Shown here: positions 1-64,000 of the stretch, in pieces | Numbering within the stretch: position 1 is the first letter of the stretch | Layout: each line of letters begins with the position of its first letter | Origin: an uncultured Rhodospirillales bacterium | GTDB taxonomy: Bacteria; Pseudomonadota; Alphaproteobacteria; ATCC43930; CGMCC-115725 | Direction of reading: 5' to 3' | Assembly: GCA_903822185.1 (NCBI GenBank) | Contig: CAIJOA010000011.1 | Coordinates: 124,001 to 188,000 of the forward strand | DNA length: 64,000 bases | Translations under genes and position numbers: made by a program | The notes under the pieces: generated by a model | Databases searched by the model: none | The model's input: only the letters and a program-made list of their open reading frames with translations | What the model was told of the DNA's origin: nothing

Positions 1-1673
1 TCGCCGCCCTTCCCCTGGCTTTGGTCATGCTGCTTCTCGCCGTGATCTTGTGGCTCGGCTTGGCGGAGGACGTTCATAACGGCTTCTTCGGTCCCCTGAC
101 CCTGAAGCATTATCATCTCCTGATCACCAGCCCGCTGATCGCGCGGGCGATTCTGAATACACTCGGCTTCTGCCTTGTCACCGTCGCCGTGGCGATGACG
201 ATCGGCATGACGTCAGCCTGGTTGGTCGAGCGGACGGACCTTCCAGGCAAGAAGACGATCTATTCGCTGATGACGCTGGGTCTGCTGCTGCCGACCTTCT
301 TTCAGGCGATGGGATGGCTGTTCTTTCTTCATCCCCGCATCGGCATGCTGAATCAGTGGCTGGTGCAGCTTTTCGACCTCGATGACAGTCCTTTCAACAT
401 CGCCAGCATCGTCGGCATGGGGTGGGTCGAGGGCCTTGGGCTCGCGCCGCTGGCTTTTGTCATGACCAGTCCGATTCTGCGCGCGATGAATCCGGCCTTC
501 GAGGACGCCGCCCGCGTCCACGGTCTTGGACGCCGCGCCATGCTGACCAAGATCATCCTGCCGCTGATGTGGCCCGGTTTGATCGCCGCCGCGATCTACA
601 TCCTCGTCATCGGCGCCGCGACATTCGAAGTGCCGGCGATTATCGGGCTTGGCGGCAAGATCCTGACCTTCAGCACGCTCGTCTATATCAGCGTGACGCC
701 GGAAATGGGCATCCCCAACTACGGCGAAGTCGGCGCGTTGAGTATGCCGATGATCATTCTGTCGGTGCTGATGAGCTGGTGCTATTTCCGCGTCATCCGT
801 TTCGGCGATCGTTACGCCGTCATCCAGGGCCGCGGCTACCGTCCGAGATTGATGCAGTTGGGTCCATGGATGTGGCTCGGCTGGGGATTGCTCGCCACCT
901 ACTTCATTATGGCGATTATCCTACCATTGCTGATGATGGCTTGGGCGGCGTTCCTGCCTTTCTTCCAGCCCTTTTCGGCCCGTGCGATCAGCCAATTGAC
1001 CCTGGCGAATTTCCAGCAAATTCCCCTGACCTTGATCGGGCGCGCCGCCATCAATTCGCTGATCCTGATGGTCAGCGTCCCCATTGCCGCCGTGGTCTTC
1101 GGACTGGCGATTTCCTGGGTCGTCATTCGGTCAGGGATCAAAGGCCGTTATTTTTTCGACTGGATCGCGTTCCTGCCCCATGCCGTACCGAGCGTGATCT
1201 TCGCCATCTCTTTCCTGGCATTGGCGCTCTTTCTCCTGCCCAGCAATTTCCATCTCTACGGCACGATCTTCATCGTCATGCTGGTCTATGTCGTCGTGCG
1301 GTTGAGCTTCACGACGCGCGTTCTCAATGGCGCGCTGCTGCAGCTCCATGTCGAACTGGAAAATGTCGCGCAGGTAAGCGGCATTCCGATGCTCACGACA
1401 ATGCGCAAGATAACGCTGCCGTTGCTCGCGCCGGCGATTCTCAATCTGTGCTTGTGGAACGCCCTCCTGACATTTCGTGAATTGACGGTCGCGGCGTTTC
1501 TGGTGACGCAAGACAATATCACCCTCCCCGTCGTGGTCTGGGGCATATGGCAATCGGGCGGGCTTGGCCCTGCCGCAGCCTTGTCGCTGCTGTTCCTCAC
1601 CGCGCTTTTCCCGGTGATCATCGTCTATTGGATTGTCGGCATGCGCGCCCTCGGCGGCGCCGGCCATCCCTAA
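1..1673 (+). CDS. ABC transporter permease, Fe3+/AfuB-FbpB type with fused double TM domain (5' end truncated by window edge)
   Basis: Frame stays open to base 3 upstream of the called start; two binding-protein-dependent transport TM domains; clearly paralogous to the ORF at 6211-7992 (e.g. MGWVEGLGLA, TVAAFLVTQDNITLPVVVWGIW). Confidence 0.85.
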   Translation, partial: AALPLALVMLLLAVILWLGLAEDVHNGFFGPLTLKHYHLLITSPLIARAILNTLGFCLVTVAVAMTIGMTSAWLVERTDLPGKKTIYSLMTLGLLLPTFFQAMGWLFFLHPRIGMLNQWLVQLFDLDDSPFNIASIVGMGWVEGLGLAPLAFVMTSPILRAMNPAFEDAARVHGLGRRAMLTKIILPLMWPGLIAAAIYILVIGAATFEVPAIIGLGGKILTFSTLVYISVTPEMGIPNYGEVGALSMPMIILSVLMSWCYFRVIRFGDRYAVIQGRGYRPRLMQLGPWMWLGWGLLATYFIMAIILPLLMMAWAAFLPFFQPFSARAISQLTLANFQQIPLTLIGRAAINSLILMVSVPIAAVVFGLAISWVVIRSGIKGRYFFDWIAFLPHAVPSVIFAISFLALALFLLPSNFHLYGTIFIVMLVYVVVRLSFTTRVLNGALLQLHVELENVAQVSGIPMLTTMRKITLPLLAPAILNLCLWNALLTFRELTVAAFLVTQDNITLPVVVWGIWQSGGLGPAAALSLLFLTALFPVIIVYWIVGMRALGGAGHP

Positions 1674-1715
1674 TTTCAAGCCATCGTTAGAAAATAAGAG
1701 TGAGGAGATGCCGTC

Positions 1716-2843
1716 ATGATCAAAAGTGAGCCCGTCACGTTAACAGCCCAGGACGGCGTGCAATTTCACGCCCAATGGCATTACGATGATGCCGTCAAGC
1801 CGACGGCGGCAATCATGGTCGCGCACCCGACAACGGATTGGCGCAATCATTTCCTGTTGAAGCTATTGGCCGAACGCGGCATCGGCGCGCTCGGCTACGC
1901 CACCCGCTTCTCGACACGGGAGGCAGAGCTCATTTTGGAAGAGACGTTGCTCGACACGGCTGCCTCAGTCGAGTTCCTGCACAGCAAGGGTTATCGCAGC
2001 GTGCTGGGCATGGGCAGCAGCGGTGGTGCCGAAATCTTCGCTGGCTACCAAAGTGAAGCGACGAAGCCGACGATCAAAGGAACGCCGCTGGGCGATGCTC
2101 CCGATCTCACCAAGGCCAAGCTGCCGCCGCTCGCGGGTCTCGTCTTTCTCAACCCGCATTTGGGACGCCCGTTCAGCTTGACGCGCGGCCTCGACCCGTC
2201 GGTCGGCGGCGATAACGGCAACGATCCGCTGCAATACGATGCGGATCTCGATCTTTACAATCCAAAGAACGGCCCGCCCTTTTCGGACGACTTCAAGAAT
2301 CGCTACGAAGCGGCGCAGATCGAGCGCAACCACAAGATCACGCGCTGGTGCCAGGAAACGATCAAGAAGATCGAGAAGGCGGGAAATCCTCTGATGAAAG
2401 ATATTCCTTTCATCGTCCATCGCACCGACGCAGCCCTGTTGCAGCGGGACACCTCGCTCGAGAAGACCGATCGCTCGGGTAAAACGATCTGGAACGAAGA
2501 TCCCCACTACGCCAACTACAATCCGGGTCCGATGCGCGGCCCACGGACCCGGTTGCGAATTTTCACGATGAAGTCATGGATCAGTCAGCGTGGCCTCTCG
2601 ACGTCCGTATTCGATGTGGTGCACCACATCAAGAATTGCCACGTCCCGACGATCGTGCTGTGCGGCACCGCCGAGGAAGGCGGGCCATCCCATTCGAAGC
2701 ATATCTACGACGCCGTACCCGATCCGAAAAAGAAGATGACCTGGATCAAGGATGCCACTCACTTCATGAGCGGTCAGGACGCACAGCAAAATGAAACGGC
2801 CGATTTGATCGTCGATTGGCTGAAAGAGCGCAGTATCGTTTGA
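1716..2843 (+). CDS. alpha/beta hydrolase family protein
   Basis: Nucleophile elbow GMGSSGG, AHPTTDWRN motif, C-terminal DATHFMSG; paralog of 5110-6207. Confidence 0.8.
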   Translation: MIKSEPVTLTAQDGVQFHAQWHYDDAVKPTAAIMVAHPTTDWRNHFLLKLLAERGIGALGYATRFSTREAELILEETLLDTAASVEFLHSKGYRSVLGMGSSGGAEIFAGYQSEATKPTIKGTPLGDAPDLTKAKLPPLAGLVFLNPHLGRPFSLTRGLDPSVGGDNGNDPLQYDADLDLYNPKNGPPFSDDFKNRYEAAQIERNHKITRWCQETIKKIEKAGNPLMKDIPFIVHRTDAALLQRDTSLEKTDRSGKTIWNEDPHYANYNPGPMRGPRTRLRIFTMKSWISQRGLSTSVFDVVHHIKNCHVPTIVLCGTAEEGGPSHSKHIYDAVPDPKKKMTWIKDATHFMSGQDAQQNETADLIVDWLKERSIV

Positions 2844-2853
2844 TAATCGAAAC

Positions 2854-3969
2854 CTACTTCGACGCCATCCCTAGGGGCCGTGACGGAATCACGGAAACAT
2901 GGATGGCGTCGGGCAGGCCTTGGCCGCCGATCGAGCGGATTGCCAGATCGACTTCGTCTAACGAGAATTGATGGGTCGCCATCAATTCGATCGGATAATC
3001 CCCCGAGGAAATCATTTCGATCGCCGTTTCAACGGCCTGGTAGCTATGCCCACGCGCGGCCTTTAGGGTGACGCGCTTCGCGTTCATCTCGGTCGCCGGG
3101 AAATTCGCGATGGTGCCACCATAAGCGAACACGACCGTCCCTGACTTTCGGACGCATTTGAGCGCATCCGACAAGGTATTCGGCCCACCCGCGACATCCA
3201 ACACGGCATCGACACCTTCACCGCCCGTGATATCACGAACGCGCTGCACGAGGTCTTCCGTCTCGACATCTACCGTCACATGCGCGCCGAACTTGCGCGC
3301 CACCTCGAGCCGGCCTGCATCTCGCGCCAAGCCGCTGACGATGATCAATTTCGCGCCGAGATGTTTTGCCGCCATGACCGCAGCGATGCCTTGCTGACCC
3401 GGCCCTTGGATCAAGATGGATTGGCCCATCTTCAATCCCGCCTCGAACAGCGTCCATTGCACGCCGTTGCTCATCGGGATCGACATCGCCAAATGATTGG
3501 CCGGGACGTTCTCCTTCACCCGGTGAATGACCGAGTGAGGATGCATATACATGAATTCGCTGTATCCACCCCAGAGCGCCGGGTCCATGGCGATCGGCGA
3601 CGAGCCATAGCGCAAGACGGTATCCGCTGCGCCGCGCGCTTCCGTCTGCGCACAAAGTCGGAAATCACCCGAACGGCAAAACGAACACTGCCCGCACGGC
3701 AAATATTCTTCAAGGGCGATCCGGTCACCTTCCTTGAGCTTCCAATTGCGCATTGCCAGCGAGCCGAGCTGCGCGACCCGGGCGATATTCTCGTGCCCCA
3801 TGATGCGCGGCGTCTTGCTTTGCCGGTAATTGCGCCAGTCAGAGCCGCAGATTCCCGCCGCTTCAATCTTCAGCAGACCCGCATCCGATTCGATTTCCGG
3901 AATAGGAAATTCCCGCAATTCCGTTTTCATGATGTCGGTGCTGACGGCGGCCAGCGACTTCTCAGCCAT
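2854..3969 (-). CDS. Zn-dependent MDR alcohol/sorbitol/threonine dehydrogenase-like protein
   Basis: CGSDW, GHE, CGQCSFCRSGDFRLC zinc motifs. Confidence 0.85.
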   Translation of the reverse strand: MAEKSLAAVSTDIMKTELREFPIPEIESDAGLLKIEAAGICGSDWRNYRQSKTPRIMGHENIARVAQLGSLAMRNWKLKEGDRIALEEYLPCGQCSFCRSGDFRLCAQTEARGAADTVLRYGSSPIAMDPALWGGYSEFMYMHPHSVIHRVKENVPANHLAMSIPMSNGVQWTLFEAGLKMGQSILIQGPGQQGIAAVMAAKHLGAKLIIVSGLARDAGRLEVARKFGAHVTVDVETEDLVQRVRDITGGEGVDAVLDVAGGPNTLSDALKCVRKSGTVVFAYGGTIANFPATEMNAKRVTLKAARGHSYQAVETAIEMISSGDYPIELMATHQFSLDEVDLAIRSIGGQGLPDAIHVSVIPSRPLGMASK

Positions 3970-3992
3970 GGGCTTCTTCCTCGATCGGCAGA

Positions 3993-5069
3993 CTAATGCG
4001 CCGCATAGACCAGCATTTCGGCGGCTTCCATCTGGCAGAATACATTTTTGGCGTGATGGCGTCCCCGGAAAGGCTTTTGCGCCCGAACCTCGAAGACGAC
4101 ATCTTCCGCCATCCGAATTCTGAGCTGTATTTGCTCACCGAGGAAGATTTCTTCAATGATCTCGCCCGGAAACTCATTCGCGGCGCCGGTCGCCACCGGC
4201 ATCAGTTCGATACTGGACGGCCGGATGCCGAGTTGCACTCCGCCGGTAAGATCGCGCGTGTCGGCGAGCACACGGCCGACGGGCGTGTCGATGACGCCGG
4301 CAGAGGCTACCTGCCCTTTCAGCCAGTTCACCTGTCCCAAGAACTCGGCCACCATCGGCGTCGCCGGCATAGAAAAGAGCTGCGTAGGGGTTCCCAGTTG
4401 GATGATCCGTCCGGCATCCATCACCGCGATCTTATCCCCCAGCGCCAAGGCTTCAGACTGGTCATGGGTGACATAGAGAACCGTCACGCCGACCATCTTG
4501 GTGACGGTCAAAATCTGATGCCGCACTTCTTCGCGTAAGCGAGCATCGAGATTGCTGAGCGGTTCATCCATCAACAAAACCACCGGTTCGACTGCGAGCG
4601 ATCGCGCCAACGCCACACGCTGCTGTTGCCCGCCGCTAAGATGCGGCACCGGCCGGTCGGCGTAGCGATCCATTTGCACCAACGACAGCGCATACATAAC
4701 CCGGTCGCGAACCTTGTCCTTAGGCACCCGCTTGGCGCCGTGCGTCAGGGGTAACGCAACATTCTGATAAACCGTCATGTGTGGCCAAACGGCATAAGAT
4801 TGAAAAACCATGCCCAGCCCGCGGTCTTCGGGCCGAACGAAGACGTTCTTGGCGCCGGAATAGATCAGCCGGTCGGCAAGATAAATTTCACCACCCTGCG
4901 GCGTGTCGATGCCGGCGACACAACGGAGTAAGGTTGATTTTCCCGATCCGCTGGGACCGAGCAGAACAAAGAACTCGCCCTTCTCGACGTTGAGATCGAT
5001 GCTGGGCAGCGCCGTGAAGACACCGTCTTTGACGGCGAATTCTTTGCGCAATTGGTTGATCCTGATCAT
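3993..5069 (-). CDS. ABC transporter ATP-binding protein (Fe3+/spermidine/putrescine family)
   Basis: Walker A GPSGSGKST, LSGGQQQR signature, Walker B LLMDEPLSNLD. Confidence 0.92.
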   Translation of the reverse strand: MIRINQLRKEFAVKDGVFTALPSIDLNVEKGEFFVLLGPSGSGKSTLLRCVAGIDTPQGGEIYLADRLIYSGAKNVFVRPEDRGLGMVFQSYAVWPHMTVYQNVALPLTHGAKRVPKDKVRDRVMYALSLVQMDRYADRPVPHLSGGQQQRVALARSLAVEPVVLLMDEPLSNLDARLREEVRHQILTVTKMVGVTVLYVTHDQSEALALGDKIAVMDAGRIIQLGTPTQLFSMPATPMVAEFLGQVNWLKGQVASAGVIDTPVGRVLADTRDLTGGVQLGIRPSSIELMPVATGAANEFPGEIIEEIFLGEQIQLRIRMAEDVVFEVRAQKPFRGRHHAKNVFCQMEAAEMLVYAAH

Positions 5070-5109
5070 CTTCGCTTCGGCTCCCCTAAGACAGGCTTGG
5101 CGCCGGTCC

Positions 5110-6207
5110 TTAATTTAAGGCGCGATCATAAACCCATTTGGCGATTTCGTCCGCGATCTCCGCCTGCTTATCGGTCTGGCCGGTCATGAAATGCGTTCCA
5201 CCGTCGATCCGGACGAATTTCTTTCCGGCATCAGGCGATGTCGCGAAGGCTTTTTCGGCATGTCCCGGTCCCGCCGCATCGGCGGTTCCCCACAGCACCA
5301 AGGTCGGCACTTGGCAGCGCGGCAAGAACTTGAACAGATCGAACTGTGACGCCGCGAGGCTACGTTGGCTGAGCCAGGAACGGCAGGTCAGAATCAGCAA
5401 CCGCGTCGAAGCCCCGCGTAGCGGCCCCGGCGTATAATTCGCAACCCGCGCATCGATCCCCCACCGCGTACTTTCACGCGATTTGGATGATCCCTCCGGC
5501 GGATCGAGAAAATCCAAATTTGCGTCGGTTCGATGGATGATGACCGGAATATCCTTCATCAGCGGGTTTTCCGCGGCCTCGACCCCGCGTAACAAATCCT
5601 GGCACCATCGCGTGATCTTGTGATTACGAGCGACCTGTGCGGCGCGATATCTCTCCCGAAATTCGGAAGAGTACGGCGGTCCGTTTTCAGGGTTGTACAT
5701 ATCCAGCGCAGAATCGTAGGCGAGCGGATCATTGCCGCTTTCTCCGCCGACCGACGGATCGAGCCCCGCGGTCAGACTGAACGGCCGTCCCGCATGCGCA
5801 TTGAGCAAAACCAGCCCATCCATCGGCGCGAATTTAGCATTCGCCAACAAGTCCGGCTGGAAAGCTTCGCTTTGATAGCCGGCAGCAATTTCCCCGCCGC
5901 CGCTATAGCCGATACCGATGACCCGCTCAAAACCTTCAGCGCGAAGATAGTCAACACAGGTAGCCCAATCGAGCAAGGTATGTTCGAGGATCAATTCCGC
6001 TTCGGCATGCATGTAACGGTTCGCGCAACCGAGCGCGGCAAAGCCATGTTGCGCCAGCAACGGGAGCATGAACTGATTTCGCCAATCCGATGTCGGATGC
6101 ATCATGACGAACGCCGTCTTGCTGCGGCGCGCAACGTCGAAATGCAACCGGATGGAAAAACGAGCGCCGTCAGACGCCGTCAGTCTTTCTTCACGCTGGC
6201 TCATCAT
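5110..6207 (-). CDS. alpha/beta hydrolase family protein (paralog of 1716-2843)
   Basis: GIGYSGGGE nucleophile elbow; shared HPTSDWRN, GRPFSLTAGLDPSVGGE, RNHKITRWCQ, GGTHFMTGQ blocks. Confidence 0.8.
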   Translation of the reverse strand: MMSQREERLTASDGARFSIRLHFDVARRSKTAFVMMHPTSDWRNQFMLPLLAQHGFAALGCANRYMHAEAELILEHTLLDWATCVDYLRAEGFERVIGIGYSGGGEIAAGYQSEAFQPDLLANAKFAPMDGLVLLNAHAGRPFSLTAGLDPSVGGESGNDPLAYDSALDMYNPENGPPYSSEFRERYRAAQVARNHKITRWCQDLLRGVEAAENPLMKDIPVIIHRTDANLDFLDPPEGSSKSRESTRWGIDARVANYTPGPLRGASTRLLILTCRSWLSQRSLAASQFDLFKFLPRCQVPTLVLWGTADAAGPGHAEKAFATSPDAGKKFVRIDGGTHFMTGQTDKQAEIADEIAKWVYDRALN

Positions 6208-6210
6208 CGG

Positions 6211-7992
6211 TCAAGCACGCGGTGTCTGTTGAAAGTCGGCGCCTGTGCGCAACGCCCAATAGGCCGCAACCAACGGAATCAGCAAAACAACGAAAACAAG
6301 CGAAACGGCGGCCGACTGTCCGGCGAGCCCGCCATTCCACAATCCCCACACCACGACCGGCAGCGTAATATTATCCTGGGTCACCATGAAAGCCGCGACG
6401 GTAAGCTCGCGATAACTCAGCAGCGCATTCCAAATCCAAAGATTGAGGATCGCCGGCAACAAGAGCGGGACGATTACTTTCCACAAAGTTGCCAGCGTAC
6501 GGATACCGCTGACGTAAGCCGCATCTTCAAGTTCGCGATTGATCTGCAACAATGCACCGTTCAGCACCCGTGTGACGAGGCTGATACGAACCAAGACAAA
6601 CACCATCAAAAGGATCGAAACCGTTCCATAAAAGGGAACAGTTTTCGGAAGAATGAATAAGGCGAAGATCACCGCTGCGACAGCGAAGATCAGGCTGGGC
6701 ACGGCATGTGGGAGAAATGAAATCCAATCGTAAAGGAAGCGTCCGCGAAGATTGGATCGGACAACGATCCACGAGATCGCCAGCCCGAACATCAACGAGA
6801 GCGTCGGTACCCAGAAGACTAACGTTAAGGTGTTGCGCGCGCCCCGCCACACCAGCCCCCAATCGATGACGGTGAAGTTGGCCAAAGATATTTGCGACAA
6901 AGCCTCGACGGAGAACGGCTGAAAATAGGGCAGCAACGACGCCCAGATCATCATCGTCAGCGGCATGAGCTTCGACATCAAAAAATAAAGCCCAAGCCCC
7001 GACCAGCACAGCCACATCTTATTGCCGAGCGGAACCAGTTTCGGCCGATAGCCGCGCCCCTGAATGACGCCATAGCGATGGGAAAGCCGGATCACCCGGA
7101 AATACCACCAACTCAAGAACGCCGACAAAACGATGAGCACGACACTCACCGCGCCGACGAAGCCGTAGTTGGGAATGCCAGTGTCGGGCGCGATTTTGAC
7201 ATAGACGACAGTCGCAAAGGTGAAGATACGATTGCCCAAACCAATGATGGCGGGGACTTCGAACGCGGCAAAGGCAATGACCGAAATATAAATGGCGGTG
7301 GCGAGCAGCGCCGGCCAGATCAGCGGTAAGACGACGTAGCGCAACGTCTGCCAACGGCGCAGGCCATGCACAGTCGATGCTTCTTCCAGCGACGGATTGA
7401 GCGCCTTGAAAATCGGACTGGTCATCATGAATGCCATGGAGGCAAGCCCCAAGCCTTCAACCCACCCCATACCGACAACGTTGGCGATGCTAACCGGCGC
7501 CGAATCAAGCGAGAATAGGTCCATCATCCAGCGGTTGAACATGCCGATGCGCGGGTGAAGGAAAAACACCCACCCCATCGCCATGAAGAAAGTCGGCACC
7601 AGAAGACCCACCGTCATGATGACATAGACGAGGCGCTTGCCCGGAAGATCCGTTCGTTCGACGAGCCACGCCACGGAGCCGCCTATGCTCATCGCCGTGA
7701 TGACTGTAACGACCGTGAACTCGACAGTATTGACCAGCGAGCTGTAGATCAGCGGATCGCCGAGAAGCGTCTTAAAGTGGCGCAGCGTGAAGGATGTGCT
7801 GAGGCCGCTATTGATGTTATCGACGACGCTGACATCGATGATCACGCCCAGAAGTATCAGGACGATGACCAACGGCAACGCCGCGAGAAAGAAGACGAAA
7901 GGCCGTCCGTTCAGGTGACGCACGATCGGCCAATGCCCCGTGGCGGATGACACCACCGTCGCATCTTTTCCGGCGACAAACGGCGCTACCAT
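6211..7992 (-). CDS. ABC transporter permease, Fe3+/AfuB-FbpB type
   Basis: Fused double TM domain; paralog of 1-1673. Confidence 0.88.
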   Translation of the reverse strand: MVAPFVAGKDATVVSSATGHWPIVRHLNGRPFVFFLAALPLVIVLILLGVIIDVSVVDNINSGLSTSFTLRHFKTLLGDPLIYSSLVNTVEFTVVTVITAMSIGGSVAWLVERTDLPGKRLVYVIMTVGLLVPTFFMAMGWVFFLHPRIGMFNRWMMDLFSLDSAPVSIANVVGMGWVEGLGLASMAFMMTSPIFKALNPSLEEASTVHGLRRWQTLRYVVLPLIWPALLATAIYISVIAFAAFEVPAIIGLGNRIFTFATVVYVKIAPDTGIPNYGFVGAVSVVLIVLSAFLSWWYFRVIRLSHRYGVIQGRGYRPKLVPLGNKMWLCWSGLGLYFLMSKLMPLTMMIWASLLPYFQPFSVEALSQISLANFTVIDWGLVWRGARNTLTLVFWVPTLSLMFGLAISWIVVRSNLRGRFLYDWISFLPHAVPSLIFAVAAVIFALFILPKTVPFYGTVSILLMVFVLVRISLVTRVLNGALLQINRELEDAAYVSGIRTLATLWKVIVPLLLPAILNLWIWNALLSYRELTVAAFMVTQDNITLPVVVWGLWNGGLAGQSAAVSLVFVVLLIPLVAAYWALRTGADFQQTPRA

Positions 7993-8034
7993 CTTGCTTC
8001 CTCAAAAATCATGCGACGCTCGAAAGAACCAAGG

Positions 8035-9117
8035 CTATTTCGTCTGGAGTATCTTTTGAAATTCCTCGCGATAGCCTTCCATCTCCTTTTCACGCTGGAT
8101 CAGTTCGTCGGGAAACTGCGCGATGATTTTGGCGCCGGAGGCTTCGATCGCTTTTGCCTGCTTATAGGCCGGCGTGCCTTCGACATAATGCGATGAGGTG
8201 TAGCCGTATTTTTGGATGATCGCCTGTCCCTCCGGAGTCGTGACGTAACCGACGAAAAGTTTTGCCAAATTCGGATGGGTGCTGTTCTTGGGAACGCCGA
8301 GGAACCAATTGGTCGTGATGGCGGCATCTTCGAGAATGGCCTCCTGCATGGGTCCACCATTTTCGACAGCCAGCCGCTCGTCACCTCGGCCGCAATCGAA
8401 GAAAAACAAAATGAACTCGCCACTCGCCAGGCGTTCGTATTCGCCGCAACGGATCAGCCCCCCGGCCCATTGAGACGTCTTCTGGACAATGGGGCGCATC
8501 GCGTCGATGCCGAAATGCAGCGCCAAACGATCGAAAGTCCCGGCATAAGGTGTCGAGGCGATTCTTCCCTTCCATTTCGGATTGAAGATATCGGCCATCT
8601 TCTTCGGCACTTCGTCCGGCTTGATGAACTTGGTGTTGTAATAAGCGCCGCTGAACAGCGACACGATTTGCACGGCTTCACCGTTCTTAGTCCGCATTTC
8701 GGGACGAATATTGTCGAAATAATCGTTCCAATTAATCGGTGTCAGCGCAGACGCCTCCATCGAAGCGATGATCGTGGTTTCGGCGCCCAGCAACACGTCG
8801 GTCGTGTTCGGCCGACCGGCCTGTATTTCCTGAACCACCCTGCTTGCCATCTGGGGAAAGGATGGGCCGGGCGTGAAATTGATCGAGATCGACGTCCCAT
8901 ACATCTTGTTCATGCCGTCCTGCAGCGCGCGCGCGCCGTTGGCTGCACCAAGCGACGGACCCCAGACGATATTGAGCGTCTTTTCTTCCTGCGCCGCTTT
9001 GATCAAAGCCTCGAGAGCCGGCTTCAGTGCATCGGCAGCATGGGCACTACCTGTGCAGGCAAGCGCGATCGCCATGGTAATCCCGCACAACCACTGCCGC
9101 GGCATCGCTTCTAACAT
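8035..9117 (-). CDS. extracellular solute-binding protein (Fe3+/AfuA-like)
   Basis: N-terminal signal peptide; next to permease and ATPase genes. Confidence 0.8.
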   Translation of the reverse strand: MLEAMPRQWLCGITMAIALACTGSAHAADALKPALEALIKAAQEEKTLNIVWGPSLGAANGARALQDGMNKMYGTSISINFTPGPSFPQMASRVVQEIQAGRPNTTDVLLGAETTIIASMEASALTPINWNDYFDNIRPEMRTKNGEAVQIVSLFSGAYYNTKFIKPDEVPKKMADIFNPKWKGRIASTPYAGTFDRLALHFGIDAMRPIVQKTSQWAGGLIRCGEYERLASGEFILFFFDCGRGDERLAVENGGPMQEAILEDAAITTNWFLGVPKNSTHPNLAKLFVGYVTTPEGQAIIQKYGYTSSHYVEGTPAYKQAKAIEASGAKIIAQFPDELIQREKEMEGYREEFQKILQTK

Positions 9118-9149
9118 CGATCTCTCCCTGATACTTTTATCGTCGGCTT

Positions 9150-10103
9150 TTAGAGCGAAATTTCCTGCCCGACGCCGAGGCGTAAAGCTTCTTTGTAAAG
9201 CCAGTTCGCGAAGGCGATGTCGCCGGCGCCGCCTGCTGACTCATGAAAGACGGTAGTGACGCCTTTGCCGATGGCCGGTTTCTTTTCGATGACGACATCG
9301 CCCAACTCGTCGATATCTTCCCAACGGATTTTACCCTCGGCGACCAACGTGCAGAGAAAGCTGGGGCGAAGCGGCGCTTTTTCCTGATCGATGCTACTGA
9401 CCAGCTTGCGCCCCGCCGTCAGGAACAGATCGCGCGGCAATTCGCCGATAGGTCCCATGCTTGCGACGAAACAGCCGGGTTTTAGCCAGGCGGTATCGAA
9501 CACCGGCTGCTGAGAACTGGTTGCGACCAGAACCATATCCATATCGGCAACCGCGTCGCGGCTTTCCGCGACGGGCCTGACCGTGCAGCCCAACTTTTTG
9601 GATGCGTCGGCGGCGAAAGTCCCGCGCGCATCGGCATTGCGGCTGAAGACGCAGATATCCTCGACTGAGCGCACGGTCTTTATCCCTTTAAGCAACGCGA
9701 GCGCATTTCGTCCCGTTCCGATGACGCCCAATTTGCCGATCCGTTGCGGCGCCAGATGCTTGGTCGCGGCACCAACGGATGCTCCCGTCCGCAAGGTCGT
9801 AAACGGATACGCGACGAGCGCCAGCAAGGCGCCGTCCGTGTTGTAGAGTGCAGCCAGATGATCGCGGATGCCGCTTGCCGGTGTCAGCCCTAAGGCAGGA
9901 CCGAAGCGCACGCCCATCCGCTCGCTGTCCAACAACACGCCCGATACGACGCGCAGCGCGCCACCGGGAACCGGAAGATGAAACGGCGCATGAACCGCCA
10001 CCTTTCCCCGCGCCTGCTCCGCCAACGCGTCCTCTGTGACCGCGATGGCCTGTGCCATATCGATCATTTTGACGACTTCCGAGGCTTTGAGTACTAGCGG
10101 CAT
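9150..10103 (-). CDS. ornithine cyclodeaminase/mu-crystallin family protein
   Basis: KLGVIGTGRNALALL Rossmann motif, VRFGPALG, RTGASVGAATKHLA. Confidence 0.85.
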   Translation of the reverse strand: MPLVLKASEVVKMIDMAQAIAVTEDALAEQARGKVAVHAPFHLPVPGGALRVVSGVLLDSERMGVRFGPALGLTPASGIRDHLAALYNTDGALLALVAYPFTTLRTGASVGAATKHLAPQRIGKLGVIGTGRNALALLKGIKTVRSVEDICVFSRNADARGTFAADASKKLGCTVRPVAESRDAVADMDMVLVATSSQQPVFDTAWLKPGCFVASMGPIGELPRDLFLTAGRKLVSSIDQEKAPLRPSFLCTLVAEGKIRWEDIDELGDVVIEKKPAIGKGVTTVFHESAGGAGDIAFANWLYKEALRLGVGQEISL

Positions 10104-10117
10104 TTGATGCTCCTGCC

Positions 10118-11320
10118 TCAGGAAGTCACGAGCAACTCGACAGGACGCGCACCAAGTTCTTGATAGCCGTTATCGGTAATGACGAGCGATGTTCCGCCCA
10201 GCAGCAGCTCCCCCGTCTCCGGGTCTTGAAGGGTCGGGGCAATGCTGAAAATCATGCCGCTGGTCAGGGTGAAGTTACCGCCACCGGACAGCGGTTTGTT
10301 GCCGACGGGCGGCAACTTGAAGGCAGGGCCCGGAAATTCCGGAACGTCGATGCCGTACTGATGCATTTGCGCATGCTCGGTCGGCTCGAAACCGGCATCC
10401 GTACAAGCCGCCTCGTAGAAATCGTAGAGTGCGCGATTGGAAAGGCCTGCTTTCACTTGCTTGAGCACGTTCGTGCGGACTTTCTTGACCGCGTCGAACA
10501 TCGTCAGATGCCGCTGCTTGGGATTGCCGACGACGATTTCCTGATCGGAATGACCCGCATAGTGATGGTAATGCGCATGTGCAGTCAGGGTAATGATGTC
10601 GCCTTCTTTGATGCGCGAATTGAGCGTGATATCCGCCAGCAAGGGATTCTGGACTGGCACCGCGCCGAAATTGAGCGTGAAGGTGGAATTGAGATCTCCA
10701 CCTGCATCCCACATCGCCTGCCGCCCCATTTCGACAAGCCGGCGTCCGATCATGCCGGGTTTGGCGTTTTCGCAGACGTGGACGATCGCGGCATTGAAGA
10801 CATGATTCGCGCGATCGATCAGCGCGACTTCTTCCGGGCTTTTGAGTGTGCGGATGTTGTTGAGAATATCTTCGGCATTGACCAATTGCAGCGACGGCAA
10901 CGCTTTCATCACAAAACTATAAGCCTGCTGGCTGAGCGCACCTGCATAGCCGAGCTTCGAATTCTCGAGATGTAATTCCTTGATGCGCGCAACGAGCGGC
11001 GACGGGTTGCGGCCGGCGCTGACACGTTTGACCCATTCTTGGGATTCCGTAACGACCTTGGAATCGAGATCTACCAGATAGCGCCACGGCAGAACGACCT
11101 CGAAATCTTCTTCCTCGGTCGGCAACAGTCCGAATTCTTCGCCCCAAATGCCGTTGCTGAGATAGAGCAAATGACTCTCGGTAACGATAAGGCCTGCCAA
11201 GCCCTCTTCGCGCAATTTGGCGCGGATCGTCGCGTAACGCCGGTTACGTTCCGCCACGGATAAGGGTGGGTGGGTCTTATCGCTGCCCGGGCCAAAGAAT
11301 TGTTGCCGATTGTCGAGCAT
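10118..11320 (-). CDS. M24 (Xaa-Pro peptidase/creatinase) fold protein, apparently lacking metal ligands
   Basis: N-terminal creatinase-like domain plus pita-bread fold; final motif SIAP instead of xxEP. Confidence 0.8.
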   Translation of the reverse strand: MLDNRQQFFGPGSDKTHPPLSVAERNRRYATIRAKLREEGLAGLIVTESHLLYLSNGIWGEEFGLLPTEEEDFEVVLPWRYLVDLDSKVVTESQEWVKRVSAGRNPSPLVARIKELHLENSKLGYAGALSQQAYSFVMKALPSLQLVNAEDILNNIRTLKSPEEVALIDRANHVFNAAIVHVCENAKPGMIGRRLVEMGRQAMWDAGGDLNSTFTLNFGAVPVQNPLLADITLNSRIKEGDIITLTAHAHYHHYAGHSDQEIVVGNPKQRHLTMFDAVKKVRTNVLKQVKAGLSNRALYDFYEAACTDAGFEPTEHAQMHQYGIDVPEFPGPAFKLPPVGNKPLSGGGNFTLTSGMIFSIAPTLQDPETGELLLGGTSLVITDNGYQELGARPVELLVTS

Positions 11321-11364
11321 TGTCCGTCCCTTTCTTCGTTTTTCTCGAGCGGCTCAATGAGCCG

Positions 11365-12156
11365 TTACGGATTGATGATTCCGTTGTCTCTATTGATCAC
11401 GAATCCTTCGCCATGCGCCAGAAAATTGCCGACGATGGCTGCGACCGCATCGGGACGGTCAGCCTCGATGTCGTGCGTCGCGTCATAGACCATGACAGTG
11501 AAGCATTTCCGCAAGAGCACCGAATAGTGCCGCGCCGCATCCGTCGAGACGATCGGATCGGATGTGCCGAATACCGCGAGAACCGGAACAGCAATCTCGC
11601 CCATCCGCGTTTCGAACGCAGGATCGCGTCCGTCGCCCATCAGCGTGGCAAAAGCTTCACGGCGCTGCGACGCCAGTTCAACCCCGCCTCCCTCGCAAAG
11701 CCAATCCGTCGCGCGCACTCCGGCATCCGAGGTGGCACGCGCCATCGGGTCCACAATCGTTGGCCGAATAGCTGTCGGCGCGATCAAGATCATCGACGTT
11801 AGCGGCGCGGGCCGTGCAATCGCCATGCGCAGCGCAACATCAGCACCAACCGAATGCCCCATGAGGCTGAAGCGCTCGATCGTGAGCACTTCGAGTGCTT
11901 GATTGAGAACTGCCGCGATATCGTCGAAAGAGCGCAGGGCGTCTCCGATCGGTACCTCAAGAGCGATGACGCGATTTCGCTGGGCGAGGATGCGATGGGC
12001 CTGCGACAACCGCAGACCACCCGCACCGTGAAGATAAACAAGCACCGGCCCGCTGCCCGCCTCCAGATAACGGACATCACATTGACCGACTTTGACGGAA
12101 CCGCGTTGAATCGCGTCGGTCATTTTTTCTTTTTCCATGTCGCGCGCCTCTCCCAT
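11365..12156 (-). CDS. alpha/beta fold hydrolase
   Basis: LHGAGG, GHSVGADVA nucleophile elbow, DATHDIE. Confidence 0.85.
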   Translation of the reverse strand: MGEARDMEKEKMTDAIQRGSVKVGQCDVRYLEAGSGPVLVYLHGAGGLRLSQAHRILAQRNRVIALEVPIGDALRSFDDIAAVLNQALEVLTIERFSLMGHSVGADVALRMAIARPAPLTSMILIAPTAIRPTIVDPMARATSDAGVRATDWLCEGGGVELASQRREAFATLMGDGRDPAFETRMGEIAVPVLAVFGTSDPIVSTDAARHYSVLLRKCFTVMVYDATHDIEADRPDAVAAIVGNFLAHGEGFVINRDNGIINP

Positions 12157-13277
12157 CAGAGACTCCGCATGCGCGGCAAGACTTTAGTTCCGAACAGCTC
12201 GATCGACTTCCGGGCTTTTTCACCCAAGGTTGGGGCGCCGAGCGAAAGATCCAGCATTCCCGCGCCGATCGCATCGCGGACTCGAATGATTTGCTTCAGC
12301 ACCGTCTCAGGACTTCCGGCCAGAAGCTGTCCGTTCTCGATGCGATCTCGAATTTCGCCGCGTGACTGCAACCGTGCGCGCTGGGTTTCGATATCGCGCC
12401 CGTAGTAGCCTGATCCCGCGACTGCCGATTCAATCGCCTTGTTCGTCATGCCAAGGCCAAGGCTTGCCTGAACGCCGGCCGCGACGAGGTCCTCGATCGC
12501 TTGATCATCGGTTTCCGCCACGTGAAACGACATGCGATAGATAACGTCGTCTGGCGAAGGCTCCCACCCGAATTCGCGCGCCTGCTCGCGATAGTAATCG
12601 GCTGCCTTCATCGCGATTTGCAATGTCGTGAACGCGAAGCCGACCCCGAAGCGATTACGCGCCGCGAATTCACCGGATTCCGGCGTGGCCGCCGAGATGA
12701 AAATCGGCGGATGGGGTTTTTGGAAAGGTCGGGGCCAGATCGACACCGTACGATAATCGTAATAGCGCCCTTGCCAACCGAATGCTTGCGGCTCGGTCCA
12801 GGCTTTGCGGATCAGCTGAATCGCTTCCTGGAACCGTTCGCGAGATTCGGCGGGGTTGATGTTGTATGTCACATATTCGTTCGGCGAACCGCGCATCAAC
12901 CCGGCGATGACTCGTCCGCCCGTCAGGGTATCCAGCATCGCAATCTCTTCTGCCACGCGAACGGGATTGAGGATCGGCAGATCGGGACCGAGTAACGCAA
13001 TTTTCGCATTGCGTAATTTCTGCGTCAGCACGCCGGCAAGGATCAACGGGTTGGGCGACATCGAAAACGGCGCGAAATGATGCTCGGCCACGGTCACATA
13101 ATCGAAACCCAGCTCGTCACCAAGCTCGATATGAGACATCCAACGCTGATAAGATTTTTGAGCGATTTCAGCCGAGTAGGGATCGGCGGGAACAGGCCAA
13201 ACGCCCTTCTTCGACGGACCTTCATAACGTGTCGTGCAGAAAAGCGATGCTTTCACAGGCCGTTCGCTCCCACCCAA
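12156..13277 (-). CDS. LLM-class (luciferase-like) flavin-dependent oxidoreductase
   Basis: Bacterial luciferase-like fold motifs (FDYVTVAEHHF, RVAEEIAMLDTLTGGRVIAGLMRG); start may be GTG at 13256. Confidence 0.85.
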   Translation of the reverse strand: MGGSERPVKASLFCTTRYEGPSKKGVWPVPADPYSAEIAQKSYQRWMSHIELGDELGFDYVTVAEHHFAPFSMSPNPLILAGVLTQKLRNAKIALLGPDLPILNPVRVAEEIAMLDTLTGGRVIAGLMRGSPNEYVTYNINPAESRERFQEAIQLIRKAWTEPQAFGWQGRYYDYRTVSIWPRPFQKPHPPIFISAATPESGEFAARNRFGVGFAFTTLQIAMKAADYYREQAREFGWEPSPDDVIYRMSFHVAETDDQAIEDLVAAGVQASLGLGMTNKAIESAVAGSGYYGRDIETQRARLQSRGEIRDRIENGQLLAGSPETVLKQIIRVRDAIGAGMLDLSLGAPTLGEKARKSIELFGTKVLPRMRSL

Positions 13278-13279
13278 TC

Positions 13280-13302
13280 GTTTTAGACTTATTGATTAAA
13301 AC
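13280..13302. promoter_or_regulatory. dyad GTTTTA-N11-TAAAAC, candidate LysR operator
   Basis: Perfect 6-bp inverted repeat with 11-bp spacer immediately 5' of the LLM gene and 3' of the lysR gene. Confidence 0.4.
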
Positions 13303-13347
13303 TCTAAGGAACCTCGACCGGGATGAGCAACGATCAATTCCGCAAAA

Positions 13348-14298
13348 CTATTGTGACTGGCCGGCAATAATCTCGCTCGTCGTCTCCTCGTTCGGAACGA
13401 GACCGCAGATAAAATCGACGAAGGCACGGACCCGGCTCGCGCGAAAACGGCTCGGCGGATAAACGATATAGGCCGTCGGTCCTTGATGGCGAAAACTCGG
13501 CATGATGACTCTCAACCGTCGCGCCGCGACTGATCGCCGAATCATGAAATCCATCAGATAGGCGATGCCGACCCCGCCGGCAGCCGCATCGAGCAAAGCG
13601 TGAAGATCATCGATATTAACGGCGCCTGGAACCTTGAAAGAAGCCGGTTGTCCATTCTCCGTCAGTGTCCATTCACGAGGCGTTTCGCTATGAGGTTGGA
13701 TGTAGGCCAAGCAGCGATGCCGCGCGAGATCAGAGAGTGTTTCGGGCGTCCCATGCTGACGAAGATAGTCCGGCGAGGCGCAGAGCACGTAGCTGATGTC
13801 GCAGACTTTCCGAGCCACCAACCGCGCGTCGTGCGGTTTGCCCAACTGCATCGCGACATCCACCCCCTGTTCCACCATGTCGGAAATGCCACTCATCAAT
13901 CGGATATCGAGGTTCACCTTCGGATAGCGATCGGTAAACTCGGATAAGACGGGAAAAACAACAGCGCGGCCGAAAGATTTAGGCAAGCGGACACGCAATC
14001 GGCCGCTTGGTTCGGTTTGCGAATGATTGATTTCATCCTCAACCTCGGCAAGCTCGTTGAGTATCTGCTTGCATCGTTGAAAATAAATCTCGCCTTCAGC
14101 TGTCAGGCTGATGCTACGTGTCGTCCGGCTAACAAGTTGAACACCAAGGCGATCTTCCAGCCGGGCGACCGATCGGCTTACGCCCGACGCCGTGATATCC
14201 AAGCGCCGCGCAGCAGCGGTAAAGCTGTCGCATTGTCCAACCTGCACAAAGACTGAAACATTGCTCAGCAAGTCAGTCTGGGACTTGTCTCGCGTCAC
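13348..14298 (-). CDS. LysR-family transcriptional regulator
   Basis: N-terminal HTH (FTAAARRLDITASGVSRSVARLEDRLGVQLVSRTTR) and LysR substrate-binding domain. Confidence 0.92.
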   Translation of the reverse strand: MTRDKSQTDLLSNVSVFVQVGQCDSFTAAARRLDITASGVSRSVARLEDRLGVQLVSRTTRSISLTAEGEIYFQRCKQILNELAEVEDEINHSQTEPSGRLRVRLPKSFGRAVVFPVLSEFTDRYPKVNLDIRLMSGISDMVEQGVDVAMQLGKPHDARLVARKVCDISYVLCASPDYLRQHGTPETLSDLARHRCLAYIQPHSETPREWTLTENGQPASFKVPGAVNIDDLHALLDAAAGGVGIAYLMDFMIRRSVAARRLRVIMPSFRHQGPTAYIVYPPSRFRASRVRAFVDFICGLVPNEETTSEIIAGQSQ

Positions 14299-14387
14299 GG
14301 CTTTTAGCTCCCTTGATGTCGCATCCCCCGTAAAAGGTGCGGCTTGCAGGCAAGCCTATCAAATATTTTACCGAACGAGAAAGCGGC

Positions 14388-15650
14388 TCATCTTGTTCCG
14401 CCAGCAAGAACACGCTGAACGGCATTGGTAAGAAACGAAAGATCACCCGCGTCGATGGTGAAGGACGGCGTTAGGTAAATTGTATTACCGAAAGGGCGTA
14501 TCCAAACATCTTCGGCAATAAAGCGTTGGCGCAGCTTCTCGATATCTGAGACCTGTGCAAGCTCCACCACGCCGATTGCGCCCATCACCCGCACGTCCCG
14601 CACGCCCGGTAGATCGCGGCATGCAGCAAGGTCGTGGCGCAACATTCGTTCGATGGCCACGACTTGCTCAAGACGCGGCTCGCGTTCGAACAGATCGAGA
14701 GAGGCATTGGCGGCCGCGCAGGCGAGCGGATTGGCCATGAAGGTCGGTCCGTGCATCAGTGCCTTGTCGAAATCATCCGACAAGAAAGCATCGAACACAT
14801 GCCGCCGCGCCACCGTCGCCGCAAGCGCCACGGTGCCTCCGGTCAAAGCTTTCGACAGCATGATGATATCGGGAGCGATGCTGGCGGCCTCGCTGGCGAA
14901 CAACGCACCGGTACGACCGAAGCCCGTGAATATCTCATCGCAGATCAGCAACAGGCCATATCGGTCTGCCATCATGCGAAGATGACGCAGCACTGCGGCG
15001 TCGTGGAAGATCATGCCGCCCGCACCTTGCACCAAAGGCTCGACAATAATACCCGCAATGTCCCGGCCATGCTTTTCGAGCAGAGCGTCCAATGCAGCAA
15101 TGCGTTCAGAATTATCAGGCAGGTCAGCGATCAAGTGCTGTGGCAGCATCGCTTGTAGATGCCGGTGCATTCCCTCTTGGGGATCGCTAATCGCCATCGC
15201 GCCCAGCGTGTCACCGTGATAGCCGTTTTTGAAAGCGAGGAACTTCGAGCGCAGCTCGCCACGATTGATCCAGTACTGGGTCGCCATCTTCAGCGCGATC
15301 TCGACCGCGACCGAACCGGAATCGGAAAAGAAGACATGATCGAGATCGCCTGGCAACAGCTTCGCGAGCCGCAGCGCCAGACGCGCGGCCGGTTCGTGCG
15401 CTAGCCCCGCGAACATCACATGCGGCATGGTTTCAAGCTGCGCCGTGATGGCGGCGCGGATATGCGGATGGTTGTAACCGTGACACGCCGTCCACCAGGA
15501 CGCGGTGCCGTCGATCAGTTCGCGGCCGTCTTCGAGGATTATGCGGCAACCCTCGGTACGCTTCACGGGAAGCGGCGGCGTCGCCGTCTTCATCTGCGCA
15601 TAGGGTCGCCAGAGATGCGGCAGCCCTTCGGCAAGCCAATCGCCGGTCAT
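14388..15650 (-). CDS. bioA: adenosylmethionine-8-amino-7-oxononanoate aminotransferase
   Basis: Class III aminotransferase (WRPYAQMK, GTASWWTACHGYNHP, DEIFTGFGRTG); adjacent to bioB. Confidence 0.95.
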   Translation of the reverse strand: MTGDWLAEGLPHLWRPYAQMKTATPPLPVKRTEGCRIILEDGRELIDGTASWWTACHGYNHPHIRAAITAQLETMPHVMFAGLAHEPAARLALRLAKLLPGDLDHVFFSDSGSVAVEIALKMATQYWINRGELRSKFLAFKNGYHGDTLGAMAISDPQEGMHRHLQAMLPQHLIADLPDNSERIAALDALLEKHGRDIAGIIVEPLVQGAGGMIFHDAAVLRHLRMMADRYGLLLICDEIFTGFGRTGALFASEAASIAPDIIMLSKALTGGTVALAATVARRHVFDAFLSDDFDKALMHGPTFMANPLACAAANASLDLFEREPRLEQVVAIERMLRHDLAACRDLPGVRDVRVMGAIGVVELAQVSDIEKLRQRFIAEDVWIRPFGNTIYLTPSFTIDAGDLSFLTNAVQRVLAGGTR

Positions 15651-16618
15651 CAGCCCTGCATGGGTTTCATGCCGAGCCGGTCCATCAAAGATTGATCGCG
15701 GTCGCGGCCCGGATTGGGCGTGGTCAAAAGCTTTTCACCGCAAAAAATCGAATTGGCGCCGGCGAGGAAACACAGCATCTGCATCTCGTCGCTCATGTCC
15801 TCACGGCCCGCAGACAGGCGCACCATCGATTTCGGCATGGTGACGCGCGACACCGCAATGGTCCGCACGAACTCGATTGGATCGAGCGCCGCGACATCCG
15901 TCAACGGGGTGCCTTCGACCTTGACCAGAAGATTGATCGGCACGCTTTCAGGATGTGCCGGTAGGGTCGCCAGCGCGACGACCATGCCGACGCGATCCTC
16001 GCGCGTCTCACCCATGCCGACGATACCGCCGCAGCAGACATTGATGCCGGCGTCGCGCACACGCGCCAGCGTATCGAAGCGATCGTCCATCGTGCGTGTC
16101 GTGATGATATCGCCGTAATATTCCGGCGAGGTATCGAGATTATGATTGTAGTAATCCAGTCCCGCGGCCTTCAGCCGTTGCGCCTGGGGCTCGGTCAGCA
16201 TGCCCAGCGTCGCACAGGTTTCGAGACCCAGCGCCTTCACATCGGCGATCATGCCGGCGACGGCATCGAGATCGCGGTCCTTAGGTTCGCGCCAAGCCGC
16301 GCCCATGCAGAAGCGCCCCGCCCCGCCCACCTTCGCCGCCTTCGCGGCAGCGACAACCGCCTCGCGGCTCATCAGCTTGCCCGCATCGACACCGGTTTCG
16401 TAAGACGCGCTCTGCGGGCAATAGGCGCAATCCTCGGCGCAGCCGCCCGTCTTGATCGACAACAAAGTCGAAAGCTGAATCTCGGTCGGATCGAAATAGC
16501 GGCGATGCACCAACTGCGCGCGAAACATCAGCTCGGTCAGCGGCAGATCGAATAACGCTCGCACTTCTGCCCGCGACCAATCATGTCGCAGTATCGATTC
16601 TGCAGCCGTATCGGGCAT
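15650..16618 (-). CDS. bioB: biotin synthase
   Basis: Radical [11 protein letters not shown] motif, [13 protein letters not shown]. Confidence 0.97.
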
Positions 16619-16690
16619 AAACGGTACCTTTCGCGTTGAGCAATACCCCGCGTACCGCTATACCCGGATTAGGTCAAGCCCAAGGCCCTC

Positions 16691-17845
16691 ATGCAAACGC
16701 TCGATCATTTCGCCGCCGAAAAGCTCCACGCTTTAGAGGCGCAGCAGCTACGGCGGACGCTGAGCGAAACCGCCCGCACCGACGGCGGGTGGATGGAGCG
16801 CAACGGGCGGCGGTTGCTGTCTTTTTCATGCAACGACTATCTCAATCTGAGCCAGCATCAGGCGGTTTGCGAGGCTGCCATCGCGGCGTTGCGGCAATAC
16901 GGCGCGGGTGCAGGGGCATCGCGACTCGTCACCGGCAATCACCCGCTATATGCGGGACTTGAACGGCGTCTCGCGACGCTCAAGCAAACCGATGATGCCT
17001 GTGTCTTCGGCTCGGGTTATCTCGCCAATATCGGCATCATCCCGACGCTAATGGGTAAGGGCGATCTGCTGTTGCTCGACGAACTCGCGCATGCCTGCAT
17101 TTGGGCCGGCGCGCGGATGAGCGACGGAGATGTCGTCACCTTCCGCCACAACGATACGGCGCATCTCGCGGAACTTCTGACCGAGAAACGCGGAAGCTAT
17201 CGCAACACGCTGATCGCGACAGAAGGCGTGTTCTCGATGGATGGTGACTGCGCGCCGTTACCTCAACTCGCTGAACTTGCCGAAGATCATCATGCTTGGC
17301 TGATGACCGACGATGCGCATGGTATCGGCGTACTCGGCAATGGTCGTGGTTCCAGCTTTGCTTATGACAAGCCGGTGCCGGTCGCGCTGCAGATGGGCAC
17401 GCTCAGCAAGGCGATCGGTTCCTATGGCGGCTATCTCTGCGCGTCGCAGCCGGTAATCGATCTGATGCGAACACGGGCGCGCAGCTTTATCTATTCGACA
17501 GGCTTACCACCGGCAAGTATTGCTGCATCGAGCGCGGCGCTGGACGTAATCGAACAGACGCCTGCCTTGACCGCTTTGCCTCTCGCAAAGGCGCGCCGCT
17601 TCACGCGGCTTCTCGCGCTCGACGAAGCGCAAAGTCCCATCGTGCCCCTCATTCTCGGCGAGGCGGAGGCCGCGTTGAATGCGTCCCGCCGGCTCGAAAC
17701 CGAAGGTTTTCTCGTCACCGCTATTCGCCCACCAACAGTCCCCACCGGCACGGCAAGACTGCGCTTCACCTTTTGCGCGCAGCATCCGGATGCGGAAATC
17801 GACCGGCTCGCCGCAATCATCCGCAATCGTATCCTCCCCGCGTGA
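16691..17845 (+). CDS. bioF: 8-amino-7-oxononanoate synthase
   Basis: SFSCNDYLNLSQH, FGSGYLANIG, DDAHGIGVLG, lysine motif GTLSKAIGSYGG. Confidence 0.95.
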   Translation: MQTLDHFAAEKLHALEAQQLRRTLSETARTDGGWMERNGRRLLSFSCNDYLNLSQHQAVCEAAIAALRQYGAGAGASRLVTGNHPLYAGLERRLATLKQTDDACVFGSGYLANIGIIPTLMGKGDLLLLDELAHACIWAGARMSDGDVVTFRHNDTAHLAELLTEKRGSYRNTLIATEGVFSMDGDCAPLPQLAELAEDHHAWLMTDDAHGIGVLGNGRGSSFAYDKPVPVALQMGTLSKAIGSYGGYLCASQPVIDLMRTRARSFIYSTGLPPASIAASSAALDVIEQTPALTALPLAKARRFTRLLALDEAQSPIVPLILGEAEAALNASRRLETEGFLVTAIRPPTVPTGTARLRFTFCAQHPDAEIDRLAAIIRNRILPA

Positions 17846-18522
17846 GCACGACCTTCATCACCGCCAGCGGCACCGAAATCGGCAAGACTTTCGTCACCGC
17901 CGCGCTGATCTACGAATTCAAACGGCGCGGCGAAACGGTCCGGGCTCTAAAGCCAATCGTCAGCGGTTTCGACGACAACGATGCCCAGGAAAGCGATCCC
18001 GGGATTTTGCTGACCGCCCTCGGTGAAACTCTTTCACCGGCGGCGATCGCACGCATAGCGCCTTGGCGTTTCACCGCGCCGCTATCGCCGGACATGGCCG
18101 CACGCCGCGAAGGCCGTGCCATCGACTTCGACGCGTTGGTCGCGTTCTCGCGCACTGCCATGAAAGGCCAGCAGAACCGGCTGCTTATCGAAGGCGTCGG
18201 TGGGGTCATGGTGCCTCTGACCACGGACCAGACGGTGTTGGATTGGATCGCGGCGCTTGATGACGTTTCGGCCGTCCTCGTCGGCGGCAGCTATCTCGGC
18301 GCAATCAGCCATACGCTGACGGCACTCAATGCGCTGAACCAAAGCGGTGTGTCCGTTCGCGCAATCGTCGTGAACGAGACACCCGGGAGCACCGTCGATC
18401 TCGACGAAACGACCGCCACCATCGCACGATTCGCGCCAGGGACGACCGTCATTGCCTGGCCGCGTCTGGCCGGGCCGAATATTGCCCACCCGGCCCTGCA
18501 ACGTCTCGCCGATTTGCTCTAA
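17842..18522 (+). CDS. bioD: dethiobiotin synthetase
   Basis: ITASGTEIGKTFVTAAL P-loop, EGVGGVMVPL; GTG start overlaps the bioF stop by 4 bp. Confidence 0.93.
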   Translation: MSTTFITASGTEIGKTFVTAALIYEFKRRGETVRALKPIVSGFDDNDAQESDPGILLTALGETLSPAAIARIAPWRFTAPLSPDMAARREGRAIDFDALVAFSRTAMKGQQNRLLIEGVGGVMVPLTTDQTVLDWIAALDDVSAVLVGGSYLGAISHTLTALNALNQSGVSVRAIVVNETPGSTVDLDETTATIARFAPGTTVIAWPRLAGPNIAHPALQRLADLL

Positions 18523-18562
18523 GATAGCGCCCACCGCGACGACCTAGACAAAGGACCTCTTC

Positions 18563-19486
18563 ATGCGCATCGCCATCATCGGTCAGCAGGCTTTCGGCAA
18601 ATCGGCTCTCGAAGCCTTTCTCGCTCGCGGTGACGATGTAGCGGGCGTATTCGTTGCCCCCGAACCGGCCGGCGCGCGGCCCGATCCGCTGCGCCAGTTC
18701 GCGGAGGAAAAGAACCTTAAGGTGTTCCAGTTCAAGAGCCTCGGTGCGCCTGAATCGCTGGCCGCGCTTAAGGAATTGAATGTCGAACTCGGCGTCATGG
18801 CTTATGTGACTCAGTTTGCGCCGCAAGCTTTCGTCACCATTCCGACGCACGGCACGATCCAGTTCCATCCGTCACTGCTGCCGCTGCATCGCGGCCCGTC
18901 CTCGATCAACTGGGCGATCATCCAGGGCCGCACCGAGACCGGCCTGACCATCTTCCGCCCGACCGACGGTCTCGATGAGGGTGCGGTCATCCTGCAAAAG
19001 AAAGTCGATGTCAGCGCCGACGATACCTTGGGCAGCGTCTATTTCGACAAGATCTATCCCGCCGGGCTGGCCGCGCTGACGGAAGCCGCCGATGCCGTCG
19101 TCGCGGGCAAAGCCACGGAAACCATCCAAGACGAATCGCAAGCCACTTATGAAGGCTGGTGCCGCGATGCCGAATCGCGCATCAATTGGGCACATCACGC
19201 CGATCGGATCTATGACCTCATCCGCGGCTGCAACCCGGCGCCGGGCGCTTGGACGATGTGGGGCGAGCGCAAAGTCTATCTGTTCGAATCCAAGAAAATT
19301 CCGGCGCGCACGTTCAGCATGGTCAAAGGCTTCAAACCCGGTCAGGTGATGAAGGTCGCAGACGGCGCCTTCACCGTCTGCGCCCAGGGCGGATTGATCG
19401 AAGTGCAGCGCTGCCGCATCGACGGCGGCAAGAAGATCACCGGCGCCGAGGCCGGGATCGAGGCGGGAACGATCCTCGGCGGCTGA
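18563..19486 (+). CDS. formyltransferase-fold protein resembling the hydrolase domain of 10-formyltetrahydrofolate dehydrogenase
   Basis: FHPSLLPLHRGPSSINWAI, GLDEGAVILQKK, TYEGW...RINW...IRGCNPAPGAWT. Confidence 0.82.
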   Translation: MRIAIIGQQAFGKSALEAFLARGDDVAGVFVAPEPAGARPDPLRQFAEEKNLKVFQFKSLGAPESLAALKELNVELGVMAYVTQFAPQAFVTIPTHGTIQFHPSLLPLHRGPSSINWAIIQGRTETGLTIFRPTDGLDEGAVILQKKVDVSADDTLGSVYFDKIYPAGLAALTEAADAVVAGKATETIQDESQATYEGWCRDAESRINWAHHADRIYDLIRGCNPAPGAWTMWGERKVYLFESKKIPARTFSMVKGFKPGQVMKVADGAFTVCAQGGLIEVQRCRIDGGKKITGAEAGIEAGTILGG

Positions 19487-19510
19487 CGCCGCCGAGGTCT
19501 AAGACTGATC

Positions 19511-20287
19511 TTAGACGTTCGACTCTTGGTGCCAGACCAGGAGTCGATGACGCACGATCTCCATGAATTTGACGACCAGCGACCCGACGATGGCGATGGC
19601 GACGATGCCGGAGAACACACCCGGTGAATCGGCGAAACGCATCGAGGTCATCATCGTGCCGCCCAACCCCTCGCCGCCCATCGTCATCTCGCAGATGATG
19701 ACGACGATCAGCGACACAGGCAGCGCGATCTGCAGGCCGGTAAAGACTTCCGGCATCGAGGCCGGCAGGATGATCTGCCACAGCATCTGACGGCGGGTGC
19801 AGCCGAGGCTTTCCGCCGACCAGAGCATGAATTTATCGACGTTTTCGGTCGCCGCCCAGGTCGCGACAATGACCGGGAACACCGCCGAGAACGCGACCAT
19901 GGCGATCTTCGACCAATCGAACACGCCGAACCACAGAATGAAGATCGGCAGGAAGGCGATCTTCGGCAACGGATTGCCGATCGACACGATGGGATCGAAG
20001 AACCAGCGCACGGCACGGAAGCGCGCGATCGTGACGCCGATGATGATGCCGGCAACGGCCGCCATCGAGAACCCGGCAAGTGTCCGCAGCAAGGTAAGTC
20101 CGAGCCCGGTCAGGATCTCGCCCGAGATGACGTCGTCCCACAAGCGGATGAGAACCGACGACAGCGAGGGCAGCAGGAAGTCGGACACAAAATGCATCCG
20201 CGCGCCCCATTCCCACGCAACCGCCAGAACGACGATGGAGGAAGAGCGCAGAAAGCGCCGCTTCCAAAGCGAGTTTACTCTCTCCAT
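19511..20287 (-). CDS. ABC transporter permease (NitT/TauT/SsuC family)
   Basis: BPD TM domain; EAA-like motif AESLGCTRRQMLWQIILPASMPEVFTGLQIAL. Confidence 0.88.
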   Translation of the reverse strand: MERVNSLWKRRFLRSSSIVVLAVAWEWGARMHFVSDFLLPSLSSVLIRLWDDVISGEILTGLGLTLLRTLAGFSMAAVAGIIIGVTIARFRAVRWFFDPIVSIGNPLPKIAFLPIFILWFGVFDWSKIAMVAFSAVFPVIVATWAATENVDKFMLWSAESLGCTRRQMLWQIILPASMPEVFTGLQIALPVSLIVVIICEMTMGGEGLGGTMMTSMRFADSPGVFSGIVAIAIVGSLVVKFMEIVRHRLLVWHQESNV

Positions 20288-21021
20288 AGCAGCGTCCGTC
20301 GCATGAAAAACAGATAAGCCCGGTCGGCAAAGAAGCCCAAGGCGGAGACGGTGACGACAACGGCGAACATCGCGTCATAAACGCCACCTTCGCCGAGGAA
20401 CGAGATCAGGTAACCAAGCCCGCGCTGACCGACCAGCAATTCGGATGCGACCAGCACGATGAAAGAGATCGCGACCGCGTTGCGAATACCGGCAAGGATT
20501 TCCGGTAGCGCCGCAGGCAGAACAACTTCCCAAAGAAGCTCGCGATCGGTCGCACCGCAGGCACGCGCCGACCAGATCAGCGTCTGATCGACACCGCGCG
20601 CGCCGTTATAGGCGCTGAGGATGACGGGCAGCAGGCAGCTGAGGCTGATCGAGGCGATCTTCGAACCGGCGCCAAGGCCCAGCCACAAGATCATCACCGG
20701 GATCAACGCTGATTTCGGCATCGGATAGAGCGCCTTGACCAACGGGCTGGCGATATCGTCGATCGTTTGCGACCGGGCCATCAGCACGCCCAGCAGAACG
20801 CCGATGATGATCGCGCTGCCGAGACCGAAGAACCAATTGATGAAGGACGAGACGCCGTTGATCCAGAGATCGCCATCCATGAGAAGGCTCCACCACGCCC
20901 TGCCGACCGCGCTCAGCGGCGGCAATTCACTGGGATCAACCCAATGAAGACGCGGCCCGATTTCCCACAGGATCGCCAGCAGCAACAGCGGCAGATACCG
21001 GGTGAAGACGTTATTCGGCAT
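20275..21021 (-). CDS. ABC transporter permease (NitT/TauT/SsuC family)
   Basis: EAA-like motif ARACGATDRELLWEVVLPAALPEILAGIRNAV. Confidence 0.88.
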   Translation of the reverse strand: MPNNVFTRYLPLLLLAILWEIGPRLHWVDPSELPPLSAVGRAWWSLLMDGDLWINGVSSFINWFFGLGSAIIIGVLLGVLMARSQTIDDIASPLVKALYPMPKSALIPVMILWLGLGAGSKIASISLSCLLPVILSAYNGARGVDQTLIWSARACGATDRELLWEVVLPAALPEILAGIRNAVAISFIVLVASELLVGQRGLGYLISFLGEGGVYDAMFAVVVTVSALGFFADRAYLFFMRRTLLWRE

Positions 21022-21023
21022 TA

Positions 21024-21887
21024 TCAGTGCGCTTCCTGAGCGCGGATCGCCTCGTCACGCACGAGGTTCCAGAGGTAATCCACCTTCTCGGTGAACTCGG
21101 GCGTGTTGATGTAGTCGGCGCGCGAGATGCCGTTGGACGGCTTGGTATCGACGATCTCTTTGATCCGTCCGGGGCGCGAGGTCATGACAGCCACGCGGTC
21201 GGCGAGATAGACCGCTTCGCGCACGTCATGGGTAACGAAGACGCAGGTCTTGGGCGTGCGGCGCATGATCGCCAGCAGTTCTTCATGCATCAGCGTGCGG
21301 GTCTGCGCGTCGAGCGCACCGAACGGTTCGTCCATCAGCAAGGTCACGGGATCGATCGCCAGCGTGCGCGCAATCGCGACACGCTGCTTCATGCCGCCGG
21401 ACAGTTGCGAGGGGTAGCTGTCTTCGAAGCCTTTGAGATGGACGAGTTCGATCAGTTCCTGGGCGCGCTGCTCGCGTTCGGCTTTCGGCTTGCGCTGCTT
21501 CTCAAGACCGTAAAGAACGTTCTGCTTCACCGTTTTCCACGGGAACAACGAATAGTTCTGGAACACGATGCCGCGGTCTGGGCCGGGTGCGGTAACGGCC
21601 TTGCCACCCACCGTGATGGTGCCGCTTTCGATCGGCATGAACCCACCCAGCAAATAAAGCAGCGTGCTCTTGCCACAGCCAGACGGCCCCAGCAGCGCGA
21701 CGAATTCACGTTCTTTTACTTCGAGTGAGACGCCATCGAGAGCAAGCACCGGACGCCCGCGTTGCGGACGATATGTATGGGTGACTTGCCCGAAAACGAT
21801 ACCATTCCCCGTCATGCTTCCCGCCCCGAAAATCGTCTCATTCATTATGCAACGCCGCCGCTTAGCGGTTTCGTCGGTGAAAGACAA
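21024..21887 (-). CDS. ABC transporter ATP-binding protein (NitT/TauT/SsuB family)
   Basis: GPSGCGKST, LSGGMKQRVAIARTLA, LLMDEPFGALD. Confidence 0.93.
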   Translation of the reverse strand: MSFTDETAKRRRCIMNETIFGAGSMTGNGIVFGQVTHTYRPQRGRPVLALDGVSLEVKEREFVALLGPSGCGKSTLLYLLGGFMPIESGTITVGGKAVTAPGPDRGIVFQNYSLFPWKTVKQNVLYGLEKQRKPKAEREQRAQELIELVHLKGFEDSYPSQLSGGMKQRVAIARTLAIDPVTLLMDEPFGALDAQTRTLMHEELLAIMRRTPKTCVFVTHDVREAVYLADRVAVMTSRPGRIKEIVDTKPSNGISRADYINTPEFTEKVDYLWNLVRDEAIRAQEAH

Positions 21888-22078
21888 ACCCGCGCCCTGC
21901 GCGACATCGATGTCGAATTAAAGGCCCGCTTCCCTCTGGGTCTTTGTCGTCTTCTTTCCCCGACGCCTGGGTTTCAGCCCGCGTGAGGTGCCCGATACTA
22001 CTCATTTTTGCCAAAGAGCCAATCGGCAAAATGGGATTTCCGACGTTTCCTGCGTGGGCAGGCCGGCCTGACAGATTA

Positions 22079-22123
22079 CAAAAATTCCACCTCCCCTGCC
22101 CGTCGCACCAAGACGGACCGGGG
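22079..22123 (-). terminator. candidate rho-independent terminator downstream of the solute-binding protein genes
   Basis: Minus strand CCCCGGTCCGTCTTGGTGCGACGGGCAGGGG hairpin followed by ATTTTTG. Confidence 0.45.
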
Positions 22124-22139
22124 ACAATGGAATAGGGTG

Positions 22140-23147
22140 TTATTTCATCCTGGCGGCGGCCTCATCGACGATCGTCAGGTCCGAATATTTCTTGATGTCG
22201 ATATCCATCTTCAGAAGACCAAGTTTCTTCTGGGCATCGATGTTGTTCTGCATCGCGACGAGGTCGGGGCGCGAATCGGGCGTGTGATAATCGTCGCCTT
22301 TGGTGAAGAGCCAATCCTCGAACGCAGATACCGGCTGTTTGGTGAAATCGGCGATCAGCTTGAGCGCGGCTGGCCGGTTGGCGGGATCGAGAATCCAGTT
22401 CATCGCGCGATGGGTATCCTCGAAATAATCGACCAGCGCCGCTCGGTTCTTGCTGAGATAGGGCGTGCGGCCGGCGATGATCGTCAATTCCGACTGACCG
22501 CCCATCGCTTCCTTCATCGTGAAGAGCACGCGCACCGTGCCCTCTTTGATCGGCTTCACCGAGAATGGAGTCGTCAGAAAGCCCATATCGACTTTGTCGG
22601 CCATCAGTGCCGGAAGAATATTCGGAAACTCGGTTTCGACCACGGTGTAGTCGCGCTTATCGTCGAGACCGTGATTCTTCAGCATATAGCGCATGCCGAG
22701 ATCCATCGCCCCGCCGATGCTGTTGTCGGCGATCACCTTGCCCTTCAGATCCTCGACCTTCTTGATCGGACTGTTCGGCATCACCGAGAATTGCCGGGTG
22801 TAATAATCCTGATAGCCATCACGTGTTGCAACACCGATCAGCCGCAGATCATCCATATGCGCGTTCTGAATCGCCAAGGCGAAAGCCGACGGCGCGAAGT
22901 ACGCCAACGAGATATCGCCGGTCGCAAGCTCGGTCGTCTGCGGTCCGCTGCCGGGGGAACGGATCGGTTCGAGGATGTAGCTTTTACCGAAATGAATCAG
23001 CACGTCCTTCAGCTGCATAAGAACAGGAAACAACTGGCCCGGCACCGCAGCCCAAGCGGCGCGGATCACCACCGGTTCGGCGCGGCTCATGGTCGTGCTG
23101 GACAGGATCAGGCCGCCGACAAGAGTCAGCGCAGGAAGAAGACGCAT
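22140..23147 (-). CDS. ABC transporter substrate-binding protein (NMT1/TauA-like)
   Basis: Signal peptide; SBP fold; paralog of the next ORF; start trimmed to MRLLPAL. Confidence 0.85.
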   Translation of the reverse strand: MRLLPALTLVGGLILSSTTMSRAEPVVIRAAWAAVPGQLFPVLMQLKDVLIHFGKSYILEPIRSPGSGPQTTELATGDISLAYFAPSAFALAIQNAHMDDLRLIGVATRDGYQDYYTRQFSVMPNSPIKKVEDLKGKVIADNSIGGAMDLGMRYMLKNHGLDDKRDYTVVETEFPNILPALMADKVDMGFLTTPFSVKPIKEGTVRVLFTMKEAMGGQSELTIIAGRTPYLSKNRAALVDYFEDTHRAMNWILDPANRPAALKLIADFTKQPVSAFEDWLFTKGDDYHTPDSRPDLVAMQNNIDAQKKLGLLKMDIDIKKYSDLTIVDEAAARMK

Positions 23148-23148
23148 G

Positions 23149-24177
23149 TCATTTCTCCGTGAAAGGATGCCGCTTTGCGGCTTCATCGATAAGCGATAAG
23201 TCAGAATGCGACTTCACATCGACCGCGGCCTTGAGAAACCCCAACTGTGTCACCGCATCGATATTGCTCTGCAGCGCAACGAGATTGGGACGGACGTCGG
23301 GGTCGTGGTTGCTGTCGTCCTTGGTGAAAAGCCAATCGGAGAAATTCCCGACCGGCTGTTTGGTGAAGTCACTGATGATCTTGATCGCCTCGTCGCGATG
23401 CGACGGCGTCGTGAACCAGCGAATTGCGGTTTGGAAATCCTCGTAGAAATCGACCAGCGCCGCGCGATGTGCGGCAATGAACGGCGCGCGCGCCGACATC
23501 ACCGTCATCTGGGTTTCGCCGTGCATTGCATCGCGGATCGTGAAGATGGTGCGATACCCACCATCACGCTCCGCCGCGCCGATCGACGGTTGCGACAGCG
23601 TCCCGAGATCGATCTTCTTATCCTGCAACGATGCGAGCATGTTGGGAAAGCCGATCTCGACGAGATGATAGTCGCGTTTATCTTCAAAGCCGTGATCATG
23701 CAGCGCGCGGACCATCGCGAAGTAAGCCGCGCCGCCGATCGCGTTGGTCGCGACGATTTTGCCTTTAAGGTCGTCGATCGTTCGGATGGGGCTGGAAGCG
23801 AGCACCACATAGGGGCTGCTCTGATAACCCGCGACGCCATCCTTGTGACCGTCGGCAATGACGCGCAGATCGTCCATGCGCGCATTCAGAATGGCGAGGC
23901 CGAACGAGGAATAGCCGAGCGTCGCGATATCCAGTTCGCCGGACGCCAGCCCTTCGATCTCCGGCGCGCTGCCGCGAAAGCGGATCGCATCGACCGTGTA
24001 GCTTTTGCCGTAATGTTTGAGGATGTCGGGCTTGGCGAAGGCGACCGGCAACAAATGGGTCGGGATTTCGGTCCAGGCCACACGAAGTTTCAGCGGCTCG
24101 TCGGCACGCGCAAAACCGCATGGTGACAAGACGGCGAGCCCCATGAGCAGCGCCGGCAGGAACTGGCGCAAGCCCAT
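23149..24177 (-). CDS. ABC transporter substrate-binding protein (NMT1/TauA-like), tandem paralog
   Basis: Signal peptide; shared blocks (HYGKSYT, ISDFTKQPV, DWLFTKDD); start trimmed to MGLRQFL. Confidence 0.85.
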   Translation of the reverse strand: MGLRQFLPALLMGLAVLSPCGFARADEPLKLRVAWTEIPTHLLPVAFAKPDILKHYGKSYTVDAIRFRGSAPEIEGLASGELDIATLGYSSFGLAILNARMDDLRVIADGHKDGVAGYQSSPYVVLASSPIRTIDDLKGKIVATNAIGGAAYFAMVRALHDHGFEDKRDYHLVEIGFPNMLASLQDKKIDLGTLSQPSIGAAERDGGYRTIFTIRDAMHGETQMTVMSARAPFIAAHRAALVDFYEDFQTAIRWFTTPSHRDEAIKIISDFTKQPVGNFSDWLFTKDDSNHDPDVRPNLVALQSNIDAVTQLGFLKAAVDVKSHSDLSLIDEAAKRHPFTEK

Positions 24178-24317
24178 TGTCCTCCCTTCCCTTATTTGTT
24201 GCTGTATGATCCCCACGCGGCCCCTGCTTTGTCAACGCCATGCGGCGCCAAGCCGACTGGACAAGCCGGACGAGGCCGGTCACGATCCGCCGCTTTTTTG
24301 TGTCTGAGAGGTTAGTA

Positions 24318-25406
24318 GTGGTTGCGCCCGATTTGACGGTGGTCGTTCCGGCCTTCAACGAGCGCGAGAATGTCGCCCCGCTTTTGGAAAAACTTTCAGC
24401 CGTGCTGGCTGGAATCGCCTGGGAAGTCATTTTCGTTGACGACGATTCGCCGGATGGTACCGCCGACGCGGTGCGTGCCGCGGCCCGCCAGGACGCGCGC
24501 GTCCGCGTCGTCCAGCGCCTTGGGCGGCGCGGTCTGTCGAGCGCCTGCATCGAAGGGATTCTTGCCTCGGCGGCGCCCTATGTCGCGGTGATGGATGCCG
24601 ACCTGCAGCATGAAGAAAGCATCCTGCCGGCAATGCTGAGCGCGTTGCGTGACGAGCATTACGATTTGGTCGTCGGCAGCCGTTACGTGCCGGGCGGCGG
24701 CGTCGGTGATTGGGACGAAGGCCGGCAACGCGTCAGCGCTTTTGCCACTCGCCTCTCGCGACTCGTTACCAAGACCGAGATCGCCGATCCGATGAGCGGC
24801 TTCTTCATGTTCCAGCGCCCGGTCTTCGCCGGCGCGATGCGCAAGCTGTCGGCGCAGGGCTTCAAGATCCTGCTCGATTTGTTGGCCTCGGCGCCGGGCC
24901 CGTTGAAGATCAAGGAAATCCCGTTCCAGTTCCGCCAGCGTCAGCACGGCGAAAGCAAGCTCGATACGCTGGTCGCGTGGGAGTTCGCGATGTTGCTGGC
25001 AGACAAGCTGATCGGCCATATCGTGCCGGTGCGCTTTGCGCTGTTCGCGCTGATCGGCGGGCTGGGTGTCTTCGTCCATATGTCGATCCTGTGGACCAGC
25101 CTCGCCATTTTCGTCCTGCCCTTTGTCACGGCGCAGACGGTCGCGACGGTCGTGACGATGACCTTCAACTTCTTCCTCAACAACCTCTTCACCTACGCCG
25201 ACCGCCGCCTTAAAGGCTGGCGCGCGTTGCGCGGGTTGCTGTCGTTCTATGTGATCTGCAGTTTGGGCGCTGTCGCGAATATCGGCATCGCGGCTTATCT
25301 GTTCGCGCAACAGGAAGTCTGGTGGGTCGCCGGCGTCGCCGGGATCATCGTCGGATCGGTCTGGAACTACGCGGTTTCTTCCATCTTTACGTGGAAGAGG
25401 AAGTAG
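24318..25406 (+). CDS. glycosyltransferase family 2 (dolichol-phosphate mannosyltransferase-like) fused to GtrA-like domain
   Basis: TVVVPAFNERENV, FVDDDSPDGT, DADLQHEE; four-TM GtrA-like C-terminus. Confidence 0.9.
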   Translation: MVAPDLTVVVPAFNERENVAPLLEKLSAVLAGIAWEVIFVDDDSPDGTADAVRAAARQDARVRVVQRLGRRGLSSACIEGILASAAPYVAVMDADLQHEESILPAMLSALRDEHYDLVVGSRYVPGGGVGDWDEGRQRVSAFATRLSRLVTKTEIADPMSGFFMFQRPVFAGAMRKLSAQGFKILLDLLASAPGPLKIKEIPFQFRQRQHGESKLDTLVAWEFAMLLADKLIGHIVPVRFALFALIGGLGVFVHMSILWTSLAIFVLPFVTAQTVATVVTMTFNFFLNNLFTYADRRLKGWRALRGLLSFYVICSLGAVANIGIAAYLFAQQEVWWVAGVAGIIVGSVWNYAVSSIFTWKRK

Positions 25407-25419
25407 GCGGAAGCGCCGC

Positions 25420-25791
25420 TTATTGGCGGCGGCGCGCCCGCAGCACGTAGTGGTCGCCGGCGAAACGTTCGAAAATTTCGTCGATCGTCGGATGCTTCAC
25501 CGCGCCGTTCTCGCCGTCGGCGACGAGATTCTGCTCCGAGACATAGGCCTCGTACGGCCCGCCCTGGGCGTTCTGGGCCAGCAGATGATAGAACGGCTGA
25601 TCCTTCGACGGCCGGCGTTCGGCCGGGATCGACTGGTACCATTCTTCGGAATTATTGAAGACCGGATCGACGTCGAAGATGACGCCGCGGAACGAGTACA
25701 GCCGGTGGCGGACAATCTGCCCGACCGAGAACTTACCTGTCCGAAAAACACGCGGCGTGGGCGTGACCGAGCCGCCAATGTTGTATGTCAT
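25420..25791 (-). CDS. hspQ: HspQ/YccV-like hemimethylated-DNA-binding family protein
   Basis: FSVGQIVRHRLYSFRGVIFDVDP, QPFYHLL, YVSEQNL. Confidence 0.85.
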   Translation of the reverse strand: MTYNIGGSVTPTPRVFRTGKFSVGQIVRHRLYSFRGVIFDVDPVFNNSEEWYQSIPAERRPSKDQPFYHLLAQNAQGGPYEAYVSEQNLVADGENGAVKHPTIDEIFERFAGDHYVLRARRRQ

Positions 25792-26042
25792 GGAACTATA
25801 ATAGGTTATTCCGCGCTCGCCTCAAGGGGCGCATTCCAAGCCTGAAAACGTTTCGCCGCCGAACGGTATTCCATTCGGCGGCGATCGCTTTTGTTTGTCG
25901 TCCTTCTTCCCTGAACTTTTGGGCCGCCTTTGCTCGCGCTTGGAGGGCTGCAAGTACCTCTACAATGGCACGGAGCGGGCCAAGCCTAAGATATCAAACA
26001 CTTAGCCCAAGACGAAAAGACGGTTGGAAACTTTACCGACGG

Positions 26043-26351
26043 TCAGCGCTTCTCGAGATATTTGCGTGCAAGGCGAAGCAGTTCGAGATCGCAGGTCTGT
26101 TTGGCGATTTCCTCGAGGTCTTCGAAATAGTTCTTCAGCATCAGCGGCGTCAGCCGGCCGATCAGCCAACCGATGAACTGCTCGGGCGTCTTTACCCAAA
26201 CCGGCAGCGGATCGAGGCCATGGCCGTAGGGCAGCGCGACGCGCAGGATGCGCCAGCGACGGCGGCGAAGCTGCTCGTCAATCGGATCGAGATCGGGCTC
26301 CAGCGTCCAACCGGGACGGCTTTGAACCTTCGTCGTGTTACGTTCCGCCAT
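26043..26351 (-). CDS. conserved hypothetical protein
   Basis: 102-aa ORF with coding-like composition, downstream of dnaE on the same strand. Confidence 0.55.
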   Translation of the reverse strand: MAERNTTKVQSRPGWTLEPDLDPIDEQLRRRRWRILRVALPYGHGLDPLPVWVKTPEQFIGWLIGRLTPLMLKNYFEDLEEIAKQTCDLELLRLARKYLEKR

Positions 26352-26590
26352 CGTCTTCAGCCCCCTGAACAGAGCGCACCGTGCGCCACTGCCACCTTAC
26401 GAACTTGGTTACTGCGAATTAACGATGAATATAGAAGTTCCTAAATTGGACGCAATAACAATCTATGGTTAACGCCTAGTATTACAGCAATGGAAACAAG
26501 AACAGTTGTTAGATTCCGCGAATAGATCAAGAAAATCGTTCAGTTTCTTTACTTGGGAAACATCTCGATCGTAAAGCACGCGGACGGTGG

Positions 26591-29500
26591 TCAAATCTCC
26601 TGTACGGATAGCACCCCCGGCAATGCCTGCACCGACGCCAGGACGTTCGGACTGATACGGAATCCGCCCGGCAGCGCGATCTCGACCTCGCGTTGCGGCA
26701 GGGGCACCACCACGCTGACACGCCCCTTCCCGCCCGCACCGGCCTGCAGCAGCGTCTTAAATGGACCCAGCGCCGCCGCCTCGCCTAGCACGACTTTCAG
26801 GCCCGCCGCCGCTTGAGCAACGATCTGATCGATCGGCTCGATACGTTGGGCGGTGATGCGCAGCGACTCATCGTCGGCACGAATATCGGCGGTCACGAGC
26901 AACGGCTTGCCGCTCTCCAGCAACTGCCGCGCCTGCCCCAGCACTTCCGAGAACAACGTCACCTCGAACGTGCCGCTGGCATCCGACATCTGCACGAAGG
27001 CAAAACGCCGGCCCTCGGCCGAGGCACGTTCCTTCTTGCCGATGACGATGCCGGCGATGCGGAACCGCGTCGATCCGCCCGCCGCAAGCCGGTTGGGGAG
27101 ATCGGCGTAGCGAACCACCCCGACGCGCGCGAGGCTCTTGGCGTAAGCGTCGAGCGGATGGCTCGACAGATAAAAGCCCAGCGCGGCGAATTCCTGCTGC
27201 AGCCGTTCGACCGATGGCCAGTCCTGTTGTGCCGGCAACGCGATCTTGCGCTGCGTCTGCTCGGCGCCACCGAAGAGATTAACCTGATTGCTGGACCGTT
27301 CCTCGGCGGCGGCGCTGGCATGGCGCAGCAGCGTCTCGGTCGCAGCAAAGGTCTGGGCGCGGTTGGCGTTGAGGCAATCGAACCCACCGGAACGCACGAG
27401 GCTTTCGAACTGCCGCTTGTTGAAACTTTTAACGTCGAGCCGGCGCGCGAAATCGAACAGGTCTTTGAACGGGCCATTGGCGCGGCGCTCGTTGATCACT
27501 TGCTGCATCGCCGCCGCACCGACGCCTTTGACCGCCGCGAGGGCGTAGCGAATTGCCGGCCCCGCCGGCGTCTGCTCGACCGCGAATTCGACTTCGGATT
27601 TGTTCATGTCCGGCGGCAGCACCTTGATGCCGAGGCGGTCGCATTCCTGGCGGAAGAGATTGAGCTTGTCGGTATTGCCGATATCGAGGCTCATCGATGC
27701 GGCGAGGAATTCGACCGGGTAGTTCGCCTTGAGATAAGCCGTCTGATACGACACCAGTGCGTAAGCAGCGGCATGCGACTTGTTAAAACCGTAGCCGGCG
27801 AACTTCGCCACGAGATCGAAGATGTGATCGGCAAGATCCGGATCGACGCCGCGCCCGACCGCGCCATCGACGAAGGTCTTCCGCTGCGCGTCCATCTCGG
27901 CCTTGATCTTCTTGCCCATGGCGCGACGCAGAAGATCGGCGCCGCCGAGCGAATAGCCCGATAGCTGCTTGGCGATCTCCATCACCTGTTCCTGGTAAAT
28001 GATGATGCCGTAGGTCTCTTCGAGGATCGGCTGCATCACCGGATGGAGGTAATCCGGCTTCTCGCGGCCATGTTTGATCGCGATATAGCTGGGGATGTTG
28101 TCCATCGGGCCGGGACGATAGAGCGCCACGACGGCGATGATGTCCTCGAACCGGTCAGGCCCGAGCTTCTTGAGCATGTCGCGCATGCCCGAACCTTCGA
28201 GCTGGAACACGCCGGCCGTATCGCCTTTGGCCATCAGCGCATAAGACGCTTTGTCGTCGAGCGGCAAGGTCGTCAGGTCGATCTCGACGCCGCGCGCGGC
28301 GATGAACTGCACCGCCTTCGCCAGCACGGTCAGCGTCTTCAAACCGAGGAAGTCGAACTTCACCAGCCCCGCCAGCTCGGCATATTTCATGCTGAACTCG
28401 GTCACCGGCATGTCGGAGCGCGGATCGCGATAGAGCGGCACCAATTCGTCCAAGGGCCGGTCGCCGATCACCACGCCCGCGGCGTGGGTCGAGGCGTGTC
28501 GATAAAGCCCTTCCAGCTTCAGCGACATAGCAATGAGACGCCCGACCGATTCATCCTCGTCGCGCATTTGCTGCAGCAAGGGTTCGCCGTCGATCGCCTG
28601 TTTCAGCGTGACCGGCGCTGCCGGGTTGTTCGGCACCAGCTTGCAGAGCCGATCGACCTGGCTGTAGGGCATTTGCAGCACGCGGCCGACGTCGCGCAAC
28701 ACCGCGCGCGCCTGCAGCTTTCCGAAGGTGATGATCTGCGCCACGCGGTCGCGGCCGTATTTTTCTTGGACGTGCCTGATGACTTCGTCGCGGCGGTCCT
28801 GGCAGAAATCGATGTCAAAGTCAGGCATCGAGACGCGTTCGGGATTGAGGAAACGTTCGAACAGCAAGCCGAACCGCAACGGATCGAGATCGGTGATGGT
28901 CAACGCCCAGGCGACGACCGAGCCCGCGCCCGAACCGCGGCCCGGCCCGACCGGAATGCCCTGCGCCTTCGACCATTGGATGAATTCGGCGACGATCAGG
29001 AAGTAACCGGCAAAGCCCATCTTGATGATGGTGCCGAGTTCGAATTCCAGCCGCTCGCGATAAGGCTTCGCCGCCGCCTCTGCATCGCCATCCGCGGGTG
29101 GCTGCATCGCCAGAATGAGATCGAGACGTTTTTGCAAACCATCGATGGCGCGCGTGCGCAGCTCGTCTTCTTCCTTGCGGCCGTCGGCGCTGGGAAAAGG
29201 CGGTAGGATCGGCTGACGGAATTCCGGCATGTAGGAACAGCGCCGCGCGATCACGAGCGTGTTGTCGCAAGCCTCGGGCAGATCGGCGAACAACATCCGC
29301 ATTTCGGCAGGCGACTTGAAATAATGCTCGGTCGTCAGGCGGCGGCGGTTGGGCGCGGTCTGTACCGTACCCTCGGCGATGCAGAGCAGCGCGTCGTGCG
29401 CCTCGTAATAGCTCTGGTCCGGAAAATAGCAGTCGTTGGTCGCGACCAGCGGCAGGTCGTACTTATAGGCCAGATCGATCAGGTCGCTTTCGATGCGGTC

Positions 29501-30067
29501 CTCGACATTCATGCCGTGGCGCATCAGCTCGATATAAAGACGCCCCGGAAAGAGGCCCATCAGCCGCTGCAGCATCGCCTCGGCCGCCGGCTTCTGGCTT
29601 TCGCCGAGCAACCGCCCCACCGCGCCCGACGCATTGGCGGTCAGCGCCAACAACCCTTCGGTGTTACCTTCCAGCGCATCGAGATCGATCTGCGGCGCGT
29701 CGCCGCCGTTGCTGTCGAGAAACGACTTACTGACCAGCTTCAGCAAATTGAGATAGCCGGCCTCGCTCTGCACCAGCAGCACCAGCGGATCGGGCGGCAA
29801 TGCCGGCCCGACACGCGCGGCGAGTCGCGCATTTTCACCGTCGATACGGCGCAGCGACAGCTCGCAACCGATGATCGGCTGAACCCCCGCATCAGCCGCC
29901 GCCATGGCGAATTCCAAAGCGCCGAAAAGATTGCCGGCATCGGTCATCGCCACGGCCGGCATGGCGTTTTTCTTCGCCAGTGCGATCAGCTCTTTGACCT
30001 TGATCGCCCCCGCCGACAGCGAATAGGCGGAATGGACGCGCAGATGAACAAAATCAGCATGAGACAT
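26591..30067 (-). CDS. dnaE: DNA polymerase III subunit alpha
   Basis: PHP domain FVHLRVHSAYSLSAGAI, GPGRGSGAGSVVAWAL, PDFDIDFCQDRRDEVI; start trimmed to MSHADF. Confidence 0.97.
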   Translation of the reverse strand: MSHADFVHLRVHSAYSLSAGAIKVKELIALAKKNAMPAVAMTDAGNLFGALEFAMAAADAGVQPIIGCELSLRRIDGENARLAARVGPALPPDPLVLLVQSEAGYLNLLKLVSKSFLDSNGGDAPQIDLDALEGNTEGLLALTANASGAVGRLLGESQKPAAEAMLQRLMGLFPGRLYIELMRHGMNVEDRIESDLIDLAYKYDLPLVATNDCYFPDQSYYEAHDALLCIAEGTVQTAPNRRRLTTEHYFKSPAEMRMLFADLPEACDNTLVIARRCSYMPEFRQPILPPFPSADGRKEEDELRTRAIDGLQKRLDLILAMQPPADGDAEAAAKPYRERLEFELGTIIKMGFAGYFLIVAEFIQWSKAQGIPVGPGRGSGAGSVVAWALTITDLDPLRFGLLFERFLNPERVSMPDFDIDFCQDRRDEVIRHVQEKYGRDRVAQIITFGKLQARAVLRDVGRVLQMPYSQVDRLCKLVPNNPAAPVTLKQAIDGEPLLQQMRDEDESVGRLIAMSLKLEGLYRHASTHAAGVVIGDRPLDELVPLYRDPRSDMPVTEFSMKYAELAGLVKFDFLGLKTLTVLAKAVQFIAARGVEIDLTTLPLDDKASYALMAKGDTAGVFQLEGSGMRDMLKKLGPDRFEDIIAVVALYRPGPMDNIPSYIAIKHGREKPDYLHPVMQPILEETYGIIIYQEQVMEIAKQLSGYSLGGADLLRRAMGKKIKAEMDAQRKTFVDGAVGRGVDPDLADHIFDLVAKFAGYGFNKSHAAAYALVSYQTAYLKANYPVEFLAASMSLDIGNTDKLNLFRQECDRLGIKVLPPDMNKSEVEFAVEQTPAGPAIRYALAAVKGVGAAAMQQVINERRANGPFKDLFDFARRLDVKSFNKRQFESLVRSGGFDCLNANRAQTFAATETLLRHASAAAEERSSNQVNLFGGAEQTQRKIALPAQQDWPSVERLQQEFAALGFYLSSHPLDAYAKSLARVGVVRYADLPNRLAAGGSTRFRIAGIVIGKKERASAEGRRFAFVQMSDASGTFEVTLFSEVLGQARQLLESGKPLLVTADIRADDESLRITAQRIEPIDQIVAQAAAGLKVVLGEAAALGPFKTLLQAGAGGKGRVSVVVPLPQREVEIALPGGFRISPNVLASVQALPGVLSVQEI

Positions 30068-30416
30068 GAGGCCAGCTTGGCAGAGAGCGAGGGGCGCGCA
30101 AACGGATTTTTCGCCGCGCATGGATGCAGTCGAGTCGTAGAGTGGCATCACCGGCAAGACGGCGTAAAAATGGGAAAAGCCGCGCAAAATTGGCTTCGGT
30201 TTTGGGACATTTCATCGCCAACGCGCGGCATTCCGCCAGAAGGCCAGCGAAAATTGGCTTCGTTTCGTAATTTTTAAATAACACCTTGATCGCATTGGTT
30301 TTCTTTCCCGAACGGCACGCCGAGCGAAAGAAATGGGGAAGCGATACCGCGCGTGCAAGAACGCGCTACACTCGATGCCAATCGATGATGGACTTTATTT
30401 TATGGGAGGAAAAACA

Positions 30417-30959
30417 ATGACACGCATCCGTATTCTCGAACGCAGCGACATGAACGACGCCCAGGGCAAGACCTACGACAAGGTGAAAGCCGCGGGCGGC
30501 CCGGTCGGCGGTCCCTATTACGCCTATATCCGCAACCCGCGCCTGATGGAGGCGTCGCAGGAGATGGGCAACACGTTGCGCGAAAGCCCGCTCTCCGGGG
30601 TCGAACGCCAGATCGCCGTGCTGACCGCCGTCCGTTTCTGGAATGCGAAATATCCCTGGCACGCCCAGGTGCGCGGTTCCCTCGCCGCCGGCGTCTCGCA
30701 GGAAACCGTCGATGCGATCAATCATCGCAAGCCGGTAAAGCTCGCCAATCCGCGCGAGCAGATGGCGCACGACCTCGCCGAGGAACTTCTCGAAAAGAAG
30801 AGCCTCAGCGAAGCGACCTACAAAGCCGCCGAGAAACTCTTCAGCGAAGAAGAACTCGTCGCCCTGATCGCCGTGACCGGCCAGTTCTCGATGGTGAGCT
30901 GCACCGCCAACGCCTACGACATCACCCCGCCCGCCGACGGTGCCAAACTCGCCGACTAA
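30417..30959 (+). CDS. carboxymuconolactone decarboxylase family protein
   Basis: RQIAVLTAVRFWNAKYPWHAQ AhpD/CMD-like core; ATG preceded by GGGAGGA. Confidence 0.75.
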   Translation: MTRIRILERSDMNDAQGKTYDKVKAAGGPVGGPYYAYIRNPRLMEASQEMGNTLRESPLSGVERQIAVLTAVRFWNAKYPWHAQVRGSLAAGVSQETVDAINHRKPVKLANPREQMAHDLAEELLEKKSLSEATYKAAEKLFSEEELVALIAVTGQFSMVSCTANAYDITPPADGAKLAD

Positions 30960-30984
30960 CCGCACCTGTCCGCTGGCATAGGAA

Positions 30985-31227
30985 GTGGCATGCTTCGTCT
31001 ATGTTCTCGCCAGTGAGCGCAACGGCAAGCCCCGCACCTATGTCGGCTGGACCACCGACCTCGACCGCCGCCTCACCCAACACAACAACGGCACCGGCGC
31101 GAAATTCACGCGCGGCGGAACGTGGGTGATGATTTACGCGGAGAAGTACGAGACGCGGAACGAGGCGATGAGTCGGGAATGGTATCTGAAGCGGGATCGG
31201 AAGATGCGGAAGATATTGATGTCGTAA
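30985..31227 (+). CDS. GIY-YIG nuclease family protein
   Basis: VYVLASERNGKPRTYVGWTTDLDRRLTQHNNG. Confidence 0.88.
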   Translation: MACFVYVLASERNGKPRTYVGWTTDLDRRLTQHNNGTGAKFTRGGTWVMIYAEKYETRNEAMSREWYLKRDRKMRKILMS

Positions 31228-31264
31228 TTCTTGATTCAATCAAAAATCTTCAATAAGCCGGCCC

Positions 31265-31552
31265 TCACGCCACGCGCGAGCGACGCTTCGCGGCCCGGAC
31301 GAGAACATCGTTGATACGTGTTTGCCAGCCGGGTCCTTCAGCCTTGAAAATCTCGACCATGTCCGCGTCGAGACGCAGCGTGATATGTTCTTTCGGACGT
31401 TCCAGCTTGGGCCGCCCCCTTCCCCGTTTTGCCGCTTCGATGAGGCCTGGCATCATTTCGGCAACGGGGCGCGCGCGCCGAAAATCCTCCAGTGTCAGTT
31501 CTGCATTGTCGGGATCGGCGATCGACGAAGGTCCTTTAATCTTTTTCGGCAT
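31265..31552 (-). CDS. brnA: BrnA-like antitoxin
   Basis: MPKKIKGPSSIADPDNAELT...RPKEHITLRLDADMVEIFKAEGPGWQTRINDVL; overlaps the 3' end of brnT. Confidence 0.85.
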   Translation of the reverse strand: MPKKIKGPSSIADPDNAELTLEDFRRARPVAEMMPGLIEAAKRGRGRPKLERPKEHITLRLDADMVEIFKAEGPGWQTRINDVLVRAAKRRSRVA

Positions 31553-31804
31553 AGCGTCGTACCTCTCTCGCATTTGCTTTGCGAAAACTAATAAGCCGGA
31601 ATTTTTCGCCGCGGATCGTGAAAGCCACCACGCATAGACGGCCTGTCCATAAGCCGAAGGCTTGATACCGCGTCTCGCCGTAATCGCGGCGGTCATCGAT
31701 TAAGAGTTGAGCCGTTTCCCACGCAAGGAAGACAACATCCGCGAAGTCGAGGCCGTGTTTGGCCAGATTGGCAGCAGTTTACGCTCGTCCCAATCGAAAC
31801 CCAT
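31536..31804 (-). pseudogene. brnT: BrnT-like toxin, frameshifted near N-terminus
   Basis: MGFDWDERK, then a 1-bp loss near 31776-31778, then AANLAKHGLDFADVVFLAWETAQLLIDDRRDYGETRYQAFGLWTGRLCVVAFTIRGEKFRLISFRKANAREVRRYAEKD*; hand-translated, not in the ORF track. Confidence 0.85.
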
Positions 31805-31888
31805 GACACTATAATGTGCCTACGTTAATTTGGATGTCAATATTTATGTGCCTACAGAAAATAGGCTCTGCCACCCCGGAGTTAATGA

Positions 31889-32404
31889 TCAGAACAAACT
31901 ATCGAGCGCGCTGGCGGCAAGATTCACGAGGGTTTCGCCGAAGACGAGGTAGGTCACATAACCCGCGGCGACATCAAAGCCGACCTCGCGGAAGAAGCGA
32001 TGGCGCTTTGGATCTTCAATAGTGCCGAGATCGATCAACGGCACGTCCTCGGCGATTGCCGTTGCGGCCACCTTTGCCAGCAGGGCCTTGCCGAGCTTGC
32101 GGCGGCGAAAGGGCGGCTTCACGTAAAGCTGATGGACGTAATAGGTCGTCTTGCCGACATCGGGCATATAGAGCGGCGAATAGGTGATCATGCCGACGGG
32201 ATCGCCGGCAACGATCGCGACCCATGCGGTAAATTTCGGATCTTTACCAAAGCCGTCGCGAGCCCAGTCTTCCGCGGTCGCGTGGAGGACCGAGAGGCTG
32301 CCGAGTTCTTCGGCCAGCATTTTCATCATGCCGAACATGGCAGCCGCGTCGTCCGGCGTGGCGCGGCGAAGATGAATCGCTTGATCGGTAGGCTCGGGAT
32401 TCAT
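31889..32404 (-). CDS. GNAT family N-acetyltransferase
   Basis: YVHQLYVKPPFRRRKLGKALLAKVAATA; start trimmed to MNPEPT. Confidence 0.88.
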   Translation of the reverse strand: MNPEPTDQAIHLRRATPDDAAAMFGMMKMLAEELGSLSVLHATAEDWARDGFGKDPKFTAWVAIVAGDPVGMITYSPLYMPDVGKTTYYVHQLYVKPPFRRRKLGKALLAKVAATAIAEDVPLIDLGTIEDPKRHRFFREVGFDVAAGYVTYLVFGETLVNLAASALDSLF

Positions 32405-32515
32405 CGCCTGCCCCCAAAAGTTGCTCCTGGGGGTTCTATGGCGATGCCGGGGCAATCATCCCCATCGGCCTCGCGATAGACGCGAACCTTATCGGTGGCC
32501 AATCAGTTGGCGCGG

Positions 32516-33442
32516 CTATTTAAACAGCACCTTCGACGCGTCGATCTTGCTGTGGAGCATTTCCTGCTTGGTCATGATCTCGGCGATCGAGAAGATATCC
32601 CGCTCGGTCACTTTGGCCTCGAGTCTGGGCATTTCGATGGCCCGCACCGCGTCGGGCGGCATCTTCATGAAGGTGGCGATGGCCGCGCGGGCTTCGTCCG
32701 GATGGGCGATGCCGTAGGCGGTGCCTTCTTCGTTGGCTTCGTTGAAAGCCTTCACCGCATCGCGATGCGCGTTGGCCCATTCGCGCGTCGATGAATAGAT
32801 GATGGTCTGCGTGCCGAGCGGAAGGCTGTCGAAGGCATGACCGACATCCTTGCCGAGTCCGGCAGCGATGATGCGCGAATAGATAGGCTCGATCGTTACG
32901 ACCGCATCGGCGAGGCCGCCCTGCAATGCATCACGCTGTTGCGGGAAGGCCATCTCGATGAAATTGACCGATTTGTAATCGACATTGTGCTGCATGAGCC
33001 AGTTGCGCAGCGAGACATGGATGAGCGCGCCGAGGCCGGGTACACCGACTTTCTTGCCGACAAAATCCGCCGGGACGCTGATGCCCGATCCGGTGCGCGC
33101 GATGATCGCGCTGTTGTTGCTTTCCTTGGTCGTGACGTTGGTGCCCGACACCGCAACGAGATCGATGCCAGCATCGATCGCCTGCAGCAGCACCGTCGTC
33201 GCCGCGCCGGCGATATCGGACGAACCGGCGACGAGCGCAGGCGGGACGTTGGAATTGAGATTGATGACCTGGAGTTCGACCTCGATCCCGCGCTTGGCAT
33301 AGAAGCCTTTTTCCTGTGCGAGGTAGCTCGCCGCAAGCGACGCAGCCGGCGTCTGGCCGACCCTGATCTTGGTTTGCGCGCCGGCATCCGGCGTCATCGA
33401 AATCGCCGCCAGCAAGATCGCCGCTGTCCAGATCATCCGCAT
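32516..33442 (-). CDS. ABC transporter substrate-binding protein (NitT/TauT family), orphan
   Basis: Signal peptide, NMT1/THI5-like fold motifs (YLAQEKGFYAKRGIEVEL). Confidence 0.82.
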   Translation of the reverse strand: MRMIWTAAILLAAISMTPDAGAQTKIRVGQTPAASLAASYLAQEKGFYAKRGIEVELQVINLNSNVPPALVAGSSDIAGAATTVLLQAIDAGIDLVAVSGTNVTTKESNNSAIIARTGSGISVPADFVGKKVGVPGLGALIHVSLRNWLMQHNVDYKSVNFIEMAFPQQRDALQGGLADAVVTIEPIYSRIIAAGLGKDVGHAFDSLPLGTQTIIYSSTREWANAHRDAVKAFNEANEEGTAYGIAHPDEARAAIATFMKMPPDAVRAIEMPRLEAKVTERDIFSIAEIMTKQEMLHSKIDASKVLFK

Positions 33443-33553
33443 TTGATTCTTCTCCCCACTCCGGAATTTTAATGCCCGCCGGTGACGTGACCGTAGCAGT
33501 CTGTATGACGTGGTGCGAGAGCAGGACCTCGGGAAATTGCGCAGGCATGGTGC

Positions 33554-33647
33554 GTCCCTCGACTACGCTCGGGATGAGGTTTGTTTGGATTCTTGCTTCA
33601 ACCAATGCAACGCACAACCTGCCTCGTCCCGAGCGAAGTCGAGGGAC
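33554..33647. repeat. palindromic repeat pair, family B (GTCCCTCGACTACGCTCGGGATGAGG ... CCTCGTCCCGAGCGAAGTCGAGGGAC)
   Basis: Two inverted 26-bp arms read in the sequence; same family at 37117-37193. Confidence 0.85.
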
Positions 33648-33669
33648 ACGGAATGGTTCTGCAGACGAC

Positions 33670-34353
33670 TTACCCTTGGCGCACTAGCCCGTTTTCGAGC
33701 ACGAGAATACGATCCATGCGGCGGGCGAGATCGAGATTATGGGTCGCGATCAATGCGGCTAGACCTGAATGGCGAACGAGATCGATCAGCACCGCGGTCA
33801 CATCGTCTGCCGTCTTCTGATCGAGATTGCCGGTCGGCTCGTCACCAAGAAGAAGCTTCGGCTTATTGGCGAGGGCGCGGAGGATCGCGACGCGTTGCTG
33901 CTCGCCACCCGACAGACGCGCCGGACGATGTTCGGCGCGCGGCTGCAGATTGACGAGGCCGAGCAACTCCATCGCCCGCACCTTCGCTTCCTTGCGCGAC
34001 ACGCCGGCGATCATCTGCGGCAGAATGATATTTTCGGCCGCCGAGAATTCCGGCAGAAGCTGATGGAATTGATAGACGAAGCCGATGCCGGTACGGCGCG
34101 CGGCGGTGCGCTCGTCATCGCCCATGCGGCTGCAATCTTTCCCGGCGAGCAGCACCTGCCCGCCATCGGGACGATCCAGCAGCCCCGCCATATGCAGCAG
34201 CGTCGATTTACCCGCGCCCGACGGCCCGACCAGCGCGACGATCTCTCCCGGGGAAATGGTCAGCGAGACGCCGTTGAGGACGGGCAGCGGCTTGCCGCCC
34301 TGCTGATATATCCGCGTGACCGCGCGTAGTTCGAGCGTGGCTGCTTTACTCAT
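33670..34353 (-). CDS. lolD: lipoprotein-releasing system ATP-binding protein
   Basis: [34 protein letters not shown]; directly downstream of lolCE. Confidence 0.95.
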
Positions 34354-34433
34354 CGTCATTCCCGCGAAAGCGGGAATCCATCGATCCCCAAAACGAGCGT
34401 GAAGTGGATTCCCGCTTTCGCGGGAATGACGGA
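34354..34433. repeat. palindromic repeat pair, family A (dRS3-like ATTCCCGCGAAAGCGGGAAT) in inverted arrangement
   Basis: CGTCATTCCCGCGAAAGCGGGAATCCA ... TGGATTCCCGCTTTCGCGGGAATGACG. Confidence 0.9.
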
Positions 34434-34448
34434 TTTAAAATCGTGGCC

Positions 34449-35690
34449 TCACTCATACCGAAGCGCCTCGACCGGATCGAGCTTGGCCGCACGCCAGGCG
34501 GGATAGATCGTCGCCAGCAACGACAGCCCGAAAGCCATGCCGACGACCGTGCCGACTTCCCAGGGATCGACGCGCGCCGGGATCTGTGTGAGGAAATAGA
34601 TCTCGGCCGAGAACAGGTCGGTGCCGATGATCGCCTGGATGAAGCGGCGGATCGCCTCGATATGCAGCGCGAACTCGACGCCGAGAACGAAGCCGATCAC
34701 CGTGCCGATCACCCCGACGCTGGCGCCGGCGAGAATGAAGATGCGGAGGATCGAGCCGCGCTTTGCGCCCATGGTGCGAAGGATCGCGATGTCCCTGCCC
34801 TTGTCCTTCACCATCATGATCATGCTGGAGACGATGTTGAATGCCGCCACCAGGATAATCAGCGTCAGGATCAGGAACATGACGTTGCGTTCGATCTGCA
34901 CGGCATTGAAGAACGACAGGTTGCTTTGCTGCCAATCGTAGATCTTGGCCTTGCCGGCGAGCGCGTTATAGACCTCGAGATCGTAGCTTCTGATTTTATC
35001 GGGGTCGGCAACCATCACTTCGAGGCTGGTCACGGCCTTGTCGATATTGAAGAAGGTCTGCGCCGTATCCATCGGCATGATGATGATCGAATTGTCGAAT
35101 TCGAACATGCCAACATTGAAAGTCCCGGCGAGCTTATAAGTCTTGATACGCGGCACCGTGCCGAAGACCGTCGCCGACCCTTGCGGCGAGATCAGCGTAA
35201 CCGTGCCGCCGATCCGGACGCCCAGCTTTTCAGCGAGGCGGCTGCCGAGAATGACGCTGTTGCCGTTGAAGTTCGTGAAAGCGTCAGGCGACAGATGCTC
35301 GGAGATCAGCTTTTGCGCCTTCAAATCGTCGGCGGCGAGCCCGCGTACCATCGCGCCCGAAGCCTGAGCCCCGGCGGTGGCCATCACTTGGCCTTCGATG
35401 ATCGGCGTCGCCGAGACAATGCCCGGCAGATTCTTGATCTGCTCGGCCAGCGGCTCGTAATCGGTCAGCGGCCCCTGCAGCGCATAGACATTCATATGGC
35501 CGTTGACGCCGAGGATGCGGCCCAGCAACTCGGCACGAAATCCGTTCATCACCGCCAGCACGACGATCAGCGTCGCCACGCCCAGCGCGATGCCGGTCAG
35601 CGAGAAGATGGCGATGACCGAGATGAAACCTTCCTGACGCCGCGCCCGCAGATAACGGAACGCGATCATCCGCTCCAATGCGCCAAACAT
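34449..35690 (-). CDS. lolC: lipoprotein-releasing system transmembrane protein LolC/LolE
   Basis: FRYLRARRQEGFISVIAIFSLTGIALGVATLIVVLAVMNGF. Confidence 0.93.
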   Translation of the reverse strand: MFGALERMIAFRYLRARRQEGFISVIAIFSLTGIALGVATLIVVLAVMNGFRAELLGRILGVNGHMNVYALQGPLTDYEPLAEQIKNLPGIVSATPIIEGQVMATAGAQASGAMVRGLAADDLKAQKLISEHLSPDAFTNFNGNSVILGSRLAEKLGVRIGGTVTLISPQGSATVFGTVPRIKTYKLAGTFNVGMFEFDNSIIIMPMDTAQTFFNIDKAVTSLEVMVADPDKIRSYDLEVYNALAGKAKIYDWQQSNLSFFNAVQIERNVMFLILTLIILVAAFNIVSSMIMMVKDKGRDIAILRTMGAKRGSILRIFILAGASVGVIGTVIGFVLGVEFALHIEAIRRFIQAIIGTDLFSAEIYFLTQIPARVDPWEVGTVVGMAFGLSLLATIYPAWRAAKLDPVEALRYE

Positions 35691-37006
35691 CAGGCGTTAG
35701 TCCCGGCGACGAGCGCGAGCGCCGCTTCGGGCGACAGTTCCTGCTTCTCGCCGCTGCGGCGGTTCTTGATCTCAACGACGTTGTTGGTGACGCCGCGCGG
35801 GCCAATGACGAACTGATACGGCAAGCCGATCAAGTCCATCGCCGCGAACTTGGCGCCGGCCGATTCATCGCGATCGTCATACAGCACCTCGACGCCGGCC
35901 TTTTGCAGCTTGGCGTAAAGATCGTCGCAAGCCTCTTTGCACTTGGCGTCGGCGGCGCGCAGGTTGATGAGGCCGACTTTGAACGGCGCCACCGGCTCCG
36001 GCCAGATGATGCCGTTATCGTCGTGATTGGCTTCGATGATCGCGCCGAGGAGACGCGAGACACCGATGCCGTAGGAACCCATCTCCATCGTGATCTGGGT
36101 CTTGTCCTGGCCGGCGACGACCGCCTTCATCGGCTCGGAATATTTCGTGCCGAAATAAAACACCTGTCCGACTTCGATACCGCGGGCGCGGCGGCGGCGT
36201 TCTTCGGGAACGCGTGCTTCGAATTCGGCTTGATCGTGCTTCTCGTCGGTCGCGGCGTACCAGTTGGCGATATATTTCTGCACGTCGGGCGAGGTCGGAT
36301 CGATGTTGCTTTCATCGAGCTTCACGACGTCGGCGTCGTAGAACAATTCGCTCTCGCCGGTATCGGCTTGGACGTGGAACTCGTGGCTCAAATCGCCGCC
36401 GATCGGGCCGGTGTCGGCGCGCACCGGAATCGGCGTCAGGCCCATCCGCTTGAAGGTCTTCATATAGGCGGCGAACATGCGGAAGTAGGACGCGACCGCC
36501 GCCGGCTTGTCGAGATCGAACGAGTAGCAGTCCTTCATCAGAAATTCGCGGCCACGCATCACGCCGAAACGCGGACGTACCTCGTCGCGGAACTTCCACT
36601 GGATGTGATAGAGCATCTTCGGCAGGTCGCGGTAGCTTTTGACAGAGCCGCGGACGATGTCGGTGATCAGCTCTTCATTCGTCGGGCCATAGAGCATGTC
36701 GCGATCGTGACGGTCACGGATGCGCAGCATCTCTTTGCCATAGACCTCGTAGCGGCCGCTTTCACGCCACAACTCGGCCGGCTGCAACGTCGGCATCAAC
36801 AGTTCCTGCGCCCCGGCGGCGTCCTGTTCCTCGCGAACGATCTGCTCGACCTTTTTGAGCACCCGAAGGCCCAGCGGCAGCCAGCTATAGATGCCGGCGG
36901 CGGACTGCCGGATCATGCCGGCGCGCAGCATCAGCCGGTGCGAGACGATCTGCGCCTCGGCGGGATTTTCCTTGAGCAACGGCAGGAAATAAGCGGACAG
37001 GCGCAC
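35690..37006 (-). CDS. proS: prolyl-tRNA synthetase (short alphaproteobacterial type)
   Basis: [29 protein letters not shown], class II aaRS motifs; 438 aa. Confidence 0.96.
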
Positions 37007-37116
37007 GGTTTTTTCTCGATGTAATGGGACGTTTAGAGGGGTTGGGCGAATTTAGGGGCTGGCGGCGGCGCTGTCTAATCCCGCGCGTTTCCGGGTGCGC
37101 TGGATCGATTCACCAC

Positions 37117-37193
37117 CTCCCTCGACTGCGCTCGGGACGAGGTCTTTCTTTGTGCCATTCACAATGTTCCTCGTCCCGAGCGTCGTCGAGGGA
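37117..37193. repeat. palindromic repeat pair, family B (second copy)
   Basis: CTCCCTCGACTGCGCTCGGGACGAGG ... CCTCGTCCCGAGCGTCGTCGAGGGA. Confidence 0.85.
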
Positions 37194-37218
37194 CCCTTGC
37201 TGTCCGTGCAACCGTGCT

Positions 37219-37674
37219 TCAATCCCGGGCCGAGCGGCAGGCCTCGGCCATCACCGCGCGCTGATTGGGATTGAGCGGCTGGCCGTTGAAGAAGGCTTGG
37301 TTATTGCGGACGGTGACGTAACCGATCACTGCCTTGGCCCCCGTCCCCGCTGGGATGCCGAACTTGCCGGCCAGGTCGCGGCTGATTTCGATCGGGAAAT
37401 TATCGGTCGAAACGGAAGGATCGCTGGACGGCAGATCGGCGGGCGCGACCGCGTCGCCGTTCACATCGACGCCGGGCGTGTAATCGGCGCCGGGAACACC
37501 GGCCGTCTTGCCGGGCAGCAGATCGCAGATTTGCGACGACATGACCATCCTGCCGTCGGGCGACACGCTGAGGCCGGCGGGCGGCACTGTTTGTGTTTGC
37601 GCCGAGGCCGAGACAGCAAAGAAAATGAGAAACGCGCTGAGCATGGCCATGAGACTAGCCCAAATCCCATCCAT
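37219..37674 (-). CDS. hypothetical secreted protein
   Basis: Signal peptide ending ...VSASAQ; no family recognised. Confidence 0.6.
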   Translation of the reverse strand: MDGIWASLMAMLSAFLIFFAVSASAQTQTVPPAGLSVSPDGRMVMSSQICDLLPGKTAGVPGADYTPGVDVNGDAVAPADLPSSDPSVSTDNFPIEISRDLAGKFGIPAGTGAKAVIGYVTVRNNQAFFNGQPLNPNQRAVMAEACRSARD

Positions 37675-37699
37675 CGGCCAAAATAACGAGGCTTGAGAC

Positions 37700-37802
37700 T
37701 CCCTCTCCCCTCGGGGAGAGGGCTGGGGTGAGGGGGAACCTCTATCGCGTGTGAAGCCCCCTCACCCGGCCCTTCGGGCCGACCTCTCCCCGAGGGGAGA
37801 GG
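37700..37802. repeat. palindromic repeat pair, family C (CCCTCTCCCCTCGGGGAGAGGGCTGGGGTGAGGGG and inverted partner)
   Basis: Inverted arms at 37700-37736 and 37757-37802. Confidence 0.85.
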
Positions 37803-37828
37803 TTTATTTGACGACGATCGGGGGATCG

Positions 37829-39118
37829 ATGTTCGAGCGTTATTTCCAGCTGTCTGCCAACGGCACGACCATCCGCACCGAAGTGGTCGCCGGCTGCACC
37901 ACCTTCCTGACGATGGCCTATATCATGTTCGTCAATCCGCTGATCCTCGGTGACGCCGGGATGGATCGTGGCGCGGTGTTCGTCGCCACCTGCATCGGCA
38001 CCGCGATCGGCACGCTGATCATGGGGCTTTATGCCAATTACCCGCTGGCACTCGCGCCGGGCATGGGGCTCAACGCCTATTTCACTTACGGCGTGGTCAA
38101 AGGGATGCATTTCTCGTGGGAGATCGCGCTGGGGGCGGTCTTCATCTCGGGCATCCTGTTCCTGATTCTCAGCCTGTTGCGGCTGCGCGAATGGATCGTC
38201 GATGCGATCCCGCAATCGCTGAAGATGGCGATCTCGGCCGGCATCGGTTTGTTCCTCGGCATCATCGCCCTGAAGAACGCGGGCATCGTCGTCGGGTCGC
38301 CGGATACTCTGGTGACGCTGGGCGATTTGAAGGCGGCGCCGACCTTGCTGGCGGTCCTGGGGTTTGTCGCCATCGCGGCGCTGGATGCGCGGCGGGTGCC
38401 GGGCGCGATCATCATCGCGGTGCTCGGCGTGACGGCACTGGGCGTCGCCTTCGGCGTCTCGCCTTTCGCCGGGATCGCCGCCCCACCGCCGAGCCTCGCC
38501 CCGACCTTTCTGAAACTTGATCTCGCCGGGGCGCTCAATCTCGGTGTGGTCGTCATTATCTTCGCGTTCTTCTTCGTCGATTTGTTCGACAACACCGGGA
38601 CGCTGGTCGGCGTCGCCCATCGCGCCGGCATGATCGGGCCGGACGGCAAGATCCCGCGCCTCAACCGCGTCTTAATTGCCGACTCAGCTGCAACTATTTG
38701 TGGTTCCCTGCTCGGCACCTCGACGGTCACGTCGTATATCGAGAGCGCGGCAGGTGTCCGGGCCGGCGGGCGGACCGGATTGGTCGCTGTCGTCGTCGCG
38801 ATCCTGTTCCTCCTCAGTCTTTTTCTATCACCGCTTGCAGGAACAGTTGCAGCCTACGCCACCGCGCCGGCGCTGCTTTACGTCGCCTGCCTTATGACGC
38901 GCGGCCTAGTCGATATCGATTGGGAAGACGTCACCGAATATGCGCCGGCCGTCGTCACGGCTTTGGTGATGCCGCTGACCTTTTCGATCGCCAATGGAAT
39001 CGCTTTGGGTTTCATCCTCTATGTCGGGGTGAAACTGCTTTCGGGTAAGATTCGTTCGCTTAGCCCCGCCCTGGTGATCCTCGCGCTGCTCTTTCTCATT
39101 AAATTTGCAGTTTTATAA
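37829..39118 (+). CDS. NCS2 family (AzgA/guanine-hypoxanthine) permease
   Basis: FLTMAYIMFVNPLIL, MGLYANYPLALAPGMGLNAYF, DSAATICGSLLGTSTVTSYIESAAGV. Confidence 0.93.
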   Translation: MFERYFQLSANGTTIRTEVVAGCTTFLTMAYIMFVNPLILGDAGMDRGAVFVATCIGTAIGTLIMGLYANYPLALAPGMGLNAYFTYGVVKGMHFSWEIALGAVFISGILFLILSLLRLREWIVDAIPQSLKMAISAGIGLFLGIIALKNAGIVVGSPDTLVTLGDLKAAPTLLAVLGFVAIAALDARRVPGAIIIAVLGVTALGVAFGVSPFAGIAAPPPSLAPTFLKLDLAGALNLGVVVIIFAFFFVDLFDNTGTLVGVAHRAGMIGPDGKIPRLNRVLIADSAATICGSLLGTSTVTSYIESAAGVRAGGRTGLVAVVVAILFLLSLFLSPLAGTVAAYATAPALLYVACLMTRGLVDIDWEDVTEYAPAVVTALVMPLTFSIANGIALGFILYVGVKLLSGKIRSLSPALVILALLFLIKFAVL

Positions 39119-39183
39119 GAAGACTCGTCGTTTCGATGCAAAATTAACGTGACGAATGGATCGGGCTTCCATACAGTCTTTTT

Positions 39184-39336
39184 CAGCTTTCACGGTTCGC
39201 ACTCAAGAAAGCGCTCGGCCTAAGTTTAGGGAGGAAGCCGCCATCAAGGTGGTTTGAGGGATCAACCCTCTCGAAGAGTCCTAAGCTTTAAAATTAGTGC
39301 GGTTAGGCAAGGTCTTCAGATCTTGCCTTATTTTTT
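39184..39336 (+). ncRNA. candidate small RNA with tandem AUCAA-loop hairpins
   Basis: Hairpins 39235-39255 and 39256-39270 with identical AUCAA loops; promoter-like GTGACG-N17-TACAGT at 39149-39177; terminator at 3' end. Confidence 0.4.
39304..39336 (+). terminator. rho-independent terminator
   Basis: AGGCAAGGTCTTCAGATCTTGCCT hairpin followed by TATTTTTT. Confidence 0.85.
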
Positions 39337-39393
39337 GCCCGAAACGTTTTTTCACCGAATAGTTGAAACCTGGCCGCTGCTCCGAAACCCGCA

Positions 39394-39942
39394 TCACTTT
39401 GCGGGTTTGGCGGCCCAAGCGGGTTTCCGCTTCAGCACCTTGGCGTGGATCGGGCAGCTCGGTACATGCGCGCCTTCGATATAGCCGAGGCTCATCAAGA
39501 ACTCGCCGACGATCTCGCCACCGGTGAAGCGGAAGGTTTTGCGAAACAGCTTCACCCACTCTTCTTTCGTTAGCGGATGATGCGCATCGAGCCATTCGGC
39601 GAACGAGCCGTGGCTGTCCCGGATTGCCTGCAGACGTTTTGCATTGTCGATCACCGCTTCGATCTTCAACCGGTTTCGAATGATGCCGGCGTCATTCATC
39701 AGCCGCGTCACATCGCGCGCGCCGAAGGCCGCGACCTTATCGATATCGAACGCGGCAAAAGCCGCAACGAAAGCCGGACGCTTTTTCAGCACCGTCAGCC
39801 AAGACAATCCCGCCTGATTGATTTCGAGCACCAATCGTTCGAACAGCACCGCATCCTCGCGGGCCGGAAAGCCATATTCACTTTCGTGATAGATGCCGTG
39901 AAACGGATGGCCTGGCGCGAGGCGGCAATATTCGGCGCTCAT
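39394..39942 (-). CDS. tag: DNA-3-methyladenine glycosylase I
   Basis: YHESEYGFPAREDAVLFERLVLEINQAGLSWLTVLKKR. Confidence 0.92.
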   Translation of the reverse strand: MSAEYCRLAPGHPFHGIYHESEYGFPAREDAVLFERLVLEINQAGLSWLTVLKKRPAFVAAFAAFDIDKVAAFGARDVTRLMNDAGIIRNRLKIEAVIDNAKRLQAIRDSHGSFAEWLDAHHPLTKEEWVKLFRKTFRFTGGEIVGEFLMSLGYIEGAHVPSCPIHAKVLKRKPAWAAKPAK

Positions 39943-39946
39943 CGCT

Positions 39947-40180
39947 TCAGGAGCTCAGACTGATCAGGCCGGAATTGACAGCCCAGTAAATGAAAACCCA
40001 GATGACAGCAGCAACGACGGTCGTAATGCCCGCCTTCATCAGCAGCCGCGGATTGGCCGGCGCGCCGGCGTCGTGGCCTTGGTCTGCCTCGTTCGCCGGA
40101 CGCACGCCCCAGGGCAACACAGCGAAAATCGTGATCCACCAGATGACGATATAGGTGGCGGTGCCGACAAACCAATTCAT
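39947..40180 (-). CDS. DUF1467-like small membrane protein
   Basis: WWITIFAVLPWGVRPANEAD, two TM helices; next to mce. Confidence 0.85.
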   Translation of the reverse strand: MNWFVGTATYIVIWWITIFAVLPWGVRPANEADQGHDAGAPANPRLLMKAGITTVVAAVIWVFIYWAVNSGLISLSS

Positions 40181-40184
40181 CGCG

Positions 40185-40589
40185 TCAAACCTGTTCCAAT
40201 TCGATCAGCGTGCCGGCGAAATCCTTTGGGTGAACGAACAGTACCGGCTTGCCATGCGCGCCTATCTTCGGCTCGCCATCACCGAGAACGCGCGCGCCCA
40301 TCGCCTTCAGCTTGTCCCGCGCGACGATGATGTCCGGCACCTCATAGCAGAGATGGTGCATCCCGCCCGATGGGTTCTTTTCGAGAAAGCCTGCCACTGG
40401 CGAATTCTCGCCGAGCGGCGTGAGCAACTCGATCTTCGAATTCGGCAAAGTGACGAACACCGTCGTCACCCCATGATCGGGCAGTTCCACCGGCGCCGAC
40501 ACCTCGCCGCCCAGGACATCGCGATAAAGCGCCGCTGCCCAGGCGAGATCGGGCACGACGATGGCGACATGGTTGAGCCGTCCGATCAT
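40185..40589 (-). CDS. mce: methylmalonyl-CoA epimerase
   Basis: GRLNHVAIVVPDLAWAAALYRDVLG, GMHHLCYEVPDI, HPKDFAGTLIELEQV. Confidence 0.92.
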   Translation of the reverse strand: MIGRLNHVAIVVPDLAWAAALYRDVLGGEVSAPVELPDHGVTTVFVTLPNSKIELLTPLGENSPVAGFLEKNPSGGMHHLCYEVPDIIVARDKLKAMGARVLGDGEPKIGAHGKPVLFVHPKDFAGTLIELEQV

Positions 40590-40611
40590 GCGAACCGTTT
40601 TAGCGCCGCGA

Positions 40612-42147
40612 TCATTCGCCCGCCAGCTTGGCCGCCGGCTTTTGTGCCAGCGCCACCCCGGTCGGAATTTTGAAGGCGAGCAGGAACATCACCACCGCCA
40701 ACAAGCCGGCAATCCAATAGACATTGTGAACCGACGCCGCGATCGCATCGACCAGCCGCGTCACCTCATCCCCACTGAGTTGCCCGCGCGTCGCCGGCTG
40801 CATCAGCAGATTGATCTCGGCATCCGCGCCGGCGACGCGTCCCGCCATGGTGACATTGAATATCGCCCCGAAGACAGCCGTGCCGATCGATTGGCCTATC
40901 GTGCGCAAGAACATATTGGCCGAGGTCGCGGCGCCCCGCTCGCCCCAACCGACGCTGGTCTGAATCGAGATGATGAAAGTCGTGTTGCTGAACCCCATGC
41001 CGAGCCCAAGCATCGAAGCGCCGAACGCCGCCCAGGCCGGCCCCTGCTCCGGCGTCAGCCGCAACAACAGCACGGACGCGGCAATCATGATCGCGCCGCC
41101 GATCAATGCGGTCGTGCGATAGGAAAAAAGGATCATCGTCTTGGCCGCGCCAAAGGTGCCGACGGTCCACATCACCGACGATGCGCCCAGGGCCAAGCCG
41201 GCGACGGCGGGGCTCGACGCCATCGCGCCTTGAACATAGGTCGGCAGAAACGCGCCGTTGCACATCATCAACGCACCGATGACGAACGAACCCATATTGC
41301 CGACGACGATGATCGGAATGCGCCACAGCTTGAACGGCACGATCGGTTCGGCCGTGTGTCGCTCCTGCAGTACCAGCAGCGGCAACGCAATCGCCGCAAC
41401 GACACCCAGCACGATGATCGTCGATCGATCGAGACTGCTCGCTTGAACCAACACGACCATCAACGCGCCGACACCGATCATCAGCAACAGTGCGCCGAGA
41501 TAATCGGTTTCCTGACGCTGCGGCGATATGCGTTCGTCGAGGAACACCCACAGCATGACCATCGCCGCAATGCTGATCGGAATATTGATCCAGAAGACGA
41601 CGGCCCAATGCAGATGTTCGACGATGAACCCGCCCAGCAACGGACCACAGAGCGCCGACGCGCCGAACACCGCCGATAGATAACCCTGTACGACGCCACG
41701 TTCACGCGGCGCGTAAGTATCCCCCAGCACCGTCCAGGCCATCGGCTGAATCGCGCCGGCGCCGAGCCCCTGGATCGTCCGCATCGCGATCAGCGGCACC
41801 ATGCCCCAGGCAAAGCCACAGGCAGTCGAGGCAACGAGAAAAAGGCTCGCGCCGATGATAAAGACACGCTTGCGACCGTAGATATCGGCCAGCCGCCCAT
41901 AGATCGGCGTCGAAGCTGCCTGTGCCAACAGATACGACGCGAATACCCAACTGAAGAGATGAAAGCCGCCCAGATCGGCAACGATGGTCGGCATCGCCGT
42001 CCCGACGATGGTGCCTTCCACCGCCGCCATGAACTGCGCCATCATGCAGGCCGAAAGAATCAGCCGCCGCTGCCGCCGCGCGGCGGGACTGCGATAGGCT
42101 TCCGATTCCGGATCGATATGCGCCAAACGCCGATCTCCCTGACGCAA
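40612..42147 (-). CDS. MFS transporter, DHA2-like multidrug exporter
   Basis: MAAVEGTIVGTAMPTIVADLGG, GRLADIYGRKRVF; multi-TM. Confidence 0.88.
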   Translation of the reverse strand: MRQGDRRLAHIDPESEAYRSPAARRQRRLILSACMMAQFMAAVEGTIVGTAMPTIVADLGGFHLFSWVFASYLLAQAASTPIYGRLADIYGRKRVFIIGASLFLVASTACGFAWGMVPLIAMRTIQGLGAGAIQPMAWTVLGDTYAPRERGVVQGYLSAVFGASALCGPLLGGFIVEHLHWAVVFWINIPISIAAMVMLWVFLDERISPQRQETDYLGALLLMIGVGALMVVLVQASSLDRSTIIVLGVVAAIALPLLVLQERHTAEPIVPFKLWRIPIIVVGNMGSFVIGALMMCNGAFLPTYVQGAMASSPAVAGLALGASSVMWTVGTFGAAKTMILFSYRTTALIGGAIMIAASVLLLRLTPEQGPAWAAFGASMLGLGMGFSNTTFIISIQTSVGWGERGAATSANMFLRTIGQSIGTAVFGAIFNVTMAGRVAGADAEINLLMQPATRGQLSGDEVTRLVDAIAASVHNVYWIAGLLAVVMFLLAFKIPTGVALAQKPAAKLAGE

Positions 42148-42210
42148 CGGAGGTTACAAAGGAGCGATGTTCCTTGCCATGCCTGATGACAGTGATCCGA
42201 CCACGAAGGC

Positions 42211-42507
42211 CTAAGACTGGCTCCCACGCACAGCATGTCTCACGGAATGAATAATTACTTCATCGCCCGAAACTTCGTAGAAAACGAGATACGGATAGGG
42301 CGTCGTGGTTAAACGCCGGATGGTCGGGTCATCTGTGCGCGCACCAATGAGGGGATATATCCGCAGAATATCGACAGTCGATTGGATACGCGCATGCACC
42401 TTTTTGGCACCTTGCGGCGAATGCTCTGCAATATAATCGAGAATAAAATCGAATTCAGAAAGCGCCCGTCGCGTATATCGAAGCTTCAAAGACCGCGCTT
42501 CGCCCAC
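42211..42507 (-). CDS. type II toxin, RelE/ParE superfamily
   Basis: LRYTRRALSEFDFILDYIAEHSP...RRLTTTPYPYLVFYEVSGDEVIIHSVRHAVR. Confidence 0.88.
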   Translation of the reverse strand: MGEARSLKLRYTRRALSEFDFILDYIAEHSPQGAKKVHARIQSTVDILRIYPLIGARTDDPTIRRLTTTPYPYLVFYEVSGDEVIIHSVRHAVRGSQS

Positions 42508-42731
42508 AACGCTCGGACCTCTTCGTCCGTCGCGAAATCACCACGCGCTGCCGCCTCCTTGGAGGCTGAAATCGCAGCACGGTCTTCCGGCGACAATACG
42601 ATTACCGATGTATCATCATTTCCCGCAAGCCGAAGGACAACACGGGCGATATCGTCCTGGTCCGATTCGGGAAGATTCCGAGCGGCTTCGAGCGCCTGAT
42701 CAAGCAGCTTTGTCATGAATCTAGAATACAC
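42486..42731 (-). CDS. putative antitoxin partner of the RelE/ParE toxin
   Basis: Small acidic ORF overlapping the toxin start by 22 bp; C-term DFATDEEVRALWAKRGL. Confidence 0.8.
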   Translation of the reverse strand: MYSRFMTKLLDQALEAARNLPESDQDDIARVVLRLAGNDDTSVIVLSPEDRAAISASKEAAARGDFATDEEVRALWAKRGL

Positions 42732-42765
42732 CCTTAACCGAGGAGGGAAAAGAGCATCTCGATTC

Positions 42766-44433
42766 TCAAATCCTCACCACATGCACGTCTGTCACCGGGC
42801 GTTTGCCGTGGACGGATTTGAAGGCTCGGCGGATCGAGAGGCGGACGGCTTCTTTCAGCATCGCATCGTTGCGGCGGTCGCGCGGCGGCAGGTCAGCGAT
42901 GGCTTCTTCGACGCGCAGGCGCAGGTCTTCGGCGAGCGCGGCGGGATCTTCGGAAAGGCCCTGCACCGTCACTTGCACGGGCGCTTTCAAACGTCCGTCG
43001 GCATCGACGACGACGGTGGCGACGGCGGTGCCGTTCCAGGTCATGCGGACCCGGCTTTTGAGCGCCTCGCCATGCAGCGGCAAAAGATTTTTGCCGTCCA
43101 TGACCAGACGGCCGGTCGAAATCTCGCCGATCACTTCGGGATTGCCCGGCGCCAGCTTCACGACCTGACCGTTATGGGTAACGAGCGCGTGCTTTGCGCC
43201 GCAATCCTCGGCGAGTTTTGCATGCGCCATCAGATGACGCGCCTCGCCATGAACCGGTAGCGCGATGCGCGGGCGGACGAGTTCGTACATGCGCGTCAGT
43301 TCGTCCTGCGCCGGATGACCGGAGACGTGAACGAAGCGTTCGTTGTCGGTGATGATATCGACGCCCATATGGGCGAGCTTGTTCTGCAGCCGGCCGATCG
43401 AGCGTTCATTGCCGGGAATGACCCGTGATGAAAAGACGACAGTATCTCCGGGCTCGAGGATGATCTCGGGATGATCGTCCTCGGCGATGCGCCACAAGGC
43501 CGCGCGCGGTTCACCCTGGCTACCGGTGCAGATGAGGACGACCTTGTCGCGCGGCAGATAAGCGGCTTCTTCATCGGTCAGGAACGGCGCGATATTTTGC
43601 AGATAGCCGGTTTCGCGCGCGGCATGATCCATGCGCCAGAGCGAACGGCCGACCAGCGCCGCGTGACGATCGTTGGCCGCTGCGGCGATGGCGATCGACG
43701 ACAGACGCGCGACATTCGAGGCGAAGCAGGCGACGGCAACGCGTTCCTTGCATTCGCCGATGACCTTGATCATTTCGGTCTTCACGTCGGCCTCGGAACC
43801 CGCACTGCCGGGACGCAGCACGTTGGTGGAATCGCATACCATGGCGAGGACGCCTTCATCGCCGAGGCGTTTCAGCGCCGCCTCGTCCGACGAATGACCG
43901 ACCTGCGGATCTGGGTCGAATTTCCAATCGCCGGTATGCAGCACCGAACCGAAGGGCGTGCGCAACACGACCGCGTTCGGTTCGGGGATCGAATGAGTCA
44001 TGGTGATCAGTTCGAGTTCGAACTGACCAATCGAGAAATGCCCTGACAGCGGCACCTCGTGGATCGGCACGGTGCGATCCATGCCCGCCTCGGTCAGTTT
44101 CGCACGCAACACCGCGGCGGTGAAGGGCGTCGCATAAACCGGGCAACGAAACTGTTCCCACAGATGCGCGACGGCGCCGATATGATCTTCATGCGCATGG
44201 GTGCAGAACAGCCCGTCGAGCTTGTCGGCACGTTCGGCGATGAAGGCCGGATCGGGCATGATGATGTCGATACCGGGCACCGTGTCGTCGGCAAAGGTGA
44301 TGCCGCAATCGATCATCAACCAGCGGCCGTTATAGCCATAGAGCGAGAGATTCATCCCGATCTCGCCGACGCCGCCGAGGGCGACGAAGACGAGTTCGTC
44401 GGGGCGATTGGGAGACGATACTGCTTTTTTCAT
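42766..44433 (-). CDS. rnj: ribonuclease J
   Basis: CTHAHEDHIGAVAHL metallo-beta-lactamase motif, beta-CASP; start MKKAVSS overlaps the coaX stop. Confidence 0.93.
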   Translation of the reverse strand: MKKAVSSPNRPDELVFVALGGVGEIGMNLSLYGYNGRWLMIDCGITFADDTVPGIDIIMPDPAFIAERADKLDGLFCTHAHEDHIGAVAHLWEQFRCPVYATPFTAAVLRAKLTEAGMDRTVPIHEVPLSGHFSIGQFELELITMTHSIPEPNAVVLRTPFGSVLHTGDWKFDPDPQVGHSSDEAALKRLGDEGVLAMVCDSTNVLRPGSAGSEADVKTEMIKVIGECKERVAVACFASNVARLSSIAIAAAANDRHAALVGRSLWRMDHAARETGYLQNIAPFLTDEEAAYLPRDKVVLICTGSQGEPRAALWRIAEDDHPEIILEPGDTVVFSSRVIPGNERSIGRLQNKLAHMGVDIITDNERFVHVSGHPAQDELTRMYELVRPRIALPVHGEARHLMAHAKLAEDCGAKHALVTHNGQVVKLAPGNPEVIGEISTGRLVMDGKNLLPLHGEALKSRVRMTWNGTAVATVVVDADGRLKAPVQVTVQGLSEDPAALAEDLRLRVEEAIADLPPRDRRNDAMLKEAVRLSIRRAFKSVHGKRPVTDVHVVRI

Positions 44434-45215
44434 ACCGAAATGGTTTCCGGGCGATTGCGCGTATAGACAAGGCGCAGGCCCCATAAGTTCAGATTGCCAT
44501 CGACCTCTTCAATCATCGGGCTGGCATCTTCAAAGATCGGCGCGAGGCCGCCGGTGGCGATGACGCGCATCGGCCCGCCATATTCGGCCTTGATGCGCGA
44601 GACGATGCCTTCGATCAGACCGACATAGCCCCAATAGATACCGGACTGCATGCACTCGACCGTGTTGGTGCCGATGACTTTGGCGGTCTTGTGGATCGAG
44701 ACGCTGGGCAGTTTCGCCGCCGCCTGCTGCAGCGCGTGGAGCGAGAGATTGATGCCGGGCGCAATCACGCCGCCGCGGTAATTGCCGTCGTCATCGACCA
44801 CATCGAAGGTCGTTGCCGTGCCGAAATCGACGACGATCGACGCACCGGGATAACGGTGATGCGCCGCGACACTGTTGATAAGACGATCGGCGCCGACTTC
44901 CTCGGGCCGATCCACCAATGCTTTCATACCCAACTCGATCGCCGGGTCGCCAACGAGCAGCGGCGTCGAACGACAATAGTCCTGGCAAAACTTGATCAGA
45001 TTGAAATTCGCATCGGGAACGACGCTCGCGATGATCGTCCCGGTGATGCGGTCGCGCCCAAGCCCGGCGAGGCTCAGCAGATGATCCAGCCAGACGACAT
45101 ATTCATCCGCCGTGCGCTTCAGATCGGTCGATGTACGCCACGCGCCTTCCAGACGATCGCCGTCCCAGAGGGCGAACACCGTGTTGGTATTGTTAGCATT
45201 GATGGCGAGCAGCAT
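44430..45215 (-). CDS. coaX: type III pantothenate kinase
   Basis: MLLAINANNTNTVFALWDGD, VDFGTATTFDVVDDDGNYRGGVIAPG. Confidence 0.95.
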   Translation of the reverse strand: MLLAINANNTNTVFALWDGDRLEGAWRTSTDLKRTADEYVVWLDHLLSLAGLGRDRITGTIIASVVPDANFNLIKFCQDYCRSTPLLVGDPAIELGMKALVDRPEEVGADRLINSVAAHHRYPGASIVVDFGTATTFDVVDDDGNYRGGVIAPGINLSLHALQQAAAKLPSVSIHKTAKVIGTNTVECMQSGIYWGYVGLIEGIVSRIKAEYGGPMRVIATGGLAPIFEDASPMIEEVDGNLNLWGLRLVYTRNRPETISV

Positions 45216-45268
45216 GGGCTTTCCTTGGGGCGCGGTCTTCGTCCCTATCTTATTCGATAAGAAGGATA

Positions 45269-45364
45269 TTCACCACGGAGGCACGGAGAAGAGGGAGAAG
45301 TCAGGATTAGGGCGCTTCGCGCCGAAGAAATTCTTCTCGGTGTCCTCCGTACCTCCGTGGTGAA
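45269..45364. repeat. palindromic repeat pair, family D (TTCACCACGGAGGCACGGAG ... CTCCGTACCTCCGTGGTGAA)
   Basis: Inverted arms read in sequence between birA stop and coaX start. Confidence 0.85.
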
Positions 45365-45367
45365 ATT

Positions 45368-46207
45368 TTATGCGTCGGCTGGAAACACTTCGCCCGAGGT
45401 AACACGGCGGCGGCCGGCTTCGGCATCCAGCAGCAACGCGCCATCGTCATCGAGACCGGCGAAAATACCGACCGATTCCGAATCAGCCAGACGTACGCGG
45501 ATCGGTTGCCCGATCCCCGCTCCGCGCGCCAACCAAGCATCGCGCACGGCCGGGAAGCCTTTTCCCTCGTCCCAACGTTCGTACCAACCGAGAAAGCGCT
45601 CGGCCAAAGCGGCAAGCATCGCATCCGACGAGACCTCCGTTCCGGTCGCGCTAAGTGCCGTCGCGGGATAAGCCGCGTCCGTCGGATAGGCGGCGAGATT
45701 GATGCCGATACCGAGCACAAGCCAGTCGAGGCCACCGCCCTTCCCAGTTTGCGATTCCAGCAGGATGCCCGCGAGCTTTCGATATCCCGCCCCTCCTTCG
45801 TCATTCCCGCGAAAGCGGGAATCCAGCGGTGGCGAGATGGACTCCCGCTTGTGCGGGAGTGACGAGATGTCGATGGGGCCGAGCATAATATCGTTCGGCC
45901 ATTTGAACGCGATATCCGCGTCCGGCGCGACATCACAGCAAGCATCCCCGGCGGCGACGGCGGCGACGAAGCTGAGTTGCATCGCGACGCCGATCGGGGC
46001 CTTTGGACGAAGGATGAGCGAGCAATAGAGATTGCCGCGCGGCGATACCCAAGTCCGGCCTTGGCGGCCGCGCCCGGCGGTTTGCTGGTCCGCCTGGATC
46101 AAAGTGCCGGCAGGCGCACCAGCCACGGCGAGGCGCTTGGCCTCGTCACTGGTGCTGGCGATCCGTTCGTGACGGATCAGGCGATAGAACGACGGCAGAT
46201 TTGTCAT
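45368..46207 (-). CDS. birA: biotin-[acetyl-CoA-carboxylase] ligase, lacking N-terminal HTH, with in-frame repeat-derived insertion
   Basis: ASTSDEAKRLA, QQTAGRGRQGRTWVSPRGNLYCSL, KWPND, RKLAGILLES; insertion between KWPNDIMLG and RKLAG. Confidence 0.93.
   Translation of the reverse strand: MTNLPSFYRLIRHERIASTSDEAKRLAVAGAPAGTLIQADQQTAGRGRQGRTWVSPRGNLYCSLILRPKAPIGVAMQLSFVAAVAAGDACCDVAPDADIAFKWPNDIMLGPIDISSLPHKRESISPPLDSRFRGNDEGGAGYRKLAGILLESQTGKGGGLDWLVLGIGINLAAYPTDAAYPATALSATGTEVSSDAMLAALAERFLGWYERWDEGKGFPAVRDAWLARGAGIGQPIRVRLADSESVGIFAGLDDDGALLLDAEAGRRRVTSGEVFPADA
45798..45870. repeat. palindromic repeat pair, family A, inserted in frame within birA
   Basis: CGTCATTCCCGCGAAAGCGGGAATCCA ... 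TGGACTCCCGCTTGTGCGGGAGTGACG; encodes [23 protein letters not shown]. Confidence 0.9.
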
Positions 46208-46235
46208 GATTTCCCGTTGCCGGGAAATGCGTCGG

Positions 46236-47699
46236 TCATCCGGCGAAGAGTGCCGCCGCGACGGCGTCCGCGCCATCGACCAGCATGGTCGGCCAGACGA
46301 AGAAGAACAGAACGACCAGCGCCGACACCAACATCACCGCCTGAACCTCGCGCGGAACCGGGCGATCGAACGGCTCGGCAGGCTCGTCGAAATACATCAG
46401 CTTGACGATACGCAGATAATAGAACGCGCCGACGACGCTGGAGAGAACACCGATGATCGCCAGCGCATAGAGATGCGCGTCGATGGCGGCAAGGAAGATA
46501 TAGAGCTTGGCGAAGAACCCGGCGAGCGGCGGAATACCGGCCATCGAGAACATGAAGATGGCGAGCGCCAACGCCATGCCCGGATTGGTGCGCGACAGAC
46601 CGGCCAGATCGGCGATGCCCTCGACCAGCTTGCCTTGGCGACGCATGCAGAGGATCACGGCGAAGGTGCCGACGCTCATGAACAAATAGATCGAGAGATA
46701 AACCAGGATGCCGCGAATACCGCCGGCGCTGTTCGAGGCAAGACCAATCAGGGCGTAACCGACATGGCCGATCGAACTGTAAGCCATCAGCCGTTTGATG
46801 TTGGTCTGATTGATGGCGGCGAAAGCGCCGAGCAGCATCGAGGCGACGGAGATGAACCAGATCACCTGCTGCCATTCCGCGCCGAGGCCGCCGAACGGAC
46901 CGATCATCACGCGGACGAACAAAGCGAGCGCGGCGATCTTCGGCGCGACCGAGAAGAAGGCCGTCACCGGGGTCGGCGCGCCTTCATAAACGTCGGGCGT
47001 CCACATATGAAACGGCACGGCGGAGGACTTGAAGGCGAGGCCGACCGCGATCAGGACGATGCCGATGATGAGCCCAATCGAAACCGTACCGCCATCTTGG
47101 AAGGCATGGCTCAGCGTATCGAAGCTGGTCGAGCCGGCGAAGCCATAGACCATCGACGAGCCGTAGAGCAGCATGCCCGAGGCAAGCGCACCGAGGACGA
47201 AATATTTGAGGCCAGCCTCGGTCGAGCGCAGCGAATCACGCTGGAACGCGGCGCAGACATAGAGTGCGAGGCTTTGCAGCTCGAACGAGACATAAAGCGA
47301 GATGAGATCGTTCGACGAAATCATCAGCAGCATGCCGGTCGTCGCCAGAAGGATCAGGACCGGATATTCCGGCCGAGCAATGCCTTCCTGCTCGTTGTAG
47401 CGCATGGAAAGAATGATCGAGAAAGCCGAACCGGCGATCACCAGCATCTTGGAAAATGCGCCGAAGCCGTCGGTGATGAAAAGGCCGTAGAAGCTGACCA
47501 AACGGTCAGTGCCGCGTGCATGCAGCGGCATCGCGACGAGCGCGAAGGTCACGACCAAAGCGGCGACCGATAGCCAGGCGATTTCGCGCGCGGACTTATC
47601 GCCCTGGAAGACGCCGAGGATCAGCAGCGCCAGCGCGGCGGCGGCGAGAAATATCTCGGGCAGCGCGGGCAGGAATTCGGACGCGGCGAATTGGATCAT
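46236..47699 (-). CDS. nuoN: NADH-quinone oxidoreductase subunit N
   Basis: Antiporter-like subunit, position in nuo cluster. Confidence 0.95.
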
Positions 47700-49306
47700 G
47701 GTTGGCGCCCTGACACGGCGGCATCGAAGGCGACGGACCGGACCGTGCGATGATCCCGGAAATGACCGGCGAGCGCATGGCCCGTTTCACGCGACGATTG
47801 AACGCTTTCGATCAGGTTGGAAATGGTCGGCTGCATCGGCTTCAGGAATGTATTGGGATAGATCCCCATCCACATCACGACCGCCAGCATCGGCACGAAG
47901 ACGACGACCTCGCGCCAATTGAGATCGAGCATGGCGCGGACATCGTCCCTGGTGATGACGCCGAAGACGACGCGGCGATAGAGATAAAGCATATAGGCCG
48001 CGCCGAGGATGAGGCCCGTGGAGGCGAAGAAGGCGACCCAGGTATTGGCCTGGAACGCGCCCATCAACGTCAGGAATTCGCCGACAAAGCCCGCCGTGCC
48101 CGGCAAACCGACCGAGGCGAGCATGAACACCATGAAGACGAAGGCGTATTTCGGCATGTTCTGCGCAAGGCCGCCGTAGCGTGCGATCTCGCGGGTATGC
48201 AGCCGGTCATAGACGACGCCGACGCAGAGAAAGAGCGCGGCCGAGACGACGCCGTGGCTGAGCATCTGGAACATCGCGCCCTGGATGCCCTCGGACGTCA
48301 AGGTGAAGACGCCCAGCGTGACGATGCCCATATGAGCGACCGACGAATAGGCGATCAGTTTCTTCATGTCCTGCTGCACCAGCGCGACGAGCGAGGTGTA
48401 GATGATCGCGACGATGCTGAGCGTATAGACCAGCGGCGTGAACATCGCCGATGCTTCGGGGAACATCGGCAGCGAGAAGCGGAGGAAGCCGTAGCCGCCC
48501 ATCTTCAACAGCACGCCGGCGAGGATAACGGAACCGGCAGTCGGCGCTTCGACATGCGCATCCGGAAGCCAGGTATGGACCGGCCACATCGGTACCTTCA
48601 CCGCGAACGAGGCGAAGAAGGCGAGCCAGAGCCAGGTCTGCAGATGCGCCGGGAAGTCGAAGTTCAGCGCTTCGACCATGTCGGTCGAGCCGGTCTGGAA
48701 ATAGATCGCGAGGATCGCGAGCAACATCAGCACCGAGCCGAGCAACGTATAGAGGAAGAACTTGAACGCGGCATAAACCCGGCGCGGTCCGCCCCAGATA
48801 CCGATGATCAGGAACATCGGGATCAGCACGCCCTCGAAGAACATATAGAAGAGGACGAAATCGAGCGCGCAGAACATGCCGATCATCAGCGTTTCGAGCA
48901 CCAGGAACGCGATCATATATTCGCGGACGCGATTCTTGACCGAGCCCCAGCTGGCGACGACGCAGATCGGCGTCAGGAACGCCGACAGCACGACGAAGAA
49001 CAGCGAGATGCCGTCGATTCCCATCTGATACGAGATGTTGAATTGCGGCAGCCAGGCGGCCTGTTCGACGAATTGGAAGTCCGCCGTAGTCGGATCGAAC
49101 AGGAACCAGATCGCCAGGGCAATGAACAAATCGACCAGCGAGGTCCAGAGCGCGATCCAGCGTGCGTTGCGCGCAATGTCTTCGGTCGCGCCGCGCAGGA
49201 TCAACATCGCCACGACGCCGACGAGCGGGAGGAAGGTAACGAGCGTGAGAAGCGGCCAGTTCTGCATGATCCCGCTCACCCGCCGATCGGGAACAGCAGA
49301 TACCAA
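47696..49306 (-). CDS. nuoM: NADH-quinone oxidoreductase subunit M
   Basis: [36 protein letters not shown]. Confidence 0.96.
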
Positions 49307-51210
49307 GACACCAACACCACCACGCCGATCAGCATCGCGAAGGCGTAGTGATAGAGGTAGCCGGTCTGAAGACGGCTGGCCCCAACCGATATCCGGCGCG
49401 TGGTCGCCGCAAGACCATCAGGCCCGAGCCCGTCGATCAGCGCGCCATCGCCCTTCTTCCACAACCCGACACCCAGCGCAAACAGCGGCCGGACGATCAG
49501 GAAGTCGTAGATCTCGTCGAAATACCATTTGTTCAAGAGGAAGAGATAAAGCGTGCGGAAGCGCGCGGCGGTCGCCACCGGCAGGCTGGGCTTCCAGATA
49601 TACGCGACCCAAGACAGCCCTAGACCGAGGATACCGACCGCGAGCGGCAGCTTGCCGACCCAGAAGGGCAGCTCTTCGGCGCGTTCGATCGTGTCGTTCG
49701 CGGGCAGGACGAGGATCGCCTCGTGCCAGAAATGCTCGCGGCCATCGCCGACGAAATAATGAAAGCCGAGGAAGCCGGCGCAGACCGCGCCGATCGCCAG
49801 CAGCACCAGCGGCCACAACATCACGCCCGGCGATTCATGGGCGTGGTGCATGACCTCGTGACTGGCGCGGGGCTTGCCGTGGAAGGTCATGAAGATCAGC
49901 CGGCCGGAATAGAAGGCCGTCAGGAAAGCGGTGAAGATGCCGAGCCAGTAGGCGTAGTAGCCGACACCGCTGTTCGCGGCATAAGCCGCCTCGAGGATCA
50001 TGTCCTTCGAGAAATAACCGGCGAAGGGCCAGATGCCGACCAGCGCCAGGCTGCCGATCCACATCAGGATGTAGGTCGCGGGGACGAGATGCGCGATGCC
50101 GCCCATCTTGCGCATGTCCTGCTCGCCCGACATCGCATGGATGACCGAACCGGCGCAGAGGAACAGCAGCGCCTTGAAGAAGGCGTGGGTCATCAGATGG
50201 AACATCGCCGCGCTGTAGGCCGAGACGCCGGCGGCAAAGAACATGTAGCCAAGCTGAGAACACGTCGAATAGGCGATGACGCGTTTGATGTCGTTCTGCG
50301 CCATGCCGACGCTGCCGGCGAAGACGGCGGTGGTGCCGCCGACAACGACGACCGTGGCCAGCGCACCCGGCGCATATTCGAACATGGGCGACAGCCGCGC
50401 GAGCATGAAGACGCCGGCGGTGACCATGGTCGCGGCATGGATGAGGGCCGAGACCGGGGTCGGGCCTTCCATCGCATCCGGCAGCCAAGTGTGCAGGCCG
50501 AGCTGCGCCGACTTACCCATCGCGCCGACGAACAGCAGCAGGCAGGTGACGGTCAGGGCGGGATAGTCATGGCCCAAGAAATTCAGCGTCGCCTTCGAGA
50601 TTTCCGGCGCCGCGCCGAACACCGTGTCGAACTGCAGCGAGCCGAACAGATAGAAGACGGCAAAGATGCCGAGGGCGAAGCCGAAATCGCCGACGCGGTT
50701 GACGACGAACGCCTTGATGGCGGCCGCATTGGCGGTGGGGCGGTCGAACCAGAAGCCGATCAGGAGATAGGACGCGACGCCCACCCCTTCCCAGCCGAAG
50801 AACATCTGCACGAAATTATCAGCCGTCACCAGCATCAGCATGAAGAAGGTGAAGATGCTGAGATAGGACATGAAGCGCGGGATCGAATGATCGTGCGACA
50901 TGTAACCGACGGAATAGATATGAACCATCGTCGATACGATGGTAACGACGCAGACCATCACTGCCGACAGCGTATCGAACCGCAGCGCCCATTGGACTTG
51001 CAGATCGCCGGTATCCATCCAGGTGAAGAGATCGACGACACGCGATTGGCCGTGGAGCGCGACATCGACGAACAGGATGACGGCCAGGATGGCCGAGGCG
51101 ACCATCGCAAAGCAGGTGACGAGTTGGGAGCCCCGGTCGCCAATGAAGCGACCGAAGAAACCGGCGATGATCGAGCCGAGGAGCGGCAGGAAGACGGCAG
51201 CGACGGGCAC
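49276..51210 (-). CDS. nuoL: NADH-quinone oxidoreductase subunit L
   Basis: [35 protein letters not shown]. Confidence 0.97.
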
Positions 51211-51217
51211 GGCGCGC

Positions 51218-51526
51218 TCAGCCTTTCATCAGGTTGATATCCTCAACCGCGATCGTACCGCGGTTGCGGAAATAGACGACGAGGATGGCCAACCCGATCG
51301 CAGCTTCGGCCGCGGCCACGGTCAGAACGAACATGGCGAAGATCTGGCCGACGAGATCGTGGAGGAACGACGAGAAGGCGACGAAGTTGATGTTGACGGC
51401 GAGCAGCATCAGCTCGACCGACATCAGAATGATGATGACGTTCTTCCGGTTGAGGAAGATGCCGAAGATACCCAGCGTGAAAAGGATCGCCGAGACCGTC
51501 AGGTAATGCGCGAGACCGATTTCCAT
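51218..51526 (-). CDS. nuoK: NADH-quinone oxidoreductase subunit K
   Basis: [27 protein letters not shown]. Confidence 0.96.
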
Positions 51527-51530
51527 CGTC

Positions 51531-52157
51531 CTAGATCCCCTGCCCCGGCCGAACCTTGACCACTTCGACCGCGTCTTCGCGGCGGCGGCCGACCTGTTGC
51601 GCGATCTTCTGGCGGCGCACGCCGTCGCGGCTGCGCAGCGTCAGGACGATCGCCCCGATCATCGCGACCAGGAGGATCAGTCCGGCAACCTGGAAGACGT
51701 AAACATATTTCGTATAGAGGATCGAACCGAGCGCCGCCGTGTTGCTCATCTCGGTCAAAGCCGGCGTCGCCGCGCCCGAGGCAGCGGTCAATTCCGGCGA
51801 GATCGTCCAGGCGCCGAATACCAGCACCAATTCGACAAACAGAATGAGCCCGACCAACGCGCCGACTGGAAGGTACTGCAAAGCGCCCTGACGCAGCGCG
51901 ACGAAATTGATGTCGAGCATCATGACGACGAAGAGGAACAGCACCGCGACCGCGCCGACATAGACGATCACAAGGATCATCGCCAAGAACTCGGCGCCGA
52001 GCAGCACAAACAAGCCCGCGGCGTTAAAGAACGCGAGGATCAGGAACAGGACCGAATGAACCGGATTGCGGGCCGAGATCACCATCACGGCCGACGCCAC
52101 CGCGATGCCCGAGAAGGCATAGAAGCAGATCGCCTGGAGAACAGTTGCGACAGCCAT
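51531..52157 (-). CDS. nuoJ: NADH-quinone oxidoreductase subunit J
   Basis: [38 protein letters not shown]. Confidence 0.96.
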
Positions 52158-52654
52158 CAGCGGTACGGCGCGTCGAGCGCGATATTCTTCGCGATCTCCG
52201 CCTCCCAGCGATCGCCGTTCGCGAGCAGCTTGTCCTTGTTATAGAACAGCTCTTCGCGGGTTTCGGCGGCGAATTCGAAATTGGGGCCTTCGACGATGGC
52301 ATCGACCGGGCAGGCTTCCTGGCAGAAACCGCAATAGATGCATTTCGTCATGTCGATGTCGTAGCGCGTGGTGCGGCGGCTGCCGTCGTCGCGCGGCTCG
52401 GCCTCGATGGTGATGGCGAGCGCGGGGCAGACGGCTTCGCAGAGCTTGCAGGCGATGCAGCGTTCTTCGCCGTTCGGATAACGGCGCAGCGCATGCTCAC
52501 CGCGAAAGCGCGGGCTGATCGGCCCCTTCTCGAAGGGATAGTTCACCGTCACCGGTTGCTTAAACATATATTTGAGCGTCAGCCACAGGCCCGAGACGAT
52601 TTCCGTCAGGAGCAGACTGCGCGCGCCGCGATCCATGATCGCCATCTCAACCAC
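52157..52654 (-). CDS. nuoI: NADH-quinone oxidoreductase subunit I
   Basis: Two 4Fe-4S motifs [12 protein letters not shown] and [12 protein letters not shown]. Confidence 0.97.
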
Positions 52655-53678
52655 CTCCGACGGGGAGCCAGCCGGTTGCCACGAGCACGCCGGCCGTCAC
52701 GACGAGCCACACCAGCGACAGCGGCAGGAACACTTTCCAGCCGAGACGCATCAATTGATCGTAGCGGAAGCGCGGCATGGTCGCGCGCACCCACAGGAAA
52801 CAGAACAGCACGAAGGCGATCTTGCCGAAGAACCAGCACAGCGACCAGAGATGCCCCAGCACGCCGGTGAAAGGCTGCCAGCCGAATGGCGCGAGCCAGC
52901 CGCCGAGGAACAGGATCGTCGTCAGCGCGCTCATCAAAATCATGTTGGCGTATTCGCCGAGATAAAAGAGCGCGAACGCCATCGAGGAATATTCGACGAA
53001 GAAGCCGCCGACCAATTCCGATTCGCCTTCGGGCAGATCGAACGGCGAACGGTTGGTTTCGGCAAGGCCCGAGATGAAGAAGACGATGAACATCGGCAAC
53101 AGCGGGACGCAGAACCAGATCGTCCGCTGCGCCTCGACTACCGCCGAAAGGTTCAGCGAGCCGACGCAGAGCAGCACGGTGACGATGACGAAGCCGATCG
53201 AGACTTCGTAGGACACCATCTGCGCCGCCGAACGCAGTGCGCCGAGGACCGCGTATTTCGAGTTCGACGACCAGCCGGCCATGATGATGCCATAGACGCC
53301 GAGCGAGCTGATCGCGAAGAGATAGAGGATACCGACATTGATGTTGGCGATGACCATGCCTTCATCGAACGGAATGACCGCCCAGGCAATGAGGCTCAGC
53401 GTGAAGGTGATGATCGGCGCCGCGAGGAACACGCCGCGATTGGCGCCGGTCGGAATGACCGTTTCCTTCATCAGCAGCTTCAAGCCGTCGGCAAGCGGCT
53501 GGAACAAGCCGAAAGGACCTACGACGTTCGGGCCTTTGCGAAGCTGCGCCGCCGCCAGCACCTTGCGCTCGGCATAGGTCAGATAGGCGACCGCGAGCAG
53601 CAGCGGGACGATGATGGCCAGGATCTCGACGACCGTGATCAGCGTCGGCAGGCCATAGATGCGGAGGAAATCAGCCAT
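52647..53678 (-). CDS. nuoH: NADH-quinone oxidoreductase subunit H
   Basis: [39 protein letters not shown]; start trimmed to MADFLRI. Confidence 0.96.
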
Positions 53679-55701
53679 GGGTGCCGGTCTTTCGCGCGTC
53701 GGTTTCCATCCGCGCCGCGAGGCAAGCATCCATCGTCGGCGAGGCGCGGCTGATCGAATCGGTGTGATAGAAATCCGTCACCGGATAAACGAAGGCGGCA
53801 GCATCGATCGTGCCGGCCTTGCCAAACGATCCCCACGCCGCGTGCGGCACTTGGTCGATCGCGCCAAACGTCGGATAAGCCTGGGTCAGTTTGGTGCGCA
53901 GCGCGGCCAGCGTGTCGTAGGGCAACGCCTTGCCGAGCGAACCGGACAGCGCGCGCAGGATTGCCCAATCTTCGCGGGCATCGCCCGGCGGGAAGGTCGC
54001 GCGGCGGGCAAGCTGCACCCGGCCTTCGGTGTTGACGTAAATCGCATCTTTTTCGGTATAGGCCGAACCCGGCAACACGACATCGGCACGCGCCGCGCCC
54101 TTGTCGCCGTGATGGCCCTGATAAACGACAAAGGCGGAACCAAGGCGCTTGGTGTCGATCTCATCCGCGCCGAGCAGATAGACGAAATCAATCTCGCCCT
54201 TCTCGCAGCCGGCGAGGATGCCTTCGACATCGCGGCCGTTGGCGCCGGGGACGAAGCCCATATCGAGGCCGGCGACGCGCGATGCGGCGAGATGCAGAAC
54301 ATTGAAACCGTTCCAACCGTCGCGCACAGCGAGGTCACGCGCGGCAGCCAGGATCGCACCACCGTCTTTGCGGCGCAGCGCGCCCTGCCCGACGATGACC
54401 ATCGGGTTCTTCGCGTCCTTGAGGAATTCCGTCGCGCGCGCGACCAGGTCCTGCGGGCCATCGCCGAGCGACGTCACCGGGAAGGTCAGATCGAGCTTGG
54501 GGCCGAAAGCGCCGACGCGGAAGCCACCCTGGAGATAACGCTTGCGCAGCCGCGCATTGATGATCGCCGCTTCGAGACGCGGGTTGGTGCCGATCAGCAC
54601 GACCGCATCGGCCTTCTCGATTCCGGCGATGGTCGTGTTGAAGAGATAACCGGCGCGGTTCGAGCCATCGAGCGCGGCGCCATCCTGGCGGCAATCGATG
54701 TTGGCCGAACCCAGCGACGCCATCAGTTCTTTCAGCGCGAACATCGCCTCGGCATCGGCGAGATCGCCGGCGATGGCGGCCATGCGATCGCCAGCCACGC
54801 CCTTGAGGCGAGTCGCGATCATCGCGAAGGCATCCTGCCACGTCGTTTCGGCAAGCTTGCCGGCACGGCGCAGATAGGGCCGGTCGAGGCGGCGCTTGGT
54901 CAGGCCGTCGCAGGCAAAGCGCGTCTTGTCGGAAATCCATTCCTCGTTCACGTCTTCATGGAGACGCGGGAGGATACGCAGAACAGCCGGGCCGCGTGAA
55001 TCGATGCGGATGTTCGAGCCGACGGCGTCGAGCACGTCGATCGATTCCGTCTTGCGCAATTCCCAAGGCCGCGCGGTGAAGGCGTAGGGCTTGGAAGTCA
55101 GCGCGCCGACCGGGCAAAGATCGATGATGTTGGCCGACAGCTCGGAACCGAGCGCCTGGCCAATGAAAGTGTCGATCTCCATGTTCTCGCCGCGGCCGAT
55201 GCCGCCGAGATCGGCAACGCCCGCAACATCGCCGATGAAGCGGACGCAGCGCGTGCAATGGATGCAGCGATTCATGCTGGTCTCGACCAGCGGACCGAAG
55301 TCTTTGTCTTTGACCGCCCGCTTATTCTCTTGATAGCGGCCGCGATCGAAGCCGTAGGCCATCGCCTGATCCTGCAGATCGCACTCGCCGCCCTGATCGC
55401 AGATCGGGCAATCCAGCGGATGATTGATCAGCAGGAATTCCATTACGCCCTTGCGGGCCTTCTTGGCGCGTTCGCTGTCGGTGTGGATCACCATGTTTTC
55501 AGCGACCGGCATGGCGCAGGCGGCGATCGGCTTCGGCGCCTTCTCCTGCTCGACGAGGCACATGCGGCAATTGCCGGCGATGGTCAGCCGTTCGTGATAA
55601 CAGAAATGCGGCACCTCGACGCCGGCCTGCTGACAGGCCTGCAGCACCGTCGCGCCGGCCGGAACTTCGACCTCGATGCCGTTGATGGTGAGCTTGGGCA
55701 T
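53671..55701 (-). CDS. nuoG: NADH-quinone oxidoreductase subunit G
   Basis: N-terminal 2Fe-2S and His-Cys cluster motifs, [16 protein letters not shown]. Confidence 0.96.
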
Positions 55702-55714
55702 TCCTATCGGCTCC

Positions 55715-57001
55715 TCAGGCGACGCGAACCGCCGCGTCCTTCCGGTATTCGGCGATACGGCGTTCCATCTCGGGACGGAAATGCCGGATCAAGCCTTGCA
55801 CCGGCCAGGCGGCGGCATCGCCCAGCGCGCAGATCGTGTGACCTTCGATCTCGTACGTAACCTCGAGCAGCATGTCGATCTCGGCGACGGTCGCATTGCC
55901 TTTGACCATGCGTTCCATCACGCGCCACAGCCAGCCGGTGCCTTCGCGGCACGGCGTGCACTGACCGCAGCTTTCATGCTTGTAGAAATACGACAGGCGG
56001 GCGATGGCCTTCACGACGTCGGTCGATTTATCCATGACGATGACCGCCGCCGTACCGAGGCCGCTTTTGACCTCGCGCAGCGCGTCGAAATCCATCAGCA
56101 CCGTGTCGCAGATTTCCTTCGGCAGCAATGGCACCGACGCGCCGCCCGGAATGATCGCCAGCAGGTTATCCCAGCCGCCGCGCACGCCGCCGGCATGTTT
56201 TTCAATGAGTTCCTTCAGCGGAATGCCCATCGCCTCTTCGACGTTGCAGGGCTTCTCGACATGGCCGGAAATGCAGAAGACCTTGGTGCCTTCGTTCTTC
56301 GGCCGGCCGATGCCCGCGAACCACGCACCGCCACGGCGCAGAATGGTCGGAGCGACGGCGATGCTTTCGACGTTGTTCACCGTGGTCGGGCAGCCATAGA
56401 GGCCCATGCCGGCGGGGAACGGCGGCTTCAAACGCGGCTGGCCCTTGCGGCCTTCCAGCGATTCCAAAAGCGCCATCTCCTCGCCGCAGATATAAGCACC
56501 GGCGCCGCGATGCACGAAGACATCGTAGTCATAGCCCGAACCGCAGGCGTTCTTGCCGATCAGGCCCGCCGCATAGGCTTCATCGACGGCGGCCTGAAGA
56601 TGCAGGCCTTCGTTATAAAATTCGCCGCGCACATAGATGTAAGCCGCGCAGGCATTCATGCCGACGCCGGCGAGCAGCGCGCCTTCGATCAGCTTGTGCG
56701 GATCGTGACGCAGGATGTCGCGATCCTTGCAGGTGCCCGGCTCGGATTCGTCGGCATTGATGACGAGGTAGCATGGCCGTTCGCTGGTCTTCGGCATGAA
56801 GGACCATTTGAGGCCGGTCGGGAAACCCGCCCCGCCCCGTCCGCGCAGGCCCGAGGCCTTCACTTCGTTGACGATCCAGTCGCGGCCCTTGAGGATCAGT
56901 TCCTTGGTGCCGTCCCAATCGCCGCGCGCGCGCGCGCCGGCAAGTTTCCAGTCATGCTGGCCGTAGAGATTGGTGAAGATGCGATCCTTGTCGGCGAGCA
57001 T
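55715..57001 (-). CDS. nuoF: NADH-quinone oxidoreductase subunit F
   Basis: [29 protein letters not shown]; start trimmed to [14 protein letters not shown] (overlaps nuoE stop). Confidence 0.96.
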
Positions 57002-57612
57002 CACTTGATCTCCGTGAGCGTCGTCGGTCCACCGACGGGCGCCGAGGTCTGGCGGCCCGTGACCGAGCCCTTCGGCGGCGCTTCGCCGCGCGACAACGCA
57101 TCGATCAGCGCTTCGGTCGAGGCCGCGTCGAGGTCTTCGTAGAAATCTTTGTTGTTCACCTGGATGACCGGCGCATTGACGCAGGCACCGAGACATTCGA
57201 CTTCGAGCAAGGTGAACTTCTTGTCCGGCGTGGTCTCGCCGATACCGATGCCGAGCTTCTTCTTGCAGGCATCGACGACCTGGTCCGAGCCGCGCAGCCA
57301 GCACGGCGTTGTCGTACAGATTTGCAGGTAATGACGGCCGACCGGCTTCAGATTGAACATCGTGTAGAAGCTGGCGACTTCATAGACGCGCACCGGCGGC
57401 ATCGAGAGAATCCCACCGATATGATCCATCGCCGCGCGCGGGACCCAGCCGTCATGCTGGTCCTGGGCAAGATACAATAGCCACAGCACCGCGCTGGCCT
57501 GACGGCCCGGCGGATATTTCGCGATATAGCCTTTCGCCTTTTCGAGATTTTCGGGCGTGAAAGCGAAGCTCGCTGGTTGCTCGAAAGGCGCGGTATCGAC
57601 GTGGCCGCTCAT
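57001..57612 (-). CDS. nuoE: NADH-quinone oxidoreductase subunit E
   Basis: Thioredoxin-like 2Fe-2S protein: [11 protein letters not shown]...[10 protein letters not shown]. Confidence 0.95.
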
Positions 57613-58814
57613 CGATCGACCTCGCCGAAAACGATATCCATCGAGCCGATGATCGCGACGACGTCGGCCAGCATGTGTCCCCTGGACATGAAATCGAGAC
57701 CTTGCAGGAAGGCAAAACCCGGCGCGCGGATTTTGCAGCGATAAGGCTTGTTGCTGCCGTCAGCGATCAGATAGACGCCGAACTCGCCCTTGGGCGCTTC
57801 GACGGCGGTGTAGGTTTCGCCAGCCGGAACGTGATAGCCCTCGGTATAAAGCTTAAAATGATGAATCAGCGCTTCCATCGAGGACTTCATTTCCTCGCGT
57901 GGCGGCGGCATGACCTTGCGGTCGTTCACCCGCACCGGTCCGCCCGGCATCTTGTCGAGCGCCTGTTTCATGATGCGCAGCGACTGCTTCATCTCCTCCA
58001 TGCGGACGAGATAACGGTCCCAGCAATCGCCGTTCTTGCCGATCGGAATATCGAAATCCATCTCGGCATAGGAGTCATAGGGCTGCGATTTGCGCAGATC
58101 CCAGGCGACGCCCGAGCCGCGCAGCATCGGGCCGGTGAAGCCCCAATCGATCGCATCCTTGGCGCTGACGATGCCGATATCGACCGTGCGCTGCTTGAAG
58201 ATGCGGTTCTCGGTCAGAAGATGTTCGAGATCGGCGATGCGCGCCGGGAACTGCTCGATGAAGCCATAGATGTCATCGATCATGCCGGCGGGCAGATCGA
58301 GCTGCACGCCGCCGGGACGGAAATAAGCCGAGTGAAGACGTGCGCCGGAGACGCGCTCGTAAAACTCCATCAGCTTTTCGCGCTCTTCAAAGCCCCACAG
58401 CAGCGGCGTGATCGCGCCGACATCGAGGGCGAAAGCAGTCAGGTTGAGGAGATGATTGAGGATGCGCGTGATTTCCGAGAACAACACGCGGATCATCTTG
58501 GCGCGCGGCGGCGGATCGATGCCGAGCAGCTTCTCAACGGCCAGTGCGTAGGCATGTTCCTGGCACATCGGCGAGACGTAATCGAGCCGGTCGAAATACG
58601 GCACCGCCTGGAGATACGTCTTGTACTCGATCAGCTTCTCGGTGCCGCGATGCAGCAAGCCGATATGCGGATCGGCACGTTCGACCGTTTCGCCGTCCAT
58701 TTCGAGGACGAGGCGCAACACGCCGTGGGCCGCCGGATGCTGCGGCCCGAAATTCATCGTGAAGCTCTTGATCAGAGCTTGCGCTGCCGGGATATCGGAG
58801 CCGTCGGCGCTCAT
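57609..58814 (-). CDS. nuoD: NADH-quinone oxidoreductase subunit D
   Basis: [41 protein letters not shown]. Confidence 0.97.
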
Positions 58815-59428
58815 TTCCCGTCCTCGCGTTTAGCTTTCTCGTCGCCGGGCAGGACGCTGTTCATGCCTTCCCACGGCGAGAGGAAATCGAAGCTGCGGAA
58901 TTCCTGCTTCAGCTTCACCGGCTCATAGACAACGCGCTTTTGCGCTTCGTCGTAGCGCAGCTCGACATAGCCGGTAAGCGGGAAATCCTTGCGCAGCGGA
59001 TGCCCCTCGAAACCATAATCGGTGAGGATGCGGCGCAGATCGGGATGGTCGCTGAAATAGATGCCGTAGAGATCCCAGGTCTCGCGCTCGAACCAGCCGG
59101 CCGTGCTGAACAGCGCCGTGACCGACGGGACCGGATTTTCTTCGTCCGTCGTCGCCTTCACGCGGACACGCAAATTATGTTTGAGGCTGAGCAGATTATA
59201 GACGACGTCAAAACGCTCGGCCCGTTCGGGATGATCGACGCCGCAGACATCGAGCAGCATCTGAAAGAGGCATGTCGGATCGTCGCGCAGATAGGCGAGC
59301 AGCCGCACGACGGCACCCCGCTTCACCGTCACCATCAATTCGCCATGGCCGATCGTCGTATCGGTCACGTCTTGGGGAAAAGCGGCGGCGACCTGGTCGC
59401 CAATGGCGCGGAGCAATTCGATCGTCAT
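58811..59428 (-). CDS. nuoC: NADH-quinone oxidoreductase subunit C
   Basis: [43 protein letters not shown]. Confidence 0.97.
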
Positions 59429-59430
59429 GT

Positions 59431-59946
59431 CTATCGGGCAAACACGCGCTGGCGGTTGATCTTTTTCTGCAACTGAAGAATGCCGTAGAGCAATGCCTCA
59501 GCGGTCGGCGGGCAGCCCGGCACATAGACATCGACCGGCACGATGCGATCGCAGCCGCGGACCACCGAATAGGAGTAGTGATAATAGCCGCCGCCATTGG
59601 CGCAGGAGCCCATCGAGATGACCCAGCGCGGTTCGGCCATCTGGTCATAGACCTTGCGCAAGGCCGGGGCCATCTTGTTGCAGAGCGTGCCGGCGACGAT
59701 CATCACGTCGGACTGGCGCGGGCTGGGACGGAAGACGATGCCGAACCGGTCGAGATCGTAGCGGCTGGCGGCGGTGTGCATCATCTCGACGGCGCAGCAG
59801 GCAAGACCGAAGGTCATCGGCCAGAGCGAACCGGTGCGCGCCCAATTGACGAGATTGTCGAGCTGGGTGACGACGAAGCCCTTGTCCTGAACTTCTTCAC
59901 CGAGCTGCCGCAGGATTTCTTCTTGCGGCGCGACTTCTACTCCCAT
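59431..59946 (-). CDS. nuoB: NADH-quinone oxidoreductase subunit B
   Basis: [27 protein letters not shown]; start trimmed to MGVEVAPQE. Confidence 0.97.
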
Positions 59947-60308
59947 TCGAGAGCCCCTTTCTTCCATTCGTAGATGAAGCCCACCGTCAGGATGAAGAGG
60001 AAGCCCATCATCGACCAGAAACCGAACAAGCCGATCTTGCCCAGCGTGACGGCCCAGGGGAACAGGAAAGCGACTTCGAGATCGAAGATGATGAAGAGAA
60101 TCGCAACTAGGTAATAGCGGACATCGAATTTGCTGCGCGCATCCGAGAACGGCTCGAAGCCGCATTCGTAAGGCGAAAGCTTTTCGCTATCGGGGCGTTG
60201 ACGCGCAACGATGAAGGAGGCCAGCACGATGACGACGGCCAGCCCTGTGGCGATACCAATAAAAAGAAGGATGGGCAGATATTCGCGTAGCAAACTGTCC
60301 ATCGCCAT
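59937..60308 (-). CDS. nuoA: NADH-quinone oxidoreductase subunit A
   Basis: [44 protein letters not shown]. Confidence 0.97.
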
Positions 60309-60340
60309 CCCTCGTCTGGTAAGGCCCCACCAATGCGCGA

Positions 60341-60417
<77 letters not shown>

Positions 60418-60550
60418 GGGAGCACGCTCTCGCGGCGCGCATCTCGTACTCCGCGCCCCTAGGAGTGTCAAGCACACCTACCCTTTTTTCCAGGGTTTTT
60501 CAGGGCTTTGGCGTCAAAGAAGCGAGTCGCAAAAAATTCCGGGACAATAA

Positions 60551-60625
60551 TGGTGGGCGATGAAGGTTTCGAACCTACGACCCCCTCGGTGTAAACGAGG
60601 TGCTCTACCGCTGAGCTAATCGCCC
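60551..60625 (-). tRNA. tRNA-Val (anticodon TAC)
   Basis: Minus strand GGGCGATTAGCTCAGCGGTAGAGCACCTCGTTTACACCGAGGGGGTCGTAGGTTCGAAACCTTCATCGCCCACCA; cloverleaf with encoded CCA. Confidence 0.97.
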
Positions 60626-60664
60626 TTACCGCGCCGACTCATGCGCGGCTTGTTCAGCCCCAGC

Positions 60665-60943
60665 TTATTGCTGCTGGATGGCGTCCTTCAGGCCCTTGCC
60701 GGCGCGGAACTTCGGCTGCTTGGAGGCCGGGATTTGAATCTTTTCGCCGGTGCGCGGATTGCGGCCTTCGGAGGCGGCGCGATCGGAGACGACGAACGTG
60801 CCGAAGCCCGCGAGGCGCACTTCGTTGCCGCTCTTCAAAGCGCCGGTGATGGCTTCGAGGACGGAATCGACAGCCTGCGTCGCATCGGCCTTGGACATGT
60901 TGCTCGATGCGGAAATGGCATCAACGAGTTCGTTCTTGTTCAT
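60665..60943 (-). CDS. hup: DNA-binding protein HU
   Basis: MNKNELVDAISASSNMSKADATQAVD, GRNPRTGEKIQIPASKQPKFRAGKGLKDAI. Confidence 0.96.
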   Translation of the reverse strand: MNKNELVDAISASSNMSKADATQAVDSVLEAITGALKSGNEVRLAGFGTFVVSDRAASEGRNPRTGEKIQIPASKQPKFRAGKGLKDAIQQQ

Positions 60944-61046
60944 GGTAGCTCCCTTGTTCGTTTTTGAACGGATCGCAGAATGGCGCGGAGTTTAGATCGC
61001 GATTCCGACTCGCGTCAACGCCACCACCCACGAAGTTGATCGCCTT

Positions 61047-61084
61047 AAAAGCAAAGCGCCGCCACCCTTGCGGATGACGGCGCT
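61047..61084 (-). terminator. candidate terminator of lon
   Basis: Minus strand AGCGCCG...CGGCGCT hairpin followed by TTGCTTTT. Confidence 0.5.
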
Positions 61085-61103
61085 GCCTGTTTAGGCGCTT
61101 CGT

Positions 61104-63509
61104 TTAGTGCGTCAGGCCGGGGCGATCGCCATCGGCTTTCGGCGGAACGATCGCGGCTTTCTCAGGCGGATCGGTCCATTCGATCGGCACGAGCGGCGCG
61201 ACGAGTGCATGCTTCAGCAATTCGTCCACCGAGCCGATCGGAATGATCTCCAATCCCTTCTTCACATTGTCCGGGATCTCGGCGAGATCCTTTTCATTGT
61301 CTTTCGGGATCAGCGCGGTTTTGAGACCGCCACGCAGAGCCGCCAGCAACTTCTCCTTCAACCCGCCGATCGGCAAGACGCGGCCGCGCAGCGTGATCTC
61401 GCCCGTCATGCACACATCCTTGCGGACGGCGATGCCGGTGAGGACGGAGACGATCGACGTCACCATCGCGACACCCGCGGACGGGCCGTCTTTCGGCGTG
61501 GCGCCCTCGGGCACATGGACGTGGATGTCCTTGCGCTCGAAGATCGTCGGCGGAATGCCGAAGACCGTGCTCCGCGATTTGACGTAGCTCTCGGCGGCCT
61601 GCACCGATTCCTTCATCACATCGCCCAGCTTGCCGGTCGCCGTGACGCGGCCCTTACCGGGCAACGTCACCGCTTCGATCGAGAGCAACTCGCCGCCGAC
61701 TTCCGTCCAAGCAAGACCGGTGACGATACCGACGAGATCTTCTTCCTCGACTTCGCCATAGCGATAACGCTTCACGCCGGCGTACTTCTCGAGATTCTTC
61801 GAGGTGATCGCGATCTTCTTGCGCTTCTTGATCAGGATTTCCTTGATCGATTTGCGCGCCAGACCCGCGATCTCGCGTTCGAGGCTACGGACACCGGCTT
61901 CCCGCGTGTAGTAGCGGACCAGATCGCGCAAGGCTTCGGGCGTGATCGACCATTCGGACTTCTTGAGGCCGTTCGCCTTCACCTGCTTATCGATCAAGTG
62001 ACGACGCGCGATCTCGACCTTTTCGTCCTCGGTGTAACCCGAGAGACGGATGATCTCCATACGGTCCAGCAGCGGCTGCGGCATACGCAGCGTGTTGGCC
62101 GTCGTGACGAACATCACGTCCGACAGATCGTAATCGACCTCGAGATAATGGTCGGCGAAGGTCGCATTCTGCTCGGGGTCCAAGACCTCGAGCAGCGCCG
62201 AAGACGGATCGCCGCGCCAATCCTGGCCGAGCTTATCTATCTCGTCCAAGAGGAAGAGCGGATTCGACGACTTCGCCTTCTTCATGCCCTGAATGACCTT
62301 GCCGGGCATCGAACCGATATAGGTGCGGCGATGGCCGCGAATCTCGGCTTCGTCCCGGACGCCGCCCAGCGACATGCGCACGAAGGTCCGGCCGGTCGCT
62401 TGCGCGACCGATTTACCGAGCGAGGTCTTGCCGACGCCGGGAGGACCGACGAGGCAGAGGATCGGCCCCTTCACCTTCTTCATGCGCTGCTGCACGGCGA
62501 GATATTCAAGGATGCGTTCCTTGACCTTCTCGAGACCGAAATGGTCGGCGTTGAGCACTTTCTCGGCCGCCTTGAGGTCGCGCTTCACCTTCGTGCGCTG
62601 CTCCCACGGAACGGACAGCAGCCAGTCGAGATAGTTGCGGACGACCGTGGCTTCGGCCGACATCGGGCTCATGGCGCGCAGCTTTTTGACTTCAGCCTGC
62701 GCCTTTTCGCGCGCCTCTTTCGAGAGCTTGGTCTTGGCGATGCGTTCTTCGACTTCCGCGAGTTCGTCCTTACCGTCCTCGCCTTCGCCGAGTTCCTTCT
62801 GGATCGCCTTCAGCTGCTCGTTGAGATAGTACTCGCGCTGAGTCTTCTCCATCTGGCGCTTCACGCGGCTGCGGATGCGCTTCTCGACTTGCAAGACGCC
62901 GATCTCGGCTTCCATATGGCCGAAGATTTTCTCGAGCCGGCCGGTGACGGAATCCGTCTCGAGCAGATCCTGCTTGTCGGCGATCTTGAGTTGCAGATGC
63001 GAGGCCAGCGTGTCGGCGAGCTTGGTCGGCTCGTCGATCTGGTTGATCGACACCAGCACCTCGGGCGGAATCTTCTTGTTGAGCTTTATGTACTGTTCGA
63101 ACTGCGTGACCGCCGTGCGCGCCAACGCCTCGACTTCCTGCTGCTCGCCGGCATTCTCGGGAATGACCTCGGCTTTCGCCTGGAAGAAGGCCTCATGTTC
63201 GGTGAAGCCCAAGATGCGGGCACGTTGACCGCCTTCAACCAGCACCTTCACGGTGCCGTCGGGCAGCTTCAGCAGTTGCAGCACCGTGCCGATGGTGCCG
63301 ACCGTATAAATATCGCCGGGCGCGGGATCGTCCTGCGCGGCATTCTTCTGGGTGACAAGCAAGATTTGCTTGTCGTCTTTCATGACGTCTTCGAGCGCAC
63401 GCACGGATTTCTCGCGACCGACGAAGAGCGGCACGATCATGTGCGGGAAGACGACGATGTCTCGGAGCGGTAGGACCGGATAAAGCGTACCGCGCGTAAT
63501 GTCGAGCAT
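61104..63509 (-). CDS. lon: ATP-dependent protease La (Lon)
   Basis: [52 protein letters not shown]; start trimmed to MLDITRG. Confidence 0.97.
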
Positions 63510-63639
63510 AGCAGCCTTTCTCGAAAAATCAGGACCGGACGGTTCCGACCCTGTCGGCACGCTTGCGAAAGCCGTGCCAATAGTGAGATGCCACTATAAG
63601 GTGGAGCCGGTGATGACGTAGATCAAGGGGAAGTGTGGC

Positions 63640-63673
63640 AAAAGGGTGCGGACCCCATCAGGAGCCCGCACCA
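63640..63673 (-). terminator. candidate rho-independent terminator of clpX
   Basis: Minus strand GGTGCGG...CCGCACC hairpin followed by CTTTTGCC, just after the clpX stop. Confidence 0.6.
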
Positions 63674-63681
63674 AGCCAATA

Positions 63682-64000
63682 TCAGGCGCTGGTCGCGCCC
63701 GTGTCGCCGCGCCAGTCGGCGTAATCGGCGCGTCGTTCGGAGTAGATGTAGAGAGGCTTCGCACGGCCCTCGACGACTTCCTTATTGATGACCATGCCGG
63801 TCACCCCGTCGAGTCCGGGCAGTTCGTACATCGATTCGAGCAAGATCGATTCCATGATCGAGCGCAAGCCACGAGCGCCGGTCTTGCGGGCGATCGCTTT
63901 GCCGGCGATGGCGCGCATCGCCTCGTCATTGAACTCGAGCTTCACGTCTTCCATCTCGAAGAGACGCTGATACTGCTTAACGAGTGCGTTCTTCGGCTTG
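63682..64000 (-). CDS. clpX: ATP-dependent Clp protease ATP-binding subunit ClpX (C-terminal part; 5' end beyond window)
   Basis: [60 protein letters not shown]. Confidence 0.96.

Follow-up and report, generated by a model that had tools for sequence, protein, structure and literature searches.

Palindromic repeats lying in frame inside conserved enzymes have been described in Rickettsia as RPE (Ogata 2000; Abergel 2006, both according to PMC2229807), and the guanylate kinase (gmk) of R. conorii remains active with its repeat insert, its affinity for substrate being altered (Abergel 2006, summarised in PMC2229807). The in-frame insertion of CGTC REPs was catalogued in 2013 by Di Nocera et al. 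(PMC3733652), and the text of that survey places intragenic palindromic repeats in O. terrae, Thauera, Xanthomonas, S. maltophilia, E. litoralis, S. alaskensis and others, many more bacteria than the Rickettsia to which a first-pass annotation of the present DNA had mainly confined them. The same text describes the CGTC-1 REP as belonging mainly to Alphaproteobacteria, forming head-to-head dimers and occurring inside genes in several species, and it classes RPE-4 and RPE-6 of R. conorii with the CGTC repeats.

Here we analyzed a repeat inside birA, which lies in a window of 64,000 nucleotides (the whole stretch of DNA that was analyzed) from an alphaproteobacterial draft genome of 4.27 Mb. The insert was confirmed as an in-frame palindromic repeat in a single-copy and normally essential enzyme, and it is a further example of this known phenomenon. 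The element and its family match the CGTC-1 REP head-to-head dimer by the published text description (PMC3733652). The likeness to the repeats described there covers the CGTC tag, the 8-bp stem starting with AT, the 4-base loop, the CCA tail and the head-to-head dimers, as well as a mostly intergenic location with some intragenic copies (encoding 20-30 residues) and no dedicated transposase; the unit layout here, ATTCCCGC-GAAA-GCGGGAAT-CCA, fits the text of section 6. The main text of PMC3733652 does not name birA as an intragenic REP host, and no description of intragenic copies confined to one 66-bp size class was found there.

The parallel with RPE drawn in the first-pass annotation holds, as a palindromic repeat lies in frame within conserved genes (birA, ctaA and a methyltransferase gene), and the family link is the CGTC classification in PMC3733652. 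The two differ in that RPE are of 105-146 bp and their host is obligate intracellular (PMC2229807), whereas the present element is of 66 bp in a genome of 4.27 Mb. REPIN/RAYT systems are alike in having two inverted REPs that form one long hairpin in tens of dispersed copies, but the tag is GTAG there and CGTC here, and no RAYT protein (PF01797) was matched in this genome, with control genomes positive. The dRS3 of Neisseria is an inverted repeat of ATTCCC...GGGAAT, which is also found here; by description it differs from the present CGTC-tagged unit of 27 bp with a CCA tail, arranged in head-to-head pairs. The earlier label of dRS3 was given up, the element fitting the CGTC-1 REP dimer as described in the text of PMC3733652.

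The birA gene and its in-frame repeat

The open reading frame of birA spans 45368-46276 on the minus strand, being open back to 46276, and its start is probably the ATG at 46204, which gives 278 residues. The product matches PF03099 (BPL_LplA_LipB, 2.7e-15) and PF02237 (BPL_C, 1.3e-12), with PF16917, another BPL/LplA model, as the only further domain; the catalytic and C-terminal BPL domains, the lack of an N-terminal HTH and a fold match to biotin-protein ligases define it as group I. KWPND is located at residues 101-105 and the lysine of RKLAG is K143 of 278, and both K101-D105 and K143 are invariant in BirA alignments of 19 and 63 sequences. We take K143 to be the active-site lysine by the role of K183 in E. 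coli BirA and K111 in P. horikoshii BPL. Open frames of 700 aa around birA in relatives were considered as a NuoN-BirA fusion and rejected, their upstream part being out-of-frame GC-rich sequence. The features are listed in Table 1.

Table 1. Features of the birA locus, in positions of the window
Feature	Position	Strand	Remarks
birA	45368..46204	minus	biotin-protein ligase, group I type, without N-terminal DNA-binding domain, 278 aa
Extra codons before element (PIDI)	45866..45877	minus	not common to relatives, outside repeat
CGTC-type REP head-to-head dimer, 66 bp, in frame	45799..45864	minus	sequence; genome-wide family; absent from relatives
REP half 1, first in coding strand: CGTCACTCCCGCACAAGCGGGAGTCCA	45838..45864	minus	stem variant found in other copies too, plus loop substitutions
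Spacer GCGGTGGCGAGA	45826..45837		11/12 to ctaA copy (inverted), 9/12 to methyltransferase copy (direct)
REP half 2: CGTCATTCCCGCGAAAGCGGGAATCCA	45799..45825	plus	exact consensus: 8-bp stem, 4-base loop, CCA tail
Extra codons after element (EGGAGY)	45782..45799	minus	not common to relatives, outside repeat
Active-site lysine codon (K143, RKLAG)	45776..45778	minus	invariant in both alignments

The element reads CGTCATTCCCGCGAAAGCGGGAATCCA-GCGGTGGCGAGA-TGGACTCCCGCTTGTGCGGGAGTGACG in the window, with ends of CGTC...GACG, and TGGACTCCCGCTTGTGCGGGAGTGACG is the near-complement of CGTCATTCCCGCGAAAGCGGGAATCCA across the 12-base spacer. Folded as RNA it reaches -44.9 kcal/mol, where shuffles give -20.7 +/- 3.1 (z -7.8). 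It encodes 22 residues (114-135), the frame being shifted by one base (45800-45865), and is placed between KWPND and K143 with the reading frame of birA kept, its last residue 8 before the lysine; the first-pass annotation had correctly placed an in-frame palindromic insertion before the catalytic-lysine motif. That annotation had also derived all of some 30 extra residues from the doublet. The total stands, with a net excess of 31 residues over relatives, of which the element gives 22 and the sequence around PIDI and EGGAGY gives 9; the coding sequence of these two (about 27 bp) is neither repeat-derived nor present in relatives.

The boundary of the insertion was obtained by alignment, as had been proposed: 28 BirAs of the same family are readable at the site and have two residues there, 31 fewer than here, and the congener reads KWPNDVLLNGKKLAG with the insert absent. 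Nearly all same-family tblastn matches break at about BirA residues 108 and 142; the match of one relative (G027) starts at residue 125, yet the insert is absent in its alignment, and a search across the order found no uninterrupted birA match. Further 66 birA loci were taken from named genomes, nearly all alphaproteobacterial (14 of 80 fetched loci misfit the motif and were uncounted), and in 65 of these WPND and AGI(L)E are separated by 8 residues and in one by 12, compared with 39 here. The insertion is lineage-specific, and none of the relatives is close enough for dating it or for measuring selection afterwards. An ancient BirA loop with a coincidental likeness to the repeat would suit the nine flanking residues that are not repeat-derived, but no comparable loop exists among the relatives examined (28 and 66 loci) and dozens of matching copies of the repeat occur elsewhere in the genome; we regard such a loop as extremely unlikely, and for the 22-residue part it is refuted by the distribution of the insert among BirAs.

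Two other explanations concern the soundness of the gene. With a draft of 50 contigs and a repeat this short, unrelated reads may have been joined inside birA as an assembly artefact; against it, 66 bp is probably below the usual read length, the spacer and arm substitutions of the birA copy are not found together in any other copy, and both flanks give parts of a single BirA in the same frame, which leaves an artefact with next to no probability. The gene may also be a decaying pseudogene whose role has passed to another ligase or to a partner organism, as would accord with 31 residues inserted near an active-site residue and with a draft that is 95% complete. This is very improbable: no second intact birA was found, birA being the sole PF03099 match in the genome (4.27 Mb, 50 contigs, 95% complete), the frame is open over all 278 residues with conserved motifs intact, the coding signal is clear on either side of the insert (0.38 and 0.37), and the neighbouring genes in this 4.27 Mb genome are open.

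Distribution of the repeat family

The repeat unit consists of an unpaired CGTC tag, an 8-bp stem starting with AT, a 4-base loop and a CCA tail. The half-element pattern has 68 exact matches in the genome against 0 for the reversed control pattern. At 57 places at least 51 complete head-to-head dimers were counted, a lower bound because 40 of 73 first-look candidates were scored and degenerate copies can escape; they are for the most part intergenic and of 78-80 bp, with 3 judged intragenic. Their lengths are 79 bp (27 dimers), 78 bp (9), 66 bp (4) and otherwise 60-83 bp, and CGTC...GACG is found at both ends in 49 of 51, including the birA copy. The repeat is present in 33 of 39 genomes of the taxonomic family, and it has multiplied in this lineage, since the half-element matches are 74 here vs 7 in the congener. 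Among relatives, 9 have PF01797 matches (12 in total), and the repeat was absent from all the flanks that were fetched.

A LolD-like ABC ATPase gene on the minus strand of the window has, immediately upstream, a dimer of 78 bp at 34355-34430 that is apparently intergenic. The first-pass annotation had taken this dimer, given there as 34354-34433, as the same doublet as that of birA; it belongs to the same family, and its size class and spacer are different. At another locus (L082:3014-4075) an NMT1-like substrate-binding protein seems to have a CGTC dimer of 63 bp as its N-terminus; the true start of the protein may lie within or after the repeat. The window also carries another kind of palindromic repeat, in two pairs (TCCCTCGACTRCGCTCGGGA facing TCCCGAGCG..GTCGAGGGA) at 33555-33646 and 37118-37193.

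Copies inside genes

Scanning of the coding signal in the flanks of every copy, along with inspection of spanning ORFs, gave three intragenic dimers, in birA, ctaA and a methyltransferase gene. The ctaA copy (L086) lies in COX15 (PF02628, 2.3e-108); the methyltransferase copy (L088) has a weak coding signal of 0.07 on both sides, and homologues with 41-43% identity can be aligned to either flank of the insert. In all three genes the alignable relatives are without the element. All three dimers are of 66 bp, that is 22 codons, and belong to the only four of this length; this association has a chance of 1.9e-4 if length is irrelevant, in a test devised once the data were known. In whichever orientation any of the 66-bp copies is read, two of its three phases are open, and the third ends in TGA. 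The three genes share one phase, the more hydrophilic one (SSFPRKRES...DSRFRGND), the remaining open phase being more hydrophobic.

The birA and ctaA spacers are identical at 11 of 12 positions, inverted (chance 1.5e-5 per pair), and the birA and methyltransferase spacers at 9 of 12, direct (chance 9e-4 per pair). The central peptides of the three copies are ISPPL (birA), SGGDM (ctaA) and IEPPL (methyltransferase), the first two differing because the spacers are inverted. The DNA of birA and ctaA copies is thus similar and the peptides are different, therefore it is DNA ancestry and not peptide function which unites the copies.

Several other candidates were tried and rejected. Long ORFs across dimers in L072, L100, L078, L094, L098 and L103 gave arginine-rich readings with no convincing coding signal, and a Pfam check, which covered L078 and L075 only, matched neither. 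No convincing intragenic dimer was found among 41 dimers of five relatives, where genes were judged by coding signal only and all dimers but one are of 77 bp or longer. An apparent in-frame dimer of 61 bp in one genome (G018, L298) was left uncounted; it seems to connect two separate genes and gave no Pfam match. The class-wide search with the insert peptide in 387 genomes had matches in 11 genomes, this one included, and the long frames inspected (L241, L242, L246, L249 and L257) are no recognisable genes.

The loop of CtaA after LWVAL, which is the site of the CGTC dimer in this genome, carries other repeat-like inserts in the ctaA of three relatives (L114, L133 and L129): PHPPLPRQRGRVREGGCP; HPHPNPPPLAGEGTKQAAPENPPPRAGEG; NSLSPTGERVGVRG. 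These sequences suggest that unrelated repeats have entered one loop in frame more than once. The CtaA structure model made without alignment has a pLDDT of 56 and is too poor for use.

Predicted loop and proposed explanation

The AlphaFold model of BirA, made with 62 homologues, has a mean pLDDT of 91 and a pTM of 0.89, and its best PDB matches are biotin ligases, the top one being E. coli BirA (2ewn_A, E 4e-21). The strands 105-111 and 140-153 that flank the insert site are intact, and the poorly predicted residues are mainly those of the insert, with pLDDT of 67, 46 and 59 in blocks across 111-140 and only residues 121-128 below 50. Therefore the insert most likely extends the turn of a beta-hairpin as a disordered loop in the predicted structure, with K143 staying on its strand. 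The surface-loop tolerance suggested in the first-pass annotation agrees with this model, in which the core of BirA is predicted to be intact.

That annotation had also proposed a repeat-to-peptide exaptation, in which BirA has taken up the inserted peptide, for instance to serve next to the active site as a docking or regulatory loop. The kept frame and the end of the insert 8 residues before the active-site lysine would be in keeping with it, as would the hydrophilic phase common to the three intragenic copies; plain tolerance accounts for this choice of phase as well, because the other open phase is more hydrophobic. The loop is predicted as disordered, the insert is carried by unrelated proteins, and the central peptide differs between copies although the DNA of birA and ctaA is conserved, the two most similar copies being inverted. 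No sign of use of the peptide was seen, exaptation is quite improbable, and the inserted peptide most likely does nothing.

It is highly probable that a selfish CGTC-type REP dimer was inserted into birA in this lineage and was tolerated, with its frame kept and at a loop site. A mobile 66-bp CGTC dimer of REPIN-like layout would enter genes in either orientation, its mobility being indicated by the copy number and by insertions in both orientations, and copies would persist where the frame is unbroken, no stop is formed and the fold is undisturbed. In birA the insert would sit in a tight hairpin turn just before the active-site lysine and bulge out as a disordered loop. The insertion would have survived because it has 22 codons, a stop-free phase, a hydrophilic peptide and a tight-turn site, and the interrupted BirA presumably retains activity, so that the product would be a working enzyme with a useless loop. 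Counted against this insertion account are that the element covers just 22 of 31 extra residues and that no candidate transposase was found.

A more tentative and rather unlikely extension is that the 66-bp dimers are a subfamily of their own, whose length of 22 codons and stop-free hydrophilic phase permit harmless entry into coding sequence, so that an RPE-like spread through protein loops (birA, ctaA and methyltransferase) has taken place recently by a transposition enzyme other than RAYT.

The insertion into birA adds to the hosts of mobile palindromes a single-copy and normally essential enzyme, with the interruption 8 residues ahead of the active-site lysine. The three events from related copies in one genome have a simple pattern of whole codons, a stop-free hydrophilic phase and a loop site, and the question whether such inserts are neutral or used becomes directly testable in a well-assayed enzyme.
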